Positions 1 to 64,000 of a stretch of DNA of 64,000 nucleotides are shown here, one piece after another. Positions within the stretch are counted from its first letter, which is position 1, and every line of letters starts with the position of its first letter. The position numbers and the translations under genes were made by a program. The DNA comes from Opitutaceae bacterium TAV5 (GTDB lineage Bacteria; Verrucomicrobiota; Verrucomicrobiia; Opitutales; Opitutaceae), in NCBI GenBank assembly GCA_000242935.3, contig CP007053.1, positions 1,612,001-1,676,000 on the forward strand, given 5' to 3'. The notes under the pieces are model-generated. The model saw only the letters and a list, made by a program, of their open reading frames with translations, made no database searches and was not told the DNA's origin.

Positions 1-1262
1 CCGCCGAGCCCACGGTCAAGGACATCCCCAACCTGTATCCGCCCGGCTCCGACATCATCATCCAGGTCACCAAGGGCCCCATCGGCACCAAGGGCCCGCG
101 CACCACGACCAACCTCTCGCTGCCCGGCCGCTACCTCGTGCTCATGCCTTTCAGCGACCAGTGCGGCATCTCGCGAAAAATCGAGGACGGCAAGGAACGC
201 CAGCGCCTCAAGCACCTCGTCAACGAGCTCACCATTCCCGAAGGCATGGGCGTGATCGTGCGCACCGCCGGCGAAGGCAAGAAACCCCGCTACTTCGTCC
301 GGGACCTCCACCTGCTCCTCAAGACCTGGTCCGAGATCCAGCAAAAGCTGCAAAACGAACGCTCCCCCGCGTGCCTCTACCAGGAGCCCGACATCGTCGA
401 GCGCACCGTCCGCGATTTCCTCACCGAGGAAGTGGACCGCGTGCTCATCGACAACACCGAGGACCACGCCCGCTGTCAGGCCGCCGTCGCGCAGATCTCC
501 GCCCGCTCCAGGAACAAGATCGCCTTCTACAAGGACAACATCCCGATCTTCGAGCGCTTCAATATCGAGCGCCAGATCGAGCAGACCTTCCAGCGCAAGG
601 TCTCGCTCCCCAGCGGCGGCGAGATCATCATCGACGAGACCGAGGCCCTCATCGCCATCGACGTCAACACCGGCTCCCACAAGAACAAGGGCGGCGACGA
701 GAAAAACGTCATCTACTCCGTCAACCTCGAAGCCGCCGCCGAAATCGCCCGCCAGATCCGCCTGCGCAACCTCGGCGGCCTCATCATCTGCGACTTCATC
801 GACATGAAGGAGCGCCGTCACCGCAACGGCGTGTACGAGAAACTCTGCGAGGCCATGGCCCACGACCGGGCCAAAACCCATATCCTGCCCATCTCGCAAC
901 TCGGCATCCTGCAGATGACCCGCCAGCGCCAGCAGGAATCGCTGACGAGCAACATGTATGTGGATTGCCCCTACTGCCGCGGCCGCGGCATCGTGAAGAG
1001 CGCCACCACCATGAGTGTCGAGTTGCAGCGCAAGCTCTCGTCGATCGTGCGCCGGCTCACCTCGCGCAATGACGGCAAGACCTATTCGCTGCGCGTGATG
1101 GTGCACCCCGGCATCCTCGACCGCCTCCGCAGCGAGGACGCCGAACTGCTCGTGCGCATGGAGCGCGAATACGGTGTCAAACTCGCCTTCCGCGCCGACC
1201 CGAGCTACCACGTCGAGAACTTCAAGATCATCAACACGGCCACCGGCGAAGAGTACCGCTGA
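1..1262 (+). CDS. rng: Ribonuclease E/G family endoribonuclease, 3' part
   Basis: The reading frame is open from base 3, so the gene begins before the window. Residues at the left edge ([20 protein letters not shown]) match the S1 domain of RNase E/G. The catalytic core follows: the two metal-binding aspartates lie in IAIDVNTG and IICDFIDM, and the zinc-link CPYCRGRG follows near base 970. The family cuts single-stranded 5'-monophosphorylated RNA in mRNA decay and rRNA maturation. No long disordered C-terminal scaffold follows the catalytic part, so it is closer to RNase G than to full E. coli RNase E. A GC-rich hairpin lies just after the stop. Confidence 0.95.
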
Positions 1263-1271
1263 CGGGACGGT

Positions 1272-1314
1272 GCGACCGGAAGGGGGGGTGGCAGGCCCGG
1301 CCCCCCCCGGTCGC
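1272..1314 (+). terminator. GC-rich hairpin after RNase E/G gene
   Basis: The arms GCGACCGG (1272-1279) and CCGGTCGC (1307-1314) pair, and a G7 run (1282-1288) faces a C8 run inside them. Only a short GTTTCC follows, so the U-tract is weak. It is probably a transcript-end or mRNA-stabilising hairpin rather than a perfect intrinsic terminator. Confidence 0.5.
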
Positions 1315-1509
1315 GTTTCCCGGGATACCTCTCTCCCCTCCTTCCCGCCGTTCGCTAACTCTTTCACCTGTCTTTCTCTTCCGCATTTCCTCGGCAAGGG
1401 GTGAGACAGATTTGTCAGTCCATGCGCAGCCAAAACCCTTGATTCCCCGGCCCGCGCCCGCTTCATTCACGCCCTTCCGCGCCTGCAAGGGTGCGTTCAC
1501 CTGTAGTAA

Positions 1510-2592
<1,083 letters not shown>

Positions 2593-2714
2593 TCCGGTCA
2601 TCAACCGACAACCTTGAACACGTAACCGCAGGGCGCGGGGCTCGCCGGGGAAAACAGAAAGTCCTCCACGAAGCCTGCGAACCCTGCGGTTATTTTTTTG
2701 AACCACGGAAAAAA

Positions 2715-2800
2715 GAGACCCACGAAACACACGAAAGGACACGAAAAGAAAACCACCGGGTACCTGTTTTTCGTGTCCTTTCGTGTGTTTCGCGGGCTCT
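2715..2800. repeat. Inverted 'ACGAAA' phrase repeat between gap and pgk
   Basis: The left arm (2715-2747) carries the hexamer ACGAAA three times (CACGAAACACACGAAAGGAC..). The right arm (2768-2800) is its near-perfect reverse complement. The 20-base loop is unrelated. The same phrase recurs at 57065-57197 and, as one arm, at 61999-62030. It could fold into a long hairpin in the gap-pgk transcript. Confidence 0.85.
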
Positions 2801-2838
2801 CCTCCTTCAGTTTTTCAGCCCTTTAACACTTTCCCACC

Positions 2839-4089
2839 ATGGCCAGATTCAAAACCATCCGCGACCTCGACCTCGCCGGCAAACGCGTCTTCATCCGCGT
2901 CGATTTCAACGTTCCCCAGGACAAGGCCACCGGCGCCATCACCAACAACCAGCGCATCGTCGCCGCGCTCCCCACGATCAACTACGCCCTCGAAAAAGGC
3001 GCCGCGGTCGTCCTCGCCAGCCATCTCGGCCGTCCCAACGGCCAGAAAGTCGCCAAATACACCCTCAAGCCTGTCGCCGACGAACTGGCCAGGCTCCTCG
3101 GCAAGCCGGTAAAATTCCTCGACGACTGCGTCGGCCCCGCCGTCGAGGCCGCCTGCGCCCCCGGCACGCTCAAGGCCGGTGACGTCGTCCTCCTCGAAAA
3201 CCTCCGCTTCCACATCGAGGAAGAAGGCAAGGTCAAGAACGAGGACGGCACCTCCACCAAGGCCGACAAGGCCGCCGTCGAAGCCTTCCGCGCCAGCCTC
3301 AGCAAGCTCGGTGACGTTTACGTCAACGATGCCTTCGGCACCGCCCACCGCGCGCACTCGTCCATGGTCGGCGTCAACCTTCCCGCCAAGGCCGCCGGCG
3401 TCCTCATGGAGGCCGAGCTTACCGCTTTCGCCAAGGTGCTGGACAACCCGCAGCGTCCTCTCCTCGCCATCCTCGGCGGCGCCAAGATCGCGGACAAGAT
3501 TCCGCTGATCAACAACCTCATCGAGAAAGCCGACGCCATCATCGTCGGCGGCGGCATGGCCTTCACCTTCAAGAAGGTCATCAACCACATGGAAATCGGC
3601 AACAGCCTCTTCGACGCCGAAGGCGCGAAGCTCGTCCCCGAACTCGTCGAGAAAGCCAGGGCCAGGGGCGTGAAGATCGTCCTTCCCGTCGATTACGTCA
3701 TCGCCGACAAGTTCGCCGCGGACGCCGCCTCGAAAACGGCGGACGACGCCAGCGGCATCCCTGCCGGCTGGATGGGTCTCGACATCGGCCCGAAGTCCAT
3801 CGCGCTCTTCACCGAAACGATCAAGGCGAGCAAGACCATCATCTGGAACGGCCCCGCCGGCGTGTTCGAATTCGAGAAGTTTGCCGAAGGCACCAAGGCC
3901 CAGGCCGCCGCCGTTGCCGCCGCCACCGCTGCCGGCGCCACGACGGTCGTCGGAGGCGGCGACACCGCCACCGCCGCGAAGAAATTCAAGGTCGCCGACA
4001 AGGTCACCCATTGTTCGACCGGCGGCGGCGCCAGCCTCGAATTCCTCGAAGGCAAGGCCCTGCCGGGCGTCGTGTTCCTCGAAAACTGA
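2839..4089 (+). CDS. pgk: Phosphoglycerate kinase
   Basis: 416 residues. It transfers the acyl phosphate of 1,3-bisphosphoglycerate to ADP. Substrate-binding motifs RVDFNVP and SHLGRP lie in the N-terminal domain. The nucleotide domain carries [19 protein letters not shown] and [19 protein letters not shown]. The start ATG gives the standard [24 protein letters not shown]. It follows gap and precedes tpiA in the same direction, so the three probably supply lower glycolysis together. Confidence 0.98.
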
Positions 4090-4234
4090 GACGCCCGCCG
4101 GGTGTGAAACCGGAAGTCCGGGGTCTGAATTTGGTCGATTCCGCATCCGGCCCGTCTCACGATCGGCCGATCGCGCCACTCGCACCGAATCCCGGACTCC
4201 GGATTTCCTGCAAAATTCTTTCCATCAAAAAATC

Positions 4235-5002
4235 ATGATCCGCAAAAAACTCATCGCTGGTAACTGGAAGATGAACAAGACCTCCGCCGAAGCCACGCCG
4301 CTCGTGCAGGAGATCGTTGCCGCTGTCGGCAAGCAAACCGATGTCGACGTCGTCGTCGGTCCTCCCTACACGGCGCTCGAAGCGGCCGGCAAGGCCCTCG
4401 AGGGCTCCGTCATCAAGCTCGGCGCGCAAAACATGCACCCGGAAAAGAGCGGCGCGTACACTGGCGAGATCTCCGCCGAAATGCTGCGCAACCTCTACGT
4501 CACGCATGTGATCCTCGGACACAGCGAGCGCCGCACCTATTTCGCCGAGACCGACGCCTTCATCAACCGGAAGGTCATCGCCGCGCTCAAGAGCGAGCTC
4601 AAGCCGATCCTCTGCGTGGGCGAGACGCTCGCCGAGCGCGAAGGCAACCAGACGCTCAAGGTCGTGCAGACGCAGGTCGAGGCCGGCCTCGAAGGCGTGA
4701 GCAAGGAGCAGGCGCTCGCCATCGTCATCGCCTACGAGCCCGTCTGGGCGATCGGCACCGGCAAGGTGGCCACGACGGAGCAGGCGCAGGAAGTGCATGC
4801 CTTCATCCGCAGCCTCCTTGTCAAGCTCTTCGGCGATGCGGTGGCGCAGAAGATCCGCATCCTCTACGGCGGTTCGATGAAGCCCTCCAACGCGCCCGAA
4901 CTCCTCGCGCAGAAAGACATCGACGGCGGCCTCATCGGCGGTGCCTCGCTCGAGGCCCGCAGTTTCGTGGAGCTGGTCAACGCCGCCGCCGCGACCAAAT
5001 AG
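4235..5002 (+). CDS. tpiA: Triosephosphate isomerase
   Basis: 255 residues, the normal TIM-barrel length. It interconverts dihydroxyacetone phosphate and glyceraldehyde-3-phosphate. The motifs AGNWKMN (catalytic Lys), ILGHSERR (catalytic His), AYEPVWAIGTG (catalytic Glu) and the phosphate loop YGGSMKPSN are all intact. The frame is open further upstream, overlapping pgk, but the start at 4235 (MIRKKLIAGNWKMNK) fits the family exactly. The upstream extension is not family sequence. Confidence 0.97.
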   Translation: MIRKKLIAGNWKMNKTSAEATPLVQEIVAAVGKQTDVDVVVGPPYTALEAAGKALEGSVIKLGAQNMHPEKSGAYTGEISAEMLRNLYVTHVILGHSERRTYFAETDAFINRKVIAALKSELKPILCVGETLAEREGNQTLKVVQTQVEAGLEGVSKEQALAIVIAYEPVWAIGTGKVATTEQAQEVHAFIRSLLVKLFGDAVAQKIRILYGGSMKPSNAPELLAQKDIDGGLIGGASLEARSFVELVNAAAATK

Positions 5003-5020
5003 GAAGTGGAGAATGCCGGA

Positions 5021-5125
5021 GAAGTGGCACGGGCATCCTTGCCCGTGGACGGCGCGAAGCGCCGCCTTCCGGAACACGGGCTGGAAGCCCGTGCCACTTC
5101 ATGGGCAGGGATGCCCATGCCACAC
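5021..5125. repeat. Cluster of GC-rich palindromes (CACGGGC type)
   Basis: A perfect 14-base inverted repeat (GAAGTGGCACGGGC at 5021-5034 with its complement at 5087-5100) encloses smaller hairpins: GGCGCGAAGCGCC and CACGGGCTGGAAGCCCGTG (5075-5093). A further imperfect palindrome ends near 5125. The 19-mer at 5075 occurs in exact reverse-complement form at 39627-39645, so this is a dispersed REP-like element, not a unique terminator. Confidence 0.8.
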
Positions 5126-5196
5126 CACCACTTTCGATTACACGTCCGTTTCCTGCCCCCTTGCCTTCGGGTTTGCCTCCGGCCTCCCGAACAGTC

Positions 5197-5919
5197 ATGA
5201 ATCGGCCTGTTATGAATCCTGCCTACGGAAATCCCTTCGTGACCGCCGCCGACGCCGGGGCGGCCGATCGTGCTCTGTTTATCCGGCGCACCTACCTGCA
5301 CCTCGCCGGTGCGATCCTCGCATTTGTCGGACTCGAAGCGCTGCTGCTGCAGATGCCCGGCATCGAAAACCTCGTCGGTGCCATGACCAACGGCATGAGC
5401 TGGCTGATCGTTCTCGGCGCCTTCATGGGCGTGTCCTGGCTGGCGGACCGCTGGGCCCGTTCCGATGCCTCGCAGACAACCCAGTATATCGGCCTGGGCC
5501 TCTACGTCGTGGCCCAGGTAATCATCTTCCTGCCGCTGCTGTATATCGCCGCGTACTACAGCGATCCCACGGTGATCCCGACGGCGGGCATCATCACCGG
5601 CCTGCTCTTCGCCGGGCTCACGGCGACGGCGTTCATCACGCGCCAGGATTTTTCGTTCCTGGGCAGCATCCTCACCATCGGCGGGTTTGTCGCGCTCGGC
5701 GTGATCGTTTGCAGCCTCATTTTCGGCTTCACGCTCGGCCTGGTTTTCTCGGGGATCATGGTGTTTTTCGCCGGCGGTTCGATTCTCTACACCACGTCCA
5801 ACATCATTCATCACTACCGCACCGATCAGCACGTGGCGGCTTCGCTCGCGCTGTTTTCCGGCGTGATGCTGCTGCTCTGGTACGTGCTGCGCATCCTGCT
5901 CCTGCGCAGCCGGAATTGA
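5197..5919 (+). CDS. Bax inhibitor-1/YccA family membrane protein
   Basis: 240 residues from the ATG at 5197. The frame is open to 5101, but that part is REP-like sequence. About seven hydrophobic segments follow a short polar N-terminus ending RALFIRRTYLHLAGAILAF, the family's characteristic entry into the first helix. The C-terminal ILYTTSNIIHHYRTDQHVAASLALFSG matches the conserved BI-1 end. Members are inner-membrane proteins implicated in calcium/proton leak and, in E. coli, in interaction with FtsH. It stands alone, convergent with the next gene. Confidence 0.85.
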   Translation: MNRPVMNPAYGNPFVTAADAGAADRALFIRRTYLHLAGAILAFVGLEALLLQMPGIENLVGAMTNGMSWLIVLGAFMGVSWLADRWARSDASQTTQYIGLGLYVVAQVIIFLPLLYIAAYYSDPTVIPTAGIITGLLFAGLTATAFITRQDFSFLGSILTIGGFVALGVIVCSLIFGFTLGLVFSGIMVFFAGGSILYTTSNIIHHYRTDQHVAASLALFSGVMLLLWYVLRILLLRSRN

Positions 5920-5935
5920 ACGGATCGTGCGGCGG

Positions 5936-5953
5936 CACGGGCGTTCGCCCGTG
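5936..5953. repeat. Small CACGGGC/GCCCGTG palindrome
   Basis: CACGGGC at 5936-5942 and GCCCGTG at 5947-5953 flank a GTTC loop. It lies between two convergent genes and belongs to the same motif family as the palindromes at 5021-5125 and 39596-39645. There is no U-tract. Confidence 0.65.
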
Positions 5954-6265
5954 TTACCCGCGAATCTCGATGCGCACGATCCTGGCCGCAGCCACGTGGT
6001 CGGGATTGCGGATCGCGTGCAGGGTGCCGGCGGGAACGAGCAGGGTCTGGTCCTTGCCCACAACGATATCGTTGCCGTCGAACCGCACGGTCACGGAACC
6101 GTCGATCACATAAATGAGGTGATCATGCGCGTGGGCATGGTCGGCGATCCGGCCGCCGCCGGGGCCGACGAGAGCGACGATGCACTCGAGGCGCCTGTCG
6201 TCATGGATCTTGCGGGCGAGGAACGCGGTGTGGTCCTCGGGGAGGGTGTAGCTGCTTTGTGGCAT
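5954..6265 (-). CDS. Small cupin-domain protein
   Basis: 103 residues from the ATG at 6265 (MPQSSYTLPED). A longer version starting at 6334 is possible. One cupin fold is visible: GPGGGRIADHAHAHDHLIYVIDGSVTVRFDG is cupin motif 1 with three possible metal-ligand histidines, and QTLLVPAGTLHAIRN is motif 2. Single-domain cupins of this type bind a metal and often act on small polar ligands or as sensors; the ligand is unknown. It lies downstream of the Rnk-like gene on the same strand, perhaps in one transcript. Confidence 0.75.
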   Translation of the reverse strand: MPQSSYTLPEDHTAFLARKIHDDRRLECIVALVGPGGGRIADHAHAHDHLIYVIDGSVTVRFDGNDIVVGKDQTLLVPAGTLHAIRNPDHVAAARIVRIEIRG

Positions 6266-6345
6266 ACGGGTTGAGGGTGGGAAGGAAACGGGAACAGGGC
6301 GACGGACGCCCCGGAAGGAACGGGCGTCCGTCACCGCGGGAAAAC

Positions 6346-6798
6346 TCAGGACGGGGGCGGGCCAAAGGCCGGCAGCGTCATGGCCGGCACGACCGGGCGG
6401 GGCCGGCGGCGGGATTCGACAATGCGGAGCCGGCGCACGCCGCCGGGCATGTCCCAGGTGACGACATCGCCGGCCTTGTAGCCGATGAGCGCGGCGCCCA
6501 TCGGCGCGAGGATCGAGAGGCGGCGGGCAGCCGGGTCGGCGTGCTCGGGAAGCGCGAGAGTCCAGGTCTCGGCCTCGTTCGTATCCAGATCCTGGAGACG
6601 AACCTCGGAATTGATCATCACGACACCGTCGGGCATGGCGGTATCATCCTCGATGATGAGGGCCCGGTCGAGCTCGGCCTGAAGGCGGGCGAGGTTTTCG
6701 CGGTCGTGCTTGCCTTCGGAAATGAGATTCAGCCGGGAACGGATCTGGAGAAGGTCGGCGCGGGAAATGTAGAGGTCGGTGTTGTTTTCCATGATCAT
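6346..6798 (-). CDS. GreA/GreB C-terminal domain protein, Rnk-like
   Basis: 150 residues. An N-terminal helical part (DLYISRADLLQIRSRLNLISEG) is followed by the GreA/B C-terminal FKBP-like fold: TAMPDGVVMINSEVRLQDLDTNEAETWTLALPEHADPAARRLSILAPMGAALIGYKAGDVV. This pattern is typical of Rnk, the regulator of nucleoside diphosphate kinase, which binds RNA polymerase but lacks the long Gre coiled coil. A second ATG at 6792 gives MENNTDLY, so the exact start is uncertain by two residues. Confidence 0.8.
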   Translation of the reverse strand: MIMENNTDLYISRADLLQIRSRLNLISEGKHDRENLARLQAELDRALIIEDDTAMPDGVVMINSEVRLQDLDTNEAETWTLALPEHADPAARRLSILAPMGAALIGYKAGDVVTWDMPGGVRRLRIVESRRRPRPVVPAMTLPAFGPPPS

Positions 6799-6850
6799 AA
6801 AGACGGGATTGGTGGTTCGGGCGGGTAGTGCGTCCGGAAACGGACGCGGT

Positions 6851-7855
6851 TCAGGAGCGGGCCGGATCGGCCTCTGCGGACTGGATCGGAGCCGTGGGGA
6901 TGGAGGCCGGCAGGACGGCAGCGCCGAGCCGGTTGAGTTCGTCGGCGGTGAGTTCGATGCCGGTCGCCTCGATCGAGGCGAGCAGGTGGTCGAGGTTGTT
7001 CACGCCGATCACCGGCGAGGTGACGCGCGGGTTGGCGATCACCCAGGCGAGCGCCACCTGTTGCGGCGTCACGCGGCGGGCGGCCGCAATTTCCCCGAGG
7101 ATGCTCACGACAACGTCGGAATGGGCGGAAGTGTAGCGGGCGCGCAGCCACTGCGAACGGGCCGTGTGGGGCGAGCCGGGGCCGCCGCCGAGCAGGAAAC
7201 CGCCGGCGAGCGGCGAACGGGCGAGGAAGCCGAGCCGGTGTTCCTGGCACAGGTCGAGGGTGTCTTCTTCGTAACGCCCGCGGTCGAGCAGCGAATAATC
7301 ACACTGGACGACTTCGAAGCGGTTGGTGTTGAGGCGGGCGGCGCGGCCGATGCTTTCCATGACGCGCCAGGTCGGGAACCCGGAGGCGCCGACGCAGCGG
7401 ACGAGACCGGCGCGCTTGAGGATGTCGATGGCCGCGAGCAGGTCGTCGGTCGGCGGCAGGCTGTCGTGCCACTCGACCAGCAGCAGGTCGAGATGTCCGC
7501 AGCCGAGGCGGTGGATGGAGGATTCGCAACAGCGGAGCAGCGCGTTGCTGACGTACTCGGGCCCGGGCTGATGCCGGCGAAGGGCGACGCGGGTGCCGAT
7601 GATGAGCTCATGGCGCGGCACCTGGCGGTCGGCGAGCCAGCGGCCCACGTACTCTTCGGACGGGTTGGAGAGCACGGGGCTGCCCTCGATTTCAGGTCCG
7701 AGGCCGGAGGCCTGGATGAAATTGCCGCCAGCCTCGCGAAAGGCATCGAGGATGGAGACGGAGAGAGGTTCGGGCGTGCTCCAGCCAAAGCTCAGGGTGC
7801 CGAGGCAGAGTTCCGAGACGTGGAGTTCAGTGCGGCCGAGTTTGTTCTGTTTCAT
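6851..7855 (-). CDS. Aldo/keto reductase-fold protein lacking the catalytic tetrad
   Basis: 334 residues with a clear AKR barrel: KLGRTELHVSELCLGTLSFG at the start, SSIHRLGCGHLDLLLVEWHD in the middle and QVALAWVIANPRVTSPVIGV near the end. The four AKR catalytic residues appear replaced. Asp of the usual FDTA is Gln48, Tyr of the usual xYG is lost (Leu52/Gly53), Lys is Arg89 in LIIGTRV, and His of the usual LHWP is Glu128. Ordinary NADPH-dependent carbonyl reduction is therefore unlikely. It may be a binding, regulatory or repurposed member; the function is unknown. Confidence 0.85.
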   Translation of the reverse strand: MKQNKLGRTELHVSELCLGTLSFGWSTPEPLSVSILDAFREAGGNFIQASGLGPEIEGSPVLSNPSEEYVGRWLADRQVPRHELIIGTRVALRRHQPGPEYVSNALLRCCESSIHRLGCGHLDLLLVEWHDSLPPTDDLLAAIDILKRAGLVRCVGASGFPTWRVMESIGRAARLNTNRFEVVQCDYSLLDRGRYEEDTLDLCQEHRLGFLARSPLAGGFLLGGGPGSPHTARSQWLRARYTSAHSDVVVSILGEIAAARRVTPQQVALAWVIANPRVTSPVIGVNNLDHLLASIEATGIELTADELNRLGAAVLPASIPTAPIQSAEADPARS

Positions 7856-8289
7856 GGCAGGATCGGGATTGGCGTGCGGTCATGGCCGCGGGTGACGATG
7901 GATGAAAATGAAGACATTGCGGACCTGCCGGAAGCAGGCGCGCACGAGCGGTGATCAAACCGGGTAAAAAGGGGAGCGACCTTACGCGGTCACACTATAG
8001 AACGAATTTCCCGCGCGTAAAACGGGGTGGTGGTGTTTTTTACCTGAATCAGCGGCCCGGCGCCCGGAATTCCGGCGAACCGGGACCTGGCGGGTCCCTA
8101 TGCGTTCGCCTGGTTTCCGCCGCCGGGCGAACCCGGACAGTCGGCAGGAAGCCTGGTATTTCGGTGATGGGGGAGCGGGCAAATCATGCTGGAGCCAGTT
8201 TGTCCGGCATGGAGACGGCGGGGTCAAGGCTTGTTCGGCGTGAGGTCGAGGCGCGGGGAGAATCGCCGCTGCCACCTCCGCCGGTAAAG
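7856..8289. other. Intergenic region with small hairpins, no gene seen
   Basis: This stretch between the AKR-fold gene and tRNA-Ala has no convincing coding frame. Small hairpins are visible, such as GGACCTGGCGGGTCC near 8082-8096 and GTTCGCC..GGGCGAAC near 8104-8132. The downstream end would serve as the 3' trailer of the minus-strand tRNA. Confidence 0.5.
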
Positions 8290-8365
8290 TGGTGGAGCAG
8301 ATCGGGATCAAACCGACGACCTCGTCGTTGCGAACGACGCGCTCTATCAACTGAGCTACTGCCCC
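8290..8365 (-). tRNA. tRNA-Ala (anticodon CGC)
   Basis: A 76-base cloverleaf read on the minus strand. The acceptor GGGGCAG pairs with CTGCTCC, including a G3-U70 pair, the AlaRS identity element. The D stem is GCTC/GAGC, the anticodon stem CGTCG/CGACG with loop TTCGCAA (anticodon CGC, reads GCG), and the T stem GTCGG/CCGAT with loop TTTGATC. The 3' CCA is encoded. Confidence 0.95.
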
Positions 8366-8503
8366 AAACAGGAAGGGCGAGGTTTTGAGCAAAGCCGGGC
8401 GGGGAGTAAACATCTATTTTTCGTGGGCAGCGCTGACGCGCGGGAGCTCAGGAGGTTGTCGTTCAGGATCCTGGAGTGCCTGGCCAAGGCAACATTGTAC
8501 CCC

Positions 8504-8530
8504 AAACTCTGAACCCTGAACTCTGAACCC
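8504..8530. repeat. Tandem 'CTGAAC' phrase
   Basis: A short stretch repeats CTCTGAACCC and CCTGAACTC, with CTGAAC three times. It lies just downstream of the lipid-kinase stop. It has the same design as the phrase repeats elsewhere (a hexamer repeated three times within about 30 bases), but no opposite arm is seen. Confidence 0.55.
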
Positions 8531-8536
8531 AGCGCG

Positions 8537-9442
8537 TCAGCGCGGCGCCATCACCTTGAGGCTGAGGGGGCGGACGGTGATTTCGAGGCGCGGGCCGGCT
8601 TCGCGGACTTCGCCGTCGGTGTGGCAAACGAGCGGAGCGCCATCGGCGGATTCGATCGTGAAGCGGGGGGCGGCGAGTTGCAGGACATTGCCGGACGGGC
8701 GGAGCGTGCCGCGCCGCATGCGCAGCGCCAGCGGGAGAGCGTTGAAAAGATGGACGCGACGGATCGCCGTGAGCCTGAGCAGCCCGTCATCGACGGCCGC
8801 GTCGGGAGCGATATGGAAATCGTTGCCGTATTGCGACGAGTTGGCCACGGCCATGATGAAGGCGGGCAATTCATGCGTGAGCGGCGCGGCGCCGGCATCC
8901 GGCCAGGCGATGATTCTGTAATTGTTTCTTCGATACGAGCGGAGCGTGCCGGCGATGGTGCGCACATAGCCGGCGAGTCCCCGCTTCGTGAGCCGGTTGA
9001 AGCGACGGCTGATCTCCGCATCGAATCCGAACCCGACGACGTTGAGGAACGGATGGCTCCCGTCGGCGAGCCCCGTATCGATGGCACGGGGGCGGCCGGT
9101 GAGGAGATTGGCGAGGGCGGCTTCGGGTACGAGCGGGAGGCGGAGGTGACGGACGAGGCCGTTGCCGGAGCCGCGCGGGATGATGCCGAGCGTGGCGGGT
9201 GTGCCGATGAGGGCGGCGGCGACTTCGTTGAGCGTGCCGTCACCGCCGATGGCGACGACAAGCCCGCAACCCTCGTCGAGCGCCTGGCGGGCGAGTTCGG
9301 TGGCGTGATGCGGGTGTTCGGTGAGGGCGAGCCGGGCGCCGGGGGCATGCCGGGCAATCCAGCCCCGGACGAGAGCCGCCATGTCTTCGCCGGGCCGGTG
9401 GACGCCGGAACGGGGATTGAGGATGAAGCGGAGTGTGGGCAT
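8537..9442 (-). CDS. Diacylglycerol/lipid kinase, YegS-DgkB family
   Basis: 301 residues, the usual size. It phosphorylates a lipid such as diacylglycerol using ATP at the inner membrane face. The N-terminal catalytic domain starts LRFILNPRSG (phosphate-binding loop) and carries the signature VVAIGGDGTLNEVAAAL and GIIPRGSGNGLVRHL. The C-terminal beta domain includes GFGFDAEISRRF and a DDGLLRLTAIRRV stretch typical of the family. It stands alone on the minus strand, with phrase repeats on both sides. Confidence 0.9.
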   Translation of the reverse strand: MPTLRFILNPRSGVHRPGEDMAALVRGWIARHAPGARLALTEHPHHATELARQALDEGCGLVVAIGGDGTLNEVAAALIGTPATLGIIPRGSGNGLVRHLRLPLVPEAALANLLTGRPRAIDTGLADGSHPFLNVVGFGFDAEISRRFNRLTKRGLAGYVRTIAGTLRSYRRNNYRIIAWPDAGAAPLTHELPAFIMAVANSSQYGNDFHIAPDAAVDDGLLRLTAIRRVHLFNALPLALRMRRGTLRPSGNVLQLAAPRFTIESADGAPLVCHTDGEVREAGPRLEITVRPLSLKVMAPR

Positions 9443-9524
9443 GGAGAAAAAACTGAAATGCTAACCTGTTTTGTTCACCAGAGATTGGGCCGGGAATCAT
9501 TCCGGAATCCGCAATGTTGTCTTT

Positions 9525-9616
9525 GACCACGGATTACACGGATGAGCACGGATAAAAACACCGATGCTTTTCCGGAGGTAATTTGCATCCGTGAAAATCC
9601 GTGTAATCCGTGATTT
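9525..9616. repeat. Inverted 'ACGGAT' phrase repeat
   Basis: The left arm 9525-9552 (CCACGGATTACACGGATGAG..) holds ACGGAT three times. The right arm 9584-9616 carries the complementary ATCCGT phrases. The loop is about 30 bases. It lies between the ABC-F stop and the lipid-kinase start; its right end overlaps the ABC-F stop region. Confidence 0.8.
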
Positions 9617-11496
9617 CAGCTTTTCGCTTCGGCGGCGGCCAGCTTTTCGCCGGCTTTTTCCCAATCGTGGGTCACAGCCTGAAGCTGGTCCACGACGGCG
9701 GAAAGCTCGCGGTTGAGATGCAGGGCCTTGCCGTGATCGGCGTAGGTCTCGGGGGCTTCGAGAGCGGCGGTGAGTTCGTTTTGCTGGGTCTCCAGCCTGA
9801 TGATCTCCTGCTCCAAGCGCTCGACCTCGGCGCGGAGTTTCCGGATTTCGCCGGGCGAGACGCGGCCGGCGGCTGGCGAAGATCTGGAATTTGAAATTTC
9901 AGATTTGGGATTCGCAGGCGCAGCCTGCGTCGGACGCGCGTCGGTGAAGCCGGCAGTGAGGGCGGCGCGTTCGTTGGTGGCCTTCGATTTTTCGAGGTAA
10001 TAGTCGTAGTTGCCGGCGTAGGGCGTGAGGCGTCCGGAGTGGACGTGAAGAACGTTTTCCGCGAGCGAGCGGATGAAGTGCACGTCGTGGCTGATGAAGA
10101 TCAGCGTGCCTTCGTAGTTCCTGAGCGCGCCGACGAGGGCATCGATCGAGGGGATGTCGAGGTGGGTCGTGGGCTCGTCCATCAGGAGGAGGTTGGGCGG
10201 CTTCACGAGGAGGCGGGCGAGGGCGAGGCGGGATTTTTCGCCGCCGGAGAGGACGGAGACTTTTTTGTGGACGTCGTCCTTGCGGAAGAGGAAGGCGCCG
10301 AGGATGGCGCGGGCCTGTTGTTCGGTGAGCTGGTTTTCGTTGGTGCGCAGCTCCATGACGTTTTCGAAAACCGTGGCATCGGGATTGAGATTATCGAGGC
10401 GGTTTTGCGCAAAATAGCCGGTGAAGACGTTGCTGCCCAGTTCGATCTCCCCTCCCTGGATGGGGATGACGCCGGCGAGGATTTTGAGGAGGGTGGACTT
10501 GCCCGCGCCGTTGGGGCCGACGAGCACGATGCGCTGGCCGCGCTCGGCGCTGAAGTTGAGATCCCGATACACGACGTGCTCGCCGTAGGCTTGCTGCACG
10601 TGTTTCAGGTCAACGACCTTGAGCCCAGAGCGCGGGGGCTGCGGGAATTTGAAGTGGATGCGTTTCAGTTCTTCGGCCGGTTCCTCGACGGCGACCTCCT
10701 GGAGGCGTTCGATCTGTTTTTCCTTCGACTTGGCGCGGGTGGCCATGGAGGCCTTGGCGCCGAAGCGGTCCACGAATTTCTGGAGGTGGGCGATCTCGCG
10801 CTGCTGGTTCTTGTACGCGGCGGCCTGCTGGGCCTTGCGCTCCTCTTTCTCGACGAGAAAGCGGTCGTAGTTGCCGTGGTAATAATGGAGCGTGCCGGCG
10901 CGGAGTTCGAGCATGCCGGTGCAGAGCGCGTTGAGGAAGGCGCGATCGTGGGAGATGACGACGAGGCCGCCGGGATAGCGCGTAAGGTAGTCCTGGAACC
11001 AGAGAAGGGCTTCGAGATCGAGATGGTTGGTGGGTTCGTCGAGGAGAAGGAGGGCGGGTTCGGCGACGAGGAGGCGAGCGAGGTGGGCGCGCATGACCCA
11101 GCCGCCGGAAAAGGTGTTGGCCTGTTTTTCGGCGTCGCCCTCCTTGAAGCCGAGACCGGCGAGGATCTTGCGGGCGCGGGGTTCGAGCGTGTAGTCGATA
11201 TCCCAGTCGTCCTCGGTGGGTTCGAGTTTTTTGCCGCTGGTGGCGATGTGGAGGATGGTCTCGTCGCCGGCGGGAGCGCTTTCCTGCGGGAGATAGCCGA
11301 AATCGGCGCCGCGCTCCCACTCGATGGTGCCGGTGTCGGGGCGTTCCTCGCCAAGGATGAGGCCGAAGAGGGTGGACTTGCCCGCGCCGTTGGGACCGAC
11401 CAGCCCGAGGCGGTCTTCGCGGGAAATGAAAAGCGACACCTCGGAAAACAGTTCCCGGGTGCCGTAGGACTTGGAGACGTCGGCGATGGTCAGCAT
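9616..11496 (-). CDS. ABC-F family ATPase (Uup/YbiT-type)
   Basis: 626 residues from the ATG at 11496 (MLTIADVSKSYGTRELF, the family start). A TTG nine codons upstream is possible but less likely. Two ABC domains without membrane segments are present. Each has Walker A GPNGAGKST and Walker B (LLLLDEPTNHLDLE, LLLMDEPTTHLDIP), with signatures FSGGWVMRAHLARLL and LSGGEKSRLALARLL. A basic linker lies between them and a C-terminal coiled coil covers about the last 80 residues. ABC-F proteins act on ribosomes. A low-complexity linker before the coiled coil is encoded by palindromic repeat-like DNA (9886-9935). Confidence 0.93.
   Translation of the reverse strand: MLTIADVSKSYGTRELFSEVSLFISREDRLGLVGPNGAGKSTLFGLILGEERPDTGTIEWERGADFGYLPQESAPAGDETILHIATSGKKLEPTEDDWDIDYTLEPRARKILAGLGFKEGDAEKQANTFSGGWVMRAHLARLLVAEPALLLLDEPTNHLDLEALLWFQDYLTRYPGGLVVISHDRAFLNALCTGMLELRAGTLHYYHGNYDRFLVEKEERKAQQAAAYKNQQREIAHLQKFVDRFGAKASMATRAKSKEKQIERLQEVAVEEPAEELKRIHFKFPQPPRSGLKVVDLKHVQQAYGEHVVYRDLNFSAERGQRIVLVGPNGAGKSTLLKILAGVIPIQGGEIELGSNVFTGYFAQNRLDNLNPDATVFENVMELRTNENQLTEQQARAILGAFLFRKDDVHKKVSVLSGGEKSRLALARLLVKPPNLLLMDEPTTHLDIPSIDALVGALRNYEGTLIFISHDVHFIRSLAENVLHVHSGRLTPYAGNYDYYLEKSKATNERAALTAGFTDARPTQAAPANPKSEISNSRSSPAAGRVSPGEIRKLRAEVERLEQEIIRLETQQNELTAALEAPETYADHGKALHLNRELSAVVDQLQAVTHDWEKAGEKLAAAEAKS
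9886..9935. repeat. Repeat-like insertion inside the ABC-F coding region
   Basis: Within the ABC-F gene, an AT-rich palindromic phrase (GGAATTTGAAATTTCAGATT) is followed by the perfect palindrome CGCAGGC-GCA-GCCTGCG. Its base composition differs from the gene around it. It stays in frame and encodes the linker PANPKSEISNSRSS between the second ATPase domain and the coiled coil. Confidence 0.55.
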
Positions 11497-12022
11497 GTGC
11501 GGTTGCGGAAACGTGTCAGCCAACGGGGCCGGGGCGGCGCGGTCAATGGCAGAGGAAAATCGGGAAAGGCGTGCGAAAGCACGCAGCAGGTCGCTCAGGC
11601 TGTCGGCGCGGCCTGTATGAACGATTGCGTTGTCTGATTGACGGTTTGCCGACCGTCAGCAAATCCGGCCGCCGGTAACCCGGCGCTCGCCCCCTCTCCA
11701 TCGCCGACAGCGTGTTTCTGTAGTGGTGAGGCACTACACGCGTCAACGCCGGTTCGCTCACCGGTTCCGCCGCCGGTCGCATCGCCATCCACGGTGGTTG
11801 CGCCGGCACCGGCCGGCACTGGCATGCCTCCTGCGATGCTGGCGAAGCCGTGGATTCCATCCGCCGGTATTCAACGATCCAGGCAGCGGATCGTCCCGTT
11901 TGCCTGATGCGATCATGAACTGAAATTATCCGGGACAGCGTACCGGGATGTTCTTTGTTGTTGGCGCGGGAGCGCGTCGGGGTTTGCTGGGAGACTTTGT
12001 CAGAAACACCGTATCTCTTTCC
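11497..12022. other. Divergent intergenic region with several hairpins
   Basis: About 525 bases between the divergent ABC-F and DHS-like genes. There is no convincing small gene. Several stable hairpins are visible: GCGTGC-GAAA-GCACGC (near 11571), TGACGGT-TTGCCG-ACCGTCA (near 11640) and TGTAGTG-GTGAGG-CACTACA (near 11719). The last could be an operator or part of a leader RNA. No terminator U-tract was seen. Confidence 0.45.
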
Positions 12023-13117
12023 ATGAAAGCAAAAGCCAAAGCTGCCACCCAAACCAAAGCTCGCGTCATCAAGTCCGCGAAGCGCCAGTCGCAACGCACC
12101 GAGGACGTGAACAAAAAACTCGCCGCCCGCAAGGGACCGGTTTCGCAGTTCATCGCGCACCATTACCGCCACTTCAACGCCGCCGCCCTCATCGACTCCG
12201 CCAAAGGTTACGAGGCCCACCTCAAGGCCGGCGGCAAGATGCTCGTCACCCTCGCCGGCGCCATGTCCACCGCCGAGCTCGGCCTCTCGCTCGCCGAAAT
12301 GATCCGGCAGGACAAGGTCCACGCCATCGTCTCCACCGGCGCCAATCTGGAGGAAGATATCTTCAATCTTGTCGCCCACGACTACTACGAACGCGTGCCG
12401 CACTACCGCGACCTCACCGCCGATGACGAGCAGGCGCTGCTCGACCGTCACATGAACCGCGTCACCGACACGTGCATCCCCGAGGCCGAGGCCATGCGCC
12501 GCATCGAGGCCGTCGTGGCCGAGGAGTGGCTGAAAGCCGACAGGGCCGGCGAACGGTATTTCCCGCACGAGTTCATGTACAAGATCATCCGCTCGGGAAA
12601 ACTGGAGAAGAGTTTCCAGATCGACCCGAAGAACTCGTGGATGCTCGCCGCCTGCGAAAAAAATCTGCCGATCATCGTCCCGGGCTGGGAAGACTCGACG
12701 CTGGGCAACATGTTTGCCGGTCGCGTCGTCACCGGCGAGATCCGCGACGCCCGCACCGTGCGCGGCGGCATCGAGTACATGGCCTGGCTGGCCGAGTGGT
12801 ACACGAAGACCGCCAAAACGCTGAAGACCGGCGAAGGCTCCATCGGCTTTTTCCAGATCGGCGGCGGCATCGCGGGCGATTTCCCGATCTGCGTGGTGCC
12901 GATGCTCCACCAGGACCTCGAGCGCACCGGCGTGCCGCTCTGGGGCTATTTTTCGCAGATCAGCGACTCGACCACGAGCTACGGCAGCTACTCGGGCGCG
13001 GTGCCCAACGAAAAAATCACCTGGGGCAAGCTCGCCGCCTCCACGCCGAAGTTCATCGTCGAGAGCGACGCCACGATCGTCGCGCCGCTGATCTTCGCCT
13101 GGGTGCTCGGGCAGTAA
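12023..13117 (+). CDS. Deoxyhypusine synthase-like protein (probable homospermidine synthase type)
   Basis: 364 residues from the ATG at 12023. A Lys/Ala-rich N-terminus leads into the DHS fold. MLVTLAGAMSTAELGLSLAEMI and VHAIVSTGANLEEDIFNLV match the NAD/spermidine fold, and SGAVPNEKITWGKLA holds the catalytic lysine (WGK). Archaeal and eukaryotic DHS modifies eIF5A with spermidine. Bacteria lack eIF5A, and several bacterial DHS homologues have been shown to make sym-homospermidine instead, so a polyamine role is inferred. The gene stands alone with its own upstream region. Confidence 0.85.
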   Translation: MKAKAKAATQTKARVIKSAKRQSQRTEDVNKKLAARKGPVSQFIAHHYRHFNAAALIDSAKGYEAHLKAGGKMLVTLAGAMSTAELGLSLAEMIRQDKVHAIVSTGANLEEDIFNLVAHDYYERVPHYRDLTADDEQALLDRHMNRVTDTCIPEAEAMRRIEAVVAEEWLKADRAGERYFPHEFMYKIIRSGKLEKSFQIDPKNSWMLAACEKNLPIIVPGWEDSTLGNMFAGRVVTGEIRDARTVRGGIEYMAWLAEWYTKTAKTLKTGEGSIGFFQIGGGIAGDFPICVVPMLHQDLERTGVPLWGYFSQISDSTTSYGSYSGAVPNEKITWGKLAASTPKFIVESDATIVAPLIFAWVLGQ

Positions 13118-13204
13118 CGCCCCCCCGACCGGGCAAGGCCGCGCAGGGCATCAACGGCGATCTGTCCTCGCCCGGCCTTGCCCCGCTCGCGGACCTCGCC
13201 GGCC

Positions 13205-13400
13205 AACAAAAACCGCCCGCCTCGCAGTAAACTGCCAAGGCGGGCGGCGCAAACGGGCGGCAACTAAAGTGCCGGGCAACCAGGGGGAAACATGAAAACC
13301 CCTCGATGCCCTGACTCTCTGCCACCGTCGTTGCATTGATCCGGGAGGGCCCAGTGACCTGCACCGTGCCCTCCGGAAATGTATCCGGGCGACTGACACC
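13205..13400 (-). ncRNA. Candidate small RNA 1
   Basis: A non-coding stretch read on the minus strand. It follows a promoter-like element (-10 TAAGAT at 13405-13410) and ends at a strong intrinsic terminator (13208-13247). No open frame with a plausible start fills it. It contains foldable pieces, for example GGGG..CCCC near 13283-13313. The element TGGTTGCCCGG..TTTAGT just before its terminator resembles TGGTAGCCCGG..CTGAGT at the matching place in candidate RNA 2. Alternatively it is a long 3' trailer of the LysR mRNA, but the internal promoter-like element argues against that. Confidence 0.5.
13208..13247 (-). terminator. Strong intrinsic terminator
   Basis: On the minus strand CCGCCCGCC..GGCGGGCGG pairs, with an inner GCAGT/ACTGC stem, and is followed by TTTTTG (13208-13212 on the plus strand is an A-run). 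On the plus strand there is no U-tract, so it acts on minus-strand transcripts. Confidence 0.85.
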
Positions 13401-13404
13401 AGAC

Positions 13405-13458
13405 ATCTTACAGATTTCGCCGGCCACCGGTAGTCGGGTAAAGACCTTACCGGGTCGG
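13405..13458 (-). promoter_or_regulatory. Palindrome plus -10 element, copy A
   Basis: Read on the minus strand: palindrome GGTAA-GGTCT-TTACC (13437-13451), then CGACTACCG, then TAAGAT at 13405-13410. There are 26 bases between TTTACC and TAAGAT. The -35 place reads CTACCG, a poor sigma-70 site, as expected for an activator-dependent promoter. The same layout occurs at 34543-34590 and 34234-34280. Confidence 0.6.
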
Positions 13459-13540
13459 CGGATACCCGCCCGACCACCCGCCGACGCGCTGTCGCGGGGT
13501 GATGATTCCCCGAACTTCTTCCTCTCCGCCGCCGCTCCTT

Positions 13541-14479
13541 TTATCGTGCAGCGGCGGCCTTTCGTTCGCGCCGGGTTCTCCCCTGGACCTTGCGCAGCAC
13601 ATCGATAAAATTGTGCGCGATCTGCGACGTTTCCCCGCGCCGCCACACGGCCCACAGATGAAACATCAGTTCCGGTCCACCTTCCCGGATCGACCGGCTC
13701 ACGATCCCGTCGGCATGATGCGTGCTGATAATGTGCGGCATGATCGACACGCCCTGCTGCCCCGCCACCAGCGCCAGCAACGACTCGAGGCTGTCAACCC
13801 GCTTCACGATGCCCGGCCTCATCCCCCGTTTCGTGAACAATCCCCGTATCAGTTCGCCGTGATCCGGTCCCACCCGTTTCGGGTCGGCCACGCCGAGCAA
13901 CCGTTCGTCGAGCAACTGGGTAAACGATAGCGTCGGGTTAGCCGCCAGCGGGTGCGCCCGGGCCAGGATGACCCGCATCGGCGACTGCAACACCGGCAAC
14001 ATCTCCACATCCTCCTCCGGAATCGCCGTGCCGATGCTGCCGGCAAAACCGATCTGGATCGTTCCCGACGTCAGCGCGTTGATCTGGTCCAGCGAACGCA
14101 TTTCACGCAACGCCACATCCACATCCGGATATTTTTCGCGAAACGCCGCGAGGCTCGCCGGCATGAAACTCGCCGACATCGTCCCCACGTTGCCGATCGT
14201 CAACTGGCCCCGTTTGCCCTGCTTCGCCTCGCGCGCAAACTCCACCGCCTGCCGCACCTGTTCCAGCACCCGTTCCACTTCCGCCAGAAACACCGTTCCC
14301 GCATCCGTCAGCCGGGCCCCGGTCGTATCGCGTTCCAGCAATTCCACGCCCACCTCATGCTCCAGATCCCTGATCTGCTTGCTCAACGCCGGTTGCGCCA
14401 CATGCAGCCGCTCCGCCGCGCGCCGAAAACTCAATTCCTGTGCCACTGCCGCAAAATAACGCAGATGCCTCAACTCCAT
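13541..14479 (-). CDS. LysR family transcriptional regulator
   Basis: 312 residues from the ATG at 14479 (MELRHLRYFAAVAQELSFRRAAERLHVAQPALSKQIRDLEHEVGVELLER), a textbook LysR winged-helix start. The frame is open upstream, but that part is not family sequence. The C-terminal part is the type-2 periplasmic-binding-like effector domain (GQLTIGNVGTMSASFMPASLAAFREKYPDVDVAL). The ligand is unknown; the fold resembles CatR/BenM-type regulators of aromatic degradation. It is divergent from the MarR-RND operon, and a perfect palindrome lies in front of its start. Confidence 0.9.
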   Translation of the reverse strand: MELRHLRYFAAVAQELSFRRAAERLHVAQPALSKQIRDLEHEVGVELLERDTTGARLTDAGTVFLAEVERVLEQVRQAVEFAREAKQGKRGQLTIGNVGTMSASFMPASLAAFREKYPDVDVALREMRSLDQINALTSGTIQIGFAGSIGTAIPEEDVEMLPVLQSPMRVILARAHPLAANPTLSFTQLLDERLLGVADPKRVGPDHGELIRGLFTKRGMRPGIVKRVDSLESLLALVAGQQGVSIMPHIISTHHADGIVSRSIREGGPELMFHLWAVWRRGETSQIAHNFIDVLRKVQGRTRRERKAAAAR

Positions 14480-14487
14480 CCCCTGCT

Positions 14488-14508
14488 GATAACCGGAAGT
14501 TATCAGCG
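14488..14508. promoter_or_regulatory. Perfect palindrome, probable LysR operator
   Basis: CTGATAAC-CGGAA-GTTATCAG lies 9 to 29 bases upstream of the LysR start, in the divergent LysR/MarR region. It is an 8-base perfect inverted repeat with an ATAAC/GTTAT core, consistent with an autoregulatory LysR site. Confidence 0.55.
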
Positions 14509-14679
14509 GGCAAACAACAAAGTCATATCGCTCCCGGCCATCCGGTGCTATCTTCCCGCACTTCCGCCGCGGCCCCGTAACGAACGACGACCCGCGGCGG
14601 TTCTTTTTTTCCGATCCAGACGCTACCACACCGGCTCGCCATTGCGTTCGCCTTTCCGGTTTTCAATCCGTCACACACC

Positions 14680-15216
14680 ATGGTACCTGCTACCGATCCT
14701 CTCCGGGACGCCCTCCGTCTTCATGCCAGCCAGAGCGCCGGCGAGGAGGAACCGCGCTGCCGCATCCTGCTCGCCCTGCTGAACACGTCGTCGCGCATCC
14801 AGACCCTGCTGCGGCACAGCCTCTCGCAGCAGAAGCTCACCGAAACCGGTTTCAAGATTCTGTCCGTTCTCTCGTCTCACGATCCGCTTCCGCTCGCGCC
14901 CACCCGGCTCGCCGCCCTCGCCGTCATGTGGCCTCCGACCGTCACCGACGTGCTGACACGCCTCGAACTCTCCGGCCTCATCGCCCGCGAACGCAGCCAG
15001 CAGGATCGTCGCCAGGTCCTCGCCCGGCTCACGCCCGCCGGCCACAAAAAATACACCGCGGCGGTCGCCCATGTTCTCGACACCATGATCGAAATGATGG
15101 AGCCGCTGGACTCTTCGCATTTAACGGCTCTCCGTGCGGCCTGTGATACGCTCGATGCCCGCACGGCCCGACTTGCTGAAAGCAGCAATACCAGGCTCAC
15201 TCCGGCTTCGGCCTGA
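14680..15216 (+). CDS. MarR family transcriptional regulator
   Basis: 178 residues. The helical dimerisation part (CRILLALLNTSSRIQTLLRHSLSQQKLTETGFKILSVLSS) precedes the winged helix PTRLAALAVMWPPTVTDVLTRLELSGLIARERSQQDRRQVLARLTPAGHKK, which has the family's D-R-R wing. It sits immediately upstream of an RND efflux operon in the same direction and probably controls it in response to a small hydrophobic or aromatic compound. Confidence 0.9.
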   Translation: MVPATDPLRDALRLHASQSAGEEEPRCRILLALLNTSSRIQTLLRHSLSQQKLTETGFKILSVLSSHDPLPLAPTRLAALAVMWPPTVTDVLTRLELSGLIARERSQQDRRQVLARLTPAGHKKYTAAVAHVLDTMIEMMEPLDSSHLTALRAACDTLDARTARLAESSNTRLTPASA

Positions 15217-15292
15217 TCTGTCCGGGACAGCATTCCGCCGGTCTCCGCTCCCTGCTGTCATCCTCCGTTTTCCCGTTTTTCAAACCACGCAC

Positions 15293-16453
15293 ATGCGCCA
15301 TATCCAGCTCCTCGTCACCACCCTTGCCGCCGCCCTTCTCGCCGGCTGCTCGAAGACCGACTCCGCCGCCGGCACCGCCAAGGAACCGCCTCCGGTCGAA
15401 GTCGGCGTCGTCACCCTCGCCACCGAGTCGGTCACGCTCACCCGCTCCCTTCCCGGCCGCACCTCCGCCTGGCGCATCGCCGAGGTCCGCGCCCGCGTCA
15501 ACGGCATCGTCCTCAAGCGCCTCTTCGAGGAAGGCGCCGATGTGAAGGAAGGTGAACAACTTTACCAGATCGATCCCGAGCCCTACGAGGCCGCGCTCGC
15601 CAGCGCCGAAGCCGCGCTCGCCCGCGCCGAGGCCAGCCACGCGTCCGCCAGACTCGACGTCGAACGCTACGCCGAACTGATCAAGGTCAACGCCGTCAGC
15701 CGCCAGGGTTACGACGATGCGTTCGCCGCCGAAAAGGTCGCCGCCGCCGATATCGCCTCGGCCAAGGCCGCCGTCACCACGGCCCGGATCAATCTCAACT
15801 ACACGAAAGTCTACGCCCCCATCTCCGGCCATATCGGCAAATCCTGGGTGACCGAAGGCGCCTACGTCCAGGCCGGCTCCGCCACGCTCCTGGCAACCAT
15901 CCAGCAGACCGATCCGATCTACGTGGATGTCGTCCAGCCCGCCAGCCAGATCCTCCGCCTCAAGGAAGATCTCGAAAAGGGTCGCCTCAGGAGCACCCCC
16001 GACGGCAAGGCCCAGGTGCGGCTCTTCTTCGACGACAACCGGCAATACCCGGAAGCCGGCACGCTCCGGTTCGCCGACATCACCGTGGACCCCACGACCT
16101 CCTCGATCACCGTCCGCGCCGTCTTCCCCAATCCCCGCGGCGATCTCTTCCCCGGCATGTTTGTCCGCGCGCAGCTCGTCGAAGGCATCAATCCGGATGC
16201 ACTGCTCGTCCCGCAGGAGGGCGTCAGCCGCAACATGCGCGGTGAAGCCGTGGCGCTTGTCGTCGGCGAGGACAACAAGGTCGAACAGCGCGTCCTGCAA
16301 ACCGACCGCACCATCGGCAACAAGTGGCTCGTCACATCCGGCCTCAAGGCCGGTGACCAGGTGATCGTCGAAAACCTCCAGCGCATCCGCGTCGGCACGC
16401 ACGTGAAACCCGTCGCTCCCTCGTGGGCCAGGCCCGACAGCCCGAAGAGCTAG
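15293..16453 (+). CDS. RND efflux periplasmic adaptor lipoprotein
   Basis: 386 residues from the ATG at 15293. The lipobox LLAGC in the first 20 residues makes it a membrane-anchored lipoprotein of the AcrA/MexA type. A lipoyl/hairpin region follows: VRARVNGIVLKRLFEEGADVKEGEQLYQIDPEPYEAALASAEAALARAE, then the long alpha-hairpin, then beta-barrel and membrane-proximal parts (SSITVRAVFPNPRGDLFPGMFVRAQL). It links the inner-membrane pump to the outer-membrane channel, both encoded directly downstream. Confidence 0.93.
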   Translation: MRHIQLLVTTLAAALLAGCSKTDSAAGTAKEPPPVEVGVVTLATESVTLTRSLPGRTSAWRIAEVRARVNGIVLKRLFEEGADVKEGEQLYQIDPEPYEAALASAEAALARAEASHASARLDVERYAELIKVNAVSRQGYDDAFAAEKVAAADIASAKAAVTTARINLNYTKVYAPISGHIGKSWVTEGAYVQAGSATLLATIQQTDPIYVDVVQPASQILRLKEDLEKGRLRSTPDGKAQVRLFFDDNRQYPEAGTLRFADITVDPTTSSITVRAVFPNPRGDLFPGMFVRAQLVEGINPDALLVPQEGVSRNMRGEAVALVVGEDNKVEQRVLQTDRTIGNKWLVTSGLKAGDQVIVENLQRIRVGTHVKPVAPSWARPDSPKS

Positions 16454-16547
16454 AAGGCAGCATCCCGTCACGCACCCACCCGACCACACGCCCACTGCCG
16501 AGTCCTGATTCCGCCTTCAGGTTTCCAGCCTTCAGCCTTTCCACCAC

Positions 16548-19500
16548 ATGGCCAAATTTTTCATCGACCGTCCCGTCTTCGCCTGGGTCATCGCCATCAT
16601 CATGATGATGGCCGGCGCCCTCGCCATCAAGACGCTGCCCATCTCGCAGTATCCCAACGTCGCGCCGCCGACCATCGACGTGCAGGCCACCTATCCCGGC
16701 GCCTCCGCGCAGACCGTGCAGGATACCATCACGCAGGTCATCGAGCAGCAGATGAACGGCATCGACAACCTCCGCTACATGGAGTCCACCTCCAACGCCG
16801 ACGGCTCCATGCAGCTCACGCTCACCTTCAACCAGGGCACGGATCCCGACATCGCCCAGGTGCAGGTGCAGAACAAGCTCCAGCTCGCCACCCCCCTGCT
16901 CCCGCAGGAAGTGCAGCAGCAGGGCATCACGGTCAAGAAGTCGACCCGCAACTTCCTCATCGTGGCCGGCTTCTACTCCGAAGACGGCTCCATGACCGAG
17001 GCCGACATCTCCGACTTCATCGCCTCCAGCGTCCAGGATCCCATCGGCCGCGTTCCCGGCGTCGGCGACACCCAGTTTTTCGGCGCCAAGTACGCCATGC
17101 GTATCTGGGTCAACCCCGACGCGCTCACCAACTACGGGCTCACGATCAACGACATCACCGACGCCATCACCGCCCAGAATGCCCAGGTGACCGCCGGCTC
17201 CCTCGGTGGCCTTCCCTCCCAGCCCGGCCAGCGTCTCAACGCCACGATCATCGCCCAGACCCGGCTCAACACGGTCGAGGAATTCGGGGCCATCCTCGTG
17301 CGCGTCAACACCGACGGTTCGCAAGTCCGCCTCCGCGACGTCGCCCGCATCGAACTCGGCGGCGAAAACTACAACACCCAGGCCCGGCTCAACGGCAAAC
17401 CCGCGTCCGGCCTCGCCATCAAGCTCGCCTCCGGCGCCAACGCCCTCGACACCTCGAACCTCGTGCAGGCCGAGATCGAGAAACTCTCCCGCTTCTTCCC
17501 CCCCGGCCTCAAGGTCATCTACCCGATGGAGACCGCGCCGTTCGTGCTTCTTTCCATCGAGGAAGTCGTCAAGACGCTCATCGAGGCCATCGTGCTCGTG
17601 TTCATCGTGATGTTTCTCTTCCTGCAAAACATCCGGGCCACCCTCATCCCCACGCTCGCCGTGCCCGTCGTGCTGCTCGGCACCTTTGCCGTCATGGCCG
17701 CATGCGGATTCACCATCAACACGCTCACCATGTTCGGCATGGTGCTGGCCATCGGCCTGCTCGTGGACGACGCCATCGTTGTCGTCGAGAACGTCGAACG
17801 CGTCATGGCCGAGGAAGGGCTACCACCCAAGGAGGCCACGCGCAAATCCATGGACCAGATCACCGGCGCCCTCGTCGGCATCGCGCTCGTGCTCTCCGCC
17901 GTCTTCATCCCGATGGCTTTCTTCGGCGGCTCCACCGGCGTCATCTACCGGCAGTTCTCCATCACCATCGCCTCGGCGATGATGCTCTCCGTCCTCGTGG
18001 CGATCGTTTTCACGCCCGCCCTGTGCGCCACCATCCTGAAGCCGGTCGATCCCGGGCACCACGCGGCGAAGCGGGGCTTCTTCGGCTGGTTCAACCGCAG
18101 CTTCGAGCGCCTCACCCAGGGTTATTCCGCGGCGACCACCGCCTGTATCCGCCGCTGGGGCCGCTCGCTGCTCGTCTACGGCGGCATCGCCGTCGCCATG
18201 GCGGTGGTCTTCATGCGCATACCGACCGCCTTCCTCCCCGACGAGGACCAGGGCAAGGCCTACCTCCAGCTCAGCCTCCCTCCCGGCTCGACCCAGGAGC
18301 AGACGCGCGCCGTCCTGGAGGATCTCGAACATTACTTCCTCAACGACGAAAAAGACACCGTGGAGGCGCTCTTCACCGTGGCCGGTTTCAGCTTTGGCGG
18401 ACGCGGCCAGAACGCAGGACTCGGTTTCATCAAGCTCAAGGACTGGAGCCTGCGCAAGGATGCCGAGAAAAAGGTCAACGCCGTCATCGACCGCGCCATG
18501 GCCCGGTTCCAGACGGTCAAAGGCGCCCAGATCTTCGCCTTTACTCCTCCCGCCATTCCGGAAATGGGTACCGGCAACGGCTTCGATTTCCGCATCCAGG
18601 ACCTCGCCGGCCTCGGCCACGACGCCCTCATGGCCGCCCGCCGCGATCTCCTCCAGTCGGCCCTCACCGAACACACCGGCGAAGTCTCCCGCGTGCGGCC
18701 CAGCGGCCTCGACGACACCCCGCAATTCAAGCTCAGCGTGGATCACGAAAAAGCCTCCGCGCTCGGTCTCAGGATAGGGGACATCAACCGGACCTTCTCC
18801 GCCGCCTGGGGCTCCACCTACGTCAACGACTTCATCGACCGCGGTCGCGTCAAGAAAGTCTACCTCCAGGCCGACGCTCCGTATCGCATGAATCCCGAGG
18901 ACATCGACCGCTGGTATGTCCGCAACAATCTCGACCAGATGGTGCCCTTCCCGGCCTTTTCCGGCACGAGCTGGATTTACGGCTCTCCCGCGCTCGAGCG
19001 CTTCAACGGATTTCCCTCGATCAAGATCGAAGGCAACCCCGCTCCCGGCAAAAGCTCGGGCGCCTCCATGGCGGCCATGGAAAAAATCGCCGAGGCCTTC
19101 CCCGGCGGCATGGGCTACTCCTGGGCCGGCCTCTCGTACGAAGAACGTCTCTCCGGTTCGCAGGCTCCCGCGCTCTATGCGATCTCGCTGATCGTGGTGT
19201 TCCTCTGCCTCGCGGCGCTCTACGAAAGCTGGACGGTACCCTTTGCCGTCATGCTTGTCGTGCCGCTGGGCATTCTCGGCGCCGTGCTGGCCGTCACGTT
19301 CCGCGGCCTGCCCAATGACGTGTACTTCCAGGTCGGCCTTCTCACGACCGTCGGCCTCTCGTCGAAGAATGCCATCCTCATTGTCGAGTTCGCCAAGGAA
19401 GGCTACGATCACGGCATGGGGCTCGTCGAAGCCACGATCCACGCCGCGCGCCTCCGCCTCCGGCCCATCCTGATGACCTCGCTCGCCTTCGGCTTCGGCG

Positions 19501-19670
19501 TGCTCCCGCTCGCCCTCTCCAACGGCGCCGGCTCCGGTTCGCAAAATGCCATCGGCACCAGCGTCCTCGGCGGCGTCATCACCGGCACGGCTCTCGCGGT
19601 GCTCCTCGTGCCGGTCTTCTACGTCGTCGTCACCCGCCTCTTCCGCAGCGGTCCCGTCAAGAAATCCTGA
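16548..19670 (+). CDS. RND multidrug efflux pump, AcrB/MexB (HAE-1) type
   Basis: 1040 residues, the normal length. The start [43 protein letters not shown] is diagnostic for HAE-1 pumps. The proton-relay DD is visible in [18 protein letters not shown], and the second half repeats the design ([15 protein letters not shown]). It forms a proton-driven trimer that exports drugs, dyes, bile-like compounds or solvents. Second of three efflux genes. Confidence 0.97.
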
Positions 19671-19688
19671 ACTCACGTACTCTCCTCC

Positions 19689-21125
19689 ATGCACCGCACT
19701 CTCGCCGCTGCCGCCATCACCCTCCTGCTGACATTCGCCGGCTGCACCCTCGCGCCCGATTACGAGCGTCCCGCCACGCCCGTCCCCGACGCCTGGCCCG
19801 CCGCCACCGCCATGTCCGCCGACGCGGCCGGCACGGCCGCCGACATCCCCTGGGCCACCTTTTTCGGCGACCCGCGCCTGCGCGCGCTCATCACCGTCGG
19901 CCTCGAAAACAACCGCGACCTGCGCACCGCGCTCCTCCGCGTCGAGCAGACCCGCGCCCAGTACCGGATCGAGGGCTCCTCCCTCTGGCCCACGCTCGAC
20001 GGCGCCGCCGACGGCAGCCGCGGCCGCACGCCTGCCGACCTCTCCTCCTCCGGCCGGGCCTACACCGCCAGCCAGTACCGCGTGGGCGGCGTCGCCTCCT
20101 GGGAGATCGATTTCTTCGGCCGTGTGCGCAGCCTCAAGGCCGCCGCGCTCGAAACCTGGCTGGCCACCGAAGAAGCCCGCCGCGCTGCGCAACTGGCATT
20201 CATTTCCACCCTCGCCACCCAGTACCTCACCGAACGCTCCGCCGACGAGCAGCTCGAACTCGGCCGCCGCACGCTCGCGCTCGTCCAGGATTCGTACAAC
20301 CTGATCAAACATCGCTACGACAACGGCGTCGCCACCGAGCTCGACCTGCGCACCGCCGAGGCCCAGGTCGCCAGCACCCGCGCCACCATCGCCGAATACA
20401 CGCGCCTCCTCGCGCAGGCGCGCAACGGCCTCGCCTTCCTCGTCGGCGCGCCCCTCCCCGACGATCTGCCGGCCGCGCTCCCCCTCGCCGGCCAGAACCT
20501 CATCACCGATCTTCCCGCCGGCCTGCCGGCCGATCTCCTGCAACGCCGGCCCGACATCCTGCAAGCCGAGCACACCCTGCGCTCCGCCAACGCCAACATC
20601 GGCGCGGCCCGCGCCGCCTTCTTCCCGTCGATCACGCTCACCGCCTTCGGCGGCACCAGCAGCGCCGATCTCGACGGCCTCTTCAAGGCCGGCTCCGGCA
20701 CCTGGAGCTTCGCCCCGCAGATCACGCTTCCGATCTTCACCGGCGGCCGCAACCGCGCCACGCTCGATGTCGCCGAGATCCAGAAACGCATCGAGATCGC
20801 CGCCTACGAAAAAGCCATCCAGACGGCCTTCCGCGAAGTCGCCGACGGCCTCGCCGCCCGCTCCTCCTACGACGAACAGCTCGCCGCACAGGAAGCGCAG
20901 GTCACCGCCGAGCAGAGCCGCTACGATCTTTCGGACATCCGTTACAAGGGCGGCGTGGCCGATTATCTGACCGTGCTCACCGCGCAGCAGGATCTCTTCG
21001 CCGCCCAGCAGAGCCTGATCCGTTCGCGCGCACTCCACCTCATCAGCCTCGTCGATCTCTACAAGGCTCTCGGCGGCGGCTGGACACAGGAGGAAAAACC
21101 CGAAGACCAGGAGCCCAAAAGCTGA
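19689..21125 (+). CDS. RND outer-membrane factor lipoprotein (OprM/NodT)
   Basis: 478 residues. The signal peptide has lipobox FAGC (LLLTFAGCTLAPDYERP), which precedes the OEP repeats: VASWEIDFFGRVRSLKAAALETWLATEEARRAAQLAFISTLATQYL in the first half and YDLSDIRYKGGVADYLTVLTAQQDLFAAQQSLIRSRA in the second. It should form the trimeric exit duct for the preceding pump. The 18-base spacing to the pump gene supports one operon. Confidence 0.95.
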   Translation: MHRTLAAAAITLLLTFAGCTLAPDYERPATPVPDAWPAATAMSADAAGTAADIPWATFFGDPRLRALITVGLENNRDLRTALLRVEQTRAQYRIEGSSLWPTLDGAADGSRGRTPADLSSSGRAYTASQYRVGGVASWEIDFFGRVRSLKAAALETWLATEEARRAAQLAFISTLATQYLTERSADEQLELGRRTLALVQDSYNLIKHRYDNGVATELDLRTAEAQVASTRATIAEYTRLLAQARNGLAFLVGAPLPDDLPAALPLAGQNLITDLPAGLPADLLQRRPDILQAEHTLRSANANIGAARAAFFPSITLTAFGGTSSADLDGLFKAGSGTWSFAPQITLPIFTGGRNRATLDVAEIQKRIEIAAYEKAIQTAFREVADGLAARSSYDEQLAAQEAQVTAEQSRYDLSDIRYKGGVADYLTVLTAQQDLFAAQQSLIRSRALHLISLVDLYKALGGGWTQEEKPEDQEPKS

Positions 21126-21186
21126 AGCCAAAACCATATCTCCCATACCTCCCATCTCTCCCCTGCCTCCCATCCTCCCCCCTCCC

Positions 21187-21636
21187 ATGCACCCACCTTC
21201 CCCGGCTGATCCCTGGCACCTTCTGCGGGAGTGCCAGACCCGCTCCGCGCAAGAGCAGCAACTTTTTTCCGGTCGCGACTGGCTGCTCGTCTCCGCCCTC
21301 GTCGAGTTTCTCACCGCGCTTTATCCGCTCTACCTCTGGCTGGCGAATCTCTTTCTCTCGCGCCGCGTCGCTGCGCCCGTAATCCCCGTGCCGATACGCG
21401 ATGTCGTCTGCGTGATGTTCGGCGTCGGCTTCCTCTTCCTCGCCCTCGCCTGGTGGGCGAAGTACGCGCCCTTCCGCGCATCGCTGGTCGCCTTCCTCTT
21501 CTACGTCGGCCTCCAGGTCTGGCTGGCCTTTTCGATACCCAACCACTTCATGGAAGGCATCGCCTCCCGGATCCTGATCATGCTCGGTCTCGTCATGGCC
21601 GTGCGCACCGGCTACCGCCGGCGTCATCATATCTGA
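21187..21636 (+). CDS. Small membrane protein of unknown function
   Basis: 149 residues with about three to four hydrophobic segments (LLVSALVEFLTALYPLYLWLANLFL; VVCVMFGVGFLFLALAWWA; SLVAFLFYVGLQVWLAFSI; ILIMLGLVMAV) and a basic C-terminal tail. I do not recognise a family. It lies 61 bases after the outer-membrane factor in the same direction, so it may be co-transcribed with the efflux genes or with the next gene. Confidence 0.65.
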   Translation: MHPPSPADPWHLLRECQTRSAQEQQLFSGRDWLLVSALVEFLTALYPLYLWLANLFLSRRVAAPVIPVPIRDVVCVMFGVGFLFLALAWWAKYAPFRASLVAFLFYVGLQVWLAFSIPNHFMEGIASRILIMLGLVMAVRTGYRRRHHI

Positions 21637-21685
21637 CGGCCGGGTTCCGGCCATGCCGGACCCTGCCCCCCGCCGTCTCCCTCTC

Positions 21686-22492
21686 ATGAGCACATCGCCA
21701 CTCCTCCGCGCCGTTCCCGCTGACCCTGCCCCCGACGCCGGCCCGTACCGCCGCGGCGGCTGGCCGGTGGTCCTCGCTTCGCTTGTCGGCACGCTGGCGG
21801 CGATCGCCGGCTTCGCGTTCTTCGGTCGCCATGCCCCGACTCTCGCCTGGATTCCGGCGACGCTCGCCGGCGCGCTCAGCCTGTGGGGATGGCTCTGCGT
21901 CATCCGGGCCCTGCGCGATAAAAGCGTGCTGCCCCGCTCGCATTCCGTCCTCGCCGGCGTGCTCGGTTTCAACGTCATCTGCACCAGCCGCGGAGTCGCC
22001 GCCACGGCTTTCGTCTATCCCGACGTCCTGCCTCCCGGCGGCACGGCGCGCCTTCTTGTCTTCCTGGAAAACTACGCCTCGCGCCAGCGCGTTGTCCACG
22101 CCCGCATCTCGCACCATCCCGGCCTCGACCGCCCCGTGCGCGACTATCTCGACTTCCACCTCGCGGCCGGCCAGGCGGCCGTCTACGAACTCCCCGTCCG
22201 CGCCACCGCGGAACTGACGCCCGGCTTCCACACCCTCCCGGTGCGCATTTGCGTGAGCCGCCCCAACGGCAAGGGCGTCCGCCTCCCCGGCAGCCGCCGA
22301 CACCTCTACGACATCTGGCGGGTCCGCTTCGCCGCTCCTTTCGAATACAAACCCGATCTGCCGCCCGCCCCGGCCACGACGGAGCCGCTGCCCGCCCCGC
22401 GCTTCCTCTCCCTCGCATCCGTGAGCGCACCCCGCCCCGACCTGGAAATCCTCCGGAAACTCGTCACCGATTCCGGCGCCCGCCAGAGTTGA
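21686..22492 (+). CDS. Membrane-anchored protein of unknown function
   Basis: 268 residues from the ATG at 21686; an ATG at 21653 would add 11. Two hydrophobic helices near the N-terminus (WPVVLASLVGTLAAIAGFAFF and LAWIPATLAGALSLWGWLCVI) are followed by a soluble beta-rich part with LPPGGTARLLVFLENYASRQRVVHARISHHPGL, resembling an Ig-like or DUF58-neighbour fold. No catalytic motif was seen. It directly follows the previous membrane gene. Confidence 0.6.
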   Translation: MSTSPLLRAVPADPAPDAGPYRRGGWPVVLASLVGTLAAIAGFAFFGRHAPTLAWIPATLAGALSLWGWLCVIRALRDKSVLPRSHSVLAGVLGFNVICTSRGVAATAFVYPDVLPPGGTARLLVFLENYASRQRVVHARISHHPGLDRPVRDYLDFHLAAGQAAVYELPVRATAELTPGFHTLPVRICVSRPNGKGVRLPGSRRHLYDIWRVRFAAPFEYKPDLPPAPATTEPLPAPRFLSLASVSAPRPDLEILRKLVTDSGARQS

Positions 22493-22643
22493 AACCGCTA
22501 AATGACGCTAAAAACCGCTAAAGGAGAACCGGTTGATAATGGAATCAGGAGAGCGGGGCATCACCTCCCAAGTGCAGACATTGTCGGGTCGTCCTGTCTG
22601 ACAATGTCTTTGTTGAGCGTCCGTTAGCGCCCTTTAGCGGTTC
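22491..22643. repeat. Inverted 'CGCTAAA' phrase repeat with inner palindrome
   Basis: The left arm 22491-22524 repeats CGCTAAA three times (ACCGCTAAATGACGCTAAAA..). The right arm 22613-22643 carries the complementary TTAGCG phrases. Nested inside is a second inverted repeat, GACATTGTC..GACAATGTC (about 22577-22608). It fills the gap between two convergent genes. Confidence 0.8.
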
Positions 22644-22662
22644 CCTCTGCTGCGGTTTCCGC

Positions 22663-23922
22663 TCACACGAACGGCGCTCCCGTGCCCTCGCCGACGACCG
22701 GCCGGACCGGCTCACCCGCCGCCGGCGCCGAGCGCGGTTTCGCAAACGCCACCGCCGCCACCGCCATCACCGCCGCGCACAGGCCGAGCGCCAGCCGCGG
22801 ACCCCAGTGCGCTGCCGCCCACCCCGTCAGCAGCGCCCCGATCGGCGCCACCCCCTGCGCCATCACAAACAGCCCCATCACGCGGCTCCGCTTGTCGTCC
22901 GCCACGCGCGCCTGGATCAGCGTGTTGCTGCCCGCCATCACCAGCACCACCGCCGTCCCGCTGACAAAATAACCGACATACGCCACCCACACCGACGGAC
23001 TCAGCGCGATCACCAGCGAACTCGCCGCCACCAGCACCGTGCCGCGCACGATCCACGGACGGAGCTGGTCCACCGTCGTGCGCGTCCCCAGGATGATCGC
23101 GCTCAGCAACGCCCCCGCGCCCACCGCCGAATAAAAATGCCCCAGCATGGCCGCATTGCCGTCAAAAACCCCGCCCGCAAACACCGACGCCAGCGTGCTC
23201 GCCCCGAACCCCGCCAGCGCGTTGACCGCCACCAGCAGGAGCGGCCTCCGCAGCCCGCCTTCCGCCCGCACGTAGGCCAGGCCCGCCCCGAAGTCTTCCC
23301 ACGCCCGCGTCACCCGCTCGCGCGGCGGCCGCGGCTGCACGCGCATCATCCACAGACTCAGGATCACCGGCAGGTAACTCACGGCATCGATCGCGTAACA
23401 CACGCCCGCGCTCCAGCGGTTGATGAGCACGCCCGCGATCGCCGGCCCGAGCAACCGCGCGATGTTGAACATCGAGGAATTGAGCGCGATGGCATTGGGC
23501 AGATCCTCGCGCCGGTCCACCATCTCCGCCACGAAGGACTGCCGCGTCGGAAACTCGAACGCATTGATGAATCCCTGCACCAGCGAAAGCCCCACCAGCA
23601 CCGTGATCGTCATGTTCCCGGTCAGCGTCACGGTCGCCAGCGACGCCGATTGCACCAGCGAACACATCTGCAACCCGATCAGCAGCCGGCGCCGGTCCAG
23701 CCGGTCGCCCGTCACCCCCGTGAACGGCGCCAGCACCAGCAGGGGAATCTGCGTGGCAAACCCCACCAGCCCCACGTGAAACGGACTCGCCGCCAGCTTG
23801 TACGCCAGCCACATGGAGGCTGTCGTTGTCATCCAGTTGCCCATCAGCGAGATCGCCTGGCCGGAGAAGAACAGCCGGTAGTTGCGGGAACGGAACGAGC
23901 GCAGGAGCGAAACGGTTTTCAC
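22663..23922 (-). CDS. MFS exporter, EntS-like (MFS_3)
   Basis: 419 residues with a GTG start (KTVSLLRSFRSRNYRLFFSGQAISLMGNWMTTTASMWLAYKL), the characteristic beginning of the EntS-like export subfamily. The loop 2-3 motif FTGVTGDRLDRRRLLIG and about 12 hydrophobic helices are present. EntS exports enterobactin; many relatives export drugs or unknown metabolites, and no siderophore genes are nearby, so the substrate is open. It is divergent from rpsB. Confidence 0.88.
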   Translation of the reverse strand: MKTVSLLRSFRSRNYRLFFSGQAISLMGNWMTTTASMWLAYKLAASPFHVGLVGFATQIPLLVLAPFTGVTGDRLDRRRLLIGLQMCSLVQSASLATVTLTGNMTITVLVGLSLVQGFINAFEFPTRQSFVAEMVDRREDLPNAIALNSSMFNIARLLGPAIAGVLINRWSAGVCYAIDAVSYLPVILSLWMMRVQPRPPRERVTRAWEDFGAGLAYVRAEGGLRRPLLLVAVNALAGFGASTLASVFAGGVFDGNAAMLGHFYSAVGAGALLSAIILGTRTTVDQLRPWIVRGTVLVAASSLVIALSPSVWVAYVGYFVSGTAVVLVMAGSNTLIQARVADDKRSRVMGLFVMAQGVAPIGALLTGWAAAHWGPRLALGLCAAVMAVAAVAFAKPRSAPAAGEPVRPVVGEGTGAPFV

Positions 23923-24175
23923 GGGAAAAGAAACCGCCCATCATCAACCCGTCCCGACGACACCGTCCATACCCGAAAACGGTGACCGGGGCCCGACGGC
24001 CCGGGCTTCCCGCACTTCGCGCTTGCCTCGGCCTCCCCTGATCCGTGTGATCGACCCTTTCCTGCCCGCTTCCGGGCCGGGAAACCAGTCACACACAACC
24101 ACAACACTCCATCACCCGATCGCAAGGCGGCCCACTGGCCGACCTGTGTGTCAGGAAGATACATAGATCAACATC

Positions 24176-25081
24176 ATGAACGTCACTGCCAAAGACCTGC
24201 TCGACGCCGGCGTCCACTTCGGTCACCAGACCAAGCGCTGGAACCCGCGCTCCAAGCCCTACGTGTTCGACCACCGCCAGGGCATCACCATCATCGACCT
24301 CGGCAAGACCCACGAACTGCTCAGGAAAGCCTACACCTTCATCGAGGACACCGTCGCCAACGGCGGCAACGTGCTCTTTGTCGGCACCAAGAAGCAGGCC
24401 CAGGAAATCCTCCGCGAGGCCGCCACCTCCACCAGCATGCCCTACTGCGTCGACCGCTGGCTCGGCGGCACGCTCACCAACTTCGCGACCGTCAAGAAAT
24501 CGATCGCCAAGTTCAAGAAATTCCAGGCCCTCGAGACCTCCGGCGACATCAACAAGCTCTCCGCCAAGGAAGGCGCCGCCATCAAGCGCGAGATGGTCCG
24601 CATGAACAAGAACTTCGCCGGCATCGTCGACATGCCCGAGCTTCCCTCGGCCATGTTCGTCGTCGACGCCAATCATGAAGACATCGCCGTCGCCGAAGCC
24701 GCCCGCTGCGGCATCCCCTGCGTCGGCCTGGTCGACACCAACTCCGACCCGACCAAACTCTCCCACCCGATTCCCGGCAACGACGACGCGGTGAAATCCA
24801 TCCGCATCATCGTCGACACCATCGTCGAGGCCGTGCAGAGCGGACTTTCCCAGCGTGACAGCCGTCGCGCCGCCCGTGGCGCCGCCGACCTCAAGGCCGC
24901 CAGCGCCGCCGTGGCCGCCGCCGCCGGCATCACCGAAGAACCCGCCGCCGTGGCCGTGGTCGAAATCGAGGATGAAGTCGTCGCCGACATCATCGGTGAA
25001 GACGGCGAAGTCATCAAGCCCGCCAAGAAGAAGGCCGCTCCGGTCCGCAAGAAAATCGCCGCCCCCAAGGACGACGAGTAA
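24176..25081 (+). CDS. rpsB: 30S ribosomal protein S2
   Basis: 301 residues. The core matches S2: [45 protein letters not shown], then [13 protein letters not shown] and [29 protein letters not shown]. The C-terminus is about 60 residues longer than E. coli S2: an Ala-rich stretch, an acidic patch ([16 protein letters not shown]) and a Lys-rich tail. It is paired with tsf 47 bases downstream, the usual bacterial order. The 250-base leader upstream is long enough to contain autoregulatory structure. Confidence 0.97.
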
Positions 25082-25128
25082 GCCGCCCTCCAGCCAATCC
25101 CTCCCTCCGGAAAGGAACCCGTTTAACA

Positions 25129-25737
25129 ATGAGTACCGCTACAACAACGACAGCAATTACCGCCCAGATGGTGAACAGCCTGCGCGAACAGACCGGCGCC
25201 GGCATGATGGACTGCAAGAAGGCCCTGGTCGAAACCAACGGCAACGTCGAGGAAGCCATCACCATCCTCCGCAAGAAAGGCAATGCCTCCGCCGCCAAGC
25301 GCGCCGACCGCGCCACCAAGGAAGGCCGGGTCGAAAGCTACATCCACCTCGGTGGCAAGGTAGGCGTCCTCGTCGAGGTCAACTGCGAGACCGATTTTGT
25401 GGCCCGCAACGAAGAGTTCGGCGCGTTCGTGAAGGACATCTGCCTCCACATCGCCGCCGCCAGCCCGATCTGCGTGTCGCGCGACGAGGTGCCCGAAGAG
25501 AACATCGCCAAGGAGCGCGAGATCGCCACTGCGCAGGTCGCCGGCAAGCCGCCCGCGGCGATCCAGAAGATCGTCGAAGGCAAGCTCGACAAGTACTTCT
25601 CGACCGTCGCCCTGCTCGACCAGCCTTTCGTCAAGCAGCCCGAAAAGACGGTGAAGGAAATCCTCACCGAGCAGATTGCGAAGACCGGCGAGAACATCCA
25701 GATCCGCCGTTTCGCCCGCTTCCAGCTCGGCGCCTGA
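25129..25737 (+). CDS. tsf: Elongation factor Ts
   Basis: 202 residues, nearer the short form of Thermus and cyanobacteria than the 283-residue E. coli protein. The N-terminal UBA-like domain [38 protein letters not shown] and the EF-Tu contact motif [14 protein letters not shown] are clear. Only one dimerisation subdomain is present. It recycles EF-Tu-GDP. It is followed by an intrinsic terminator that closes the rpsB-tsf operon. Confidence 0.96.
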
Positions 25738-25773
25738 CCGGCACGGTCCGGCGAACCGTTTCGCTTCATTCCA

Positions 25774-25807
25774 AAAACCGTCCCGGGCACTCCGGGACGG
25801 TTTTTTA
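25774..25807 (+). terminator. Intrinsic terminator after tsf
   Basis: The stem ACCGTCCCGG/CCGGGACGGT encloses a short GCACT loop and is followed by TTTTTT. It has the classic form and ends the rpsB-tsf transcript. Confidence 0.93.
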
Positions 25808-25867
25808 TGCCCGCATCGGGAGGATCGCCATTACGGATCGTATGCGTTCCGGATTCAAACCGGGAGG

Positions 25868-25973
25868 GCCACAAAAAACACAAAATTCCTTTCTGTCCGA
25901 CGAGAATCTCTCGCGCGCTTATAAGCGCGATGGGGGATTTCATGCGCGGTGTGTTTTTTCGTGTTTTTCGTGG
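25868..25973. repeat. Degenerate inverted phrase repeat of the ACGAAA family
   Basis: The left arm CCACAAAAAACACAAAATTC (25869-25888) and right arm GTGTTTTTTCGTGTTTTTCG plus TGG (25951-25973) are imperfect complements. It is a decayed relative of the elements at 2715-2800 and 57065-57197. The rest of the 330-base gap between tsf and mntR shows no gene. Confidence 0.6.
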
Positions 25974-26071
25974 CCATTCTTCCTCCTTCGGTTGCGGCTC
26001 AGCCACCCCAAGGCCTTTGTGTAAAAATCCGAAGGCTTTGGGGCTTTGGTATGGCCCCCCGCCACTCACCT

Positions 26072-26572
26072 TCAGCCGCGCTTCAGGGCGCGCTCGAAGG
26101 CCGCCAGGGTTTCCGGGCTCACGTGGTGCTCGATGCCTTCGGCGTCGCGTTGCGCCGCGGCTTCCGGCACGCCCTGAAGACGCAGAAATTCCACCACGAT
26201 CTCGTGCCGCCGCCTCGCGTCACTGGCGGTCTTGCTGCCAAGCTCCGTCAGGAAAATCGAACGATACGGCAGTGACGTCACGTAGCCCAGACGCTGCAAC
26301 CGCGCGATCGTCCGGTTCACGGTCACATGCGTCACCCCGAACTTGCGCGCCAGATCGGTGACGCGGGCCTCGCCCATGGTGGCGATCAGCTCGGCAATGG
26401 CTTCCACATAATCTTCGGCCGTTTCGCGCGCATGCGCTTCCCGCGTGCTGCGCAGCCCCTCCGCCTGCGTCAGCTTTTCCTTGCGCGACGCCGCCGCTCC
26501 GGCGCGAGCGGAGGGTTTGCGCGCGACATTCTTCCGCGTAGCGGCGGTCGATCGGGTGGCTCCGGATGTCAT
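26072..26572 (-). CDS. mntR: Manganese-responsive transcriptional regulator MntR (DtxR family)
   Basis: 166 residues. A Lys/Arg/Ala-rich tail of about 40 residues precedes the DtxR winged helix ETAEDYVEAIAELIATMGEARVTDLARKFGVTHVTVNRTIARLQRLGYV. The metal-binding helices follow: RRHEIVVEFLRLQGVPEAAAQRDAEGIEHHVSPETLAAFERAL. It closely resembles E. coli MntR, which represses Mn uptake when Mn is sufficient. It is divergent from a metal-uptake operon, and a TAGC-N4-GCTA palindrome lies about 50 bases upstream of the start. Confidence 0.9.
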   Translation of the reverse strand: MTSGATRSTAATRKNVARKPSARAGAAASRKEKLTQAEGLRSTREAHARETAEDYVEAIAELIATMGEARVTDLARKFGVTHVTVNRTIARLQRLGYVTSLPYRSIFLTELGSKTASDARRRHEIVVEFLRLQGVPEAAAQRDAEGIEHHVSPETLAAFERALKRG

Positions 26573-26620
26573 GCCGGCACTTCACACCAAAACGCGCCTC
26601 ATGTCCAAGACAAACAGGAT

Positions 26621-26634
26621 GTAGCGCTTGCTAC
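26621..26634. promoter_or_regulatory. MntR-box-like palindrome 1 (mntR side)
   Basis: GTAGC-GCTT-GCTAC is a perfect inverted repeat with the core TAGC-N4-GCTA, the half-site spacing of the E. coli MntR box. It is 49 bases from the mntR start codon, suited to autoregulation. Confidence 0.7.
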
Positions 26635-26660
26635 GGATGTAAATCAAAGTGGCTCAGACA

Positions 26661-26757
26661 GAGCGGCGGCGTCCCCGCCGCCGGACGCGCGCCAGCGCGC
26701 CTGTCTGGTATGATGGCGGGACTGTCATCCCGTCCGGCGGCGGGGACGCCGCCGCTC
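26661..26757. repeat. Perfect 27-base inverted repeat
   Basis: The arms 26661-26687 (begins GAGCGGCGGCGTCCCC) and 26731-26757 are exact reverse complements, with a 43-base loop that itself contains CGCGC palindromes. It sits between the two MntR-like boxes. It is a REP-like mobile palindrome or a transcription-blocking hairpin; it has no gene and no U-tract. Confidence 0.85.
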
Positions 26758-26821
26758 CTGTTTTTGCAACAACGCGAGATTTGTTTTGACGGCCACAAAT
26801 AAATGCTTCGGCTATTAATTG

Positions 26822-26833
26822 TAGCTTATGCTA
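26822..26833. promoter_or_regulatory. MntR-box-like palindrome 2 (uptake-operon side)
   Basis: TAGC-TTAT-GCTA is a perfect palindrome with the same TAGC-N4-GCTA core as the box at 26621. It lies in an AT-rich stretch about 80 bases before the start of the outer-membrane protein gene, where a repressor would block the operon promoter. Confidence 0.7.
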
Positions 26834-26911
26834 AATCTATTCCCACGAGCTACTCGTCAGCCGCCCGGACACCCGGATCGGCAATCCGCAAAACGAAGAA
26901 CCGTTTCCTTC

Positions 26912-27829
26912 ATGCAAAAAAAGAACACCACATCCACCAACGCCCGGCCGTATCGTAAAAAGAGCGCGGCCGGTTTCCGCTGCGCGCTTCCGGTGGCGGG
27001 GCTCTCCATCGTTCTGGCCGCCCCGCCATTGCGGGCCGGAGACGACACCCCGCCCGACAAGTCGGCCTGCACGCTCTTCAATCCCACGCCGAAGGAGTGG
27101 ATGCGCGCACTCTCCACTGACCGGCCCGACCAGACCGAAAGCCCGTACACGGTCGATGCCGGCCACGTCCAGATCGAGCTCGATTTCGTCAACTACACGT
27201 ACGACAGCGACGGCGGCATTCGCACCCGGGAGTACAGAGTGGCTCCGCTCAACCTCAAGGTCGGCCTGCTCAACCACGTCGATCTCCAGCTGATGGTCGA
27301 TCCTTACATCCGCTCGCAGGTCAAGGATCGCAACGCCGGCACCAGAACCACGGTTTCGGGATCCGGCGACCTCACGACCCGCCTCAAGATCAACTTGTGG
27401 GGCAACGACGGCGGCGCGACGGCCCTCGGCATCATGCCCTTCGTCAAGTGGCCCCTGTCGTCCAATGACATTCGCAACGGCAAGACCGAGGGCGGCGTGA
27501 TCGTCCCCTTCGCCGCCGGGCTTCCCGCCGACTGGAGCATGGGAGCCATGACGGAGGTGGATTTCGTCAGCGACGGCGACGGCGGTTACGACACCGAATG
27601 GGTCAACTCCATCACCTTCAGCCACGACATCACCGGAAAACTCGGCGGCTACATCGAGTTCGTGGCCGTGACCGGCAGCGCGCCCGGCTTCAGATGGCAG
27701 GGCCAGGTGGACATCGGGTTCACCTGGGCTCTCGGTGAAAACAGCCAGCTCGATTTCGGCTGCAACTTCGGCGTCACCGACTCGGCGCCCGATTACCAAC
27801 CCTTCGCCGGATTTTCCCGGCGCTTCTGA
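26912..27829 (+). CDS. Outer-membrane protein of the MetA-like 'transporter' family
   Basis: 305 residues from the ATG at 26912. An upstream ATG at 26828 lies inside the operator palindrome and is unlikely. The signal peptide is KSAAGFRCALPVAGLSIVLAAPPLRAG. The mature part is amphipathic beta-rich (LSTDRPDQTESPYTVDAGHVQIELDFVNYTYD; FTWALGENSQLDFGCNFGVTDSAPDYQPFAGFSRRF) and ends in Phe, as outer-membrane barrels do. It is the first gene of an Mn-type ABC operon with an MntR-like operator, so a role as the outer-membrane entry for the metal is inferred. Confidence 0.75.
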   Translation: MQKKNTTSTNARPYRKKSAAGFRCALPVAGLSIVLAAPPLRAGDDTPPDKSACTLFNPTPKEWMRALSTDRPDQTESPYTVDAGHVQIELDFVNYTYDSDGGIRTREYRVAPLNLKVGLLNHVDLQLMVDPYIRSQVKDRNAGTRTTVSGSGDLTTRLKINLWGNDGGATALGIMPFVKWPLSSNDIRNGKTEGGVIVPFAAGLPADWSMGAMTEVDFVSDGDGGYDTEWVNSITFSHDITGKLGGYIEFVAVTGSAPGFRWQGQVDIGFTWALGENSQLDFGCNFGVTDSAPDYQPFAGFSRRF

Positions 27830-27856
27830 CTCTCTTCCTCCATTCGTCATACATAA

Positions 27857-28795
27857 ATGAATACCATACAATCCACCGCCGCCCTGCGCGGCCTTCCCTG
27901 CCGGGCGCGTCGGGCGCTCACGATCGCAACGCTTGTCCTCGGCGCTTTTGGCATCGGCTTCGCGGCCGATGCCAAGCCCAAACGCGTGGTCACCACGTTC
28001 ACGATCATCCAGGACATGGCGCAGAATGTCGCCGGCACCGCCGCCATCGTCGAATCCATCACCAGGCCCGGCGCGGAAATTCACGAATACGAGCCCACAC
28101 CGCTCGACATCGTCAAAGCCCAGTCCGCCGATCTCGTCCTCTGGAACGGCATGGGGCTGGAACGCTGGTTCGAGAAATTTTTCAGCAATGTCCGCAACGT
28201 TCCGAGTGTCGTCCTCACCGAAGGCATCGAGCCCCTGAGCATCAGCGAAGGCCCCTATAACGGGAAACCCAATCCCCATAGCTGGATGTCGCCCGCCAAC
28301 GCCATCATCTACGTGGAGAACATCCGCAAGGCATTCGTGGCGCTCGATCCCGAAAACGCGGCCACCTATAACGCCAACGCCGCCGCCTACACCGAAAAGC
28401 TCAAGGCCATCGACGAGCCGATCCGCAAAAAACTCGAGGAAATCCCCGAGAGCCAGCGCTGGCTGGTGAGCAGCGAGGGCGCATTCTCGTACCTGGTCCG
28501 CAACTACGGCATGAAGGAGGTCTGGCTCTGGCCCGTGAATGCCGACGAGGAAGGCACCCCGCGACAGGTCCGCAAGGTCATCGACATCGTGCGCAAGAAC
28601 AGGATTCCGGTCGTCTTCAGCGAAAGCACGATCAGCGACAAGCCGGCCCGCCAGGTGGCCAAGGAAACGAAGGCCCGCTACGGCGGCGTCCTCTACGTCG
28701 ATTCGCTCACGACCGACGACGGGCCGGCTCCCACCTACCTCAAGCTGCTCGAATACAATGCCCAGACGATTGTGAACGGCTTTTTCGGAAAATGA
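27857..28795 (+). CDS. Metal ABC transporter substrate-binding protein (SitA/MntC type)
   Basis: 312 residues with an N-terminal signal ([20 protein letters not shown]). Cluster A-I motifs supply the four expected metal ligands: His in [10 protein letters not shown], His in [10 protein letters not shown], Glu in SSEGAFSYL and Asp in [16 protein letters not shown]. The absence of a His-rich loop and the Glu/Asp pair favour Mn(II)/Fe(II) over Zn(II). It delivers metal in the periplasm to the ABC permeases encoded downstream. A hairpin with a short U-tract follows the stop. Confidence 0.92.
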
Positions 28796-28828
28796 GTTCC
28801 GCGGACGGAAAACAACAAAAGCCCGGCC

Positions 28829-28860
28829 GCGTGGGAAAAACCCGCCGCCGGGCCTTTGTC
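28829..28860 (+). terminator. Internal hairpin terminator/attenuator
   Basis: GCCCGGC..GCCGGGC pairs, with an inner GCGTGGG/CCCGC part, and is followed by CTTTGT. It lies between the binding-protein and ATPase genes. It probably lets only part of the transcripts continue, giving excess binding protein. Confidence 0.6.
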
Positions 28861-28868
28861 TTCAAACT

Positions 28869-29801
28869 ATGAGAACGAATCCTTCAACTGCCGCCACCAT
28901 CGACGTCTCCGTCGAGGACGTCACGGTCACCTACAACAACGGCAATGTCGCCGTCTTCGATGCGAGTTTCCGGCTGGCCGCGGGCACGATCTGCGCGCTC
29001 GTCGGCGTCAACGGCAGCGGCAAATCCACGCTCTTCAAGGCGATCATGGGCTTTCTCACGCCCGCCCGGGGCCGGGTGCGGATCGGCGGGGATCCTGTCG
29101 CCGCCGCGCAAAAGAAAAACCGGGTCGCCTATGTGCCGCAAGCCGAGGAAGTGGACTGGTCGTTTCCCGTCAGCGTGTGGGACGTCGTGCTCATGGGGCG
29201 CTACGGCTACATGAACTTCCTGCGCATCCCGCGGCCCGAAGACAAACGGCTGGCCGAGGAAAGCCTGCGCCGCGTGCAGATGTGGGATTTCCGCCATCGC
29301 CAGATCGGCGAACTCTCCGGAGGCCAGAAAAAGCGCGTCTTCCTCGCCCGCGCGCTGGCGCAACAAGGCCGTGTCATCCTCCTCGACGAACCGTTTACCG
29401 GCGTCGATGTGAAGACCGAGGCCGCCATCATCGACCTCCTGCGCGAACTCCGCGCCTCCGGCCACATCATCCTCGTCTCGACCCACAATCTCGGCTCCGT
29501 CCCCGAATTCTGCGACCAGGCCGTGATCATCAACCGCACCGTGCTCGCCTTCGGGCCGATCGCGGACGTTTTTACCGAAGCCAATCTCGCCAAGGCCTTC
29601 GGCGGTGTGCTCCGCCATTTCCGTTTCGACGAGTCCACGGTGCAAAAACATGACGGGCGCGCCGTCACCGTGCTCACCGACGACGAGCGCCCGCTCGTCT
29701 TCGGCAAGGGAGGCCACCTCGAATTCCCGCACCGTGCCGGCCATGAATCTCTCCTGGAAAAGCGCGCCCGCGAAGAGAGAGAGGCGGGGGGAAAATCATG
29801 A
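28869..29801 (+). CDS. Metal ABC transporter ATP-binding protein (SitB/MntA type)
   Basis: 310 residues. Walker A is GVNGSGKST, the signature [15 protein letters not shown], Walker [13 protein letters not shown] and the switch His is in [35 protein letters not shown] is typical of the Mn/Zn/Fe chelate subfamily. It is about 50 residues longer than the core because of a C-terminal extension ([25 protein letters not shown]..) also seen in SitB-like proteins. Its stop overlaps the next start as ATGA. Confidence 0.95.
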
Positions 29802-30670
29802 GTGAACACCTGCAATCCCTTCTCATCCCGTTTCAGTACGAGTACATGCTCAAGGCCATGTGGGTGAGCGCCCTGATCGGCGGCGTGTGCGCGCTGCTCT
29901 CGTGCTTCATCACGCTGAAAGGCTGGTCCCTCATGGGCGACGCGCTTTCGCATGCGATCGTGCCGGGCGTCACGCTGGCGTATCTGCTCGGCGCTCCGTT
30001 CGCGCCCGGCGCGTTTTTTTCCGGCCTGCTCGCGGCCCTCGGCATGGGCTTTGTGAAGACAAAGACACAGCTCCGGGAGGATGCCGTCATCGGCGTGGTG
30101 TTCACGGCGTTTTTCGCGCTCGGCGTGCTGCTCATTTCGATCTACCCGAGCGGCGTCAGCCTGCGCACGATCGTCTTCGGCAACATCCTCGGCATTTCCG
30201 ACGCCGACGTGAAACAGGTGGCGATCATCTCGCTGGTCACCGTCGCCGTGCTCGGCCTGAAACGGAAGGACCTTGTTCTCTTCTGTTTCGACCCCGACCA
30301 GGCGCGCGCGCTCGGCCTCAACGTCCTCGCGCTGCACTTCACGCTGCTCACGCTGCTGGCCGCGACCGCCGTCGCCGCCCTGCAAACCGTGGGCGCGTGC
30401 CTCGTGGTGGCGACGCTCGTCACACCGGGAGCCACCGCGTATCTGCTCACGGATCGTTTCACCCGCATGCTCGCCATCGCCGGGAGCATCGGGGTCGCCA
30501 CCGGCCTGACCGGCGCTTATGCCAGCTACTTCCTCGACGGCTCGACCGGCGGCTGCATTGTCGTGCTGCAGACGCTGATCTTCCTCGCCGCCCTCGTATT
30601 TGCCCGGAAACACGGGATGCTCGCGAGCCGCGCCCGGCGTCGCCGCGCGCTCGAAAGGAGGCCGGCATGA
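29798..30670 (+). CDS. Metal ABC transporter permease (SitC type)
   Basis: 290 residues of the ABC-3 family with eight or so hydrophobic helices. The conserved [26 protein letters not shown] and [23 protein letters not shown] are clear. It is overlapped by four bases at both ends (ATGA with the ATPase and with the second permease), so translation is coupled. Confidence 0.95.
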
Positions 30671-31530
30671 ACTGGCTCAGCCCTTTCCACTACGACTTCA
30701 TGCTGGCCGCCTTCGCGCTGAGCGTGCTCGTCGGCACGGTCTGCGCCGTTTTTTCCTGTTTCCTCGTGCTGAAAGGATGGTCGCTGATGGGCGACGCCAT
30801 CTCGCACGCCGTGCTGCCCGGCATCGTGCTGGCTTACGTCGCGGGCGTGCCGCTGGCCATTGGCGCGTTTCTCTCCGGCCTGGCTTGCGCGATCGGCACG
30901 GGTTTCATCAAGAGCAACAGCCGCCTGAAGGAGGACACCGTGATGGGCGTGGTGTTCACCGGCCTGTTCGCGCTCGGTCTGGTGATTTTCACCAAGGTCG
31001 AGAGCGACCAGCACCTCAACCACATCCTGTTCGGCAGCCTGCTCGGCCTGCCGAAAGCGCAGGTGATCCAGACCGCGATCATCGGCGGCGCGACGCTGCT
31101 CGTGACGCTCGCGCTGCGCAAGGACCTGCTGCTTTTCTGCTTCGATCCCGGCCACGCCCGCAGCGTCGGCATCAATGTAACGGTTCTCAACTACGTGATG
31201 CTTTCGTTGCTGGCGTTGACCATCGTGGCCTCGCTTCAGGCGGTGGGCGTCATTCTCGTCGTCGCCATGCTGGTGACGCCGGGCTGCACGGGTTTTCTGC
31301 TCACGGACCGTTTCGGTCCGATGATGCTCGTCGCGGTCGGCACCTCGGTCGGGTCCAGCCTGGCCGGCGTGTATGTAAGTTTTTTCATCAACGGCTCGAC
31401 CGGCTCCTGCATCGTGCTGGCACAGACGGCCGTGTTTGTGCTCGCGCTCGTCTTCGCGCCGAAACGCGGCCTGCTCGCCAACCGGCTTCTGCGCCGACGC
31501 CGGGCGATGAACCCGGCCCGGACGGGTTGA
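30667..31530 (+). CDS. Metal ABC transporter permease (SitD type)
   Basis: 287 residues from the ATG at 30667, which overlaps the previous stop; the frame is open further upstream but that part is a shadow. It is the partner ABC-3 permease, with [26 protein letters not shown] and GVILVVAMLVTPGCTGFLLTDRF. The two permeases form a heterodimeric channel, as in the SitABCD systems. Confidence 0.95.
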   Translation: MNWLSPFHYDFMLAAFALSVLVGTVCAVFSCFLVLKGWSLMGDAISHAVLPGIVLAYVAGVPLAIGAFLSGLACAIGTGFIKSNSRLKEDTVMGVVFTGLFALGLVIFTKVESDQHLNHILFGSLLGLPKAQVIQTAIIGGATLLVTLALRKDLLLFCFDPGHARSVGINVTVLNYVMLSLLALTIVASLQAVGVILVVAMLVTPGCTGFLLTDRFGPMMLVAVGTSVGSSLAGVYVSFFINGSTGSCIVLAQTAVFVLALVFAPKRGLLANRLLRRRRAMNPARTG

Positions 31531-31555
31531 CGGCAATGTTAGGGTGTGAGGGTCG

Positions 31556-32350
31556 ATGACCATCACCCGCCGTACATTTTTACGGATTGCCTGCCTGGCG
31601 CTGCCGGGGTCGGGATTTGTCCCGGCCGCCTTGCTGGCCGCCGCGGGTGAGGCCACGCATGTCGTCCGCAAGGGCGACACGCTCTCCGCCATCGCCGCGC
31701 GCTACGGTGTGACCGTGGCTGCGCTCCGGCAGCGCAACCGCCTCACCGGCGATGTGATCAAGGTCGGCCAGAAACTCGTCATCCCGGCCGCATCCGGCTC
31801 ACGCGGTGCGGCCGCGGCGGGGGCCTCCTCCGCCGTTGCCGCCCGCAGCGCGGCGCGCCCGCCTGCCGTGCTCGACGATGTCATTGCGGAAACCCGCAAG
31901 GTGCGCATCCGGAGCGGGCGCTGGAAGTACATCGTCGTCCACCACAGCGGCATCGAGCGCGGCAACGCGCTGTCCTATCACCGCGCCCACCTGCGCCGCG
32001 GCATGGAGCACGGGCTCGCGTACCATTTCGTCATCGGCAACGGGCGCGATTCACCTGACGGCAAGATCGAGATCGGCCCGCGCTGGCGCGGACAACTCGA
32101 TGGCGGCCACGTCCGCAACCGCGTGTACAACCAGCACGGCATCGGCATCTGCCTGGTGGGCAATTTCCAGAACCGCCGGCCGGACAAAAAACAGCTCGAT
32201 TCGCTCTTCGCCCTGGTGGACTGGCTCCGCGACGACGCTCCGCTCGGCGGCACGCCGTCCGTCACGGTTCACCGGTGGGTGGATATCAACCACACGGTGT
32301 GCCCGGGACGCTATTTTCCCTTCTCCACGCTGAAAAGCCGCTACGCGTAA
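31556..32350 (+). CDS. LysM-domain N-acetylmuramoyl-L-alanine amidase (amidase_2), exported
   Basis: 264 residues. The N-terminus TITRRTFLRIACLALPG fits a twin-arginine signal. A LysM peptidoglycan-binding repeat follows (HVVRKGDTLSAIAARYGVTVAALRQRNRLTGDVIKVGQKLVIP), then a low-complexity linker and an amidase_2/PGRP domain. Zinc ligands are visible in IVVHHSG, DGGHV and NHTVCPGRYFP. It cleaves the amide bond between MurNAc and the peptide stem. It lies 26 bases after the metal transporter in the same direction; the functional link is unclear. Confidence 0.88.
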   Translation: MTITRRTFLRIACLALPGSGFVPAALLAAAGEATHVVRKGDTLSAIAARYGVTVAALRQRNRLTGDVIKVGQKLVIPAASGSRGAAAAGASSAVAARSAARPPAVLDDVIAETRKVRIRSGRWKYIVVHHSGIERGNALSYHRAHLRRGMEHGLAYHFVIGNGRDSPDGKIEIGPRWRGQLDGGHVRNRVYNQHGIGICLVGNFQNRRPDKKQLDSLFALVDWLRDDAPLGGTPSVTVHRWVDINHTVCPGRYFPFSTLKSRYA

Positions 32351-32382
32351 CCGGGAATGCCTTTTCCCGAACCGCCTCTCCA

Positions 32383-34122
32383 TCACCGGCGGCGGATCAC
32401 CGCCCAGCCGAGGAGCACGGCGCCGGCGAGAAGGGCGCAGGCGGCAGGCTCGGGAACGGCCGTAACCCGGATAGTGCCGGTGTCGGCAAAATCTCCGGTA
32501 TCCCAGTACAGACCGGCCGAAAGGAGCGCCCGGTCAAAATCGAAACTCACATCGGCGACATCGTAGCTGCTCGCGGTAATGAGCCGGAACGAATCGCCAG
32601 CCTGAGCGGAATAACCGTCCAGCACCACCTCGATCAGAGACCCGGTCTCCATGGTCAGGAGATTGCTGCCGGTGATTTTGGTGAAATCGTATTGCCCGCT
32701 GAGGGTGAATGTCAGCGAGGAACCGGCGTCTATGGTGAGATTGCTCAGGGAAGAGTCGGCCGTCAGCGTCCAGTTCGAGACGCCGGCGAGTGCCAGGTCG
32801 ATGGCGCCGCTGCTGACCACGGTCGTTTGGCCTGTGAAACGGGAAGCGTCTTCCATGGTCAGATCGACCATGCTCCCCGAGCCGGAAGAATAGATGTCGC
32901 CTGTAAAGGTGTACTGTCCGACGCCCTCGACGCGGCCCTTGCTGGCGGCATGGATGGAATGTGCGCCCGAACCGACGGTGAGCGTTTCGATGCCGTTGAG
33001 CGTGATTTTGCTGTTGGTGCCGGAGGCATAGACGCCGTGGCCGGTGGTATTGATATTCACCTTACCGGTTTTGATCGTGATGTTACTGCCTGTGCCGGAA
33101 GAATAGAGGCCGTAGGAATTGCTGCCGGTGGTGGTGACGGTTGCCTCGTCGGAGCGGATGGAACCTCCCGAAAGGACATACAGGCCATGGGCGCCGGACC
33201 CGTCTGTATTTACCTTCAAGATACCTGCCTCAATGATTCCGGGCGTTCCACTCAGAAGCGCGCCGGTATGAAGCCCGTGGGCGGCCTCTCCGGAGGTTGT
33301 GATGTCGGCGGTCCCGGTCACCGTCACGGTTGCCTGCCCCCGGGCATGGATGCCGTAAGCCCCATAGGACAAGAAAGACCCCGGGGACTTCGCGCCGGTC
33401 GTCGTGACGGTCAGATCGCCGTCAATGGAAACAGTCCCGCCATCGGCCCGGATGCCGTAGCTTCCTTTGCCGGTCGTCGCGAGTGTCGTGTCACCGGTGA
33501 TCCGTATATCGGAAGATGCGCTTCCGGTCCACAGGCCGTATCCGCGCTCCTGGGCGGTGGTGATTCCCAATACGCCGGTGACATTCACCTTGCCGGCGCT
33601 GGCATAAATACCGGCGGCTTCTGTCGTGCTGCTTCCGGGATGAGTCGTGTTTCTCAGATTGATACTGATCCCGCCACCGGAAGATGCCGACGCATCCAGG
33701 GTAATGGCCGAAGTTGCATCGGATTTGTCATTACGCACACCGGAACCGACATAATCGTAAACGTCGATGATGATCCGGTCAGAAGCCGAAGCCGTCTTCA
33801 GGACAATGTTGTTGCCGGTGCCGGTGCTTCCATTCAGGTAAACGCCGTGTCCGTACATCGGACTGGTCGACGTCTCGTAGTTTTTTCCGGACGATATCCG
33901 GATGTCACCTTCCAGGAGGGTCGTGTAACCGGATTTTTCGCCGTTGATCTGCACCGCGCTGTTCGCCGCGTTGGGAGAATCCAGGGTCACCTTGATCTCG
34001 CCCGAAAAAGTTTCGTCCTTGTTGAGTATCTGGCCCCCGTCATAGTCGGCGCGGGCACCGGATGGGAGCAGGGAGAGCAGGGCAATGAATGCCGCCTGTT
34101 TGAGCATGGGTTTGGTCGTCAT
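32383..34122 (-). CDS. PEP-CTERM surface protein with autotransporter-like beta-helix passenger
   Basis: 579 residues from the ATG at 34122 (a second ATG lies at 34107). Signal peptide MLKQAAFIALLSLLPSGARA. The body is a repetitive beta-helix with Gly-Leu-Tyr-Ser motifs (GSNSYGLYSSGTGSNITI, GYGLWTGSASSDIRITG, HGVYASGTNSKITL), as in passengers of autotransporters. No beta-barrel follows. The C-terminus VPEPAACALLAGAVLLGWAVIRRR is a PEP-CTERM sorting signal. It is probably exported, cut by an exosortase/archaeosortase-like enzyme and displayed. A palindromic promoter element lies about 110-150 bases upstream. Confidence 0.85.
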   Translation of the reverse strand: MTTKPMLKQAAFIALLSLLPSGARADYDGGQILNKDETFSGEIKVTLDSPNAANSAVQINGEKSGYTTLLEGDIRISSGKNYETSTSPMYGHGVYLNGSTGTGNNIVLKTASASDRIIIDVYDYVGSGVRNDKSDATSAITLDASASSGGGISINLRNTTHPGSSTTEAAGIYASAGKVNVTGVLGITTAQERGYGLWTGSASSDIRITGDTTLATTGKGSYGIRADGGTVSIDGDLTVTTTGAKSPGSFLSYGAYGIHARGQATVTVTGTADITTSGEAAHGLHTGALLSGTPGIIEAGILKVNTDGSGAHGLYVLSGGSIRSDEATVTTTGSNSYGLYSSGTGSNITIKTGKVNINTTGHGVYASGTNSKITLNGIETLTVGSGAHSIHAASKGRVEGVGQYTFTGDIYSSGSGSMVDLTMEDASRFTGQTTVVSSGAIDLALAGVSNWTLTADSSLSNLTIDAGSSLTFTLSGQYDFTKITGSNLLTMETGSLIEVVLDGYSAQAGDSFRLITASSYDVADVSFDFDRALLSAGLYWDTGDFADTGTIRVTAVPEPAACALLAGAVLLGWAVIRRR

Positions 34123-34233
34123 GTGAAAATAAGTACGGAATGTGGCAAGATCGCCGGAAGAAGTGTCAGACGCCGTGCGGGAGACGTGGAATGGCCAGCC
34201 GGCGTGGAGTGATGTGAATGAGTGTGCGCGACG

Positions 34234-34280
34234 AGTATACCGGGTGAACCTGACCCGCGCTAGTCGGGTAAACACCCGAT
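34234..34280 (-). promoter_or_regulatory. Palindrome plus -10 element, copy C (PEP-CTERM gene)
   Basis: On the minus strand TCGGGT-GTTT-ACCCGA (34265-34280) is followed by CTAGCG and then TATACT at 34234-34239. There are 27 bases between TTTACC and TATACT. The start site would leave a leader of about 105 bases before the ATG at 34122. Confidence 0.65.
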
Positions 34281-34377
34281 GCCGGAAACCATGTATCCAT
34301 AAAAAAGATACAAATTCGATGTCTGCAAATCCGCGCCGGCAGCGGCCGGTTCCCGTTCTTGCGGACCGCTTCCTGCG

Positions 34378-34537
34378 GGCAAAAGAAAAGCGGGGCGCCG
34401 TCTAGCCTTGTCGGCATCAGACGCCCCGCCCGACTCAGGAAACCGGGCTACCACACCCGGATCCGCCACTGACGTGACGGAAGTCGCAAACTGGGACTCA
34501 ACTGGAAGAATGCCCCGGAGGGCTTTCAAGGAGAACG
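34378..34537 (-). ncRNA. Candidate small RNA 2
   Basis: A non-coding stretch on the minus strand between a promoter-like element (-10 TATTGT at 34543-34548) and a strong terminator (34381-34429). No open frame with a credible start is present. Hairpins include CCGGGTGTGGTAGCCCGG (34443-34460 on the plus strand as its complement) and GCGACTTCCGTCACGTCAGT. It shares the promoter design and the pre-terminator element of candidate RNA 1. Confidence 0.5.
34381..34429 (-). terminator. Intrinsic terminator of candidate small RNA 2
   Basis: On the minus strand GCGGGGCGTCT pairs with AGACGGCGCCCCGC (one three-base bulge) and is followed by TTTTCTTTT. It separates the candidate RNA from the downstream PEP-CTERM gene promoter. 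Confidence 0.85.
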
Positions 34538-34542
34538 GGGTA

Positions 34543-34592
34543 ACAATACCAGTTTCCTGAAAATGCGGTAGTCAGGTAAAACCCTGATTTTT
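34543..34592 (-). promoter_or_regulatory. Palindrome plus -10 element, copy B
   Basis: On the minus strand TCAGG-GTTTTA-CCTGA (34573-34588) is followed by CTACCG and then TATTGT at 34543-34548. There are 26 bases between TTTACC and TATTGT. It has the same layout as the copies at 13405-13458 and 34234-34280. Confidence 0.62.
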
Positions 34593-34640
34593 GCACTTTT
34601 TTCACTGTTTTCTCGTTAACTATCGCAATCTATAAACAAA

Positions 34641-34672
34641 AAGCCGTCGGGACCCTCAGTCCCGACGGCAGT
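34641..34672 (-). terminator. Intrinsic terminator of the LTXXQ gene
   Basis: A perfect GCCGTCGGGAC/GTCCCGACGGC stem is followed on the minus strand by TTTTTGTTT. A second hairpin, CCGGGT..ACCCGG, lies just before it (about 34685-34705), directly after the stop codon. Confidence 0.92.
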
Positions 34673-34710
34673 ATCCCCTTACAGAACCGGGTTGCTGTAC
34701 CCGGAAAAGG

Positions 34711-35115
34711 TCAGTCTTTGGATTTTTTCTCCTTCTTTGGTCCGCGTCTTTCCGATGCGAGTTTCTCGAATGCGGCTTTCTGTTCCGCGGTCAGCACCGC
34801 TTCGATTTTTTCACGGCCGGACTTGCGCACCTCCTGCATTTTCTCGCGCTTGGCCTTGTTGTCCAGCGACTCGTCCTGGCGGATCGTTTTCACGGCCGCG
34901 GCCTCGTCAGCAAGGATCGCCTTGATTTTGGTGGACTGGTCGTCCGTGAGGTTGAGCTCCGTCTTGAGGTGCTCGAGTTGCTGTTCGGCCGATTGCCGCG
35001 CAGGGGGCCGGTCAGACTTGCCGAATGGTTTTTCGCTTTCAGCGTGAAGAGCGGCGCCGGAGATCGCAAAAGCGAGCGAGGCAAGCGCCGCGGCAAACGT
35101 ATATCTGGTTTTCAT
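34711..35115 (-). CDS. Periplasmic Spy/LTXXQ-like helical protein
   Basis: 134 residues from the ATG at 35115 (MKTRYTFAAALASLAFAISGAALHAES), which gives a clean signal peptide. The mature protein is small, all-helical and highly charged: QQLEHLKTELNLTDDQSTKIKAILADE and IEAVLTAEQKAAFEKL are two LTxxQ repeats. It ends in a Lys-rich tail. Relatives (Spy, CpxP) bind unfolded proteins or sense envelope stress in the periplasm. It is transcribed alone, away from nusA, and ends at its own terminator. Confidence 0.82.
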   Translation of the reverse strand: MKTRYTFAAALASLAFAISGAALHAESEKPFGKSDRPPARQSAEQQLEHLKTELNLTDDQSTKIKAILADEAAAVKTIRQDESLDNKAKREKMQEVRKSGREKIEAVLTAEQKAAFEKLASERRGPKKEKKSKD

Positions 35116-35233
35116 ATTGAATCGGGTTGGTAACAAAACGAACAAGGGCCAAGACGCCGCCCGCCGGACCTGGTTACAACGGTCTCCGTTTCTCTCTCCT
35201 GCTCCCCTTCCCTCCGTCCCCTCCCCGGGGGAC

Positions 35234-35325
35234 TTGACATAAAAAATCCACTCTCACACTCTCAACGGCTTCACTAAGTAACGGTCACTTTTCACCCGGG
35301 TGGGCCTCTGGCCCGCCTTTTTTTT
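35234..35325 (+). promoter_or_regulatory. nusA leader with promoter-like -35 and a terminator/attenuator
   Basis: TTGACA (35234-35239) is a consensus -35; the -10 is unclear. Before the gene, GGTGGGCC-TCT-GGCCCGCC followed by eight T (35299-35325) is a complete intrinsic terminator only 21 bases from the nusA start. It is likely an attenuator for the nusA-infB operon. Because nusA encodes a termination factor, feedback control is a reasonable inference. Confidence 0.75.
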
Positions 35326-35346
35326 CCTCGATTTCCCAACAGTCTC

Positions 35347-36576
35347 ATGAGCAGCGAAATACTTTCAGTCCTCGAATACATGGAAAAGGAGAAGGGCATT
35401 GCGCGCGCCGATATGATCGCCGCGATCGTCAATGCCATCAAGGCCGCCGCCCAGAAAGGCGTCTCCGCCGGCCAGGAGCTCAAGATCGACATCAACCCCC
35501 GCAACGGCCAGCTCCACGCGTGGCAGCTTCTCAAGGTGGTGGACTCCATCGGCGACCCCAGGCTCGAGATCCACATCGAGAAAGCCCAGGCCATCCAGCC
35601 CGGCGCCCAGATCGGTGATATCGTGGAGAAAGAAGTCGACCCCGCCTCCCTCGGCCGCATCGCCGCGCAGACCGCCCGCCAGGCCGTCATGCAAAAACTC
35701 CGCCAGTTCGAGAAGGACCGCATTTACGATGACTTCAAGGACATGGTCGGCAACATCGTCACCGGCACCGTCCGCCGCCGCGAACGCGACGACATCTACA
35801 TCGATCTCGGCAAGGCCGAAGCCGCCCTCACCCGCAAGGAACAGGTCCCCGGCGAGGAATACCAAGCCGGCGACCGCATCCGCTGCCTCCTGCTCGCCAT
35901 CGACAACACCCCGCGCGGTCCCGAGCTCATCCTCAGCCGCGCCAGTCCCAAGTTCGTTCGCCGCCTCTTCGAAGTCGAGGTCGCCGAGATCGCCGACGGC
36001 ACCGTCAGGATCCAGGCCTTCGCCCGCGAACCCGGCTACCGGACAAAAATCGCCGTCATCAGCACCGACCCCAAGGTCGATCCTGTCGGCGCCTGCGTCG
36101 GTGCCCGCGGCGCCCGCGTCAAGACCATCGTCCGTGAGCTCAATGGCGAGAAGATCGACATCATCAACTGGTTCGAAGACCCGAAGCAGATGGTGGCCGA
36201 AGCCCTCAAGCCCGCCGTGCCGCGCGAGATGATCCTCGACGAAAAGTCCCGCCGCATCCTCATCCGCGTGGCCGCCTCCGACCTCGCCATCGCCATCGGC
36301 CGCAAGGGCCAGAACGCGCGCCTCACCTCCCGCCTCGTCGGCTGGCGCCTCGATATCGAGGAACACAAGGTCGAGACCATCGACCCGCGCACCGCCGCCA
36401 CCCGCCTCCTTGTCCAGACCTTCGGCCTCGCCGAAAACCTCGCCGCGCGCCTCGTCGCCGTCGGCATCAACTCGCCCGCCGCCTTCGAAGGCGTCGACGC
36501 CGAGGATCTCACCGACGCCGGCTTCAGTCCCGCAGAGGCGCAGGAAATCATCGGCCGCGTCAGCAGCACCGCCTGA
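35347..36576 (+). CDS. nusA: Transcription termination/antitermination factor NusA
   Basis: 409 residues: N-terminal RNA-polymerase-binding domain ([36 protein letters not shown]), S1 domain ([35 protein letters not shown]), two KH domains ([48 protein letters not shown]) and a short helix-hairpin tail. It lacks the two full acidic repeats of the E. coli protein. rimP, which normally precedes nusA, is absent here. It starts the nusA-infB-rbfA cluster. Confidence 0.97.
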
Positions 36577-36646
36577 TCGCCAGCGTCCCCGTCCACACCT
36601 TCATCATCCGCCCTCCTTCGGCCTCCCGCCTCACTAACACGCAAGA

Positions 36647-39121
36647 ATGAGCATCCGCATCCACGAACTCGCAAAAAAAATCGGCATGGAAAACAAGGCC
36701 CTGCTCGCCTTGCTGAAGGAGCGCAACTTTGACGTGAAGAGCGTCTCGAGCACCGTCGACAATATCAATGCCGAGGCCCTCGTTGAGGAATTTGCCGCCA
36801 CCGCTCCCGCCGAAGGCACCGCCGCTGCCGGCGACGCCACGGCCGACCAGCCCGACGAGTCTGCCGCGACCTCCGCCGAACCGCTCCCGCCGCAAGGTTT
36901 CGTCACCCGCCTGCCTGCCGGCGTCATGGTCAAGAGCGCCGAGGACGTCGTTCGTGAAAGAGCCGAAAAAGCAGCCGCGGCCGAGGCCGCTGCCGCCGAG
37001 GCCCGCGCCGCCGCCAATCCTCCTCCGGCCCCTGCCAGCGCACCGGCCGTTTCCACACCTCCCCCCCCGCCCGCTCCGGCTCCGGTTCCGGCTCAGGCCC
37101 GCGTGAGCGCTCCTCCGCCGCCACCGGCGGCCCGTGCCGCCAGCGCTCCGCCCCCCCCGCCCGCTCCCGTTTCCCGTCCGTCCAGCCTGCCGCCGCTCTC
37201 CGTGCCGCCTCGTCCGGCCACCGCCGGTGCTCCGCCCCCGACCCCGTCCTTCTCCACATCGACCACGCCGCCCATCCCGCCGGTTCCCCCGTCGCAGACG
37301 GCCACCATCACCAACGAGGGCGACATCCCCATCATCCACCTGAAGCCGCCGATCATCGTGCGCGACTTCGCCACCGCGCTCGGCATGAAGCCCTTCAAGC
37401 TCATCTCCGAACTGATGGAAATGGGCATCTTCGCCTCGATGAACCAGACCATCGAGGACGCCGTCGCCACCCGCGTCGCCGAGAAACACGGCTTCCTTCT
37501 CGAAATCAAGCACCGCGAAATCCCTGTCCCCGTCACCCCCAAGGACAAGGAAGCCGAGAAAAAGCGCCGCGCCAAGGAAGCCCAGGAACGCGAACTCGCC
37601 AATCTCGCCCCGCGCCCGCCTGTCGTCTGCATCCTCGGCCATGTTGACCATGGCAAGACCTCCCTCCTCGACGCCATCCGCAAGGCCGACGTCGCCAAGG
37701 GCGAAGCCGGCGGCATCACCCAGCACATCGGCGCCTACCAGATCGAGCACGCCGGCAAAAAAATCACCTTCCTCGACACGCCCGGCCACGCCGCCTTCCA
37801 GAAAATGCGCGCCCGCGGCGCCGCCGTCACCGACATCGCCGTCCTCGTCGTCGCCGCCGACGACGGCTTCATGCCGCAGACCGACGAAGCCCTCAAGCAC
37901 GCGCAGGACGCCGGCGTCTCGCTCATGGTCGCCGTCAACAAGATGGACGTCAAAGGCGCCAACCTCGAACGCGTGAAGCAGATGATGCAGGAGCGCAACA
38001 TCGCCCCGGAAGACTGGGGAGGCGAGACGATCACCGTGCCTGTCTCCGCCGTCAAAGGCACCGGCATCCCCGACCTGCTCGACATGATCCTGCTCCAGGC
38101 CGAAGTCCTCGAACTCAAGGCCAACCCCAAGGCCGAGGCCAGCGGTGTCATCATCGAATCGCAGATCGACATCGGGCGCGGTCCCCTCGCCACGGTCATC
38201 GTCCAGCGCGGCACGCTCAAGGTCGGCGACTCCCTCGTCTGCGGTCCCGTCTGGGCCAAGGTCCGGGCTCTCTTTGACGACCAGGGCAACAGCATCAAGC
38301 AGGCCCTGCCCTCCACGCCCGTTCGCGTCATCGGCTGGAACGGCGCGCCCGACAGCGGCTCCGCCTTCAGGACCGTCAAGAACGCCCGCGAAGCCGAAAA
38401 TCTCGCCGAGGAAGAACAGCATCGCATCCGCCAGACGGCCGCCACCGCCGCCTCCGCTCCCAAGGACGTTTCCCTCGACAACCTCTTCCAGAACATCGCC
38501 GCCACCCAGGAGAAAGTTCTCAAGCTCATCATCAAGACCGATGTCTTCGGCTCCACCGAAGCCGTCCGCAACGTCCTCGAAGGCATCAAGACGAACAAGG
38601 TCTCGCTCGAGATCGTGGCCGACGAGGTCGGCCTCATTTCCAAGACCGACGTCCTCATGGCCAGCGCCGCCGGCGCCGTCATCATCGGCTTCAACACGAA
38701 GCTCGAAAACGGCGTCACCCCGCTCGCCAAGCATCACGGCGTACGCATCGAGACCTACGGCATCATCTACGAACTCGCCGACAAGGTGCGGGACATGATG
38801 GCCGACCTGCTCGAACCCGACCTCAAGGAAGTCAAGCTCGGCGCCGCCGAGATCCGCGCCACCTTCCCGCTGGCCAAGGGATTTGTCGCCGGTTGTCTCG
38901 TCACCGAAGGCAAGATCACCCGCAACGCCGCCGCGCGCGTCCGTCGCAAGAAGGACGTCGTTTACGAAGGCAAGGTCGCCATGCTCAAACGCTTCAAGGA
39001 CGACGCCAACGAAGTGCGCGCCGGCCTCGAGTGCGGTATCAAGCTCGACGACTTCAGCGGCTACGCAATCGGCGACGTCATCGAAGTCTACGAAGTCCAG
39101 AAAGTCAGAGCGTCGCTCTGA
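36647..39121 (+). CDS. infB: Translation initiation factor IF-2
   Basis: 824 residues. The N-terminal IF2N motif ([31 protein letters not shown]) is followed by a Pro/Ala-rich unstructured linker at about residues 120-220. The G domain carries [20 protein letters not shown] and NKMD, and domains II-IV follow. It brings fMet-tRNA to the 30S subunit. The poly-proline linker replaces the charged repeats usual in enterobacteria. Confidence 0.98.
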
Positions 39122-39123
39122 CC

Positions 39124-39216
39124 AATTAAGAATTAATAATTAAGAATTAAAAGACCCAAACCCGGGCAATCGACCCTGTATTCAATTCTTAATTTTTAAC
39201 TATTAATTCTTAATTT
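39124..39216. repeat. Inverted 'AATTAA' phrase repeat between infB and rbfA
   Basis: The left arm 39124-39152 (AATTAAGAATTAATAATTAA..) and right arm 39182-39216 are complementary. This AT-only element stands out in a genome of high GC. It sits in the 104-base spacer between infB and rbfA and would form a hairpin in the operon mRNA. Confidence 0.8.
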
Positions 39217-39225
39217 CCACCAGTC

Positions 39226-39591
39226 ATGTCCACCCGCCAACTCCGCGTCAACGAGCTCATCCAGCGCGAGCTGAGCGCCATCCTTCGCAAACGCTACCAG
39301 GAGGAGGCCGCGCTGATCACCATCACCGGCGTTGCCGTCACGCCCGACACCCGCGAAGGCAAGGTCTTCGTGGCCGTCACCGGTGACGACGATCTCGCCA
39401 CGCAAAAACTCCGCTGGCTGCGCAAGCACGCGCAGGAACTCCGCTTCGAGCTCGGCCGCACCATTATCCTCAAGCACATGCCGGTGCTCGCGTACGAATT
39501 CGACACCGCGACCGAACGCGGCAACCGCATCCTCGACCTCCTCGACCGGCTCGCCGAAGAGGAAAAACGCAAGACCCCGCCGTCCGCCTGA
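39226..39591 (+). CDS. rbfA: Ribosome-binding factor A
   Basis: 121 residues. STRQLRVNELIQRELSAILRKRY begins the KH-like fold, and ITGVAVTPDTREGKVFVAVTGDDDLATQKLRWLRKHAQELRFELGRTIILKHMPVLAYEFDTATERGNRILDLLDRL covers the rest, including the family's F-x-x-D-x(n)-G-x-R-I-x-x-L-L end. It acts in 30S maturation. It follows infB in the conserved order. Confidence 0.95.
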   Translation: MSTRQLRVNELIQRELSAILRKRYQEEAALITITGVAVTPDTREGKVFVAVTGDDDLATQKLRWLRKHAQELRFELGRTIILKHMPVLAYEFDTATERGNRILDLLDRLAEEEKRKTPPSA

Positions 39592-39595
39592 GTGG

Positions 39596-39665
39596 CACGG
39601 ACACCGTGCCCATGATTCCCACGCGGCACGGGCTTCCAGCCCGTGTGACGACGCGAAGCGTCGCC
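39596..39665. repeat. CACGGGC-type palindrome cluster
   Basis: GGCACGG..CCGTGCC is followed by the 19-mer CACGGGCTTCCAGCCCGTG (39627-39645) and ACGCGAAGCGTCGCC. The 19-mer is the exact reverse complement of 5075-5093. It lies in the 220-base spacer between rbfA and the DHH gene. Confidence 0.8.
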
Positions 39666-39812
39666 CGGCCTCGTTCCGTTGAACGCCCGCTCCTCAACGT
39701 TTAATGTTCGACAGCGATGCGGCGACGCCCACCTCTTCTGCGGGCGAATGGCCGGAAAAAGCCCGTGCCACTCTTTTCCTCCGCACACATTCCGCCTTTC
39801 ATTACTTCGACG

Positions 39813-40850
39813 ATGCACTTCCCGCGCCTCTCCCCCCTCTTTGCCGCCCTCCTCGCCGACCTCGACCGCGCGCCGGAAACCCCGCTCGTCGTCATCGGCC
39901 ACGCCCGCCCCGACGGTGACTGCATCGGCTCCCAGGCCGCGCTCGCCCGCGTACTCCTCGCCCGCGGCTTCGACACGATCTGCGCCAACCCTGACCCGGT
40001 GCCACGCCGCGTCCTCTTCGCCTCCGGCGAACTCCCGTTTCTCCGGTACGACGACCTCGATGCCGACGCCGCCCGTATCGGCGGCGAGCGTACCGCCCTC
40101 TTCGTCGATTGCGCCGGCCCCGACCGCGCCGGCCCCCGCTTTCAGGCCCGGTACCCGACGCCTGCGGCCAACATCGACCACCACCTTTCCAACCCCGGCT
40201 TCGCCCTCCACAACATCGTGGACAACGCTGCGGCCGCCGCCTGCGAAATCCTCGCCGGCCTCTTCCTCGACAACAATCTGCCGATCGACGCCCTTACCGC
40301 CCAGGCGCTCTACACCGGCATTTCGACCGATACCGGCCAGTTCCGTTTCCCCGCCACCACGGCCCGCACCTTCACCCTTGCGGCCGAGCTCGTCAGCCGT
40401 GGCGCCGATCCCGCCGCCGCCGGTTACCAGCTCTACGAACGCGAGACCTTCGCCAGCCTCCAGCTCAAACGGCATTTCCTCGATTCGCTCCAGCTCGAAT
40501 GCGACGGACGCGCCTGTATCGGTTTTCTCCCCGACGGCGTTTTCGAAAAACTCGGCGCCAGCCCCGAGGACACCGAAGGCCTGGTGGACAACGCCCGCTG
40601 TATCGAAGGCGTGGATATCGGCGCCCTGATCGAGGAGCGCCCCGACAGCATCAAGGCCAGCCTCCGCGCCAAGGACGCCCGTTACCGGGTGGACCGCATC
40701 GCCGCGCAATTCGGCGGCGGCGGCCACGCCTGCGCTGCCGGCCTCAACCTGAAAGGCGACGCCCGCCCCGCGCTCGCCGATTTCCGCAAGGCCCTCGTCG
40801 CCGCCATCGCCGCGCAGTTTGCCGCCGTGGAGCGAAATCCGACGGACTGA
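39813..40850 (+). CDS. DHH family phosphoesterase, NrnA-like (nanoRNase/pAp phosphatase)
   Basis: 345 residues from the ATG at 39813; the frame is open upstream but is not family sequence. DHH motifs are VVIGHARPDGDCIGSQAA, FVDCAGPDRAG, NIDHHLSN and GISTDTGQF. The C-terminal DHHA1 domain ends RIAAQFGGGGHACAAGLNL. Relatives degrade very short RNAs and pAp. This gene commonly sits between rbfA and truB, but here truB is 21.7 kb away. Confidence 0.9.
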   Translation: MHFPRLSPLFAALLADLDRAPETPLVVIGHARPDGDCIGSQAALARVLLARGFDTICANPDPVPRRVLFASGELPFLRYDDLDADAARIGGERTALFVDCAGPDRAGPRFQARYPTPAANIDHHLSNPGFALHNIVDNAAAAACEILAGLFLDNNLPIDALTAQALYTGISTDTGQFRFPATTARTFTLAAELVSRGADPAAAGYQLYERETFASLQLKRHFLDSLQLECDGRACIGFLPDGVFEKLGASPEDTEGLVDNARCIEGVDIGALIEERPDSIKASLRAKDARYRVDRIAAQFGGGGHACAAGLNLKGDARPALADFRKALVAAIAAQFAAVERNPTD

Positions 40851-40863
40851 CGGCCCGCCGGGC

Positions 40864-41020
40864 TCATGAACGCCGCAAAACCCTCCTGCTGCCCGCGCGC
40901 AGGGTTTGTCCGGCAACCCACAATCCGCTGACCAGCGTGCTGTGCGCCTGCACCGGCACGCCGCGTTCCCCCCGGTGCATCATCCCGATCAGCATGTCCA
41001 CCGCCGTCGCGTCCTGTCGC
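40864..41020 (-). pseudogene. 3' remnant of a LacI-family regulator gene
   Basis: The minus strand encodes RQDATAVDMLIGMMHRGERG, then VPVQAHSTLVSGLWVAGQTL and a stop. It aligns with the C-termini of the two intact LacI proteins in the window (ATAVDVVIEEMHHNHLGVP and TSVDLVIEQLENNECGLP). Nothing upstream in this frame is LacI-like, and the frame runs into the promoter of the intact LacI gene. It is therefore a truncated leftover, lying 13 bases after the DHH gene. Confidence 0.75.
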
Positions 41021-41091
41021 GTGTTTTGTTGGAGAGCAGACGAAAGTTTTAGACTTGGCCTGACGCACAGGGAGCCCTGCTTTATCCGTAA

Positions 41092-42123
41092 ATGGAACTG
41101 CCAGGCATAACCATGCGTGATGTGGCAAACGCAGCCAAGGTCAGCGCAATGACGGTCTCGCTGGCCCTGCGCAACCACCCCAGCATCCCCGACCGGACAC
41201 GACAGCGCATCCGGACACTCGCCGAGTCCCTCGGCTACCGTCCCAATCCCCTGGTCGCCACGCTGATGACTGAATTGCGCACCAAGAAGCGGCGGGGCGC
41301 CGCCGCCACCATTGCCTACGTCACTCGCGACATGCCGGTTCATACGTGGGTGCAAACCACGACCCACGCGAAATTTTTCCTCGGCGCGCAGAAGCGGGCC
41401 AAATCCCTCGGCTACCGCCTGGAAAAATTCAACCTGGCGGAGAAAGGCATGACCGCCGAACGCATGGCCGGCATCCTCTGGCAGCGCAACATACGCGGGA
41501 TCGTTCTTGCGCCCGCCCCCGTGCTCACCCGCACGGAGGAAACCTGCTGGCAGCAATTCGCGACGGTACTCCTGGGCTTTTCGATCACCGGCCTGAAAGG
41601 ACACCGGGTGGCCAACCACCATGCGCGCACCATGATGCGCGTGCTCACGGAATTGCATCGCTGCGACTACCGCCGCTTCGGAATCGTATTGCACGAACGC
41701 GAAAACCCCCGCGTGGACTGGAGTTGGCTGGCGGGTTACGATGTCTTTTTCCGTCAGGACGAAAAGTGCCATCCCATTCCCGTCCTCTCGTGGAATTCGC
41801 AAGGTGACTTCGACCAGTGGTTTCGCCGCTGGCGGCCTGATGCCATCGCCACGTTCGACACCTGCGTGGCGGACTGGCTTCGCCAACTCGGATGCGACGT
41901 TCCCAGCGAAGTCGGTGTGGCGCACCTGAGCCTGCACCCCGAGGAATGCGAGTTCTCGGGCACCGACCAGCATTGCGAAGTGATCGGCGCCACCGCTGTG
42001 GACGTAGTGATCGAGGAAATGCACCACAACCACCTCGGCGTTCCCCGTCATCCTAAAACCGTTTTGATCGAAAGCGACTGGATCGCCGGCGCCACCACCC
42101 GGCCGCCGGCAGACCCGCCGTAG
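41092..42123 (+). CDS. LacI family transcriptional regulator (module 1)
   Basis: 343 residues. The N-terminal helix-turn-helix MRDVANAAKVSAMTVSLALRNHPSIPDRTRQRIRTLAESLGYRPNP is a clear LacI head with hinge. The effector part resembles the divergent LacI/GalR proteins common in Opitutaceae, ending ATAVDVVIEEMHHNHLGVPRH. It lies directly upstream of a PEP-CTERM/pilin/polysaccharide-lyase-like/transporter set and should sense the released sugar. It is a same-length relative of the regulator at 55219. Confidence 0.92.
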   Translation: MELPGITMRDVANAAKVSAMTVSLALRNHPSIPDRTRQRIRTLAESLGYRPNPLVATLMTELRTKKRRGAAATIAYVTRDMPVHTWVQTTTHAKFFLGAQKRAKSLGYRLEKFNLAEKGMTAERMAGILWQRNIRGIVLAPAPVLTRTEETCWQQFATVLLGFSITGLKGHRVANHHARTMMRVLTELHRCDYRRFGIVLHERENPRVDWSWLAGYDVFFRQDEKCHPIPVLSWNSQGDFDQWFRRWRPDAIATFDTCVADWLRQLGCDVPSEVGVAHLSLHPEECEFSGTDQHCEVIGATAVDVVIEEMHHNHLGVPRHPKTVLIESDWIAGATTRPPADPP

Positions 42124-42172
42124 CACCCGCTGCAACCTCCCCCTCCCCCCTCGAAAGCATGCGGTCTGGCGA

Positions 42173-42202
42173 GCGCGTTACTTTACGATGAAAGCAACGC
42201 GC
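42173..42202. promoter_or_regulatory. Palindrome upstream of module 1, probable LacI operator
   Basis: GCGCGTTACTTTA at 42173-42185 and its near-complement (AAAG-C-AACGCGC) ending at 42202 form a 30-base interrupted palindrome. It lies between the LacI stop and the PEP-CTERM gene, 78 bases before its ATG. Confidence 0.6.
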
Positions 42203-42279
42203 CGTTTTACACTCTGCCCGCGTCCCGCAGATTCAGGCCAAGCCACTTGGTCCAACCCATGAAACACCCTGCGAACTCT

Positions 42280-43113
42280 ATGAAAACACATCGCCAACCC
42301 AACCTGCGCCGCGCCGTCGTTGTCGCGTTTTTCGCTCTCACCGCCGCCTTCGCCCACGATTCCCGCGCCGCGCTCATCGCAGGCGACAACTTCGACACCT
42401 ACGAAAACGGACGCCTCCAGACCGTCTCCGGTGGAACATCTGTCTGGACATCCAGCACAACCACTCTGGTTGCCAGCGCCACAGGTGTCGCCCACTCCGG
42501 CACAAAATACGTCGAACTCGGAACCACCGCCGCCGAAATATCAGCCTCCCGCACCTTTTCGGGCGTCCCCGTCACCGGCACTTACTGGGTGCAATTCTCC
42601 GTCCAAGCCAACTTCACAAACACAGACCTGAATTCGACCAACCGTCCGCAAATTCGCTTCGGTGACGGCACCAACAATATCGTCACCATCCTGTTCCGTG
42701 ATGACCTCGACGTATTCAGGGTCGCTTATGTGCCCACTGTCGGTGACGCGACCACCAACATTGACACCAGGACCGCCAGCATCGGCACCGACATCAAATA
42801 CACCGACAATCAATGGCATACCTTCACCTTTGGAATCGATCTGACCAACCAAACCGCCTCCATCTATCTTGATGGCCAAACCGTTATATCCAGCTTCACA
42901 TTTTCAGGTTACGGAACGACCTTCCGCAAATTCGACATTCGCAGCCTCATCCCCACGTCGGCTTCCGACGGTTCCTCCCTGCGTATCGATAGTATCGGTT
43001 TCTACGATACAAACCCTCTCTCTACCGTGCCCGAAGCCTCCACCTGGGCCGCGTTCGCCGGCCTCGTTGCGCTTGCCCTCGGCCTCTTCGCCCGCCGCCA
43101 TCGCAGGGCATGA
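42280..43113 (+). CDS. PEP-CTERM protein with jelly-roll (LamG/concanavalin-like) body
   Basis: 277 residues from the ATG at 42280; another ATG lies at 42259. Signal peptide RRAVVVAFFALTAAFAHDSRAA. The body GDNFDTYENGRLQTVSGGTSVWTSSTTTL..QWHTFTFGIDLTNQTASIYLDGQTV is a beta-sandwich of the LamG/concanavalin type that often binds glycans. The C-terminus VPEASTWAAFAGLVALALGLFARRHRRA is a PEP-CTERM anchor. It heads the module-1 operon and is probably a surface carbohydrate-binding protein. Confidence 0.82.
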   Translation: MKTHRQPNLRRAVVVAFFALTAAFAHDSRAALIAGDNFDTYENGRLQTVSGGTSVWTSSTTTLVASATGVAHSGTKYVELGTTAAEISASRTFSGVPVTGTYWVQFSVQANFTNTDLNSTNRPQIRFGDGTNNIVTILFRDDLDVFRVAYVPTVGDATTNIDTRTASIGTDIKYTDNQWHTFTFGIDLTNQTASIYLDGQTVISSFTFSGYGTTFRKFDIRSLIPTSASDGSSLRIDSIGFYDTNPLSTVPEASTWAAFAGLVALALGLFARRHRRA

Positions 43114-43166
43114 CGCCTGCGACCGTCTCCCCTGGCTAACCCCGTCCCTAGTCCCCCCCTCACGCC

Positions 43167-43943
43167 ATGAACACCCGCGCTGGCATCCGCCGTCGTATCC
43201 ACTCCGGCTTTACACTTGTCGAACTCCTCACCGTGGTCGCCATCATCGGCATCCTCGCCGCGATCATGATCCCGGTCGTCGGCAAAGTCCGCAAAAGCGC
43301 CATGAACGTCCGCTGCATCAGCAACCTCCGCGGACTCGGCGGAGCGCTGGCTGTCTTCACCGTTGAGAATAACAACAAGCTCCCCCCGCGAAACCTCGAA
43401 AAAGACATTCCCTACACCGACGCCAACCCCTCCAAATCCCTCCGTTTCTGGACCTCGCGCCTTTACCGCCACGGCATCCTCAAAGACCGCAACGCCTTTT
43501 ATTGCCCGGCGGCTTTCCCTACGCGCGACTCCGAAGTTCCCGATTCCGAAAAAATCGAGGACACCGGCGGCCTCACCTACGGCATGCGGATGTGGATGCG
43601 CCCCGGCGGAAAATGGGGCACCGACCGCCACCTCGACACCCCCCTGACCGCCATCGAAAACCCGTCCGACTTTTTCCTCATCGCAGACAGCATCTGGCTC
43701 GACAAATCCAACACCAACGGACGCCCCACCCAAGGCTACGGCATCAATCCCACGCCCAACTCCACCGCCAATCAACGCATCCACCGCCGCCACTCCAACC
43801 GCGCCAACACCCTCTTCGCCGACTTCCACGTCTCCGCCAAGGACGACGCCTATTTCACCAAACACATTCCCGAGACTCAGGCCGCCTACATGAACAGCGA
43901 CTGCTACTTCACCACCCTCGGCGAAACCGAAACCTTCGAATAG
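43167..43943 (+). CDS. Prepilin-type protein (type II secretion pseudopilin-like), module 1
   Basis: 258 residues. The N-terminus [31 protein letters not shown] is a type IV prepilin signal: cleavage after Gly, Glu at +5, then a hydrophobic stalk. The globular part (CISNLRGLGGALAVFTVENNNKLPPRNL.., HRRHSNRANTLFADFHVSA) follows the large-headed pattern of planctomycete/verrucomicrobial proteins. It lacks its own assembly genes here. It lies between the PEP-CTERM gene and a secreted enzyme. Confidence 0.88.
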   Translation: MNTRAGIRRRIHSGFTLVELLTVVAIIGILAAIMIPVVGKVRKSAMNVRCISNLRGLGGALAVFTVENNNKLPPRNLEKDIPYTDANPSKSLRFWTSRLYRHGILKDRNAFYCPAAFPTRDSEVPDSEKIEDTGGLTYGMRMWMRPGGKWGTDRHLDTPLTAIENPSDFFLIADSIWLDKSNTNGRPTQGYGINPTPNSTANQRIHRRHSNRANTLFADFHVSAKDDAYFTKHIPETQAAYMNSDCYFTTLGETETFE

Positions 43944-43945
43944 CC

Positions 43946-46540
43946 ATGATCCCAACCCACGCCCTCACCGCGCGCCTGCGCCTTTTGGCCATCACACTCG
44001 CCACGATCTCACTCACAGGTGCATCCCTTGCCGGTTCCGTCGCGCTCAAGACGTATCTACCCGAAAACTACACCACGCCTGTTACCTTCAGCATCCCCTT
44101 CGCGCGCGGCGCCCTCGCCTCCACCGACGACGTCCACATTCAGGACGGCACGGCCACCCCGCCCCAGCAATGGCACGCCCTCAACCGCTGGCCGGACGGC
44201 TCCATTCAGTGGGCGCAAGTCACCTGCCCTCCCCCCCTCCCGTCTGATGCGACGCGAACGTTCGTGATTCGCAAAAACGCCCCCCTCCCTCCTGTTCCTT
44301 CCGCCCTCCGCCTCACGCGCACACCCGACGCCGGTCCGGTCGCCTCGCTTGAAATTCGCACCGGCGATTTCACCTTCGCGCTCGACCGCGCCACCGCCAC
44401 GGCACGGCTCGCCCTCGCCGACCACCCCGCGCTTACCTTTACCCTCTCGCAACTCACCACCGCTGACGGCGCCAGTCTCACCGCCCGCATCGACACCCTC
44501 GAAATCCTCGAAAGCGGCCCGCTGCGCACCGTCATCCGCACCACCGGCTTCCACCGTGGCGCGGGCGTCCCGCCCGCAGACGGCGGCAATGCCGTCGTCC
44601 CCGCCGGTTACGGACGTTTCGACATTCTCCTCACGCTGCACGCCGGAGCCACCCACGTTGAAATCGACCATGCCATTGCCCCGCTCAGCGAAGACCCTGC
44701 AAAGAACCGAGAACGCGAAATGCAACGCTTCCGTTCCGCCTGCATCCCCGTTCGTTTCGCACCCGCGTCCGCCAGCCGGACCACACTCCAGCTCACCACC
44801 GAATCCCGCCAACTCCTTCCCGGCCAGCGCCTCTTTCAGCACGAGGACAACGCCTATACCATCGAAGCCGCCCACGCCACCGGCGCCCGCGCCGAAGGCA
44901 TCCTCCTCGCCACGCCCGATTCCCCCTCCGCATCCGTCACAAGCACCGCCTACGCCACCGTCCGTGACTTCTGGCAACAATGGCCCAAAGCCTTCAGCGC
45001 CACCCCGGCAGGAGACGGCTTCGACATCGACCTCTTCCCCACCCTCACCCTCTCCTCCACCAATCCCTACGCCAGCCGCAAGGACGAACAAATCTGGTAT
45101 TACTACCTCCGCACCGGCGCCTACGAAGTCCGCCAAGGCGTGGAAAAATCCCATCGCCTCTTCATCGGCTGGGCACCCTCGCCCGATTCCGCACACACCA
45201 TTGCACGCGCCCTGCAAACCCTCCCGGTTGTCCTCCCTCCCCTCGACTACATCAACGCCACCCGAATCGACGACTCCATGCTGCCTCCCCTGAGCGGCGG
45301 ACTCTTCGACGATTGGGATCGCGCCTTCCTTGCCGCCACCCGTTCCTACTTCGACCAGCAAAAGGAAAACCGCTGGTATGGCTTGCTCAACTGGGGCGAC
45401 TGGTATGGCGAACGTCGATACAACTGGTGCAACCACGAATACGACCTCCCCGCCAACCTCTTTCGCCAGGCCCTCCGTTTCCAGGACCCGGAGATGTTTC
45501 GGGAAGCCGTCCGCCAGGCCACGCACCTGCGTGACATCGACATCATCAACCACCACGTCGATCCCGCTCGCGTCGGCCTCAAATGGAAACACTCCGTCGG
45601 GCACACCGGCGGCTACTATACGCCCGGCGCGGAGACCGACATGCACCTCCCCAACGGCGGACGCAAAGACGATGAATTTTTTCTCGGCAGAAGCACTCCC
45701 GGTCACATCCGCGTCACCAGTTTTTTTCTCAACCACCAACTCACCGGCGATCCCCGCGCCCTCGAAGCCGGTCGTAAAGTCACCGACCGCCTCCTCACCG
45801 ATCCCCTCGTCACCAATCCTCGCTACAAATACATCACTGCCCGCGAACCAGGCTGGACCCTCGTCAACCTCGCCGCCGCCTGGCGCGCCACGGCGGACGA
45901 CCGCTACCTTGCCGCCCTCAATCGCCTCGCCGACAACGTGCTCCTCAAGGCCGAAGGCCACGGCGTCTGGCTCCGTCCCCTGCGCGCCAACCAGACCGGC
46001 GGCGACGTCAAGACGGGCGAACTCTCCTTCATGGTCGCCTTCCAGACGGCCGGCATGATCGAGGCATGGAAACTCACGCACCGCGACGACATCCGCCAAA
46101 ACATCATCGCCGCCGCCCGCTACACTGCGGACAATCTCTACCGTCCCGAATACCGCGCCTTCGTGCACAGTCCCTCGCGCACGCGCACCCAGACTCCGCG
46201 CGCCGGCGGACTGGCTGGCAACAACCTTCGCTACATCATGGCCTATGCCTGCGCCCTCGATCCATCGCTCCTGCCCGCCTTCCGCGAACCCATCCTGGAT
46301 TCCTTCGCCTCCACCGTCGCCAACCGCCAGTGGGTCGGCACCAAACAGAATCCCGACCGTCCCTATCCGCACGACATCACCTCCGCCTTTTACTGGCTCA
46401 ATCCGGACCAGACCGTAATGAGCGCTCTCTTTGGCGACGACCTGCGCCAACATCGTGACGAAATCCTCAAACGCGCCGCGCCTGCTTCCGTCTTTCCACC
46501 CAACAGCGCCCGCTGGGAGGATGACCGGATCGGTGACTGA
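43946..46540 (+). CDS. Secreted PcRGLX/YetA-like polysaccharide-active protein
   Basis: 864 residues from the ATG at 43946, three bases after the pilin stop. Signal peptide LRLLAITLATISLTGASLAG. The N-terminal beta domain (PVTFSIPFARGALASTDDVHIQDGTATPPQQWHALNRWPDGSIQWAQV) is the RIFT-barrel of PcRGLX/YetA proteins. An alpha/alpha-toroid-like region follows (DWGDWYGERRYNWCNHEYDLPANLFRQALRF). The founding family member is a rhamnogalacturonan exolyase, so pectin-like polysaccharide is a guess. Catalytic residues cannot be assigned from sequence alone. Confidence 0.7.
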   Translation: MIPTHALTARLRLLAITLATISLTGASLAGSVALKTYLPENYTTPVTFSIPFARGALASTDDVHIQDGTATPPQQWHALNRWPDGSIQWAQVTCPPPLPSDATRTFVIRKNAPLPPVPSALRLTRTPDAGPVASLEIRTGDFTFALDRATATARLALADHPALTFTLSQLTTADGASLTARIDTLEILESGPLRTVIRTTGFHRGAGVPPADGGNAVVPAGYGRFDILLTLHAGATHVEIDHAIAPLSEDPAKNREREMQRFRSACIPVRFAPASASRTTLQLTTESRQLLPGQRLFQHEDNAYTIEAAHATGARAEGILLATPDSPSASVTSTAYATVRDFWQQWPKAFSATPAGDGFDIDLFPTLTLSSTNPYASRKDEQIWYYYLRTGAYEVRQGVEKSHRLFIGWAPSPDSAHTIARALQTLPVVLPPLDYINATRIDDSMLPPLSGGLFDDWDRAFLAATRSYFDQQKENRWYGLLNWGDWYGERRYNWCNHEYDLPANLFRQALRFQDPEMFREAVRQATHLRDIDIINHHVDPARVGLKWKHSVGHTGGYYTPGAETDMHLPNGGRKDDEFFLGRSTPGHIRVTSFFLNHQLTGDPRALEAGRKVTDRLLTDPLVTNPRYKYITAREPGWTLVNLAAAWRATADDRYLAALNRLADNVLLKAEGHGVWLRPLRANQTGGDVKTGELSFMVAFQTAGMIEAWKLTHRDDIRQNIIAAARYTADNLYRPEYRAFVHSPSRTRTQTPRAGGLAGNNLRYIMAYACALDPSLLPAFREPILDSFASTVANRQWVGTKQNPDRPYPHDITSAFYWLNPDQTVMSALFGDDLRQHRDEILKRAAPASVFPPNSARWEDDRIGD

Positions 46541-46639
46541 ACCCGCACCGGAACAAGGTCCAGGGGCCAGATTCTCTCCGCAGGCGTTTCCCGCCTCCGA
46601 AGTCCGCGCTGCCCTCGATCGCATCGAACAACCCGCGCC

Positions 46640-46750
46640 ACACGCAGGGGCTTCGCTTGCGAAGCCCGTGTATGCAGGACGCGGCATCAAATGACATGCG
46701 CGGGCGTCGCAAGCGACGCCCCTACCCGGCGGGCGGGACGCCCGCGCCAC
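46640..46750. repeat. Cluster of GC-rich palindromes
   Basis: Three palindromes in a row: GGGCTTCGCTTGCGAAGCCC (46648-46667), GGGCGTCGCAAGCGACGCCC (46702-46721) and GGCGGGC..GCCCGCGCC (about 46727-46748). The first shares 19 of 20 bases with 62297-62316. They fill the gap before the symporter gene. Confidence 0.8.
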
Positions 46751-46758
46751 TTTAAAAC

Positions 46759-48198
46759 ATGCCTCCCTCCACCACCGTTCCGGTCGCCACTCCGGCAACC
46801 TCTGCCTCCTCCGCTCCCGCCTCCTCCGGCAAACTCCGCCTCCGCGATCTCGCCGCATTCGGCGCGGGCGGCGTGCCCTACAGCCTCGGGATCGAATCGC
46901 TCAAAAACCTCGCCAACCCGATCTTCAACATCGTGCTCGGCGTCAACCCCGCCGTCATCGGCACCATGCACATGATCGCGCGCCTCTGGGATGCGTTCAC
47001 CGATCCGGTCATGGGCTCGATCTCCGACAACAGCCGCTCGCGCTGGGGACGGCGCCGCCCCTTCATCGCCGTCGGCGCGCTGCTCTCCGCGCTCGTTTTT
47101 CCGCTCATCTGGTTCGTCCCTGCGCACTCCGGCACCACCGCCGCCGCTGTCTGGTTTCTTGTCACCTCGCTCCTCTTTTACACCTGTTTCACTCTCTTCA
47201 GCGTTCCCTTTTTCAGCCTCAGCCTGGAGCTTTCGCCCGACTACCACGAACGCACCCGCGTCACCGCCGCGCGCTCGCTCTTCGCCACGCTCACCTCGCT
47301 CATCATCGCATGGGCCTTCAAACTCGCGCAACTCGACCTTTTTCCCGACACCCTCACCGGCATGCGCTGGGTCGGCATCGGCATGGGCGCGCTCTTTCTC
47401 ATCGGAGGACTCCCGCCCGCCCTCTTTCTGCGCGAACGTTACCAGAAAATCGCGCAAAGCCGGCCCAAAGTCCCGCTGTTCCAATCGGCCCGCGTCACCT
47501 TTTCGAGCATCCCCTTCCGCATCATCCTCGCCGTCTCCGTGTGCATGGTCATCGGCATCAACACGTTCAATGCCTTGGGTATCTACGTGAACACCTATTA
47601 CGTCTTCGGCGGCGACACCAAACAGGCCGCAATGTTCCTCGGCCTCACCGTGTCCGTCAGCCTGCCCGTCGCCTGGATTTCGATCCCCGCGATCACCTGG
47701 CTCTCGGGACGTATCGGAAAAACCGGCACCATCCGGATCTGCCTCTGCCTCGGCATCATTGCAGGCATCCTGAAATGGTTCCTTTTCAATCCCGCACATC
47801 CTTACTGGCAGCTCGCGCTGCCGCTTTTTCTCGTGCCCGGCTCATCCGGATTCTGGATACTGCTGCACTCGATGAAAGCCGACATCTGCGACGAGGACGA
47901 GCTGCGCACCGGCAATCGCCGCGAGGGCATGTTCGGAGCGGTCTCCGGCTGGGTGCACAAACTCGCCGCCTCGCTGACCTTCACCCTTTCCGGGGTGGTG
48001 CTCGTGCTGACCGGTTTCGAGCAACAGCTCGGCGGCGCGCAGGCCCCCGAGACGATCCTGCGGCTGCGCGTGTATTTCTCGCTCGCCCCCTGCTTCTTTT
48101 TCGGCGCGTGTCTCGTGCTGTTCATGTTCTACCGACTCGGCCCGCGCGAAGTCGCCGCAATCCGCCAGGAACTGGAAACCCGCCGCCCGGCAGTCTGA
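46759..48198 (+). CDS. GPH-family sugar:cation symporter (MelB-like)
   Basis: 479 residues with about 12 helices. The conserved GPH motif DPVMGSISDNSRSRWGRRRPFI follows helix 2, and KLRLRDLAAFGAGGVPYSLGIESL begins the family core after a low-complexity N-terminus. The central loop has LRERYQKIAQSRPKVPLFQ. It imports a mono- or oligosaccharide or glycoside with Na+ or H+. It is the last gene of module 1 and is the probable uptake route for the sugar released outside. Confidence 0.92.
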   Translation: MPPSTTVPVATPATSASSAPASSGKLRLRDLAAFGAGGVPYSLGIESLKNLANPIFNIVLGVNPAVIGTMHMIARLWDAFTDPVMGSISDNSRSRWGRRRPFIAVGALLSALVFPLIWFVPAHSGTTAAAVWFLVTSLLFYTCFTLFSVPFFSLSLELSPDYHERTRVTAARSLFATLTSLIIAWAFKLAQLDLFPDTLTGMRWVGIGMGALFLIGGLPPALFLRERYQKIAQSRPKVPLFQSARVTFSSIPFRIILAVSVCMVIGINTFNALGIYVNTYYVFGGDTKQAAMFLGLTVSVSLPVAWISIPAITWLSGRIGKTGTIRICLCLGIIAGILKWFLFNPAHPYWQLALPLFLVPGSSGFWILLHSMKADICDEDELRTGNRREGMFGAVSGWVHKLAASLTFTLSGVVLVLTGFEQQLGGAQAPETILRLRVYFSLAPCFFFGACLVLFMFYRLGPREVAAIRQELETRRPAV

Positions 48199-48216
48199 GG
48201 GTCGCAGGGAGGCTCG

Positions 48217-51200
48217 CTATTTTCTGGCGAGTTCGTAGGCGAGCTGCGTGCCTTGCACGGTGACGGTTTCGGCGCGGAGCGTCCACGCGCTGCCGTCGGC
48301 GTTGCGTGTGAGCGACACTTCGCGCAGCCGCGCTCCGGCGGGCGACACGGCCCAGGCTTTCCACGGTCCGCCACCCGCGAGCCGGAGCGTGATGTCAGCC
48401 GAACCGCGTTGCACGAGATACGGAGACGTGCCGATTTTTTCGAGCAGCCGCCGGTCCTGCCCGCCAAAGTGCATGCCCGTCCGCAACGCATCCGTGAGAT
48501 GCACGACGAGCAAGCGGTCGCTCTCCGCCACCGGCCGGCCGTCCACCGCGACCACCGCAATCGAACCAAACGTTTCTCCGTTGCGCACCGAAACCCGTCC
48601 GCCTTCGAGTTGCGCCCCGGCAGGGAGCACGAAGAGTTCGCTGCGTTCCGTGATCACCCGGAGTGTGCCGGCCTCGGTCTGCAACTCGATCTGGCCGGTG
48701 TCGCTCCGGTAACGTTTTCCGTCATCCGAAATCGAATCCCCGGGCAGCACGCCGTCGCGCCGGAGCCGGTCGGCGAGTTCGGATGTGGCCGGATACACGC
48801 GGTTCGCACCGGATGCGGCCGCACCGGCCTGCGGATCGACGACGACGGCGGCAGGCCGGTTTTCCCGGAAGATCGTATCCGGCGAGGCAGGGCGCGATCC
48901 GATGCGAGTCACCAGCCCAAGCCGGGAGAACTCGTTCGGGAACCGGCGCTCGCGCTGGCTGAAGGCGGCGCCGTCCTGCACGGCGAAGGTGATCCCGCCG
49001 CGCGCCGGAGCGATGTCACCGCGCCGGAAGAGCGCGGCTCCCACGCGGTCACCGATCAGGCCGACGGGGTCGCTGGCCAGGGAAAAGATGCTGCTGACCT
49101 GTCCGGGGTCGTTCACGCCGCCGCGACTGCTGGCGTAGTCGAAATTGTAGAGCGCATCCCAGTCCTGGAGGCCGGCGTAGGCAGGCATGAGGACCGCACC
49201 TTCGGCCCGGTAACGGTTGGGACGGACAAAATTGAACTCGGTCACCGCAAAGGGTTTTCCCACAAGGCGGGTGGGCATGACCTCGCGCGGGACAGGCGCG
49301 GCGCGGCGAATCGCGCCGGCCTGATCGAACTGGAACGGCAGGTTAAACGTCCGCACGGGGAAGGTGGGATGATCCCAATACATGTGGTTGTCCACGTAGT
49401 CGTAGTGAGTTCTCACATATGCCAGTTCCTGGCTGTTGCGGTAGTTGGTTCCGGACAGGAGTGCGCGCACGCCGAGCCGGTTGCGCAGAAAGTCCGCCAT
49501 GCGCGCATCGTGCCGGATGTGGGCCTCGTAAACGAAACGGTTGAAGGCGGTCGCCTCGGTCTCGCCGGCGGCGGCCGGGAGGAGGTGGCTTTCGGGCTGG
49601 CCGCGCCACCGGACGAAGGCTTCCCGGTAGAGGCGGTTGATGACCGGATCGTTGTCGATGCGTTCGGACGGGGAATCTTCGTTGACGGGACAGATGCCGA
49701 TGAGCGCGGGATCTTCGGCCCAGGTCAGACCGGTGTAAGGGTTGCGGTGCGTGAGGAGGTTGGCGGCGAACTTCGACCAGGTTTCGAAGGCGAGTTCGGA
49801 GACAGGCATCACCGCCTTGAAACGCCAGTGCATCTGGCCACTGGCGACATCGGGATCGGTCGCCGTGTCGAAGCCGAAGGCGGCGAACTCCGCCGGGCTG
49901 AAGGCGCGGGAGGTGTAAAGGTCGATGTTGATGTAGAGGCCGCGTTTCTTCATCGCGGCGAAGAGATAATCGAGCCGGTCGAGTTTTTGCGGATCGAGTT
50001 CGTGGGAGAGTCCGCCCTTGAGCTGGAGCTCGCGGTCGTAGTGGTGAATCCTTATGCTGTTGTAGCCGGACCGGGCGAGCCGTTCGGCCAGGCGGTCGGC
50101 CTCGTCTTTTTCGAGGTAGTTGGCCGAGAAGCAGAGGTTGACGCCCCAGAATCGTACGCGGTCGGCGGGCGTTTTTTCGAACGCGAAGTGACCGGCGGGA
50201 GTGACGACGAGAGCGCCGTGTTTTCCGGCGGGAGCATCGAGGTACGACGAGAAATCGAAGACGCTGCCGGCCTCGATGTCATGCCGGTGGTCGAATGCCA
50301 CCCATTCGGGACCGGCTTGCACCGTCCAGGGAGTTTGCGGGGTGAAGGGCACGATGTCGTCGGGCGACAGGGAGAGCGCGGCCACCATCCAGATGGCTTC
50401 GCCGGTGTTTTCGAAGCGGATCTCCGAGAGAGGTTTGCCAGGCGGAAGCGGCACGCGGGACACATAGAGTCCGATGGTGCCGCGCGGGTTTTCGCCGGTC
50501 CAGCCGACGGCCGCATCAGGAAGCGGGGCAGGCGACCGCCAGTTGCCGATGTCGCGCCCGCTGACGATCTCCCGGCGCGTTTCGGAGCCGTCGATCTGGC
50601 GCAGGACGACCGTGCCGACGGACCGGCCCGAGGGCGGAAGCCAGCCAGCGGCGTGGAGCAGGTAGAGGTTGCGCGGAGGGCTCGAGAACACCCCGGACAC
50701 AGGGAGGGTCGCGTTTTTGGGAAGAAAGGTCTGGTCGGACTTGCCCAGGACGAGAGCGGCCCGGCCGGGGGTCGGCGCGCCGGGGGAGTCGTCAAGGATC
50801 TCGAAGTTTACACCCGCCGCGGCGAGGGGTCCGGCGGGGAGGGAGCGGATGTCGTTGTCGGCTCCCTGGTCTGTCCAGCCGCCCTTGCCGTCGCCGGCGA
50901 CCTCGTCACGGAAGCCGAAGTTGGCGGCGGAGCGGAGTGAAAGGGGGGTGCTGGAGTGAGGCGTGTGCCGAACGGTGACTTCGAGGGCCGAGCGGGTGAG
51001 AACCTCATCCGTAACCGGAAAATTGATACGCACGGCGTAAGCGTCCCGTTTCCACTGGCGCTGATCCTGCATGAGGAGGCTGAACGTGCCGGTGATCGTG
51101 ATCGTGCCGGTGGCGGCGGGCAGGATGAGCGTGCGCGGGATGCGCTGCCTGTCCCCGAAAATATGCGACTGCCCAAACGCGACGGGCAGCGGATGCGCAA

Positions 51201-51660
51201 CGCCGTCGATGAGGACGGACTTGCCCGCACCGATGGAGAGCGGAATCCCGAACTGGAGAAACACCTCGCTGGTGGGCAGGCCGGATTTGGCCTCGCAAGC
51301 GACCTCGTAGGCGGCGCTGAAGGCGCGGGCGTCGATACGGCCCAGCCTTTGCGTCAGGGTGAGCGGGACGGGGGCGTCCTTGACGGCAAGCGTGCCGCGA
51401 ACCTGCCAAGTACCGGCGGCTCGTTTCGGGAAACCGGGAGCGACCCGGAGCTGGCTCTGGTCGATGCGGTTGACCCAGCCCCGGTCAAAGTGCCCGGCGA
51501 CGGCCTCCACGCCGTCAAACAGGAACACGCCGTTGGGCCTGAGATTGAGGCCGGCGACCGGGAAGGCGGGGGCGGACGGGCCCTGGGCATGGACGGGAAC
51601 GGCAGGCGAAAACGCGAGACCGAGTGCGATGGCGAGTGGGAGCAGGCGGGGGGATGTCAT
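48217..51660 (-). CDS. Large secreted glycoside hydrolase of clan GH-A (GH5-like)
   Basis: 1147 residues from the ATG at 51660 (signal LLPLAIALGLAFSPAVPVHA). About 500 residues of beta-rich sequence precede a TIM-barrel (FWGVNLCFSANYLEKDEADRLAERLARSGYNSIRIHHYDREL). The probable acid/base is Glu in ICPVNEDSP and the nucleophile Glu in FAVTEFNFVRP, as in clan GH-A. A C-terminal beta domain of about 250 residues follows. It has no close textbook relative I can name. It is the last gene of the module-2 transcript. It probably attacks a polysaccharide backbone or side chain. Confidence 0.8.
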   Translation of the reverse strand: MTSPRLLPLAIALGLAFSPAVPVHAQGPSAPAFPVAGLNLRPNGVFLFDGVEAVAGHFDRGWVNRIDQSQLRVAPGFPKRAAGTWQVRGTLAVKDAPVPLTLTQRLGRIDARAFSAAYEVACEAKSGLPTSEVFLQFGIPLSIGAGKSVLIDGVAHPLPVAFGQSHIFGDRQRIPRTLILPAATGTITITGTFSLLMQDQRQWKRDAYAVRINFPVTDEVLTRSALEVTVRHTPHSSTPLSLRSAANFGFRDEVAGDGKGGWTDQGADNDIRSLPAGPLAAAGVNFEILDDSPGAPTPGRAALVLGKSDQTFLPKNATLPVSGVFSSPPRNLYLLHAAGWLPPSGRSVGTVVLRQIDGSETRREIVSGRDIGNWRSPAPLPDAAVGWTGENPRGTIGLYVSRVPLPPGKPLSEIRFENTGEAIWMVAALSLSPDDIVPFTPQTPWTVQAGPEWVAFDHRHDIEAGSVFDFSSYLDAPAGKHGALVVTPAGHFAFEKTPADRVRFWGVNLCFSANYLEKDEADRLAERLARSGYNSIRIHHYDRELQLKGGLSHELDPQKLDRLDYLFAAMKKRGLYINIDLYTSRAFSPAEFAAFGFDTATDPDVASGQMHWRFKAVMPVSELAFETWSKFAANLLTHRNPYTGLTWAEDPALIGICPVNEDSPSERIDNDPVINRLYREAFVRWRGQPESHLLPAAAGETEATAFNRFVYEAHIRHDARMADFLRNRLGVRALLSGTNYRNSQELAYVRTHYDYVDNHMYWDHPTFPVRTFNLPFQFDQAGAIRRAAPVPREVMPTRLVGKPFAVTEFNFVRPNRYRAEGAVLMPAYAGLQDWDALYNFDYASSRGGVNDPGQVSSIFSLASDPVGLIGDRVGAALFRRGDIAPARGGITFAVQDGAAFSQRERRFPNEFSRLGLVTRIGSRPASPDTIFRENRPAAVVVDPQAGAAASGANRVYPATSELADRLRRDGVLPGDSISDDGKRYRSDTGQIELQTEAGTLRVITERSELFVLPAGAQLEGGRVSVRNGETFGSIAVVAVDGRPVAESDRLLVVHLTDALRTGMHFGGQDRRLLEKIGTSPYLVQRGSADITLRLAGGGPWKAWAVSPAGARLREVSLTRNADGSAWTLRAETVTVQGTQLAYELARK

Positions 51661-51829
51661 TTTCAGAATCGGACAGGGGGGCTCAGGCGAAGAAACGGTG
51701 CGTGGCGGGCTCAGTATTTTATGTCGGGAACCATCGGTGCAAAGAGGCGCAGCGGGGAGCCTGCCGATGGTTTTCATGGGGAATGCGCGTGGGGGCAACG
51801 TGGGCGGAGATGGAGGCTGAAGCCGGTGG

Positions 51830-52591
51830 TCAGTAGTTGATCACTACGTTGCGTTGCTTGACCTTGTCTTTTTCGAACGGGCGGACGGAGCCGTCGACCA
51901 TGACGGCGTTGAGTTTTCCGTTATGACGGAACCGGAAATAATCGAACGAGCCGGCGTTCGGCTCAAAGTCCTCGCTCGGAGGCAGGTAATCATCGGCGGT
52001 CGCCGCGGTGGCGCTCCGGTAGGCGGTTTTGTTCAACTCCGTGAGACGGTTGGCGGCGCAGGCCTTCCAGTTCGAGGCATCCGCCGGGCGCTGCATACCC
52101 TCGGCAAACATGATGATTTCCGTAGGGCGCATGATCTGGTCCGGCGTGACCGCGCGGTCGGGGTCCCACTCGGTAGACTCCGGACCGAGCACGAGAACAA
52201 GCGGGTTGGCCGAGTAGGAACGGTTGACGGAGCCGTCGAGTTTCAGCCCGCGCGAAGGGCACTCGTCGATCTGGCAGCCCGCCTGTTTCGCAAACGTGGT
52301 TTGGGCGAGCGGGTTCAACCAGGGAGAAAGCTCAAGAGTCCACATCGGAGAATCGCCGGACGGGAATTTTCGGTTGTCGGCGATGTAGAGATGCGTGGCG
52401 ACGCCGAGCTGGCGCAGGTTGGAGCGACATTGGGCATTGCGAGCGGATTCGCGGACTTTTCCGACGGTGGGGAGCATGATCGCCGCCAGGATGCCGATGA
52501 TGGCAATCACGGTCAGCAGTTCGATCAGCGTAAAAGCACGCCGATGGTGAGCGGGGCGGCGGCGGAGCGTCTGGAGGAGTATCGTTTTCAT
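51830..52591 (-). CDS. Prepilin-type protein (pseudopilin-like), module 2
   Basis: 253 residues. The signal [32 protein letters not shown] is a type IV prepilin signal almost identical in layout to the module-1 protein. The globular part differs but shares [23 protein letters not shown] and the C-terminal [19 protein letters not shown]. Its start overlaps the upstream hydrolase stop by four bases (ATGA), so translation is coupled to a glycosidase. Confidence 0.9.
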
Positions 52592-54027
52592 GGGATGGTG
52601 GGAGAATGGGGGGAGGTCGGGGAAGGCTGATGCCAGCGTTCGGCGGAGACGTTTGCTTCGCGGGCCATGGTGACGAAGTCCTCGTAGGGCTCGTCCTGGA
52701 TGGTAACGAGTCCGTAGTTGGAGTTCTCGCCATCGAACCGGCCTTCGGACGGCTGGTCGGCGTGCTCGAACCAGTGATAGCCGACGACCAACGGACTGGC
52801 CATGGCCTTCCGGACGTAATTGGAAAATGCCTCCGCGCGCTCGCGCTGGTTTTTTTTGATGGGGCCGACACCCTTGGTGTTGGGCAGGCCCGAGTCGGCG
52901 GCGCGGAACCCGAATTCTCCGATGATGAGGGGGCGGCCAAACACGGCGTAACGGGCGATCGCGGAGGCGGGATCGTCGTGATAGCGGTTGAAGGAAATGA
53001 CATCCAGCCAGCGGGCGGCGGCATCGACCACGGGCTGGCCGGGGACGTAAGCGAAGCGGCTGCCGAAAACCATGTGTCGGGGAGCGGCGGCGCGGACGGC
53101 CTCGACCGTGATCCTGAAATAGCGTTCCGCGACCTGGCCGAGGAATTCGTCGCAGTCGGCCAGGAAGCGCGCCCGGTCAGGATCGGCGTCGTTGAGCTGG
53201 CGTTCGACCTCTTCGTTTTGCTGGGAAAGGGCCTTGCGGGGGAAGGGACTCTTGATGTCGCCGGGAGCGGCGGCGGCAAGCGTGGCCCATGATTCGTATC
53301 CGGTTTTCCAGACGCGATTGAGAGTGGCGATGTCGGGGTAGCGTTTCTGCAGGACGGCAAGCGCCGCCTGGCGGCCGTCGGAGGAAAGCGGAGAGTTCAG
53401 GAAACTGACGAGGAGCTCGTCGAGGTTGCGCCAGTCGGGGCCCCAGCGCAGTTCGTTGTCGGTGAACCAGCCCAGCACCCACGGGGCGTTCGCGTGGGGC
53501 GCGCACGCCTCTCGCGCGAGCCGCCGGGCGGTGGTTTCAAATTCAGGATCAAAGACGTCAGGAAAAACACCGTGCAACCAGGCATGGCTCTGGCCGGAAT
53601 TCTGCCGGCTCCGCTCCTTCACAAAGATGGAACCGAGGTTGAGAATCGGCGTCCGGGCGAGATGGCGGCCGTCTATTTCGGGTTCGGAGAGACGGAGGTC
53701 GGACCACGCGCCCACCGAGTTGAAGTCCCAGTCCAGCAAGCGCCGGGCCACTGCGGATCGCCAGGCTTCCGGCGTGCCGTATTTCCGGGCACAGGCTTCG
53801 GCGTAGGGTGAGCGGTTGGTGTTCCGGATGATGTCGGGGTGATAGTTGGCATTACAGACGCCTTTGGAAATGAAGCGTTCTCCGTCGGGTGCGATCAGCC
53901 ACCAGCGCCCGTCCTCCGCTTTCGTCACGCCAAAAAATCCGCTCCCCGCCGCTTGCAGGCAAGTCGGGCCGACGAGAGTCAAAACGCCGGTGGCAAGAAC
54001 GGAGAGCAGGAGCGGTGAACGGATCAT
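52588..54027 (-). CDS. Secreted glycoside hydrolase, clan GH-A (GH50/agarase-like)
   Basis: 479 residues with signal [52 protein letters not shown] is the typical beginning of agarase-like/GH50-type barrels. The acid/base Glu is in [11 protein letters not shown] and the nucleophile Glu in [11 protein letters not shown], followed by [13 protein letters not shown]. The exact family and substrate are uncertain (beta-agarase, beta-galactosidase or another). It is coupled to the pilin gene by a four-base overlap. Confidence 0.78.
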
Positions 54028-54083
54028 TTCGGCGAGGGTTTGAGGATGCCTTGGGAAGAAAGGGGGGACGTATCAGAATCAGT

Positions 54084-55010
54084 TCACCGGGCTGTCGGGC
54101 GGCGGCGAAGAACGGCCGCTCCGAAAACCAGTGCGAGCGTGGCGACGCCGAGCATGGCGGCCGTCGTGGAAGACTCGGGGATGGCCGGAGTGAAAGTGAT
54201 GGTGGCTTGCTTGAGCGTGAGGCTGTCAAATGTGAACTGGCTGGCGGTGGTGATGACAAAGGTGTCGAGGCCGGTATTGGCATAATCGCTGGCTATCTCC
54301 GTCCATGTGTAGCTGTATCCGGTGAGGGCACCGCCGGTGAGACTCATTGTGATGCTGACGGTGTCGGCAGAGGCCCGTGTGATGGTATAGGTGGCGATAT
54401 AGTCCACGTTGTTGGCGAAGTCGTTGGAGGCGGACTGGACGCCGCCACGCGGGATCGGGTTGCCGCCGGTGTCGGTCGTCCCCTGGTGTGAACTCCCGTT
54501 GACAATGGTGCCGTCGTTGGTATTGCGCAGGAGAAGGGCGAGGGGATCACGGGAGTTGAGCCTCGTATCTGCGTAGGTGGTGTAGCCGCGGTAGGCGGTG
54601 AATTTGCTATTCCATGACCCCAGGCCGTCCGCATCCACCCGTTGGCTGCCGGAATTGAAGAATGAAAGGCGAAGCTCGCCGATTTCGGTAACGTAGCCGG
54701 AAAATTTCAGCGAGACGCTCAGCGAGTCGCCGTTGTTGGCCAGGCTCACGGGCGTGTCGGAAAAATAGGTCACCACACTTTGGATACCGGATGTTGCCGA
54801 GGTGGTAAATTTCAGGGAACCGTCGGCGCTGTCATCGAGGTTCGTCGATGCCGCCGAGAAATACCATGCGGATTTCTGGTTGGCGAGATCCTGCGTGAGG
54901 TGGGAATTGGCGGCGAACGAGTCACTGACCAGCGTGGCCGCCTGAAGCGAGGCGGCGGCGAGCGCGGGGAGACCGAGTGCGGTCAGGAGCAGATGAGTGG
55001 TGTGTTTCAT
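54084..55010 (-). CDS. PEP-CTERM protein with jelly-roll-like body, module 2
   Basis: 308 residues from the ATG at 55010 (HLLLTALGLPALAAASLQAA signal); the open frame upstream is not credible coding. The beta-rich body (DSFAANSHLTQDLANQKSAWYFSAASTNLDDSADGSLKFTTSA..) and the C-terminus IPESSTTAAMLGVATLALVFGAAVLRRRPTAR (PEP-CTERM variant with IPES) indicate an anchored surface protein. It is first in the module-2 transcript and divergent from its LacI gene. Confidence 0.8.
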   Translation of the reverse strand: MKHTTHLLLTALGLPALAAASLQAATLVSDSFAANSHLTQDLANQKSAWYFSAASTNLDDSADGSLKFTTSATSGIQSVVTYFSDTPVSLANNGDSLSVSLKFSGYVTEIGELRLSFFNSGSQRVDADGLGSWNSKFTAYRGYTTYADTRLNSRDPLALLLRNTNDGTIVNGSSHQGTTDTGGNPIPRGGVQSASNDFANNVDYIATYTITRASADTVSITMSLTGGALTGYSYTWTEIASDYANTGLDTFVITTASQFTFDSLTLKQATITFTPAIPESSTTAAMLGVATLALVFGAAVLRRRPTAR

Positions 55011-55152
55011 GGCGGGATGACCTAGTGATGATGGGATGCGGGGGGATGATGGCTTGGGGTGCCGCCGGAGTGCTCCCGGCAGACTTCCAAGGATTTTGTC
55101 GCGAACGGGACATGTCTTGACGGGATTTCCAGATCGTATCAAGAGAGCCGTA

Positions 55153-55168
55153 ATTTAAATCGTTAAAT
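55153..55168. promoter_or_regulatory. Palindrome between module 2 and its LacI gene
   Basis: ATTTAA-ATCG-TTAAAT is a perfect AT-rich palindrome in the 208-base divergent spacer, 51 bases before the LacI start. It is placed and shaped like an operator of a LacI-family repressor acting on both directions. Confidence 0.6.
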
Positions 55169-55218
55169 AAACTCGGCCGTCAGTCACTCACTGCCCCTTT
55201 TTCGCCCATTTTCTGTTC

Positions 55219-56250
55219 ATGATTACGCTCAAGCACATCGCCGCCGAGGCCGGCGCCACGATCGCAACCGTGTCGATGGCGCTGCGCGGTTCGCCCCTGA
55301 TCTCCGTCGCGCGCCGGGTTGAAATAAACGAGATCGCGCGGCGGTTGGGATACCAGCGCAACGCCCACGTATCCACGTTGATGAAACACATCCGCCAAGG
55401 CGGCGGACGCATGCCGCGCAAGGCCGCCATCGCATTTCTCATGGCGCACCCGTCGCGAAACGCCCGAAAGGAATTCGTTTTTGTCGACCGGCGTTTCCGC
55501 GGCATGGAGGTGCGACTGGCCGAGCGTGGTTACCGTCCCGATTTTTTCTGGTACAATGACCCGGACATGCCACCGGAACGGTTGGAAAAAATCTGGAGCG
55601 CGCGCGGGATTCGCGGCGCCGTGCTGGCCCTGTTTCGTGAATTCGAACCGGCCATCGAACTGGATTGGGAAAAATTCGCCGTGGCCACCCAAAGCGATTT
55701 TTCGCTCGGTCCGCCCATTCACCGGGTAATGGAGGACTATTTCACCAACACGGTCACGGCGATGAGGCATCTGCGGCAAAGCGGATGCCGCCGGATCGGC
55801 CTCGCCTACTCATGCGTGAATGCGCGCAGCGCCCGCTTCCACATCGCGGCGGCGTATCACGAATCCATCGCCCAGGTGCAGGGATCGTTCGACAACATAC
55901 CTAGTATTCACATACCGGATACTCCCGAGGGTTGGACAGAGCAGGCGTTCATGGCGTGGTTTCGCCGCGAGAAACCCGACGCCGTCCTGACCTTCAACTG
56001 GTATGTCCGGGACTGGCTGCTGGCGGCGGGGAAGCGTATCCCCGAGGATGTGTCCATCGCCGTGCTCAATCGTTGTCCGAGTTCGCCCGAATTTTCCGGC
56101 ATCGACCCGCAACCCGAGCTGCTCGGCGAAACCTCCGTCGACCTCGTCATCGAACAGCTCGAAAACAACGAGTGCGGTCTGCCGAAAAACCCGAAGGTGC
56201 TCACCATCCCCGGCCGCTGGGTGCAGGGCACGACCACGCGCGAACCATAG
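55219..56250 (+). CDS. LacI family transcriptional regulator (module 2)
   Basis: 343 residues, identical in length to the module-1 regulator. The head is ITLKHIAAEAGATIATVSMALRGSPLISVARRVEINEIARRLGYQRN. The effector domain ends TSVDLVIEQLENNECGLPKNPKVLTIPGRWVQGTTTREP. It is divergent from the four-gene module-2 transcript, with a perfect palindrome between. The moderate similarity to the 41092 protein outside the head suggests related but different ligands. Confidence 0.92.
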   Translation: MITLKHIAAEAGATIATVSMALRGSPLISVARRVEINEIARRLGYQRNAHVSTLMKHIRQGGGRMPRKAAIAFLMAHPSRNARKEFVFVDRRFRGMEVRLAERGYRPDFFWYNDPDMPPERLEKIWSARGIRGAVLALFREFEPAIELDWEKFAVATQSDFSLGPPIHRVMEDYFTNTVTAMRHLRQSGCRRIGLAYSCVNARSARFHIAAAYHESIAQVQGSFDNIPSIHIPDTPEGWTEQAFMAWFRREKPDAVLTFNWYVRDWLLAAGKRIPEDVSIAVLNRCPSSPEFSGIDPQPELLGETSVDLVIEQLENNECGLPKNPKVLTIPGRWVQGTTTREP

Positions 56251-56284
56251 CATTCCCTGCTCTCTCTCCTTCGCCGGGCGGCTC

Positions 56285-57055
56285 TCATTTCGCGACGAGG
56301 ACTTTTACGCCATTCGCCTTGAGCAGGCGGCGAACGTCGGGCGGCGGGGAGGCGTCGGTCACCAGCGCGTCCAGCCGGCGCGGATGGATCATCACTGCGG
56401 CAGAACGCGGCATGCCAAATTTCCCCGCATCCAGCAACAATACGACCTTGCGTGAAATCGATGCCAGCGCCCGCTTCACCTCGATCTCCAGCGGATTGGG
56501 ATCACTCGGACCCACCTCGCCGTCAAACGCCGTCGCCCCCAGAAAACAGACCGCCGCCGTCAGCTTCCCGACCACCCGGAGCGCCTCGGGTCCCGTCGTG
56601 TTTCCCGACACCGGACTCAGCCAGCCACCGGTCACACGCACCGCCAGCGCCGGCCGCAGAACACGCAACCGCTGCGCCACCGGCAGGCTGTTGGTCAGCA
56701 CCGAGACACGCGTCTCCGGCAGATGATCCACCAGCGCCGCCACCGTCGTGCCGCCTTCCAGCACGATGGTGTCGCCCTCGCGCACAAACTCCCTCACCGC
56801 CCGCGCCGCGATACGCCGCTTGGCGTCGGCTGCCCGCGTGTCCTTGGCCTCGAAATCCGGCTCGCTTGTTCCGCGTTCGCACACCCTCGCTCCGCCGCGC
56901 ACGCGACGCAGCAACCCGAGTTCCTCCAGCACCCGCAAATCGCGCCACACGGTCATCGCCGTCACGCCGAGCCGGTCCCGCAACTGCGAGACAGAGACGG
57001 CTTCGTTGTCGCGGAGCAGGGTGAGGATGCGTTGATGGCGGACTGTGGAGAGCAT
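56285..57055 (-). CDS. DeoR family transcriptional regulator
   Basis: 256 residues from the ATG at 57055. The HTH MLSTVRHQRILTLLRDNEAVSVSQLRDRLGVTAMTVWRDLRVLEELGLLRRVRGGA is typical DeoR. The C-terminal sugar-phosphate-binding domain has IVLEGGTTVAALVDHL, VLTNSLPVAQRL and SRKVVLLLDAGKFG. It senses a phosphorylated sugar. It is divergent from the sugar kinase and isomerase genes at 57.3-62 kb, which it probably controls. The frame upstream of the start runs into a phrase repeat and is not coding. Confidence 0.92.
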   Translation of the reverse strand: MLSTVRHQRILTLLRDNEAVSVSQLRDRLGVTAMTVWRDLRVLEELGLLRRVRGGARVCERGTSEPDFEAKDTRAADAKRRIAARAVREFVREGDTIVLEGGTTVAALVDHLPETRVSVLTNSLPVAQRLRVLRPALAVRVTGGWLSPVSGNTTGPEALRVVGKLTAAVCFLGATAFDGEVGPSDPNPLEIEVKRALASISRKVVLLLDAGKFGMPRSAAVMIHPRRLDALVTDASPPPDVRRLLKANGVKVLVAK

Positions 57056-57064
57056 GGAAAAGTT

Positions 57065-57197
57065 GCCCACGAAACACACGAAAAGACACGAAAAGAATAC
57101 CACGAAAAAGTCTTTGTTTTTCCGAGACTATTTCACGGGGGCCATCTGGTGAGATCCGGATTGGTTTTTTCGTGTCCTTTCGTGTGTTTCGTGGGCC
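57065..57197. repeat. Inverted 'ACGAAA' phrase repeat upstream of deoR
   Basis: The left arm 57065-57095 (GCCCACGAAACACACGAAAA..) and right arm 57165-57197 are complementary and closely match the element at 2715-2800. The loop (about 70 bases) includes GGGGGCCATCTGGTGAGATC, echoed by GAGGGCCATC..GTGAGATT at 62041-62062. Confidence 0.85.
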
Positions 57198-57216
57198 ATA
57201 ATGTGAAGAAACAAAA

Positions 57217-57251
57217 TGTTATGTCGCCCGGAAAATGTTATAAAGTGTTAT
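57217..57251. promoter_or_regulatory. Three TGTTAT direct repeats, probable DeoR operator
   Basis: TGTTAT occurs at 57217-57222, 57236-57241 and 57246-57251, spaced 19 and 10 bases, in the divergent deoR/kinase region. DeoR-type repressors commonly bind direct repeats of this size. Confidence 0.5.
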
Positions 57252-57291
57252 TTCGATGGCGATCGTTTTCCGCCTTACCAGATTGAGGCGC

Positions 57292-58281
57292 ATGGATTTT
57301 CTGCTCGGCATCGACGGCGGCGGCACCCGCACTCGCGCGATTCTCGTGACGGAGGCCGGCGTCGTGCTCGGCACCGGCGAGGCCGGCCCCGCGAATTGCC
57401 ACAACGTCGGCGTGCAGACCGCCGCCCGCCACCTGAACGAGGCGGCGGACATGGCCTGGAGCGCCGCGGACAGGCCGCGCCACCGGCAACCGGCCCTCGT
57501 GTTCATCGGTTGCGCCGGGGTGAAGTCGCGCCCGGACATCCTGCAACTCACCGCCGCCGCCGAACTCGCCGGGTTTCCCGCCGAGACCGTCACCGTGGAG
57601 AACGACCTGCACAACGCGCTTGCCGGCGGGCTCGGAGGCCGGCCCGGCATCGCCCTGATCGCCGGCACCGGCTCCAACTGCCTCGGCCGCGACGCCTCGG
57701 GCAACACCTTCATGTGCGGCGGCTGGGGCTGGCTGCTCGATGACGAAGGCAGCGGCTTCGGGCTCGCCCTCGCCGCGCTCCGCGCCGTCGCCCGTGCCGC
57801 CGACCACCGCGCACGCCCGACGAGTCTCCTGCCGGCCGCTCTCGCGTTCTTCGGCGTCAGCGAACCCGACGAATTGCTCGCCCGTTTTTATGCCAAAAAA
57901 TGGACGCCCGGCGAGGTCGCCGCCTTCGCCCCGGTCGTGACACGCCACGCGACCGAGGGCGATGTCACCGCCCGCAAACTGCTGGCCGAAGGCGCACGCG
58001 CCCTGGCCGCGCTGGTATCCGGCGCCGCCTCCGCACTCAGGTTTCCGCAAGGCCCGCGTGTCGTCCTGCTCGGCGGCTGTGCCCGCAGCGGCGCACCCTA
58101 CCAGCCGATGATCGAAACCGAAATCCGCGCCACATGTCCGCGCGCCAAAATCGTGGAGCCCGTCGGCCCGCCGCTCCACGGCGCCGCCCTCAACGTTCTC
58201 CGCGCCGCCGGAATCCATCCGCTGCCGCGCCTCGATTTCTCGCAAACGAACTCCCCGACCGACTCCGCAGCCGAAGCCTGA
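57292..58281 (+). CDS. BadF/BadG-type sugar kinase (N-acetylglucosamine kinase-like)
   Basis: 329 residues from the ATG at 57292 (MDFLLGIDGGGTRTRAILVTEAG); 12 upstream codons are possible but lack family similarity. ASKHA motifs: phosphate 1 GIDGGGTRTRA, FIGCAGV, ALIAGTGSNCLGRDASGN, GWGWLLDDEGSGFGLALAAL, and adenosine VVLLGGCARS. Relatives phosphorylate N-acetylglucosamine or other hexoses. It is the first gene of the DeoR-linked set. Confidence 0.85.
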   Translation: MDFLLGIDGGGTRTRAILVTEAGVVLGTGEAGPANCHNVGVQTAARHLNEAADMAWSAADRPRHRQPALVFIGCAGVKSRPDILQLTAAAELAGFPAETVTVENDLHNALAGGLGGRPGIALIAGTGSNCLGRDASGNTFMCGGWGWLLDDEGSGFGLALAALRAVARAADHRARPTSLLPAALAFFGVSEPDELLARFYAKKWTPGEVAAFAPVVTRHATEGDVTARKLLAEGARALAALVSGAASALRFPQGPRVVLLGGCARSGAPYQPMIETEIRATCPRAKIVEPVGPPLHGAALNVLRAAGIHPLPRLDFSQTNSPTDSAAEA

Positions 58282-58335
58282 CTTTCCCCCCCTGCCCTCC
58301 CCGACGGCACACGACGTCGCCCTTCCGATCATCCG

Positions 58336-58965
58336 ATGAACAACACCACCTCCGCCCAAACCCCCGCCTCGCCGCTTGCGTCCATCCGGGCCAATGACCT
58401 CTGCGTCTCCTTCGGCCTCGACACCGCCCGCCTCGGCGATCGCCCCATGGTCACGCGGCGACTCTCCGACCTGCGTGGCTGTTTCGCCGACACGGCCGCC
58501 TTCGACGCCGCCCTCGCCCGCGGCGACGATCCGCTGCTCTACACCGTCACCTCCGTCGAACCCGCCGTCGGCGACGGACAGCTTCACTACGGGCTCGGCA
58601 TCCTCTATCCCGGCAAAATCGGCAACGAATATTACCTGACCAAAGGCCACCTGCACGCGCACCGTCCGGCCGCCGAAATCTACATCGGCCTTTCCGGCGA
58701 CGGCGCGATGCTCCTGGAAGACGAGCACAACACCGACGAATGCCGGCTGGCTCCGCTCCGTGCCCACACGGTCATTTACGTCCCCGGTCACACCGCCCAC
58801 CGCACGGTCAATACCGGCAACGAACCTCTCGTGTATCTCGGCATCTATCCCGCCAACGCCGGTCACGACTACGGCGCGATTGCCGAAAAGAACTTCGCCC
58901 ACGTCGTCGTTTGCGGCCCCGATGGCCAACCTGCTCTGCGACGACGCGACCGCGTAATGAGTTAA
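58336..58965 (+). CDS. Cupin-type glucose-6-phosphate isomerase
   Basis: 209 residues. YYLTKGHLHAHRPAAEIYIGLSGDGAMLLED carries the metal ligands H-x-H...E and HTVIYVPGHTAHRTVN the last His, the pattern of archaeal-type (cupin) phosphoglucose isomerase. It interconverts glucose- and fructose-6-phosphate, possibly mannose-6-phosphate. It lies 54 bases after the kinase. Its stop touches a phrase repeat. Confidence 0.85.
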   Translation: MNNTTSAQTPASPLASIRANDLCVSFGLDTARLGDRPMVTRRLSDLRGCFADTAAFDAALARGDDPLLYTVTSVEPAVGDGQLHYGLGILYPGKIGNEYYLTKGHLHAHRPAAEIYIGLSGDGAMLLEDEHNTDECRLAPLRAHTVIYVPGHTAHRTVNTGNEPLVYLGIYPANAGHDYGAIAEKNFAHVVVCGPDGQPALRRRDRVMS

Positions 58966-58990
58966 CCACAGAGGCACAAAGACACAGAGA
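58965..58990. repeat. Single-arm 'ACAGAG/ACAAAG' phrase
   Basis: ACCACAGAGGCACAAAGACA begins at the stop of the isomerase gene: three variants of ACA(G/A)AG in about 25 bases. It matches the design of the two-armed elements, but no second arm is evident nearby. Confidence 0.6.
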
Positions 58991-59139
58991 TCAATCCACG
59001 AAAAAGCAGCCCGACCTGTCTTTAATAAAAGCCGTAAGAAATTAACAAATAAAAGGTAAGAGACTCGTGTCTTCACAGGAAAGCGCTGCCCTTCGCGCCT
59101 TTTCAGTTAATTTCTAGACATCTTCCGTCCATTTTCACC

Positions 59140-60948
59140 ATGAGCAACTACCTGCAAAACCTCGGTCTGCGCGCGCCCAATTACGACAAGACACCGGCAA
59201 TCCCTGTGCCCGCTCCGCACGCCTCCGCCTGCTGGCGCGGCTGGGAGGCCATCGCCACGCACCTCAACGAAAGCATCCAAAAAACAACTACGCATGTCAT
59301 TGCCGTCGAATGCTACCCCGGCGTCCATGCCGACGGCGTGCGCGAACAGCTCGCCCGCCGCCTCGTGCCGGCGCTGGTTGTCGACACTGCCGAGGCCTTC
59401 AAACCCGCCGGCGAAATCGACGCCCTCGTCGCGCCCTTCCTCGGCGGCGACGATCCTGTTTTCGGTCGCCTTTGCACCTCGCTCGAACTCGCCGACTTCC
59501 TCGCCCCCGACAAAGCCGACGTCCTGCGAGCCACGATTCGTTCGACAAACGGCCTGGTGCTCGTCGTCGGTCCCGCCGCCTCGCTGCTCGCCCCGGACGA
59601 TGCCCTGCTCGTTTACGCCGACATGCCCCGCTGGGAAGGCCAGCTTCGCCAGCGTCGCGGCGAAGCGGACAACCTCGGCGTGCGCAACCGCGGATCTGGC
59701 ATAAAAGCGTCGCTGCAATACAAGCGCTCCTTCTTCATCGACTGGCGCGTGGCCGACCGCCACAAACGTCGCACCCTCGCCCGCTGGCATTTTTTATTGG
59801 ATACCACAACGACAAGCGCCGTCCCCGCGCTCATCACCGGCGCCGCCCACCTCGCCGCACTGGAACACGCAACGACGCGGCCCTTCCGCGCCGTTCCCTT
59901 CTTCGATCCCGGCCCCTGGGGCGGACAGTGGATGCGTGAAGTCTGCGTCCTTCCGGAGGGTCCGCCCAACTACGCCTGGTGTTTCGACTGCGTGCCCGAG
60001 GAAAACTCGCTCCTGCTCGAATTCGCCGGCGGCGAGCGCGTGGAAATCCCGTCTATCAATCTCGTTTTTGCGCAGGCCAGGTCGTTGCTCGGCGAACCGG
60101 TTTTCGGACGCTTCGGCCACGAGTTCCCGATCCGCTTCGATTTTCTCGATACCATGGGCGGCGGCAACCTGAGCTTCCAGGTGCATCCGGATATCGAATA
60201 CGCCCGCGAACACTTCGGCATCCCCTACACGCAGGACGAGAGCTACTATGTTCTCGACGCCGCCCCCGGCGCTGTCGTTTACCTCGGCCACAAGGACGAC
60301 ACCAGCCCGGACGAACTGATTGCCGCCCTCGAAACCGCACAGGGCGGAGGCGCTCCCTTTGACGACAAAAAATTTGGCGCACGTTTTCCGGCCAGAAAAC
60401 ATGATCACTTCCTCATTCCCTCCGGCACCCTGCACTGTTCAGGCGCCAACACCATGGTGCTAGAAATCAGCGCCACGCCCTACATTTTCACGTTCAAGCT
60501 CTGGGACTGGGCCCGCCTCGGGCTCGACGGCCTCCCTCGGCCGGTGAACATCGCTCGCGGCAAGGAGGTGATTCGCCCGGAGCGCAACGAAAGCTACGCT
60601 CGCGCCCGCCTCGTCAACCAGGTCAGCGAAGTCGCCCGCGGTGACGGCTGGATCGAGGAACGCACCGGACTGCACGAAGCGGAGTTTATCGAAACGCGAC
60701 GTCACTGGTTCACGACTACAGTCCGGCATGACACCGGCGGTATGGAACGCGGCGGTGTCAACGTCCTCAATCTCGTCGAAGGCGAGGCGGCCATTGTGGA
60801 AAGCCCGTCGGGCGCATTTGCACCGTTCACCGTGCACTACGCGGAGACGTTCATCGTTCCCGCCGCCGTTGGCGCCTACACGATCCGCCCCGTCACGCCC
60901 GGGGCCCGGTGCGCCACGATCAAGGCCTTCGTCCGCACCCGTGCCTGA
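59140..60948 (+). CDS. Phosphomannose isomerase-like cupin protein with extra N-terminal domain
   Basis: 602 residues. About residues 270-500 match class I mannose-6-phosphate isomerase: GGNLSFQVHPDIEYAREHFGIPYTQDESYYVLDAAPGAVVYLGHKD, with the His pair and metal ligands, then HDHFLIPSGTLHCSGANTMVLEIS. The first 250 residues (TTTHVIAVECYPGVHADGVREQLARRLVPALVVDTAEAF..) resemble a kinase-type Rossmann fold without an intact P-loop; I do not recognise its function. It probably isomerises a hexose phosphate in the DeoR-linked pathway. Confidence 0.75.
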   Translation: MSNYLQNLGLRAPNYDKTPAIPVPAPHASACWRGWEAIATHLNESIQKTTTHVIAVECYPGVHADGVREQLARRLVPALVVDTAEAFKPAGEIDALVAPFLGGDDPVFGRLCTSLELADFLAPDKADVLRATIRSTNGLVLVVGPAASLLAPDDALLVYADMPRWEGQLRQRRGEADNLGVRNRGSGIKASLQYKRSFFIDWRVADRHKRRTLARWHFLLDTTTTSAVPALITGAAHLAALEHATTRPFRAVPFFDPGPWGGQWMREVCVLPEGPPNYAWCFDCVPEENSLLLEFAGGERVEIPSINLVFAQARSLLGEPVFGRFGHEFPIRFDFLDTMGGGNLSFQVHPDIEYAREHFGIPYTQDESYYVLDAAPGAVVYLGHKDDTSPDELIAALETAQGGGAPFDDKKFGARFPARKHDHFLIPSGTLHCSGANTMVLEISATPYIFTFKLWDWARLGLDGLPRPVNIARGKEVIRPERNESYARARLVNQVSEVARGDGWIEERTGLHEAEFIETRRHWFTTTVRHDTGGMERGGVNVLNLVEGEAAIVESPSGAFAPFTVHYAETFIVPAAVGAYTIRPVTPGARCATIKAFVRTRA

Positions 60949-60964
60949 GGCCTGAAACCAATGA

Positions 60965-61110
60965 ACAGAAGATAACGAAGGGAACGAAGATATTCCGGTT
61001 CCCGTAACCCATCCCGTATCCGTGACCTCTTTTCCAAAACAGAAAATGGCTCTTTCGCTCAACCCCCCGCCAGCCTCCAGCGAATCTTCGTTCCCTTCGT
61101 TATCTTCTGT
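60965..61110. repeat. Perfect inverted 'AACGAAG' phrase repeat
   Basis: The 27-base left arm (60965-60991, starts ACAGAAGATAACGAAGGGAA) and right arm (61084-61110) are exact reverse complements, separated by about 90 bases. It lies between the two isomerase-type genes. Confidence 0.9.
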
Positions 61111-61205
61111 CCAATTCTTCATTTCCTTTATCACACGTTGATTCCCGACATTTCCCGGCCTGCCGGGTCATCGGGCTCCTGCTCAATCTCTTCTGTTTTG
61201 ACAAA

Positions 61206-61982
61206 ATGACCACCGGACTCCCGCTCGATGCAACGCACTCGCCACTCGGCTGGACATACGGCCTTGGCATGTTTGGTCCGACGCCCGAACTGCGCTGCCT
61301 CGACACCATCCGCCCCAGCCTGCGGAATCCGGCATGCGAGGGACCCGATCCCGTTTATGCCATCGTCATGGACGTGGGTCGCGAGGAACATCGCTCCGAT
61401 CTTGTGCAACGCCACCTGCTCTTCGGCGCGGTTGCGTATGCCGCCGGACGCCTCGGCGACGAGCCCGTGCGCTCGCAAGGTCATGTTCACAAAAAAAGTC
61501 CGCGCAACGGCTGGAGCACGCCCGAACTCTACGAAATCTGGCAGGGCCGCGCGTGCATCCTCATGCAGGAGTCCGACGGCGACGATCCGGGGCGCTGCTT
61601 CGCCATCACCGCCGGGGCCAGCGAGGTGGTCATCGTGCCGCCCGGCTGGGCACACGCCACGATCAGTGCCGACCCGCACCAGCCGCTGGTTTTCGGCGCG
61701 TGGTGCGACCGCGCCTACGGCTTCGTTTACGATGGCGTTCGTGCTCATGGCGGCCTCGCCCATTTCCCGATTCTCACTGCAGACGGAAAACTCGAGTGGG
61801 AAGAAAACCCGCGTTATTCCGTGAGTCGCCCGCTTACCTGTCGCGCTCCGCGTCTGTATCCGGAATTTGGACTCGTTTCCGGCGTTGCCGTTTACGAACA
61901 ATATGCACACGATCCGGCCCGCTTCGACTGGGTGCCCAACCCCGAACTCAAAGCCAGGCATTGGAAAAACTTCACCCCGTAA
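61206..61982 (+). CDS. Second cupin-type glucose-6-phosphate isomerase homologue
   Basis: 258 residues. RSQGHVHKKSPRNGWSTPELYEIWQGRACILMQES has the H-x-H...E cupin metal site, and EVVIVPPGWAHATIS has the last His. The N- and C-terminal extensions make it about 50 residues longer than the 58336 protein, and identity between the two is low. It may have a different hexose-phosphate preference. Confidence 0.75.
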   Translation: MTTGLPLDATHSPLGWTYGLGMFGPTPELRCLDTIRPSLRNPACEGPDPVYAIVMDVGREEHRSDLVQRHLLFGAVAYAAGRLGDEPVRSQGHVHKKSPRNGWSTPELYEIWQGRACILMQESDGDDPGRCFAITAGASEVVIVPPGWAHATISADPHQPLVFGAWCDRAYGFVYDGVRAHGGLAHFPILTADGKLEWEENPRYSVSRPLTCRAPRLYPEFGLVSGVAVYEQYAHDPARFDWVPNPELKARHWKNFTP

Positions 61983-61998
61983 TCCCCACCCTCTCATC

Positions 61999-62030
61999 GC
62001 CCACGAAACACACGAAATGACACGAAAAGG
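61999..62030. repeat. Solitary ACGAAA phrase arm
   Basis: GCCCACGAAACACACGAAAT followed by GACACGAAAAGG is nearly identical to the left arms at 2721 and 57065. No right arm is present before the following gene fragment. Confidence 0.8.
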
Positions 62031-62059
62031 AGATCGATTTGAGGGCCATCACCATGTGA

Positions 62060-62296
62060 GATTTTTCCTGGCTCGAACGCCGCTGGCCGGGCACGGGTTA
62101 TGAAGACCAGGATGAGGCGCTCGATGGTTTCGTCGAACGTGGCTACGATGCCGTTCGCATCGACGCCTACCCGCATCTCGTCGCCGCCGATCCGCATCGC
62201 GAATGGGAAATCCTGCCGGCCTGGAGAAAGGCAAGCCGGAGAAATCCATCGGCTTTCGCCGCATATTATCATCTGATGTTACGCAGATCCCCGTAG
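62060..62296 (+). pseudogene. Fragment of a cellulase-like glycoside hydrolase gene
   Basis: An open stretch of 78 codons reads DFSWLERRWPGTGYEDQDEA, then FVERGYDAVRIDAYPHLVAADPHREWEIL. It resembles the N-terminal barrel part of cellulase-like glycosidases. A stop codon (62057-62059) lies immediately in front and there is no start. After about 75 codons it drifts into the palindrome at 62297 and stops. It is a truncated relic between a phrase repeat and a palindrome. Confidence 0.7.
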
Positions 62297-62316
62297 GGGT
62301 TTCGCTTGCGAAGCCC
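62297..62316. repeat. Palindrome GGGTTTCGCTTGCGAAGCCC
   Basis: A near-copy (19 of 20) of 46648-46667. It lies directly after the glycosidase fragment. The remaining 280 bases to truB show no gene. Confidence 0.75.
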
Positions 62317-62598
62317 GCGAATACCTTGGGGCATCGCCAGTTCGTCCGGCTGGCGCGGGCTACAGAATGCGCAACATCAGTTATCATCACAAGATTTTTA
62401 TAATTATTGTGTTAAGAAAATAAGCGAATCGACGGGAGGGAGGAACATATCGAATCCGGAAGCTGTTTCCGGGATCTCTGCAACCCCTGTGTCCACACCT
62501 CTGCGGCACGTCCCGGTTTTGCAGCCGCCACACGCTCTCCCCCCGGACTTTCTCCTCGCCCCGCGCCGCCCGCTGCCCGTTACTTTTCCGTTTTTTCC

Positions 62599-63327
62599 AT
62601 GCTCGTACCGCCCAAAGAACTCGAAGGCGTCCTGCTCATCGACAAGCCCACGGACCACACCTCGCACGACGTCATCGCGCGCCTGCGCGGCATCCTGCAC
62701 ATGAAACGCGTCGGCCACGCCGGCACGCTCGACCCGATGGCCACCGGGCTCCTTGTCGTCCTCGTCGGCAAGGCCACCAGCCTTTCGCAGTATCTGATGA
62801 GCGCCGACAAGGGGTACACCGGCACCGTCACCCTCGGCAAAACCACCAACACCCAGGACGCCGAAGGCGAGATGCTCGAAACCCGGCCTGTCCCCCCGCT
62901 CACCGAGGCGCAGGTCGCCGCTGCCCTGCGCTCCATGCTCGGCGACCAGTATCAGATGCCGCCCATGTTTTCCGCCATCAAGATCGATGGCGTGCCCCTC
63001 TACAAATCCGCCCGCAAGGGCGAGGACATCGAACGCGAGCCGCGCTTCATCCGCGTCAGCCAGTTCGACCTCACCCGCTGGCAATCGCCGGAAATCGACT
63101 TCCGCGTAAAAGTCAGCAAGGGCACCTACGTGCGCACCCTCGCGCACGATCTCGGCGACAAGCTCGGTTGCGGCGGCCACCTTTCCGCCCTGCGCCGCAC
63201 CGCTTGCGGTCCCCTCACGATCGACCGCGCCGTGACGCTGGAGGCGCTGCAAAAAATGTCGCGACCGGAGATCGAAAAAACACTGATCCCCGGCCACCAG
63301 GTCGCCCCCCGTGTGGCAGTGGGGTGA
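62599..63327 (+). CDS. truB: tRNA pseudouridine-55 synthase
   Basis: 242 residues. [23 protein letters not shown] is the family start. The catalytic Asp lies in [65 protein letters not shown] and [15 protein letters not shown] are all present. It lacks a PUA tail. It normally follows rbfA; here it resumes the nusA cluster after the insert. Confidence 0.96.
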
Positions 63328-63344
63328 GGCACCCGATTTCCGAA

Positions 63345-64000
63345 ATGCGCACCTGGACCTCACTCGCCGAAGCCGCCGCCGCACTCGCCGCGCAGCCCGC
63401 GCGCCCGCTGCACCTGGCCATCGGCATGTTCGATGGCGTCCACCTCGGCCACCAGGCCGTGATCGAGGCCGCCGTCCACTCCGCCCGGCGCTGCGGCGGC
63501 ACCTCGGCCGTGCTCACGTTCTGGCCGCACCCGAGCCGCATCTTCCGCCCCGAAGAGCCCGTGCGCATGATCATGACGCCCGCGCTGAAAAACCGGCTCC
63601 TCCTCCAGCTCGGTGTCGACGCCATCATCAGCCAGCCCTTCGACGCCGCCTATGCGCAAACTGCCGCTGCCGAATTTATCCCGCTGCTCCGGCATCACTT
63701 TCCGACCCTGCGCACGATCTACGTCGGTGAAAACTGGCGGTTCGGGCGCGGCCGCGAGGGCGATATCGCGTTTCTCGTCGCCGAGGCCAAAAAACACGGC
63801 CTCGCCGTGTTCAGCGCCGAACGGGTCAATCATAACGGCGAACCGGTCAGCAGCACCCGCATCCGCACGCACCTCGAGGCCGGCGAGATCGAGGACGCCA
63901 ACACCCTGCTCGGCTACAGCTACTTCGCCGAGGGCGTCGTCACGCCGGGCAAGCAGCTCGGCCGCACCATCGGTTTTCCGACGCTCAACGTGGACTGGGA
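63345..64000 (+). CDS. ribF: Bifunctional riboflavin kinase/FAD synthetase, 5' part
   Basis: Open to the window edge (about 218 codons). The FAD-synthetase nucleotidyltransferase domain has LAIGMFDGVHLGHQAVIEAA, TFWPHPSRIF, VGENWRFGRGREGD and SSTRIRTHLEAG. The riboflavin-kinase domain begins with GRTIGFPTLNVDW at the edge. It makes FMN and FAD. It is 17 bases after truB, the usual neighbour. Confidence 0.95.
   Translation, partial: MRTWTSLAEAAAALAAQPARPLHLAIGMFDGVHLGHQAVIEAAVHSARRCGGTSAVLTFWPHPSRIFRPEEPVRMIMTPALKNRLLLQLGVDAIISQPFDAAYAQTAAAEFIPLLRHHFPTLRTIYVGENWRFGRGREGDIAFLVAEAKKHGLAVFSAERVNHNGEPVSSTRIRTHLEAGEIEDANTLLGYSYFAEGVVTPGKQLGRTIGFPTLNVDW

Follow-up and report, generated by a model that had tools for sequence, protein, structure and literature searches.

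The predicted outer-membrane barrel protein encoded at positions 26912-27829 is proposed to be a TonB-independent channel for Mn2+ (or Fe2+), serving as one step of import under the control of the repressor MntR. The gene lies in a stretch of 64,000 nucleotides from the Opitutaceae bacterium TAV5, referred to as the window. The location in the outer membrane and the conduction of ions are predicted, and a probability of roughly 0.64 is assigned to this reading. A known channel family would thereby take a role known from other proteins. What is new is that the linkage to metal-uptake genes recurs, that the partners switch, and that a TonB receptor carrying a CQNC motif can take the barrel's place. 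The sequence-only reading had put forward a candidate outer-membrane manganese entry protein in an mnt operon, and these three lines of evidence make that role probable, with transport itself predicted.

In the proposed mechanism, MntR would leave its boxes when manganese is scarce. The derepressed operon would supply a putative 12-stranded COG4313-type barrel, a binding protein with H-H-E-D ligands and an ABC importer. Mn2+ would diffuse through the barrel across the outer membrane without TonB. Its path may be lined by acids of the N-terminal segment (D70, D73 and D82) and by strand acids that seemingly face inward (E193, E249 and D281, and the less specific E89, D124 and D217). The inward facing, read from strand alternation only, and the role of these barrel acids are both putative. 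The binding protein would then capture the ion, and the ABC transporter would pump it inward.

The open reading frame on the plus strand contains 305 codons, with an ATG at 26912 and a stop codon ending at 27829. The start at 26912 is more plausible than the in-frame ATG at 26828 because a start at 26828 would overlap the operator. The 305-aa product matches the Pfam family PF13557 (Phenol_MetA_deg) with an E value of 5.2e-24 and 86 bits (cut-off 22), and it is the only PF13557 match in the whole 7.4-Mb genome. PF13557 was the sole Pfam match of the frame; neither the plug domain PF07715 nor the TonB barrel PF00593 was matched, and nothing in NCBIfam exceeded the cut-offs. By eye, the N-terminus is basic, then hydrophobic, and then reads LRA followed by GDD. 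A plausible signal peptide would end between these two triplets at about residue 42, with the mature part starting at about 27038. The C-terminus is SRRF, and the terminal Phe is aromatic as in COG4313/PF13557. The earlier assignment to the MetA family with a terminal Phe is thus confirmed, and the signal peptide that was read together with it appears plausible. A gene-calling artefact was rejected since relatives of the protein align along the mature length. A channel for phenolic compounds was rejected on the lack of such neighbour genes, and a TonB receptor on the absence of the plug domain.

The gene order supports a function in metal import. The gene mntR, at 26072-26572 on the minus strand, encodes a DtxR-family Mn-dependent repressor (NF008273, 177 bits, cut-off 153; PF02742 and PF01325) and is divergent from the barrel gene. 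The barrel gene comes first and is followed on the plus strand by a SitABCD-like importer. This consists of a periplasmic metal-binding protein at 27857-28795 (PF01297, E 6e-89), an ABC transporter ATPase of the Mn/Fe type at 28869-29801 (NF011630, 392.3 bits, just under the cut-off of 393), an ABC-3 permease at 29798-30670 (PF00950, E 9e-85) and a second ABC-3 permease at 30667-31530 (PF00950, E 1.3e-82). Only 28 bp separate the barrel gene from the binding-protein gene, and the ATPase/permease and permease/permease overlaps are 4 bases each. In the alignment, the four ligand positions of the binding protein are H76, H141, E207 and D282. This is the H-H-E-D pattern, which we take to be the Mn/Fe ligand set of PsaA/SitA-type binding proteins. 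No NRAMP match was found in the TAV5 genome, and the operon may therefore be its main manganese importer.

A palindrome resembling an MntR box, TAGC-N4-GCTA, was found by pattern scan upstream of the barrel gene at 26822-26833, and related loci support it. A second one is located at 26622-26633, 50 bp before mntR. As the sequence-only reading had stated, the barrel gene is the first gene behind an MntR-like operator and stands ahead of the binding-protein gene. The window holds the pattern twice, where 0.07 occurrences are expected; among 100 shuffles, a single one gave two. The 7.4-Mb genome holds six such sites in all. The remaining four, with open reading frames judged by eye, lie within frames (two) or between frames of doubtful reality (two), and no metal gene was recognised at any of them. 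In all, 17 boxes were found in 44 loci with barrel relatives (646 kb), compared with 1 in 40 control loci (506 kb). Three rearranged box patterns gave 24 vs 16, 11 vs 3 and 0 vs 2 sites in the case and control loci. The boxes of the case loci frequently have longer symmetric arms. Eleven of them, from 10 loci, lie where the barrel gene begins, and three more, from 3 loci, precede the binding-protein gene of an operon that holds the barrel. The barrel starts in L037, L038 and L071 are probably called too far upstream, since the box falls inside the chosen start-codon region. No published MntR box of the TAGC-N4-GCTA type was found in the literature search.

At the window locus, mntR adjoins the operon and an MntR-like box precedes the first gene, the two features by which an MntR regulon was recognised here. 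From this arrangement, Mn-dependent regulation of the operon by MntR is predicted, and mntR would regulate itself through the box at 26622-26633. In the promoter scan, the interval from mntR to the barrel gene gave no sigma-70-like promoter; one weak sigma-70-like site is just before the binding-protein gene at 27844-27872 (9 of 12 positions, 0.6 expected in the region). For this reason, we only infer that the barrel and importer genes share one transcript. In the interval that separates the two boxes, repeat analysis identified a 27-bp inverted pair without mismatches at 26661-26757, of which a 22-base part occurs 19 times in the genome, at four places as a close inverted pair. It is probably a REP-like repeat element, terminator-like too on the plus strand, and no part in the mechanism is claimed for it. 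An Rfam scan of 22000-34000 returned no RNA element.

The linkage in relatives was then compared. A protein search for relatives of the barrel with E values up to 1e-8 gave matches in 37 of 387 Verrucomicrobiota genomes. The search found 44 places, and 39 stretches remained when the window itself, three places sharing stretches and a contig-end fragment (G008) were left out. These 39 fetched stretches and 5 from another search make up the 44 case loci, with about 6-8 kb on each side where the contig allowed. The 40 control loci were the best PF13557 matches in the same genome sample that were not among these 44 places. Most of them belong to other families of the phylum, five are on stretches below 6 kb (L088, L089, L093, L103 and L110), and one (L104) is a distant relative of the query itself (25%, E 7e-8). 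The neighbourhoods were searched by tblastn with MntR, the binding protein, the ATPase and the permeases from the window and with NRAMP, DtxR, FeoB, KdpA, KdpB, P-type ATPase and RND queries from the loci. Pfam matches verified the NRAMP, DtxR, FeoB and KdpA queries.

Mn/Fe uptake genes or mntR were found near 34 of the 44 case loci and near 1 of the 40 controls (Fisher p 2e-13, a value that ignores shared ancestry, with several loci per lineage in both sets). The recurring genomic linkage to Mn-uptake genes is thus strongly supported. Among the linked case loci, 21 carry a sit/tro ABC importer, 9 an NRAMP gene, 2 only mntR and 2 feoB (L070 and L073). The 10 unlinked loci comprise 2 beside kdp, 2 with czc/zntA only and 6 with none of these, one of which is on a 3.1-kb contig. 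The sole linked control, L113, has FeoB and NRAMP matches at distances of about 3 kb and about 6 kb, respectively. In nine loci (L039, L043, L045, L050, L052, L055, L056, L060 and L061), the barrel gene is located between the binding-protein and ATPase genes; in L006, 2.6 kb and other genes separate it from the ABC operon. In place of the genomic link to the degradation of hydrophobic compounds that goes with the functional assignment of COG4313/PF13557, the window and 34 of the 44 related loci have Mn/Fe uptake or MntR/DtxR-type genes as neighbours. A scan of viral contigs returned no relatives of the barrel. Several loci show particular arrangements. L037 and L048 hold two barrels of different type each, and L063 has a short remnant of a window-type barrel beside a second gene. 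The TroABCD-type operons of L045, L050, L055, L060 and L061 contain a DtxR-like stretch between two permease domains.

A tree of 52 proteins was labelled with the genomic contexts. The tree needs 28 context changes, where the minimum possible is 10 and shuffled labels give 33.6. Taken by themselves, the well-supported branches require no fewer than 7 changes for SitABCD, 7 for NRAMP and 4 for TroABCD. The outer-membrane partner is kept while the inner-membrane importers change. These repeated changes indicate that different inner-membrane importers share one kind of outer-membrane protein.

A census was performed in 37 genomes of the bacterium's own family for MntR, NRAMP and PF01297 places, the last with E values up to 1e-10. 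The 21 PF01297 places comprise 16 of Mn type and 5 others. The Mn-type label is our own, given by ligands and neighbours (9 with H-H-E-D, 7 with H-H-H-D beside a DtxR-like hit). Of the 16 Mn-type loci, 8 hold the barrel and 5 a CQNC-type TonB receptor, in 3 neither was found (G085, G260 and G223), and none holds both; this zero overlap has a chance of 0.013. Either the barrel or the CQNC receptor is present in 13 of the 16 Mn-type loci versus 0 of the 5 other ZnuA-family loci (p 0.003). The barrel alone, at 8 of 16 versus 0 of 5, gives a non-significant p of 0.11. Three of the five other loci encode a binding protein with a His-rich stretch, and none of these three holds the barrel.

The census receptors were sought by likeness to the receptor of L127 (E up to 1e-20), so that unlike receptors are missed, and the five so found all carry the CQNC motif (L127:1818-4049, L126:5909-8130, L145:2286-4454, L146:6787-8856 and L147:6654-8825). 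In L127 (genome G207), the TonB receptor (PF00593 and PF07715) sits exactly between mntR and the binding-protein gene. The receptor of L126 (G116) is split by a frame change and also adjoins mntR. In L145 and L147, the gene after that of the receptor encodes a thioredoxin-like protein (PF13098/PF13899), and the binding-protein gene comes next. A six-frame search of the 44 case loci gave no CQNC motif. In relatives, the barrel is replaced by the CQNC TonB receptor in the same operon position. Two non-CQNC TonB receptors, L149:1180-3453 and L151:1130-3349, lie about 2 kb from ZnuA-family genes that are not of Mn type. This indicates that the census ties the barrel and the CQNC receptor to Mn-type loci, and not outer-membrane genes as such. 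One of these two non-CQNC loci belongs to the window's own genome. A third TonB receptor unlike that of L127 is present beside an NRAMP gene in L130. The TroABCD-type operon of L147 also encodes a 491-aa permease-regulator fusion (2856-4328), in which the DtxR-like stretch (PF02742) forms the C-terminal part.

The MntR genes above the cut-off in these 37 genomes have an adjoining barrel in 7 of 10 cases, and it is absent in 3, those of L126, L127 and L128. No receptor gene of this kind was seen between mntR and the NRAMP gene in L128 (G018). Among the 16 close NRAMP homologues of the family genomes, 8 lack a barrel within about 2 kb, so that the barrel is not obligatory.

The fold was examined by profile and by structure prediction. 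A profile of 47 barrel-family sequences matched FapF in the PDB (E 5e-5), and a single-sequence phmmer search of the PDB with the barrel protein returned nothing. AlphaFold models of the whole protein and of the mature part, from alignments of 6 sequences each, reached a pLDDT of 51 both times, which is low confidence, with 16 or 11 strands. With the low-confidence model, Foldseek placed FapF chains on top (best E 2.9e-8) and NanC at rank 18, the COG4313 channel 4rl8 at rank 20 (E 1.6e-5) and the copper protein PcoB at rank 37. The barrel structure put up for checking is therefore supported only in part, by the profile match and, weakly, by the Foldseek ranks of FapF and 4rl8 with the low-confidence model. 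The N-terminal segment is present and conserved, with a model pLDDT below 50. Residues D70-D82, at the start of the PF13557 match, are taken to correspond to the plug region of Pput2725.

Conserved acids were compared among 32 window-type relatives, 15 other relatives and 37 of the 40 other PF13557 proteins, with gaps left out; two of the controls dropped had an internal stop and one was short. The acids D70, D73, D82, D98, D166, E193, E249, D281 and D294 are present in 81-100% of the 32 window-type relatives and in 3-22% of the 37 other PF13557 proteins. E193, E249, D281 and D294 are conserved also in the 15 other relatives (80-100%). E76 (73%), E89, D124, D153 and D217 are conserved but commoner in the other PF13557 proteins (32-100%). 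The net charge did not differ from that of other PF13557 proteins (p 0.76 in the better alignment, p 0.26 in an earlier one). These acids support a putative acidic filter but do not prove it, because conservation within a clade is expected anyway.

Outer-membrane manganese routes are known from a few other proteins. MnoP of Bradyrhizobium is TonB-independent, and its regulator is Mur. MnoP would share its job with the window barrel, and the two are likened here by function. In the sections available, MnoP (blr0095) is described as an outer-membrane Mn channel that is active in proteoliposomes and needed in vivo (PMC9334652). The same sections name MnoT of Burkholderia (with TseM) and OmpU of Vibrio as outer-membrane Mn routes; MnoT is a TonB receptor fed by a secreted binding protein, OmpU is a porin, and neither is described there as COG4313 (PMC9334652). 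A CQNC receptor with a thioredoxin-fold partner in an MntR-controlled module is reported from Stenotrophomonas maltophilia, and a CQNC receptor locus from Opitutales, in the available part of PMC13217887. This receptor is the outer-membrane member of the MntR-controlled module, and in TAV5 relatives it takes the operon position of the window barrel. However, it has plug and TonB-receptor barrel domains, and the window barrel has no plug domain. MnoP, MnoT, OmpU and the CQNC receptor are the proteins to which the literature search on outer-membrane Mn transport led (PMC9334652, PMC6011978 and PMC13217887).

The likeness of the window barrel to the COG4313/PF13557 channels (Pput2725 with structure 4RL8, TcpY and SphA; FapF) consists of the shared Pfam family and the profile match to FapF. 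In the accessible text of PMC4493636, Pput2725 is judged unlikely to serve hydrophilic solutes. Hydrophobic substrates are favoured by its authors, and a detergent is bound in the structure (PMC4493636). The window clade differs from these members, tied there to hydrophobic compounds, in its Mn/Fe importers nearby and its own conserved acids. FapF, in the source portions at hand, serves amyloid export; the window clade instead sits with Mn/Fe importers. The COG4313 literature, as far as its available portions extend, deals with aromatic compounds, indole, hydrocarbons, amyloid export, vaccine candidates and others (including PMC9581022, PMC7481262 and PMC12314914). No COG4313 member in a metal role was found in the literature searched by family name and by function, a scope that left out most subscription journals and covered the function matches in part. 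The earlier statement that the family is not described in manganese entry agrees with this search, in which no tie between COG4313 and manganese was found.

Other explanations were weighed against an uptake channel. The barrel may belong to metal homeostasis without being specific for uptake, as a general divalent-cation pore or an efflux-side helper recruited by the operons of several metals. Relatives beside CusA/CzcA on Hymenobacter plasmids, the czcA-like neighbours of L002 and L041, and the two loci beside kdp favour such a role. However, 34 of the 44 loci go with importers or their regulator, and the barrel and a TonB receptor, an entry protein, stand in for each other in the census. This explanation is considered unlikely. 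Somewhat less likely again is the import of a metal chelate or an amphipathic metallophore in place of free Mn2+. The alternative gene encodes a TonB receptor, and TonB receptors usually take chelates. The hydrophobic substrates and the bound detergent of known COG4313 members, in the accessible text of PMC4493636, are also in line with it. Against it, no chelator biosynthesis gene was seen between mntR and the second permease, and the conserved positions of the clade are acidic.

It is improbable, to a greater degree, that the main substrate is Fe2+ or Zn2+ with manganese being incidental. The two feoB-linked loci agree with such a substrate, as do the H-H-H-D ligands of 9 binding proteins in a comparison of 22 that included the window's, a ligand set known too from Zn-binding TroA. 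On the other side, the window binding protein has H-H-E-D ligands, the regulator passes NCBI's cut-off for MntR, and the barrel is in none of the three census loci with a His-rich binding protein. A chance neighbour or an operon passenger, whose role in the envelope would have nothing to do with metals, is very improbable: the three Mn-type loci in which neither barrel nor CQNC receptor was found would agree with a passenger, but the linkage of 34/44 vs 1/40 and the repeated independent partner changes argue against it.

A TonB-independent channel for Mn2+ or Fe2+ is thus the preferred reading for the window barrel. For the family, we lean slightly towards a wider statement, namely that a large clade within COG4313 consists of cation channels of the outer membrane that work without TonB, mainly for Mn2+/Fe2+ under MntR/DtxR control and in some branches perhaps for K+ or czc metals. 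In Verrucomicrobiota, the barrel and the CQNC receptor would then be two unrelated, mutually exclusive solutions to one and the same outer-membrane step. The crossing of the outer membrane by Mn2+ is settled in very few bacteria. If the proposal is true, metal import becomes one of the roles of an outer-membrane channel family that is widespread but poorly understood. The exchange between barrel and TonB receptor in one operon position would also make it testable when bacteria pay for active manganese uptake.

The relatives beside other metal genes show the range of contexts. The barrel relative in L002 (64% identical) follows a CsoR-type repressor (PF02583) and is near a heavy-metal P-type ATPase gene and a czcA-like gene, and L041 has a czcA-like match about 5 kb off. 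The kdp-linked relatives L049:7802-8725 and L057:2854-3756 form one well-supported group in the tree, and these barrels are possibly an outer-membrane K+ route. The czc and kdp neighbours indicate that the clade serves several cations or that part of it has an efflux-side role; Fe, K and czc metals are likely substrates for some relatives. Further relatives are found on plasmids from other phyla. The Hymenobacter plasmid relatives L116, L117 and L119 are about 40% identical, and in L116 and L117 a DUF6660 gene lies between the barrel relative and CusA/CzcA. Similarly, the Calothrix plasmid relatives L118 and L125 (about 40% identical) have a czcA gene about 4 kb away. A Leptolyngbya plasmid relative (L120:5001-6641) is split in two, and the annotation places a transposase gene between the parts. 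In the window itself, a large repetitive protein is encoded on the minus strand at 32383-34275, with a C-terminal sorting-like tail that is PEP-CTERM in look.
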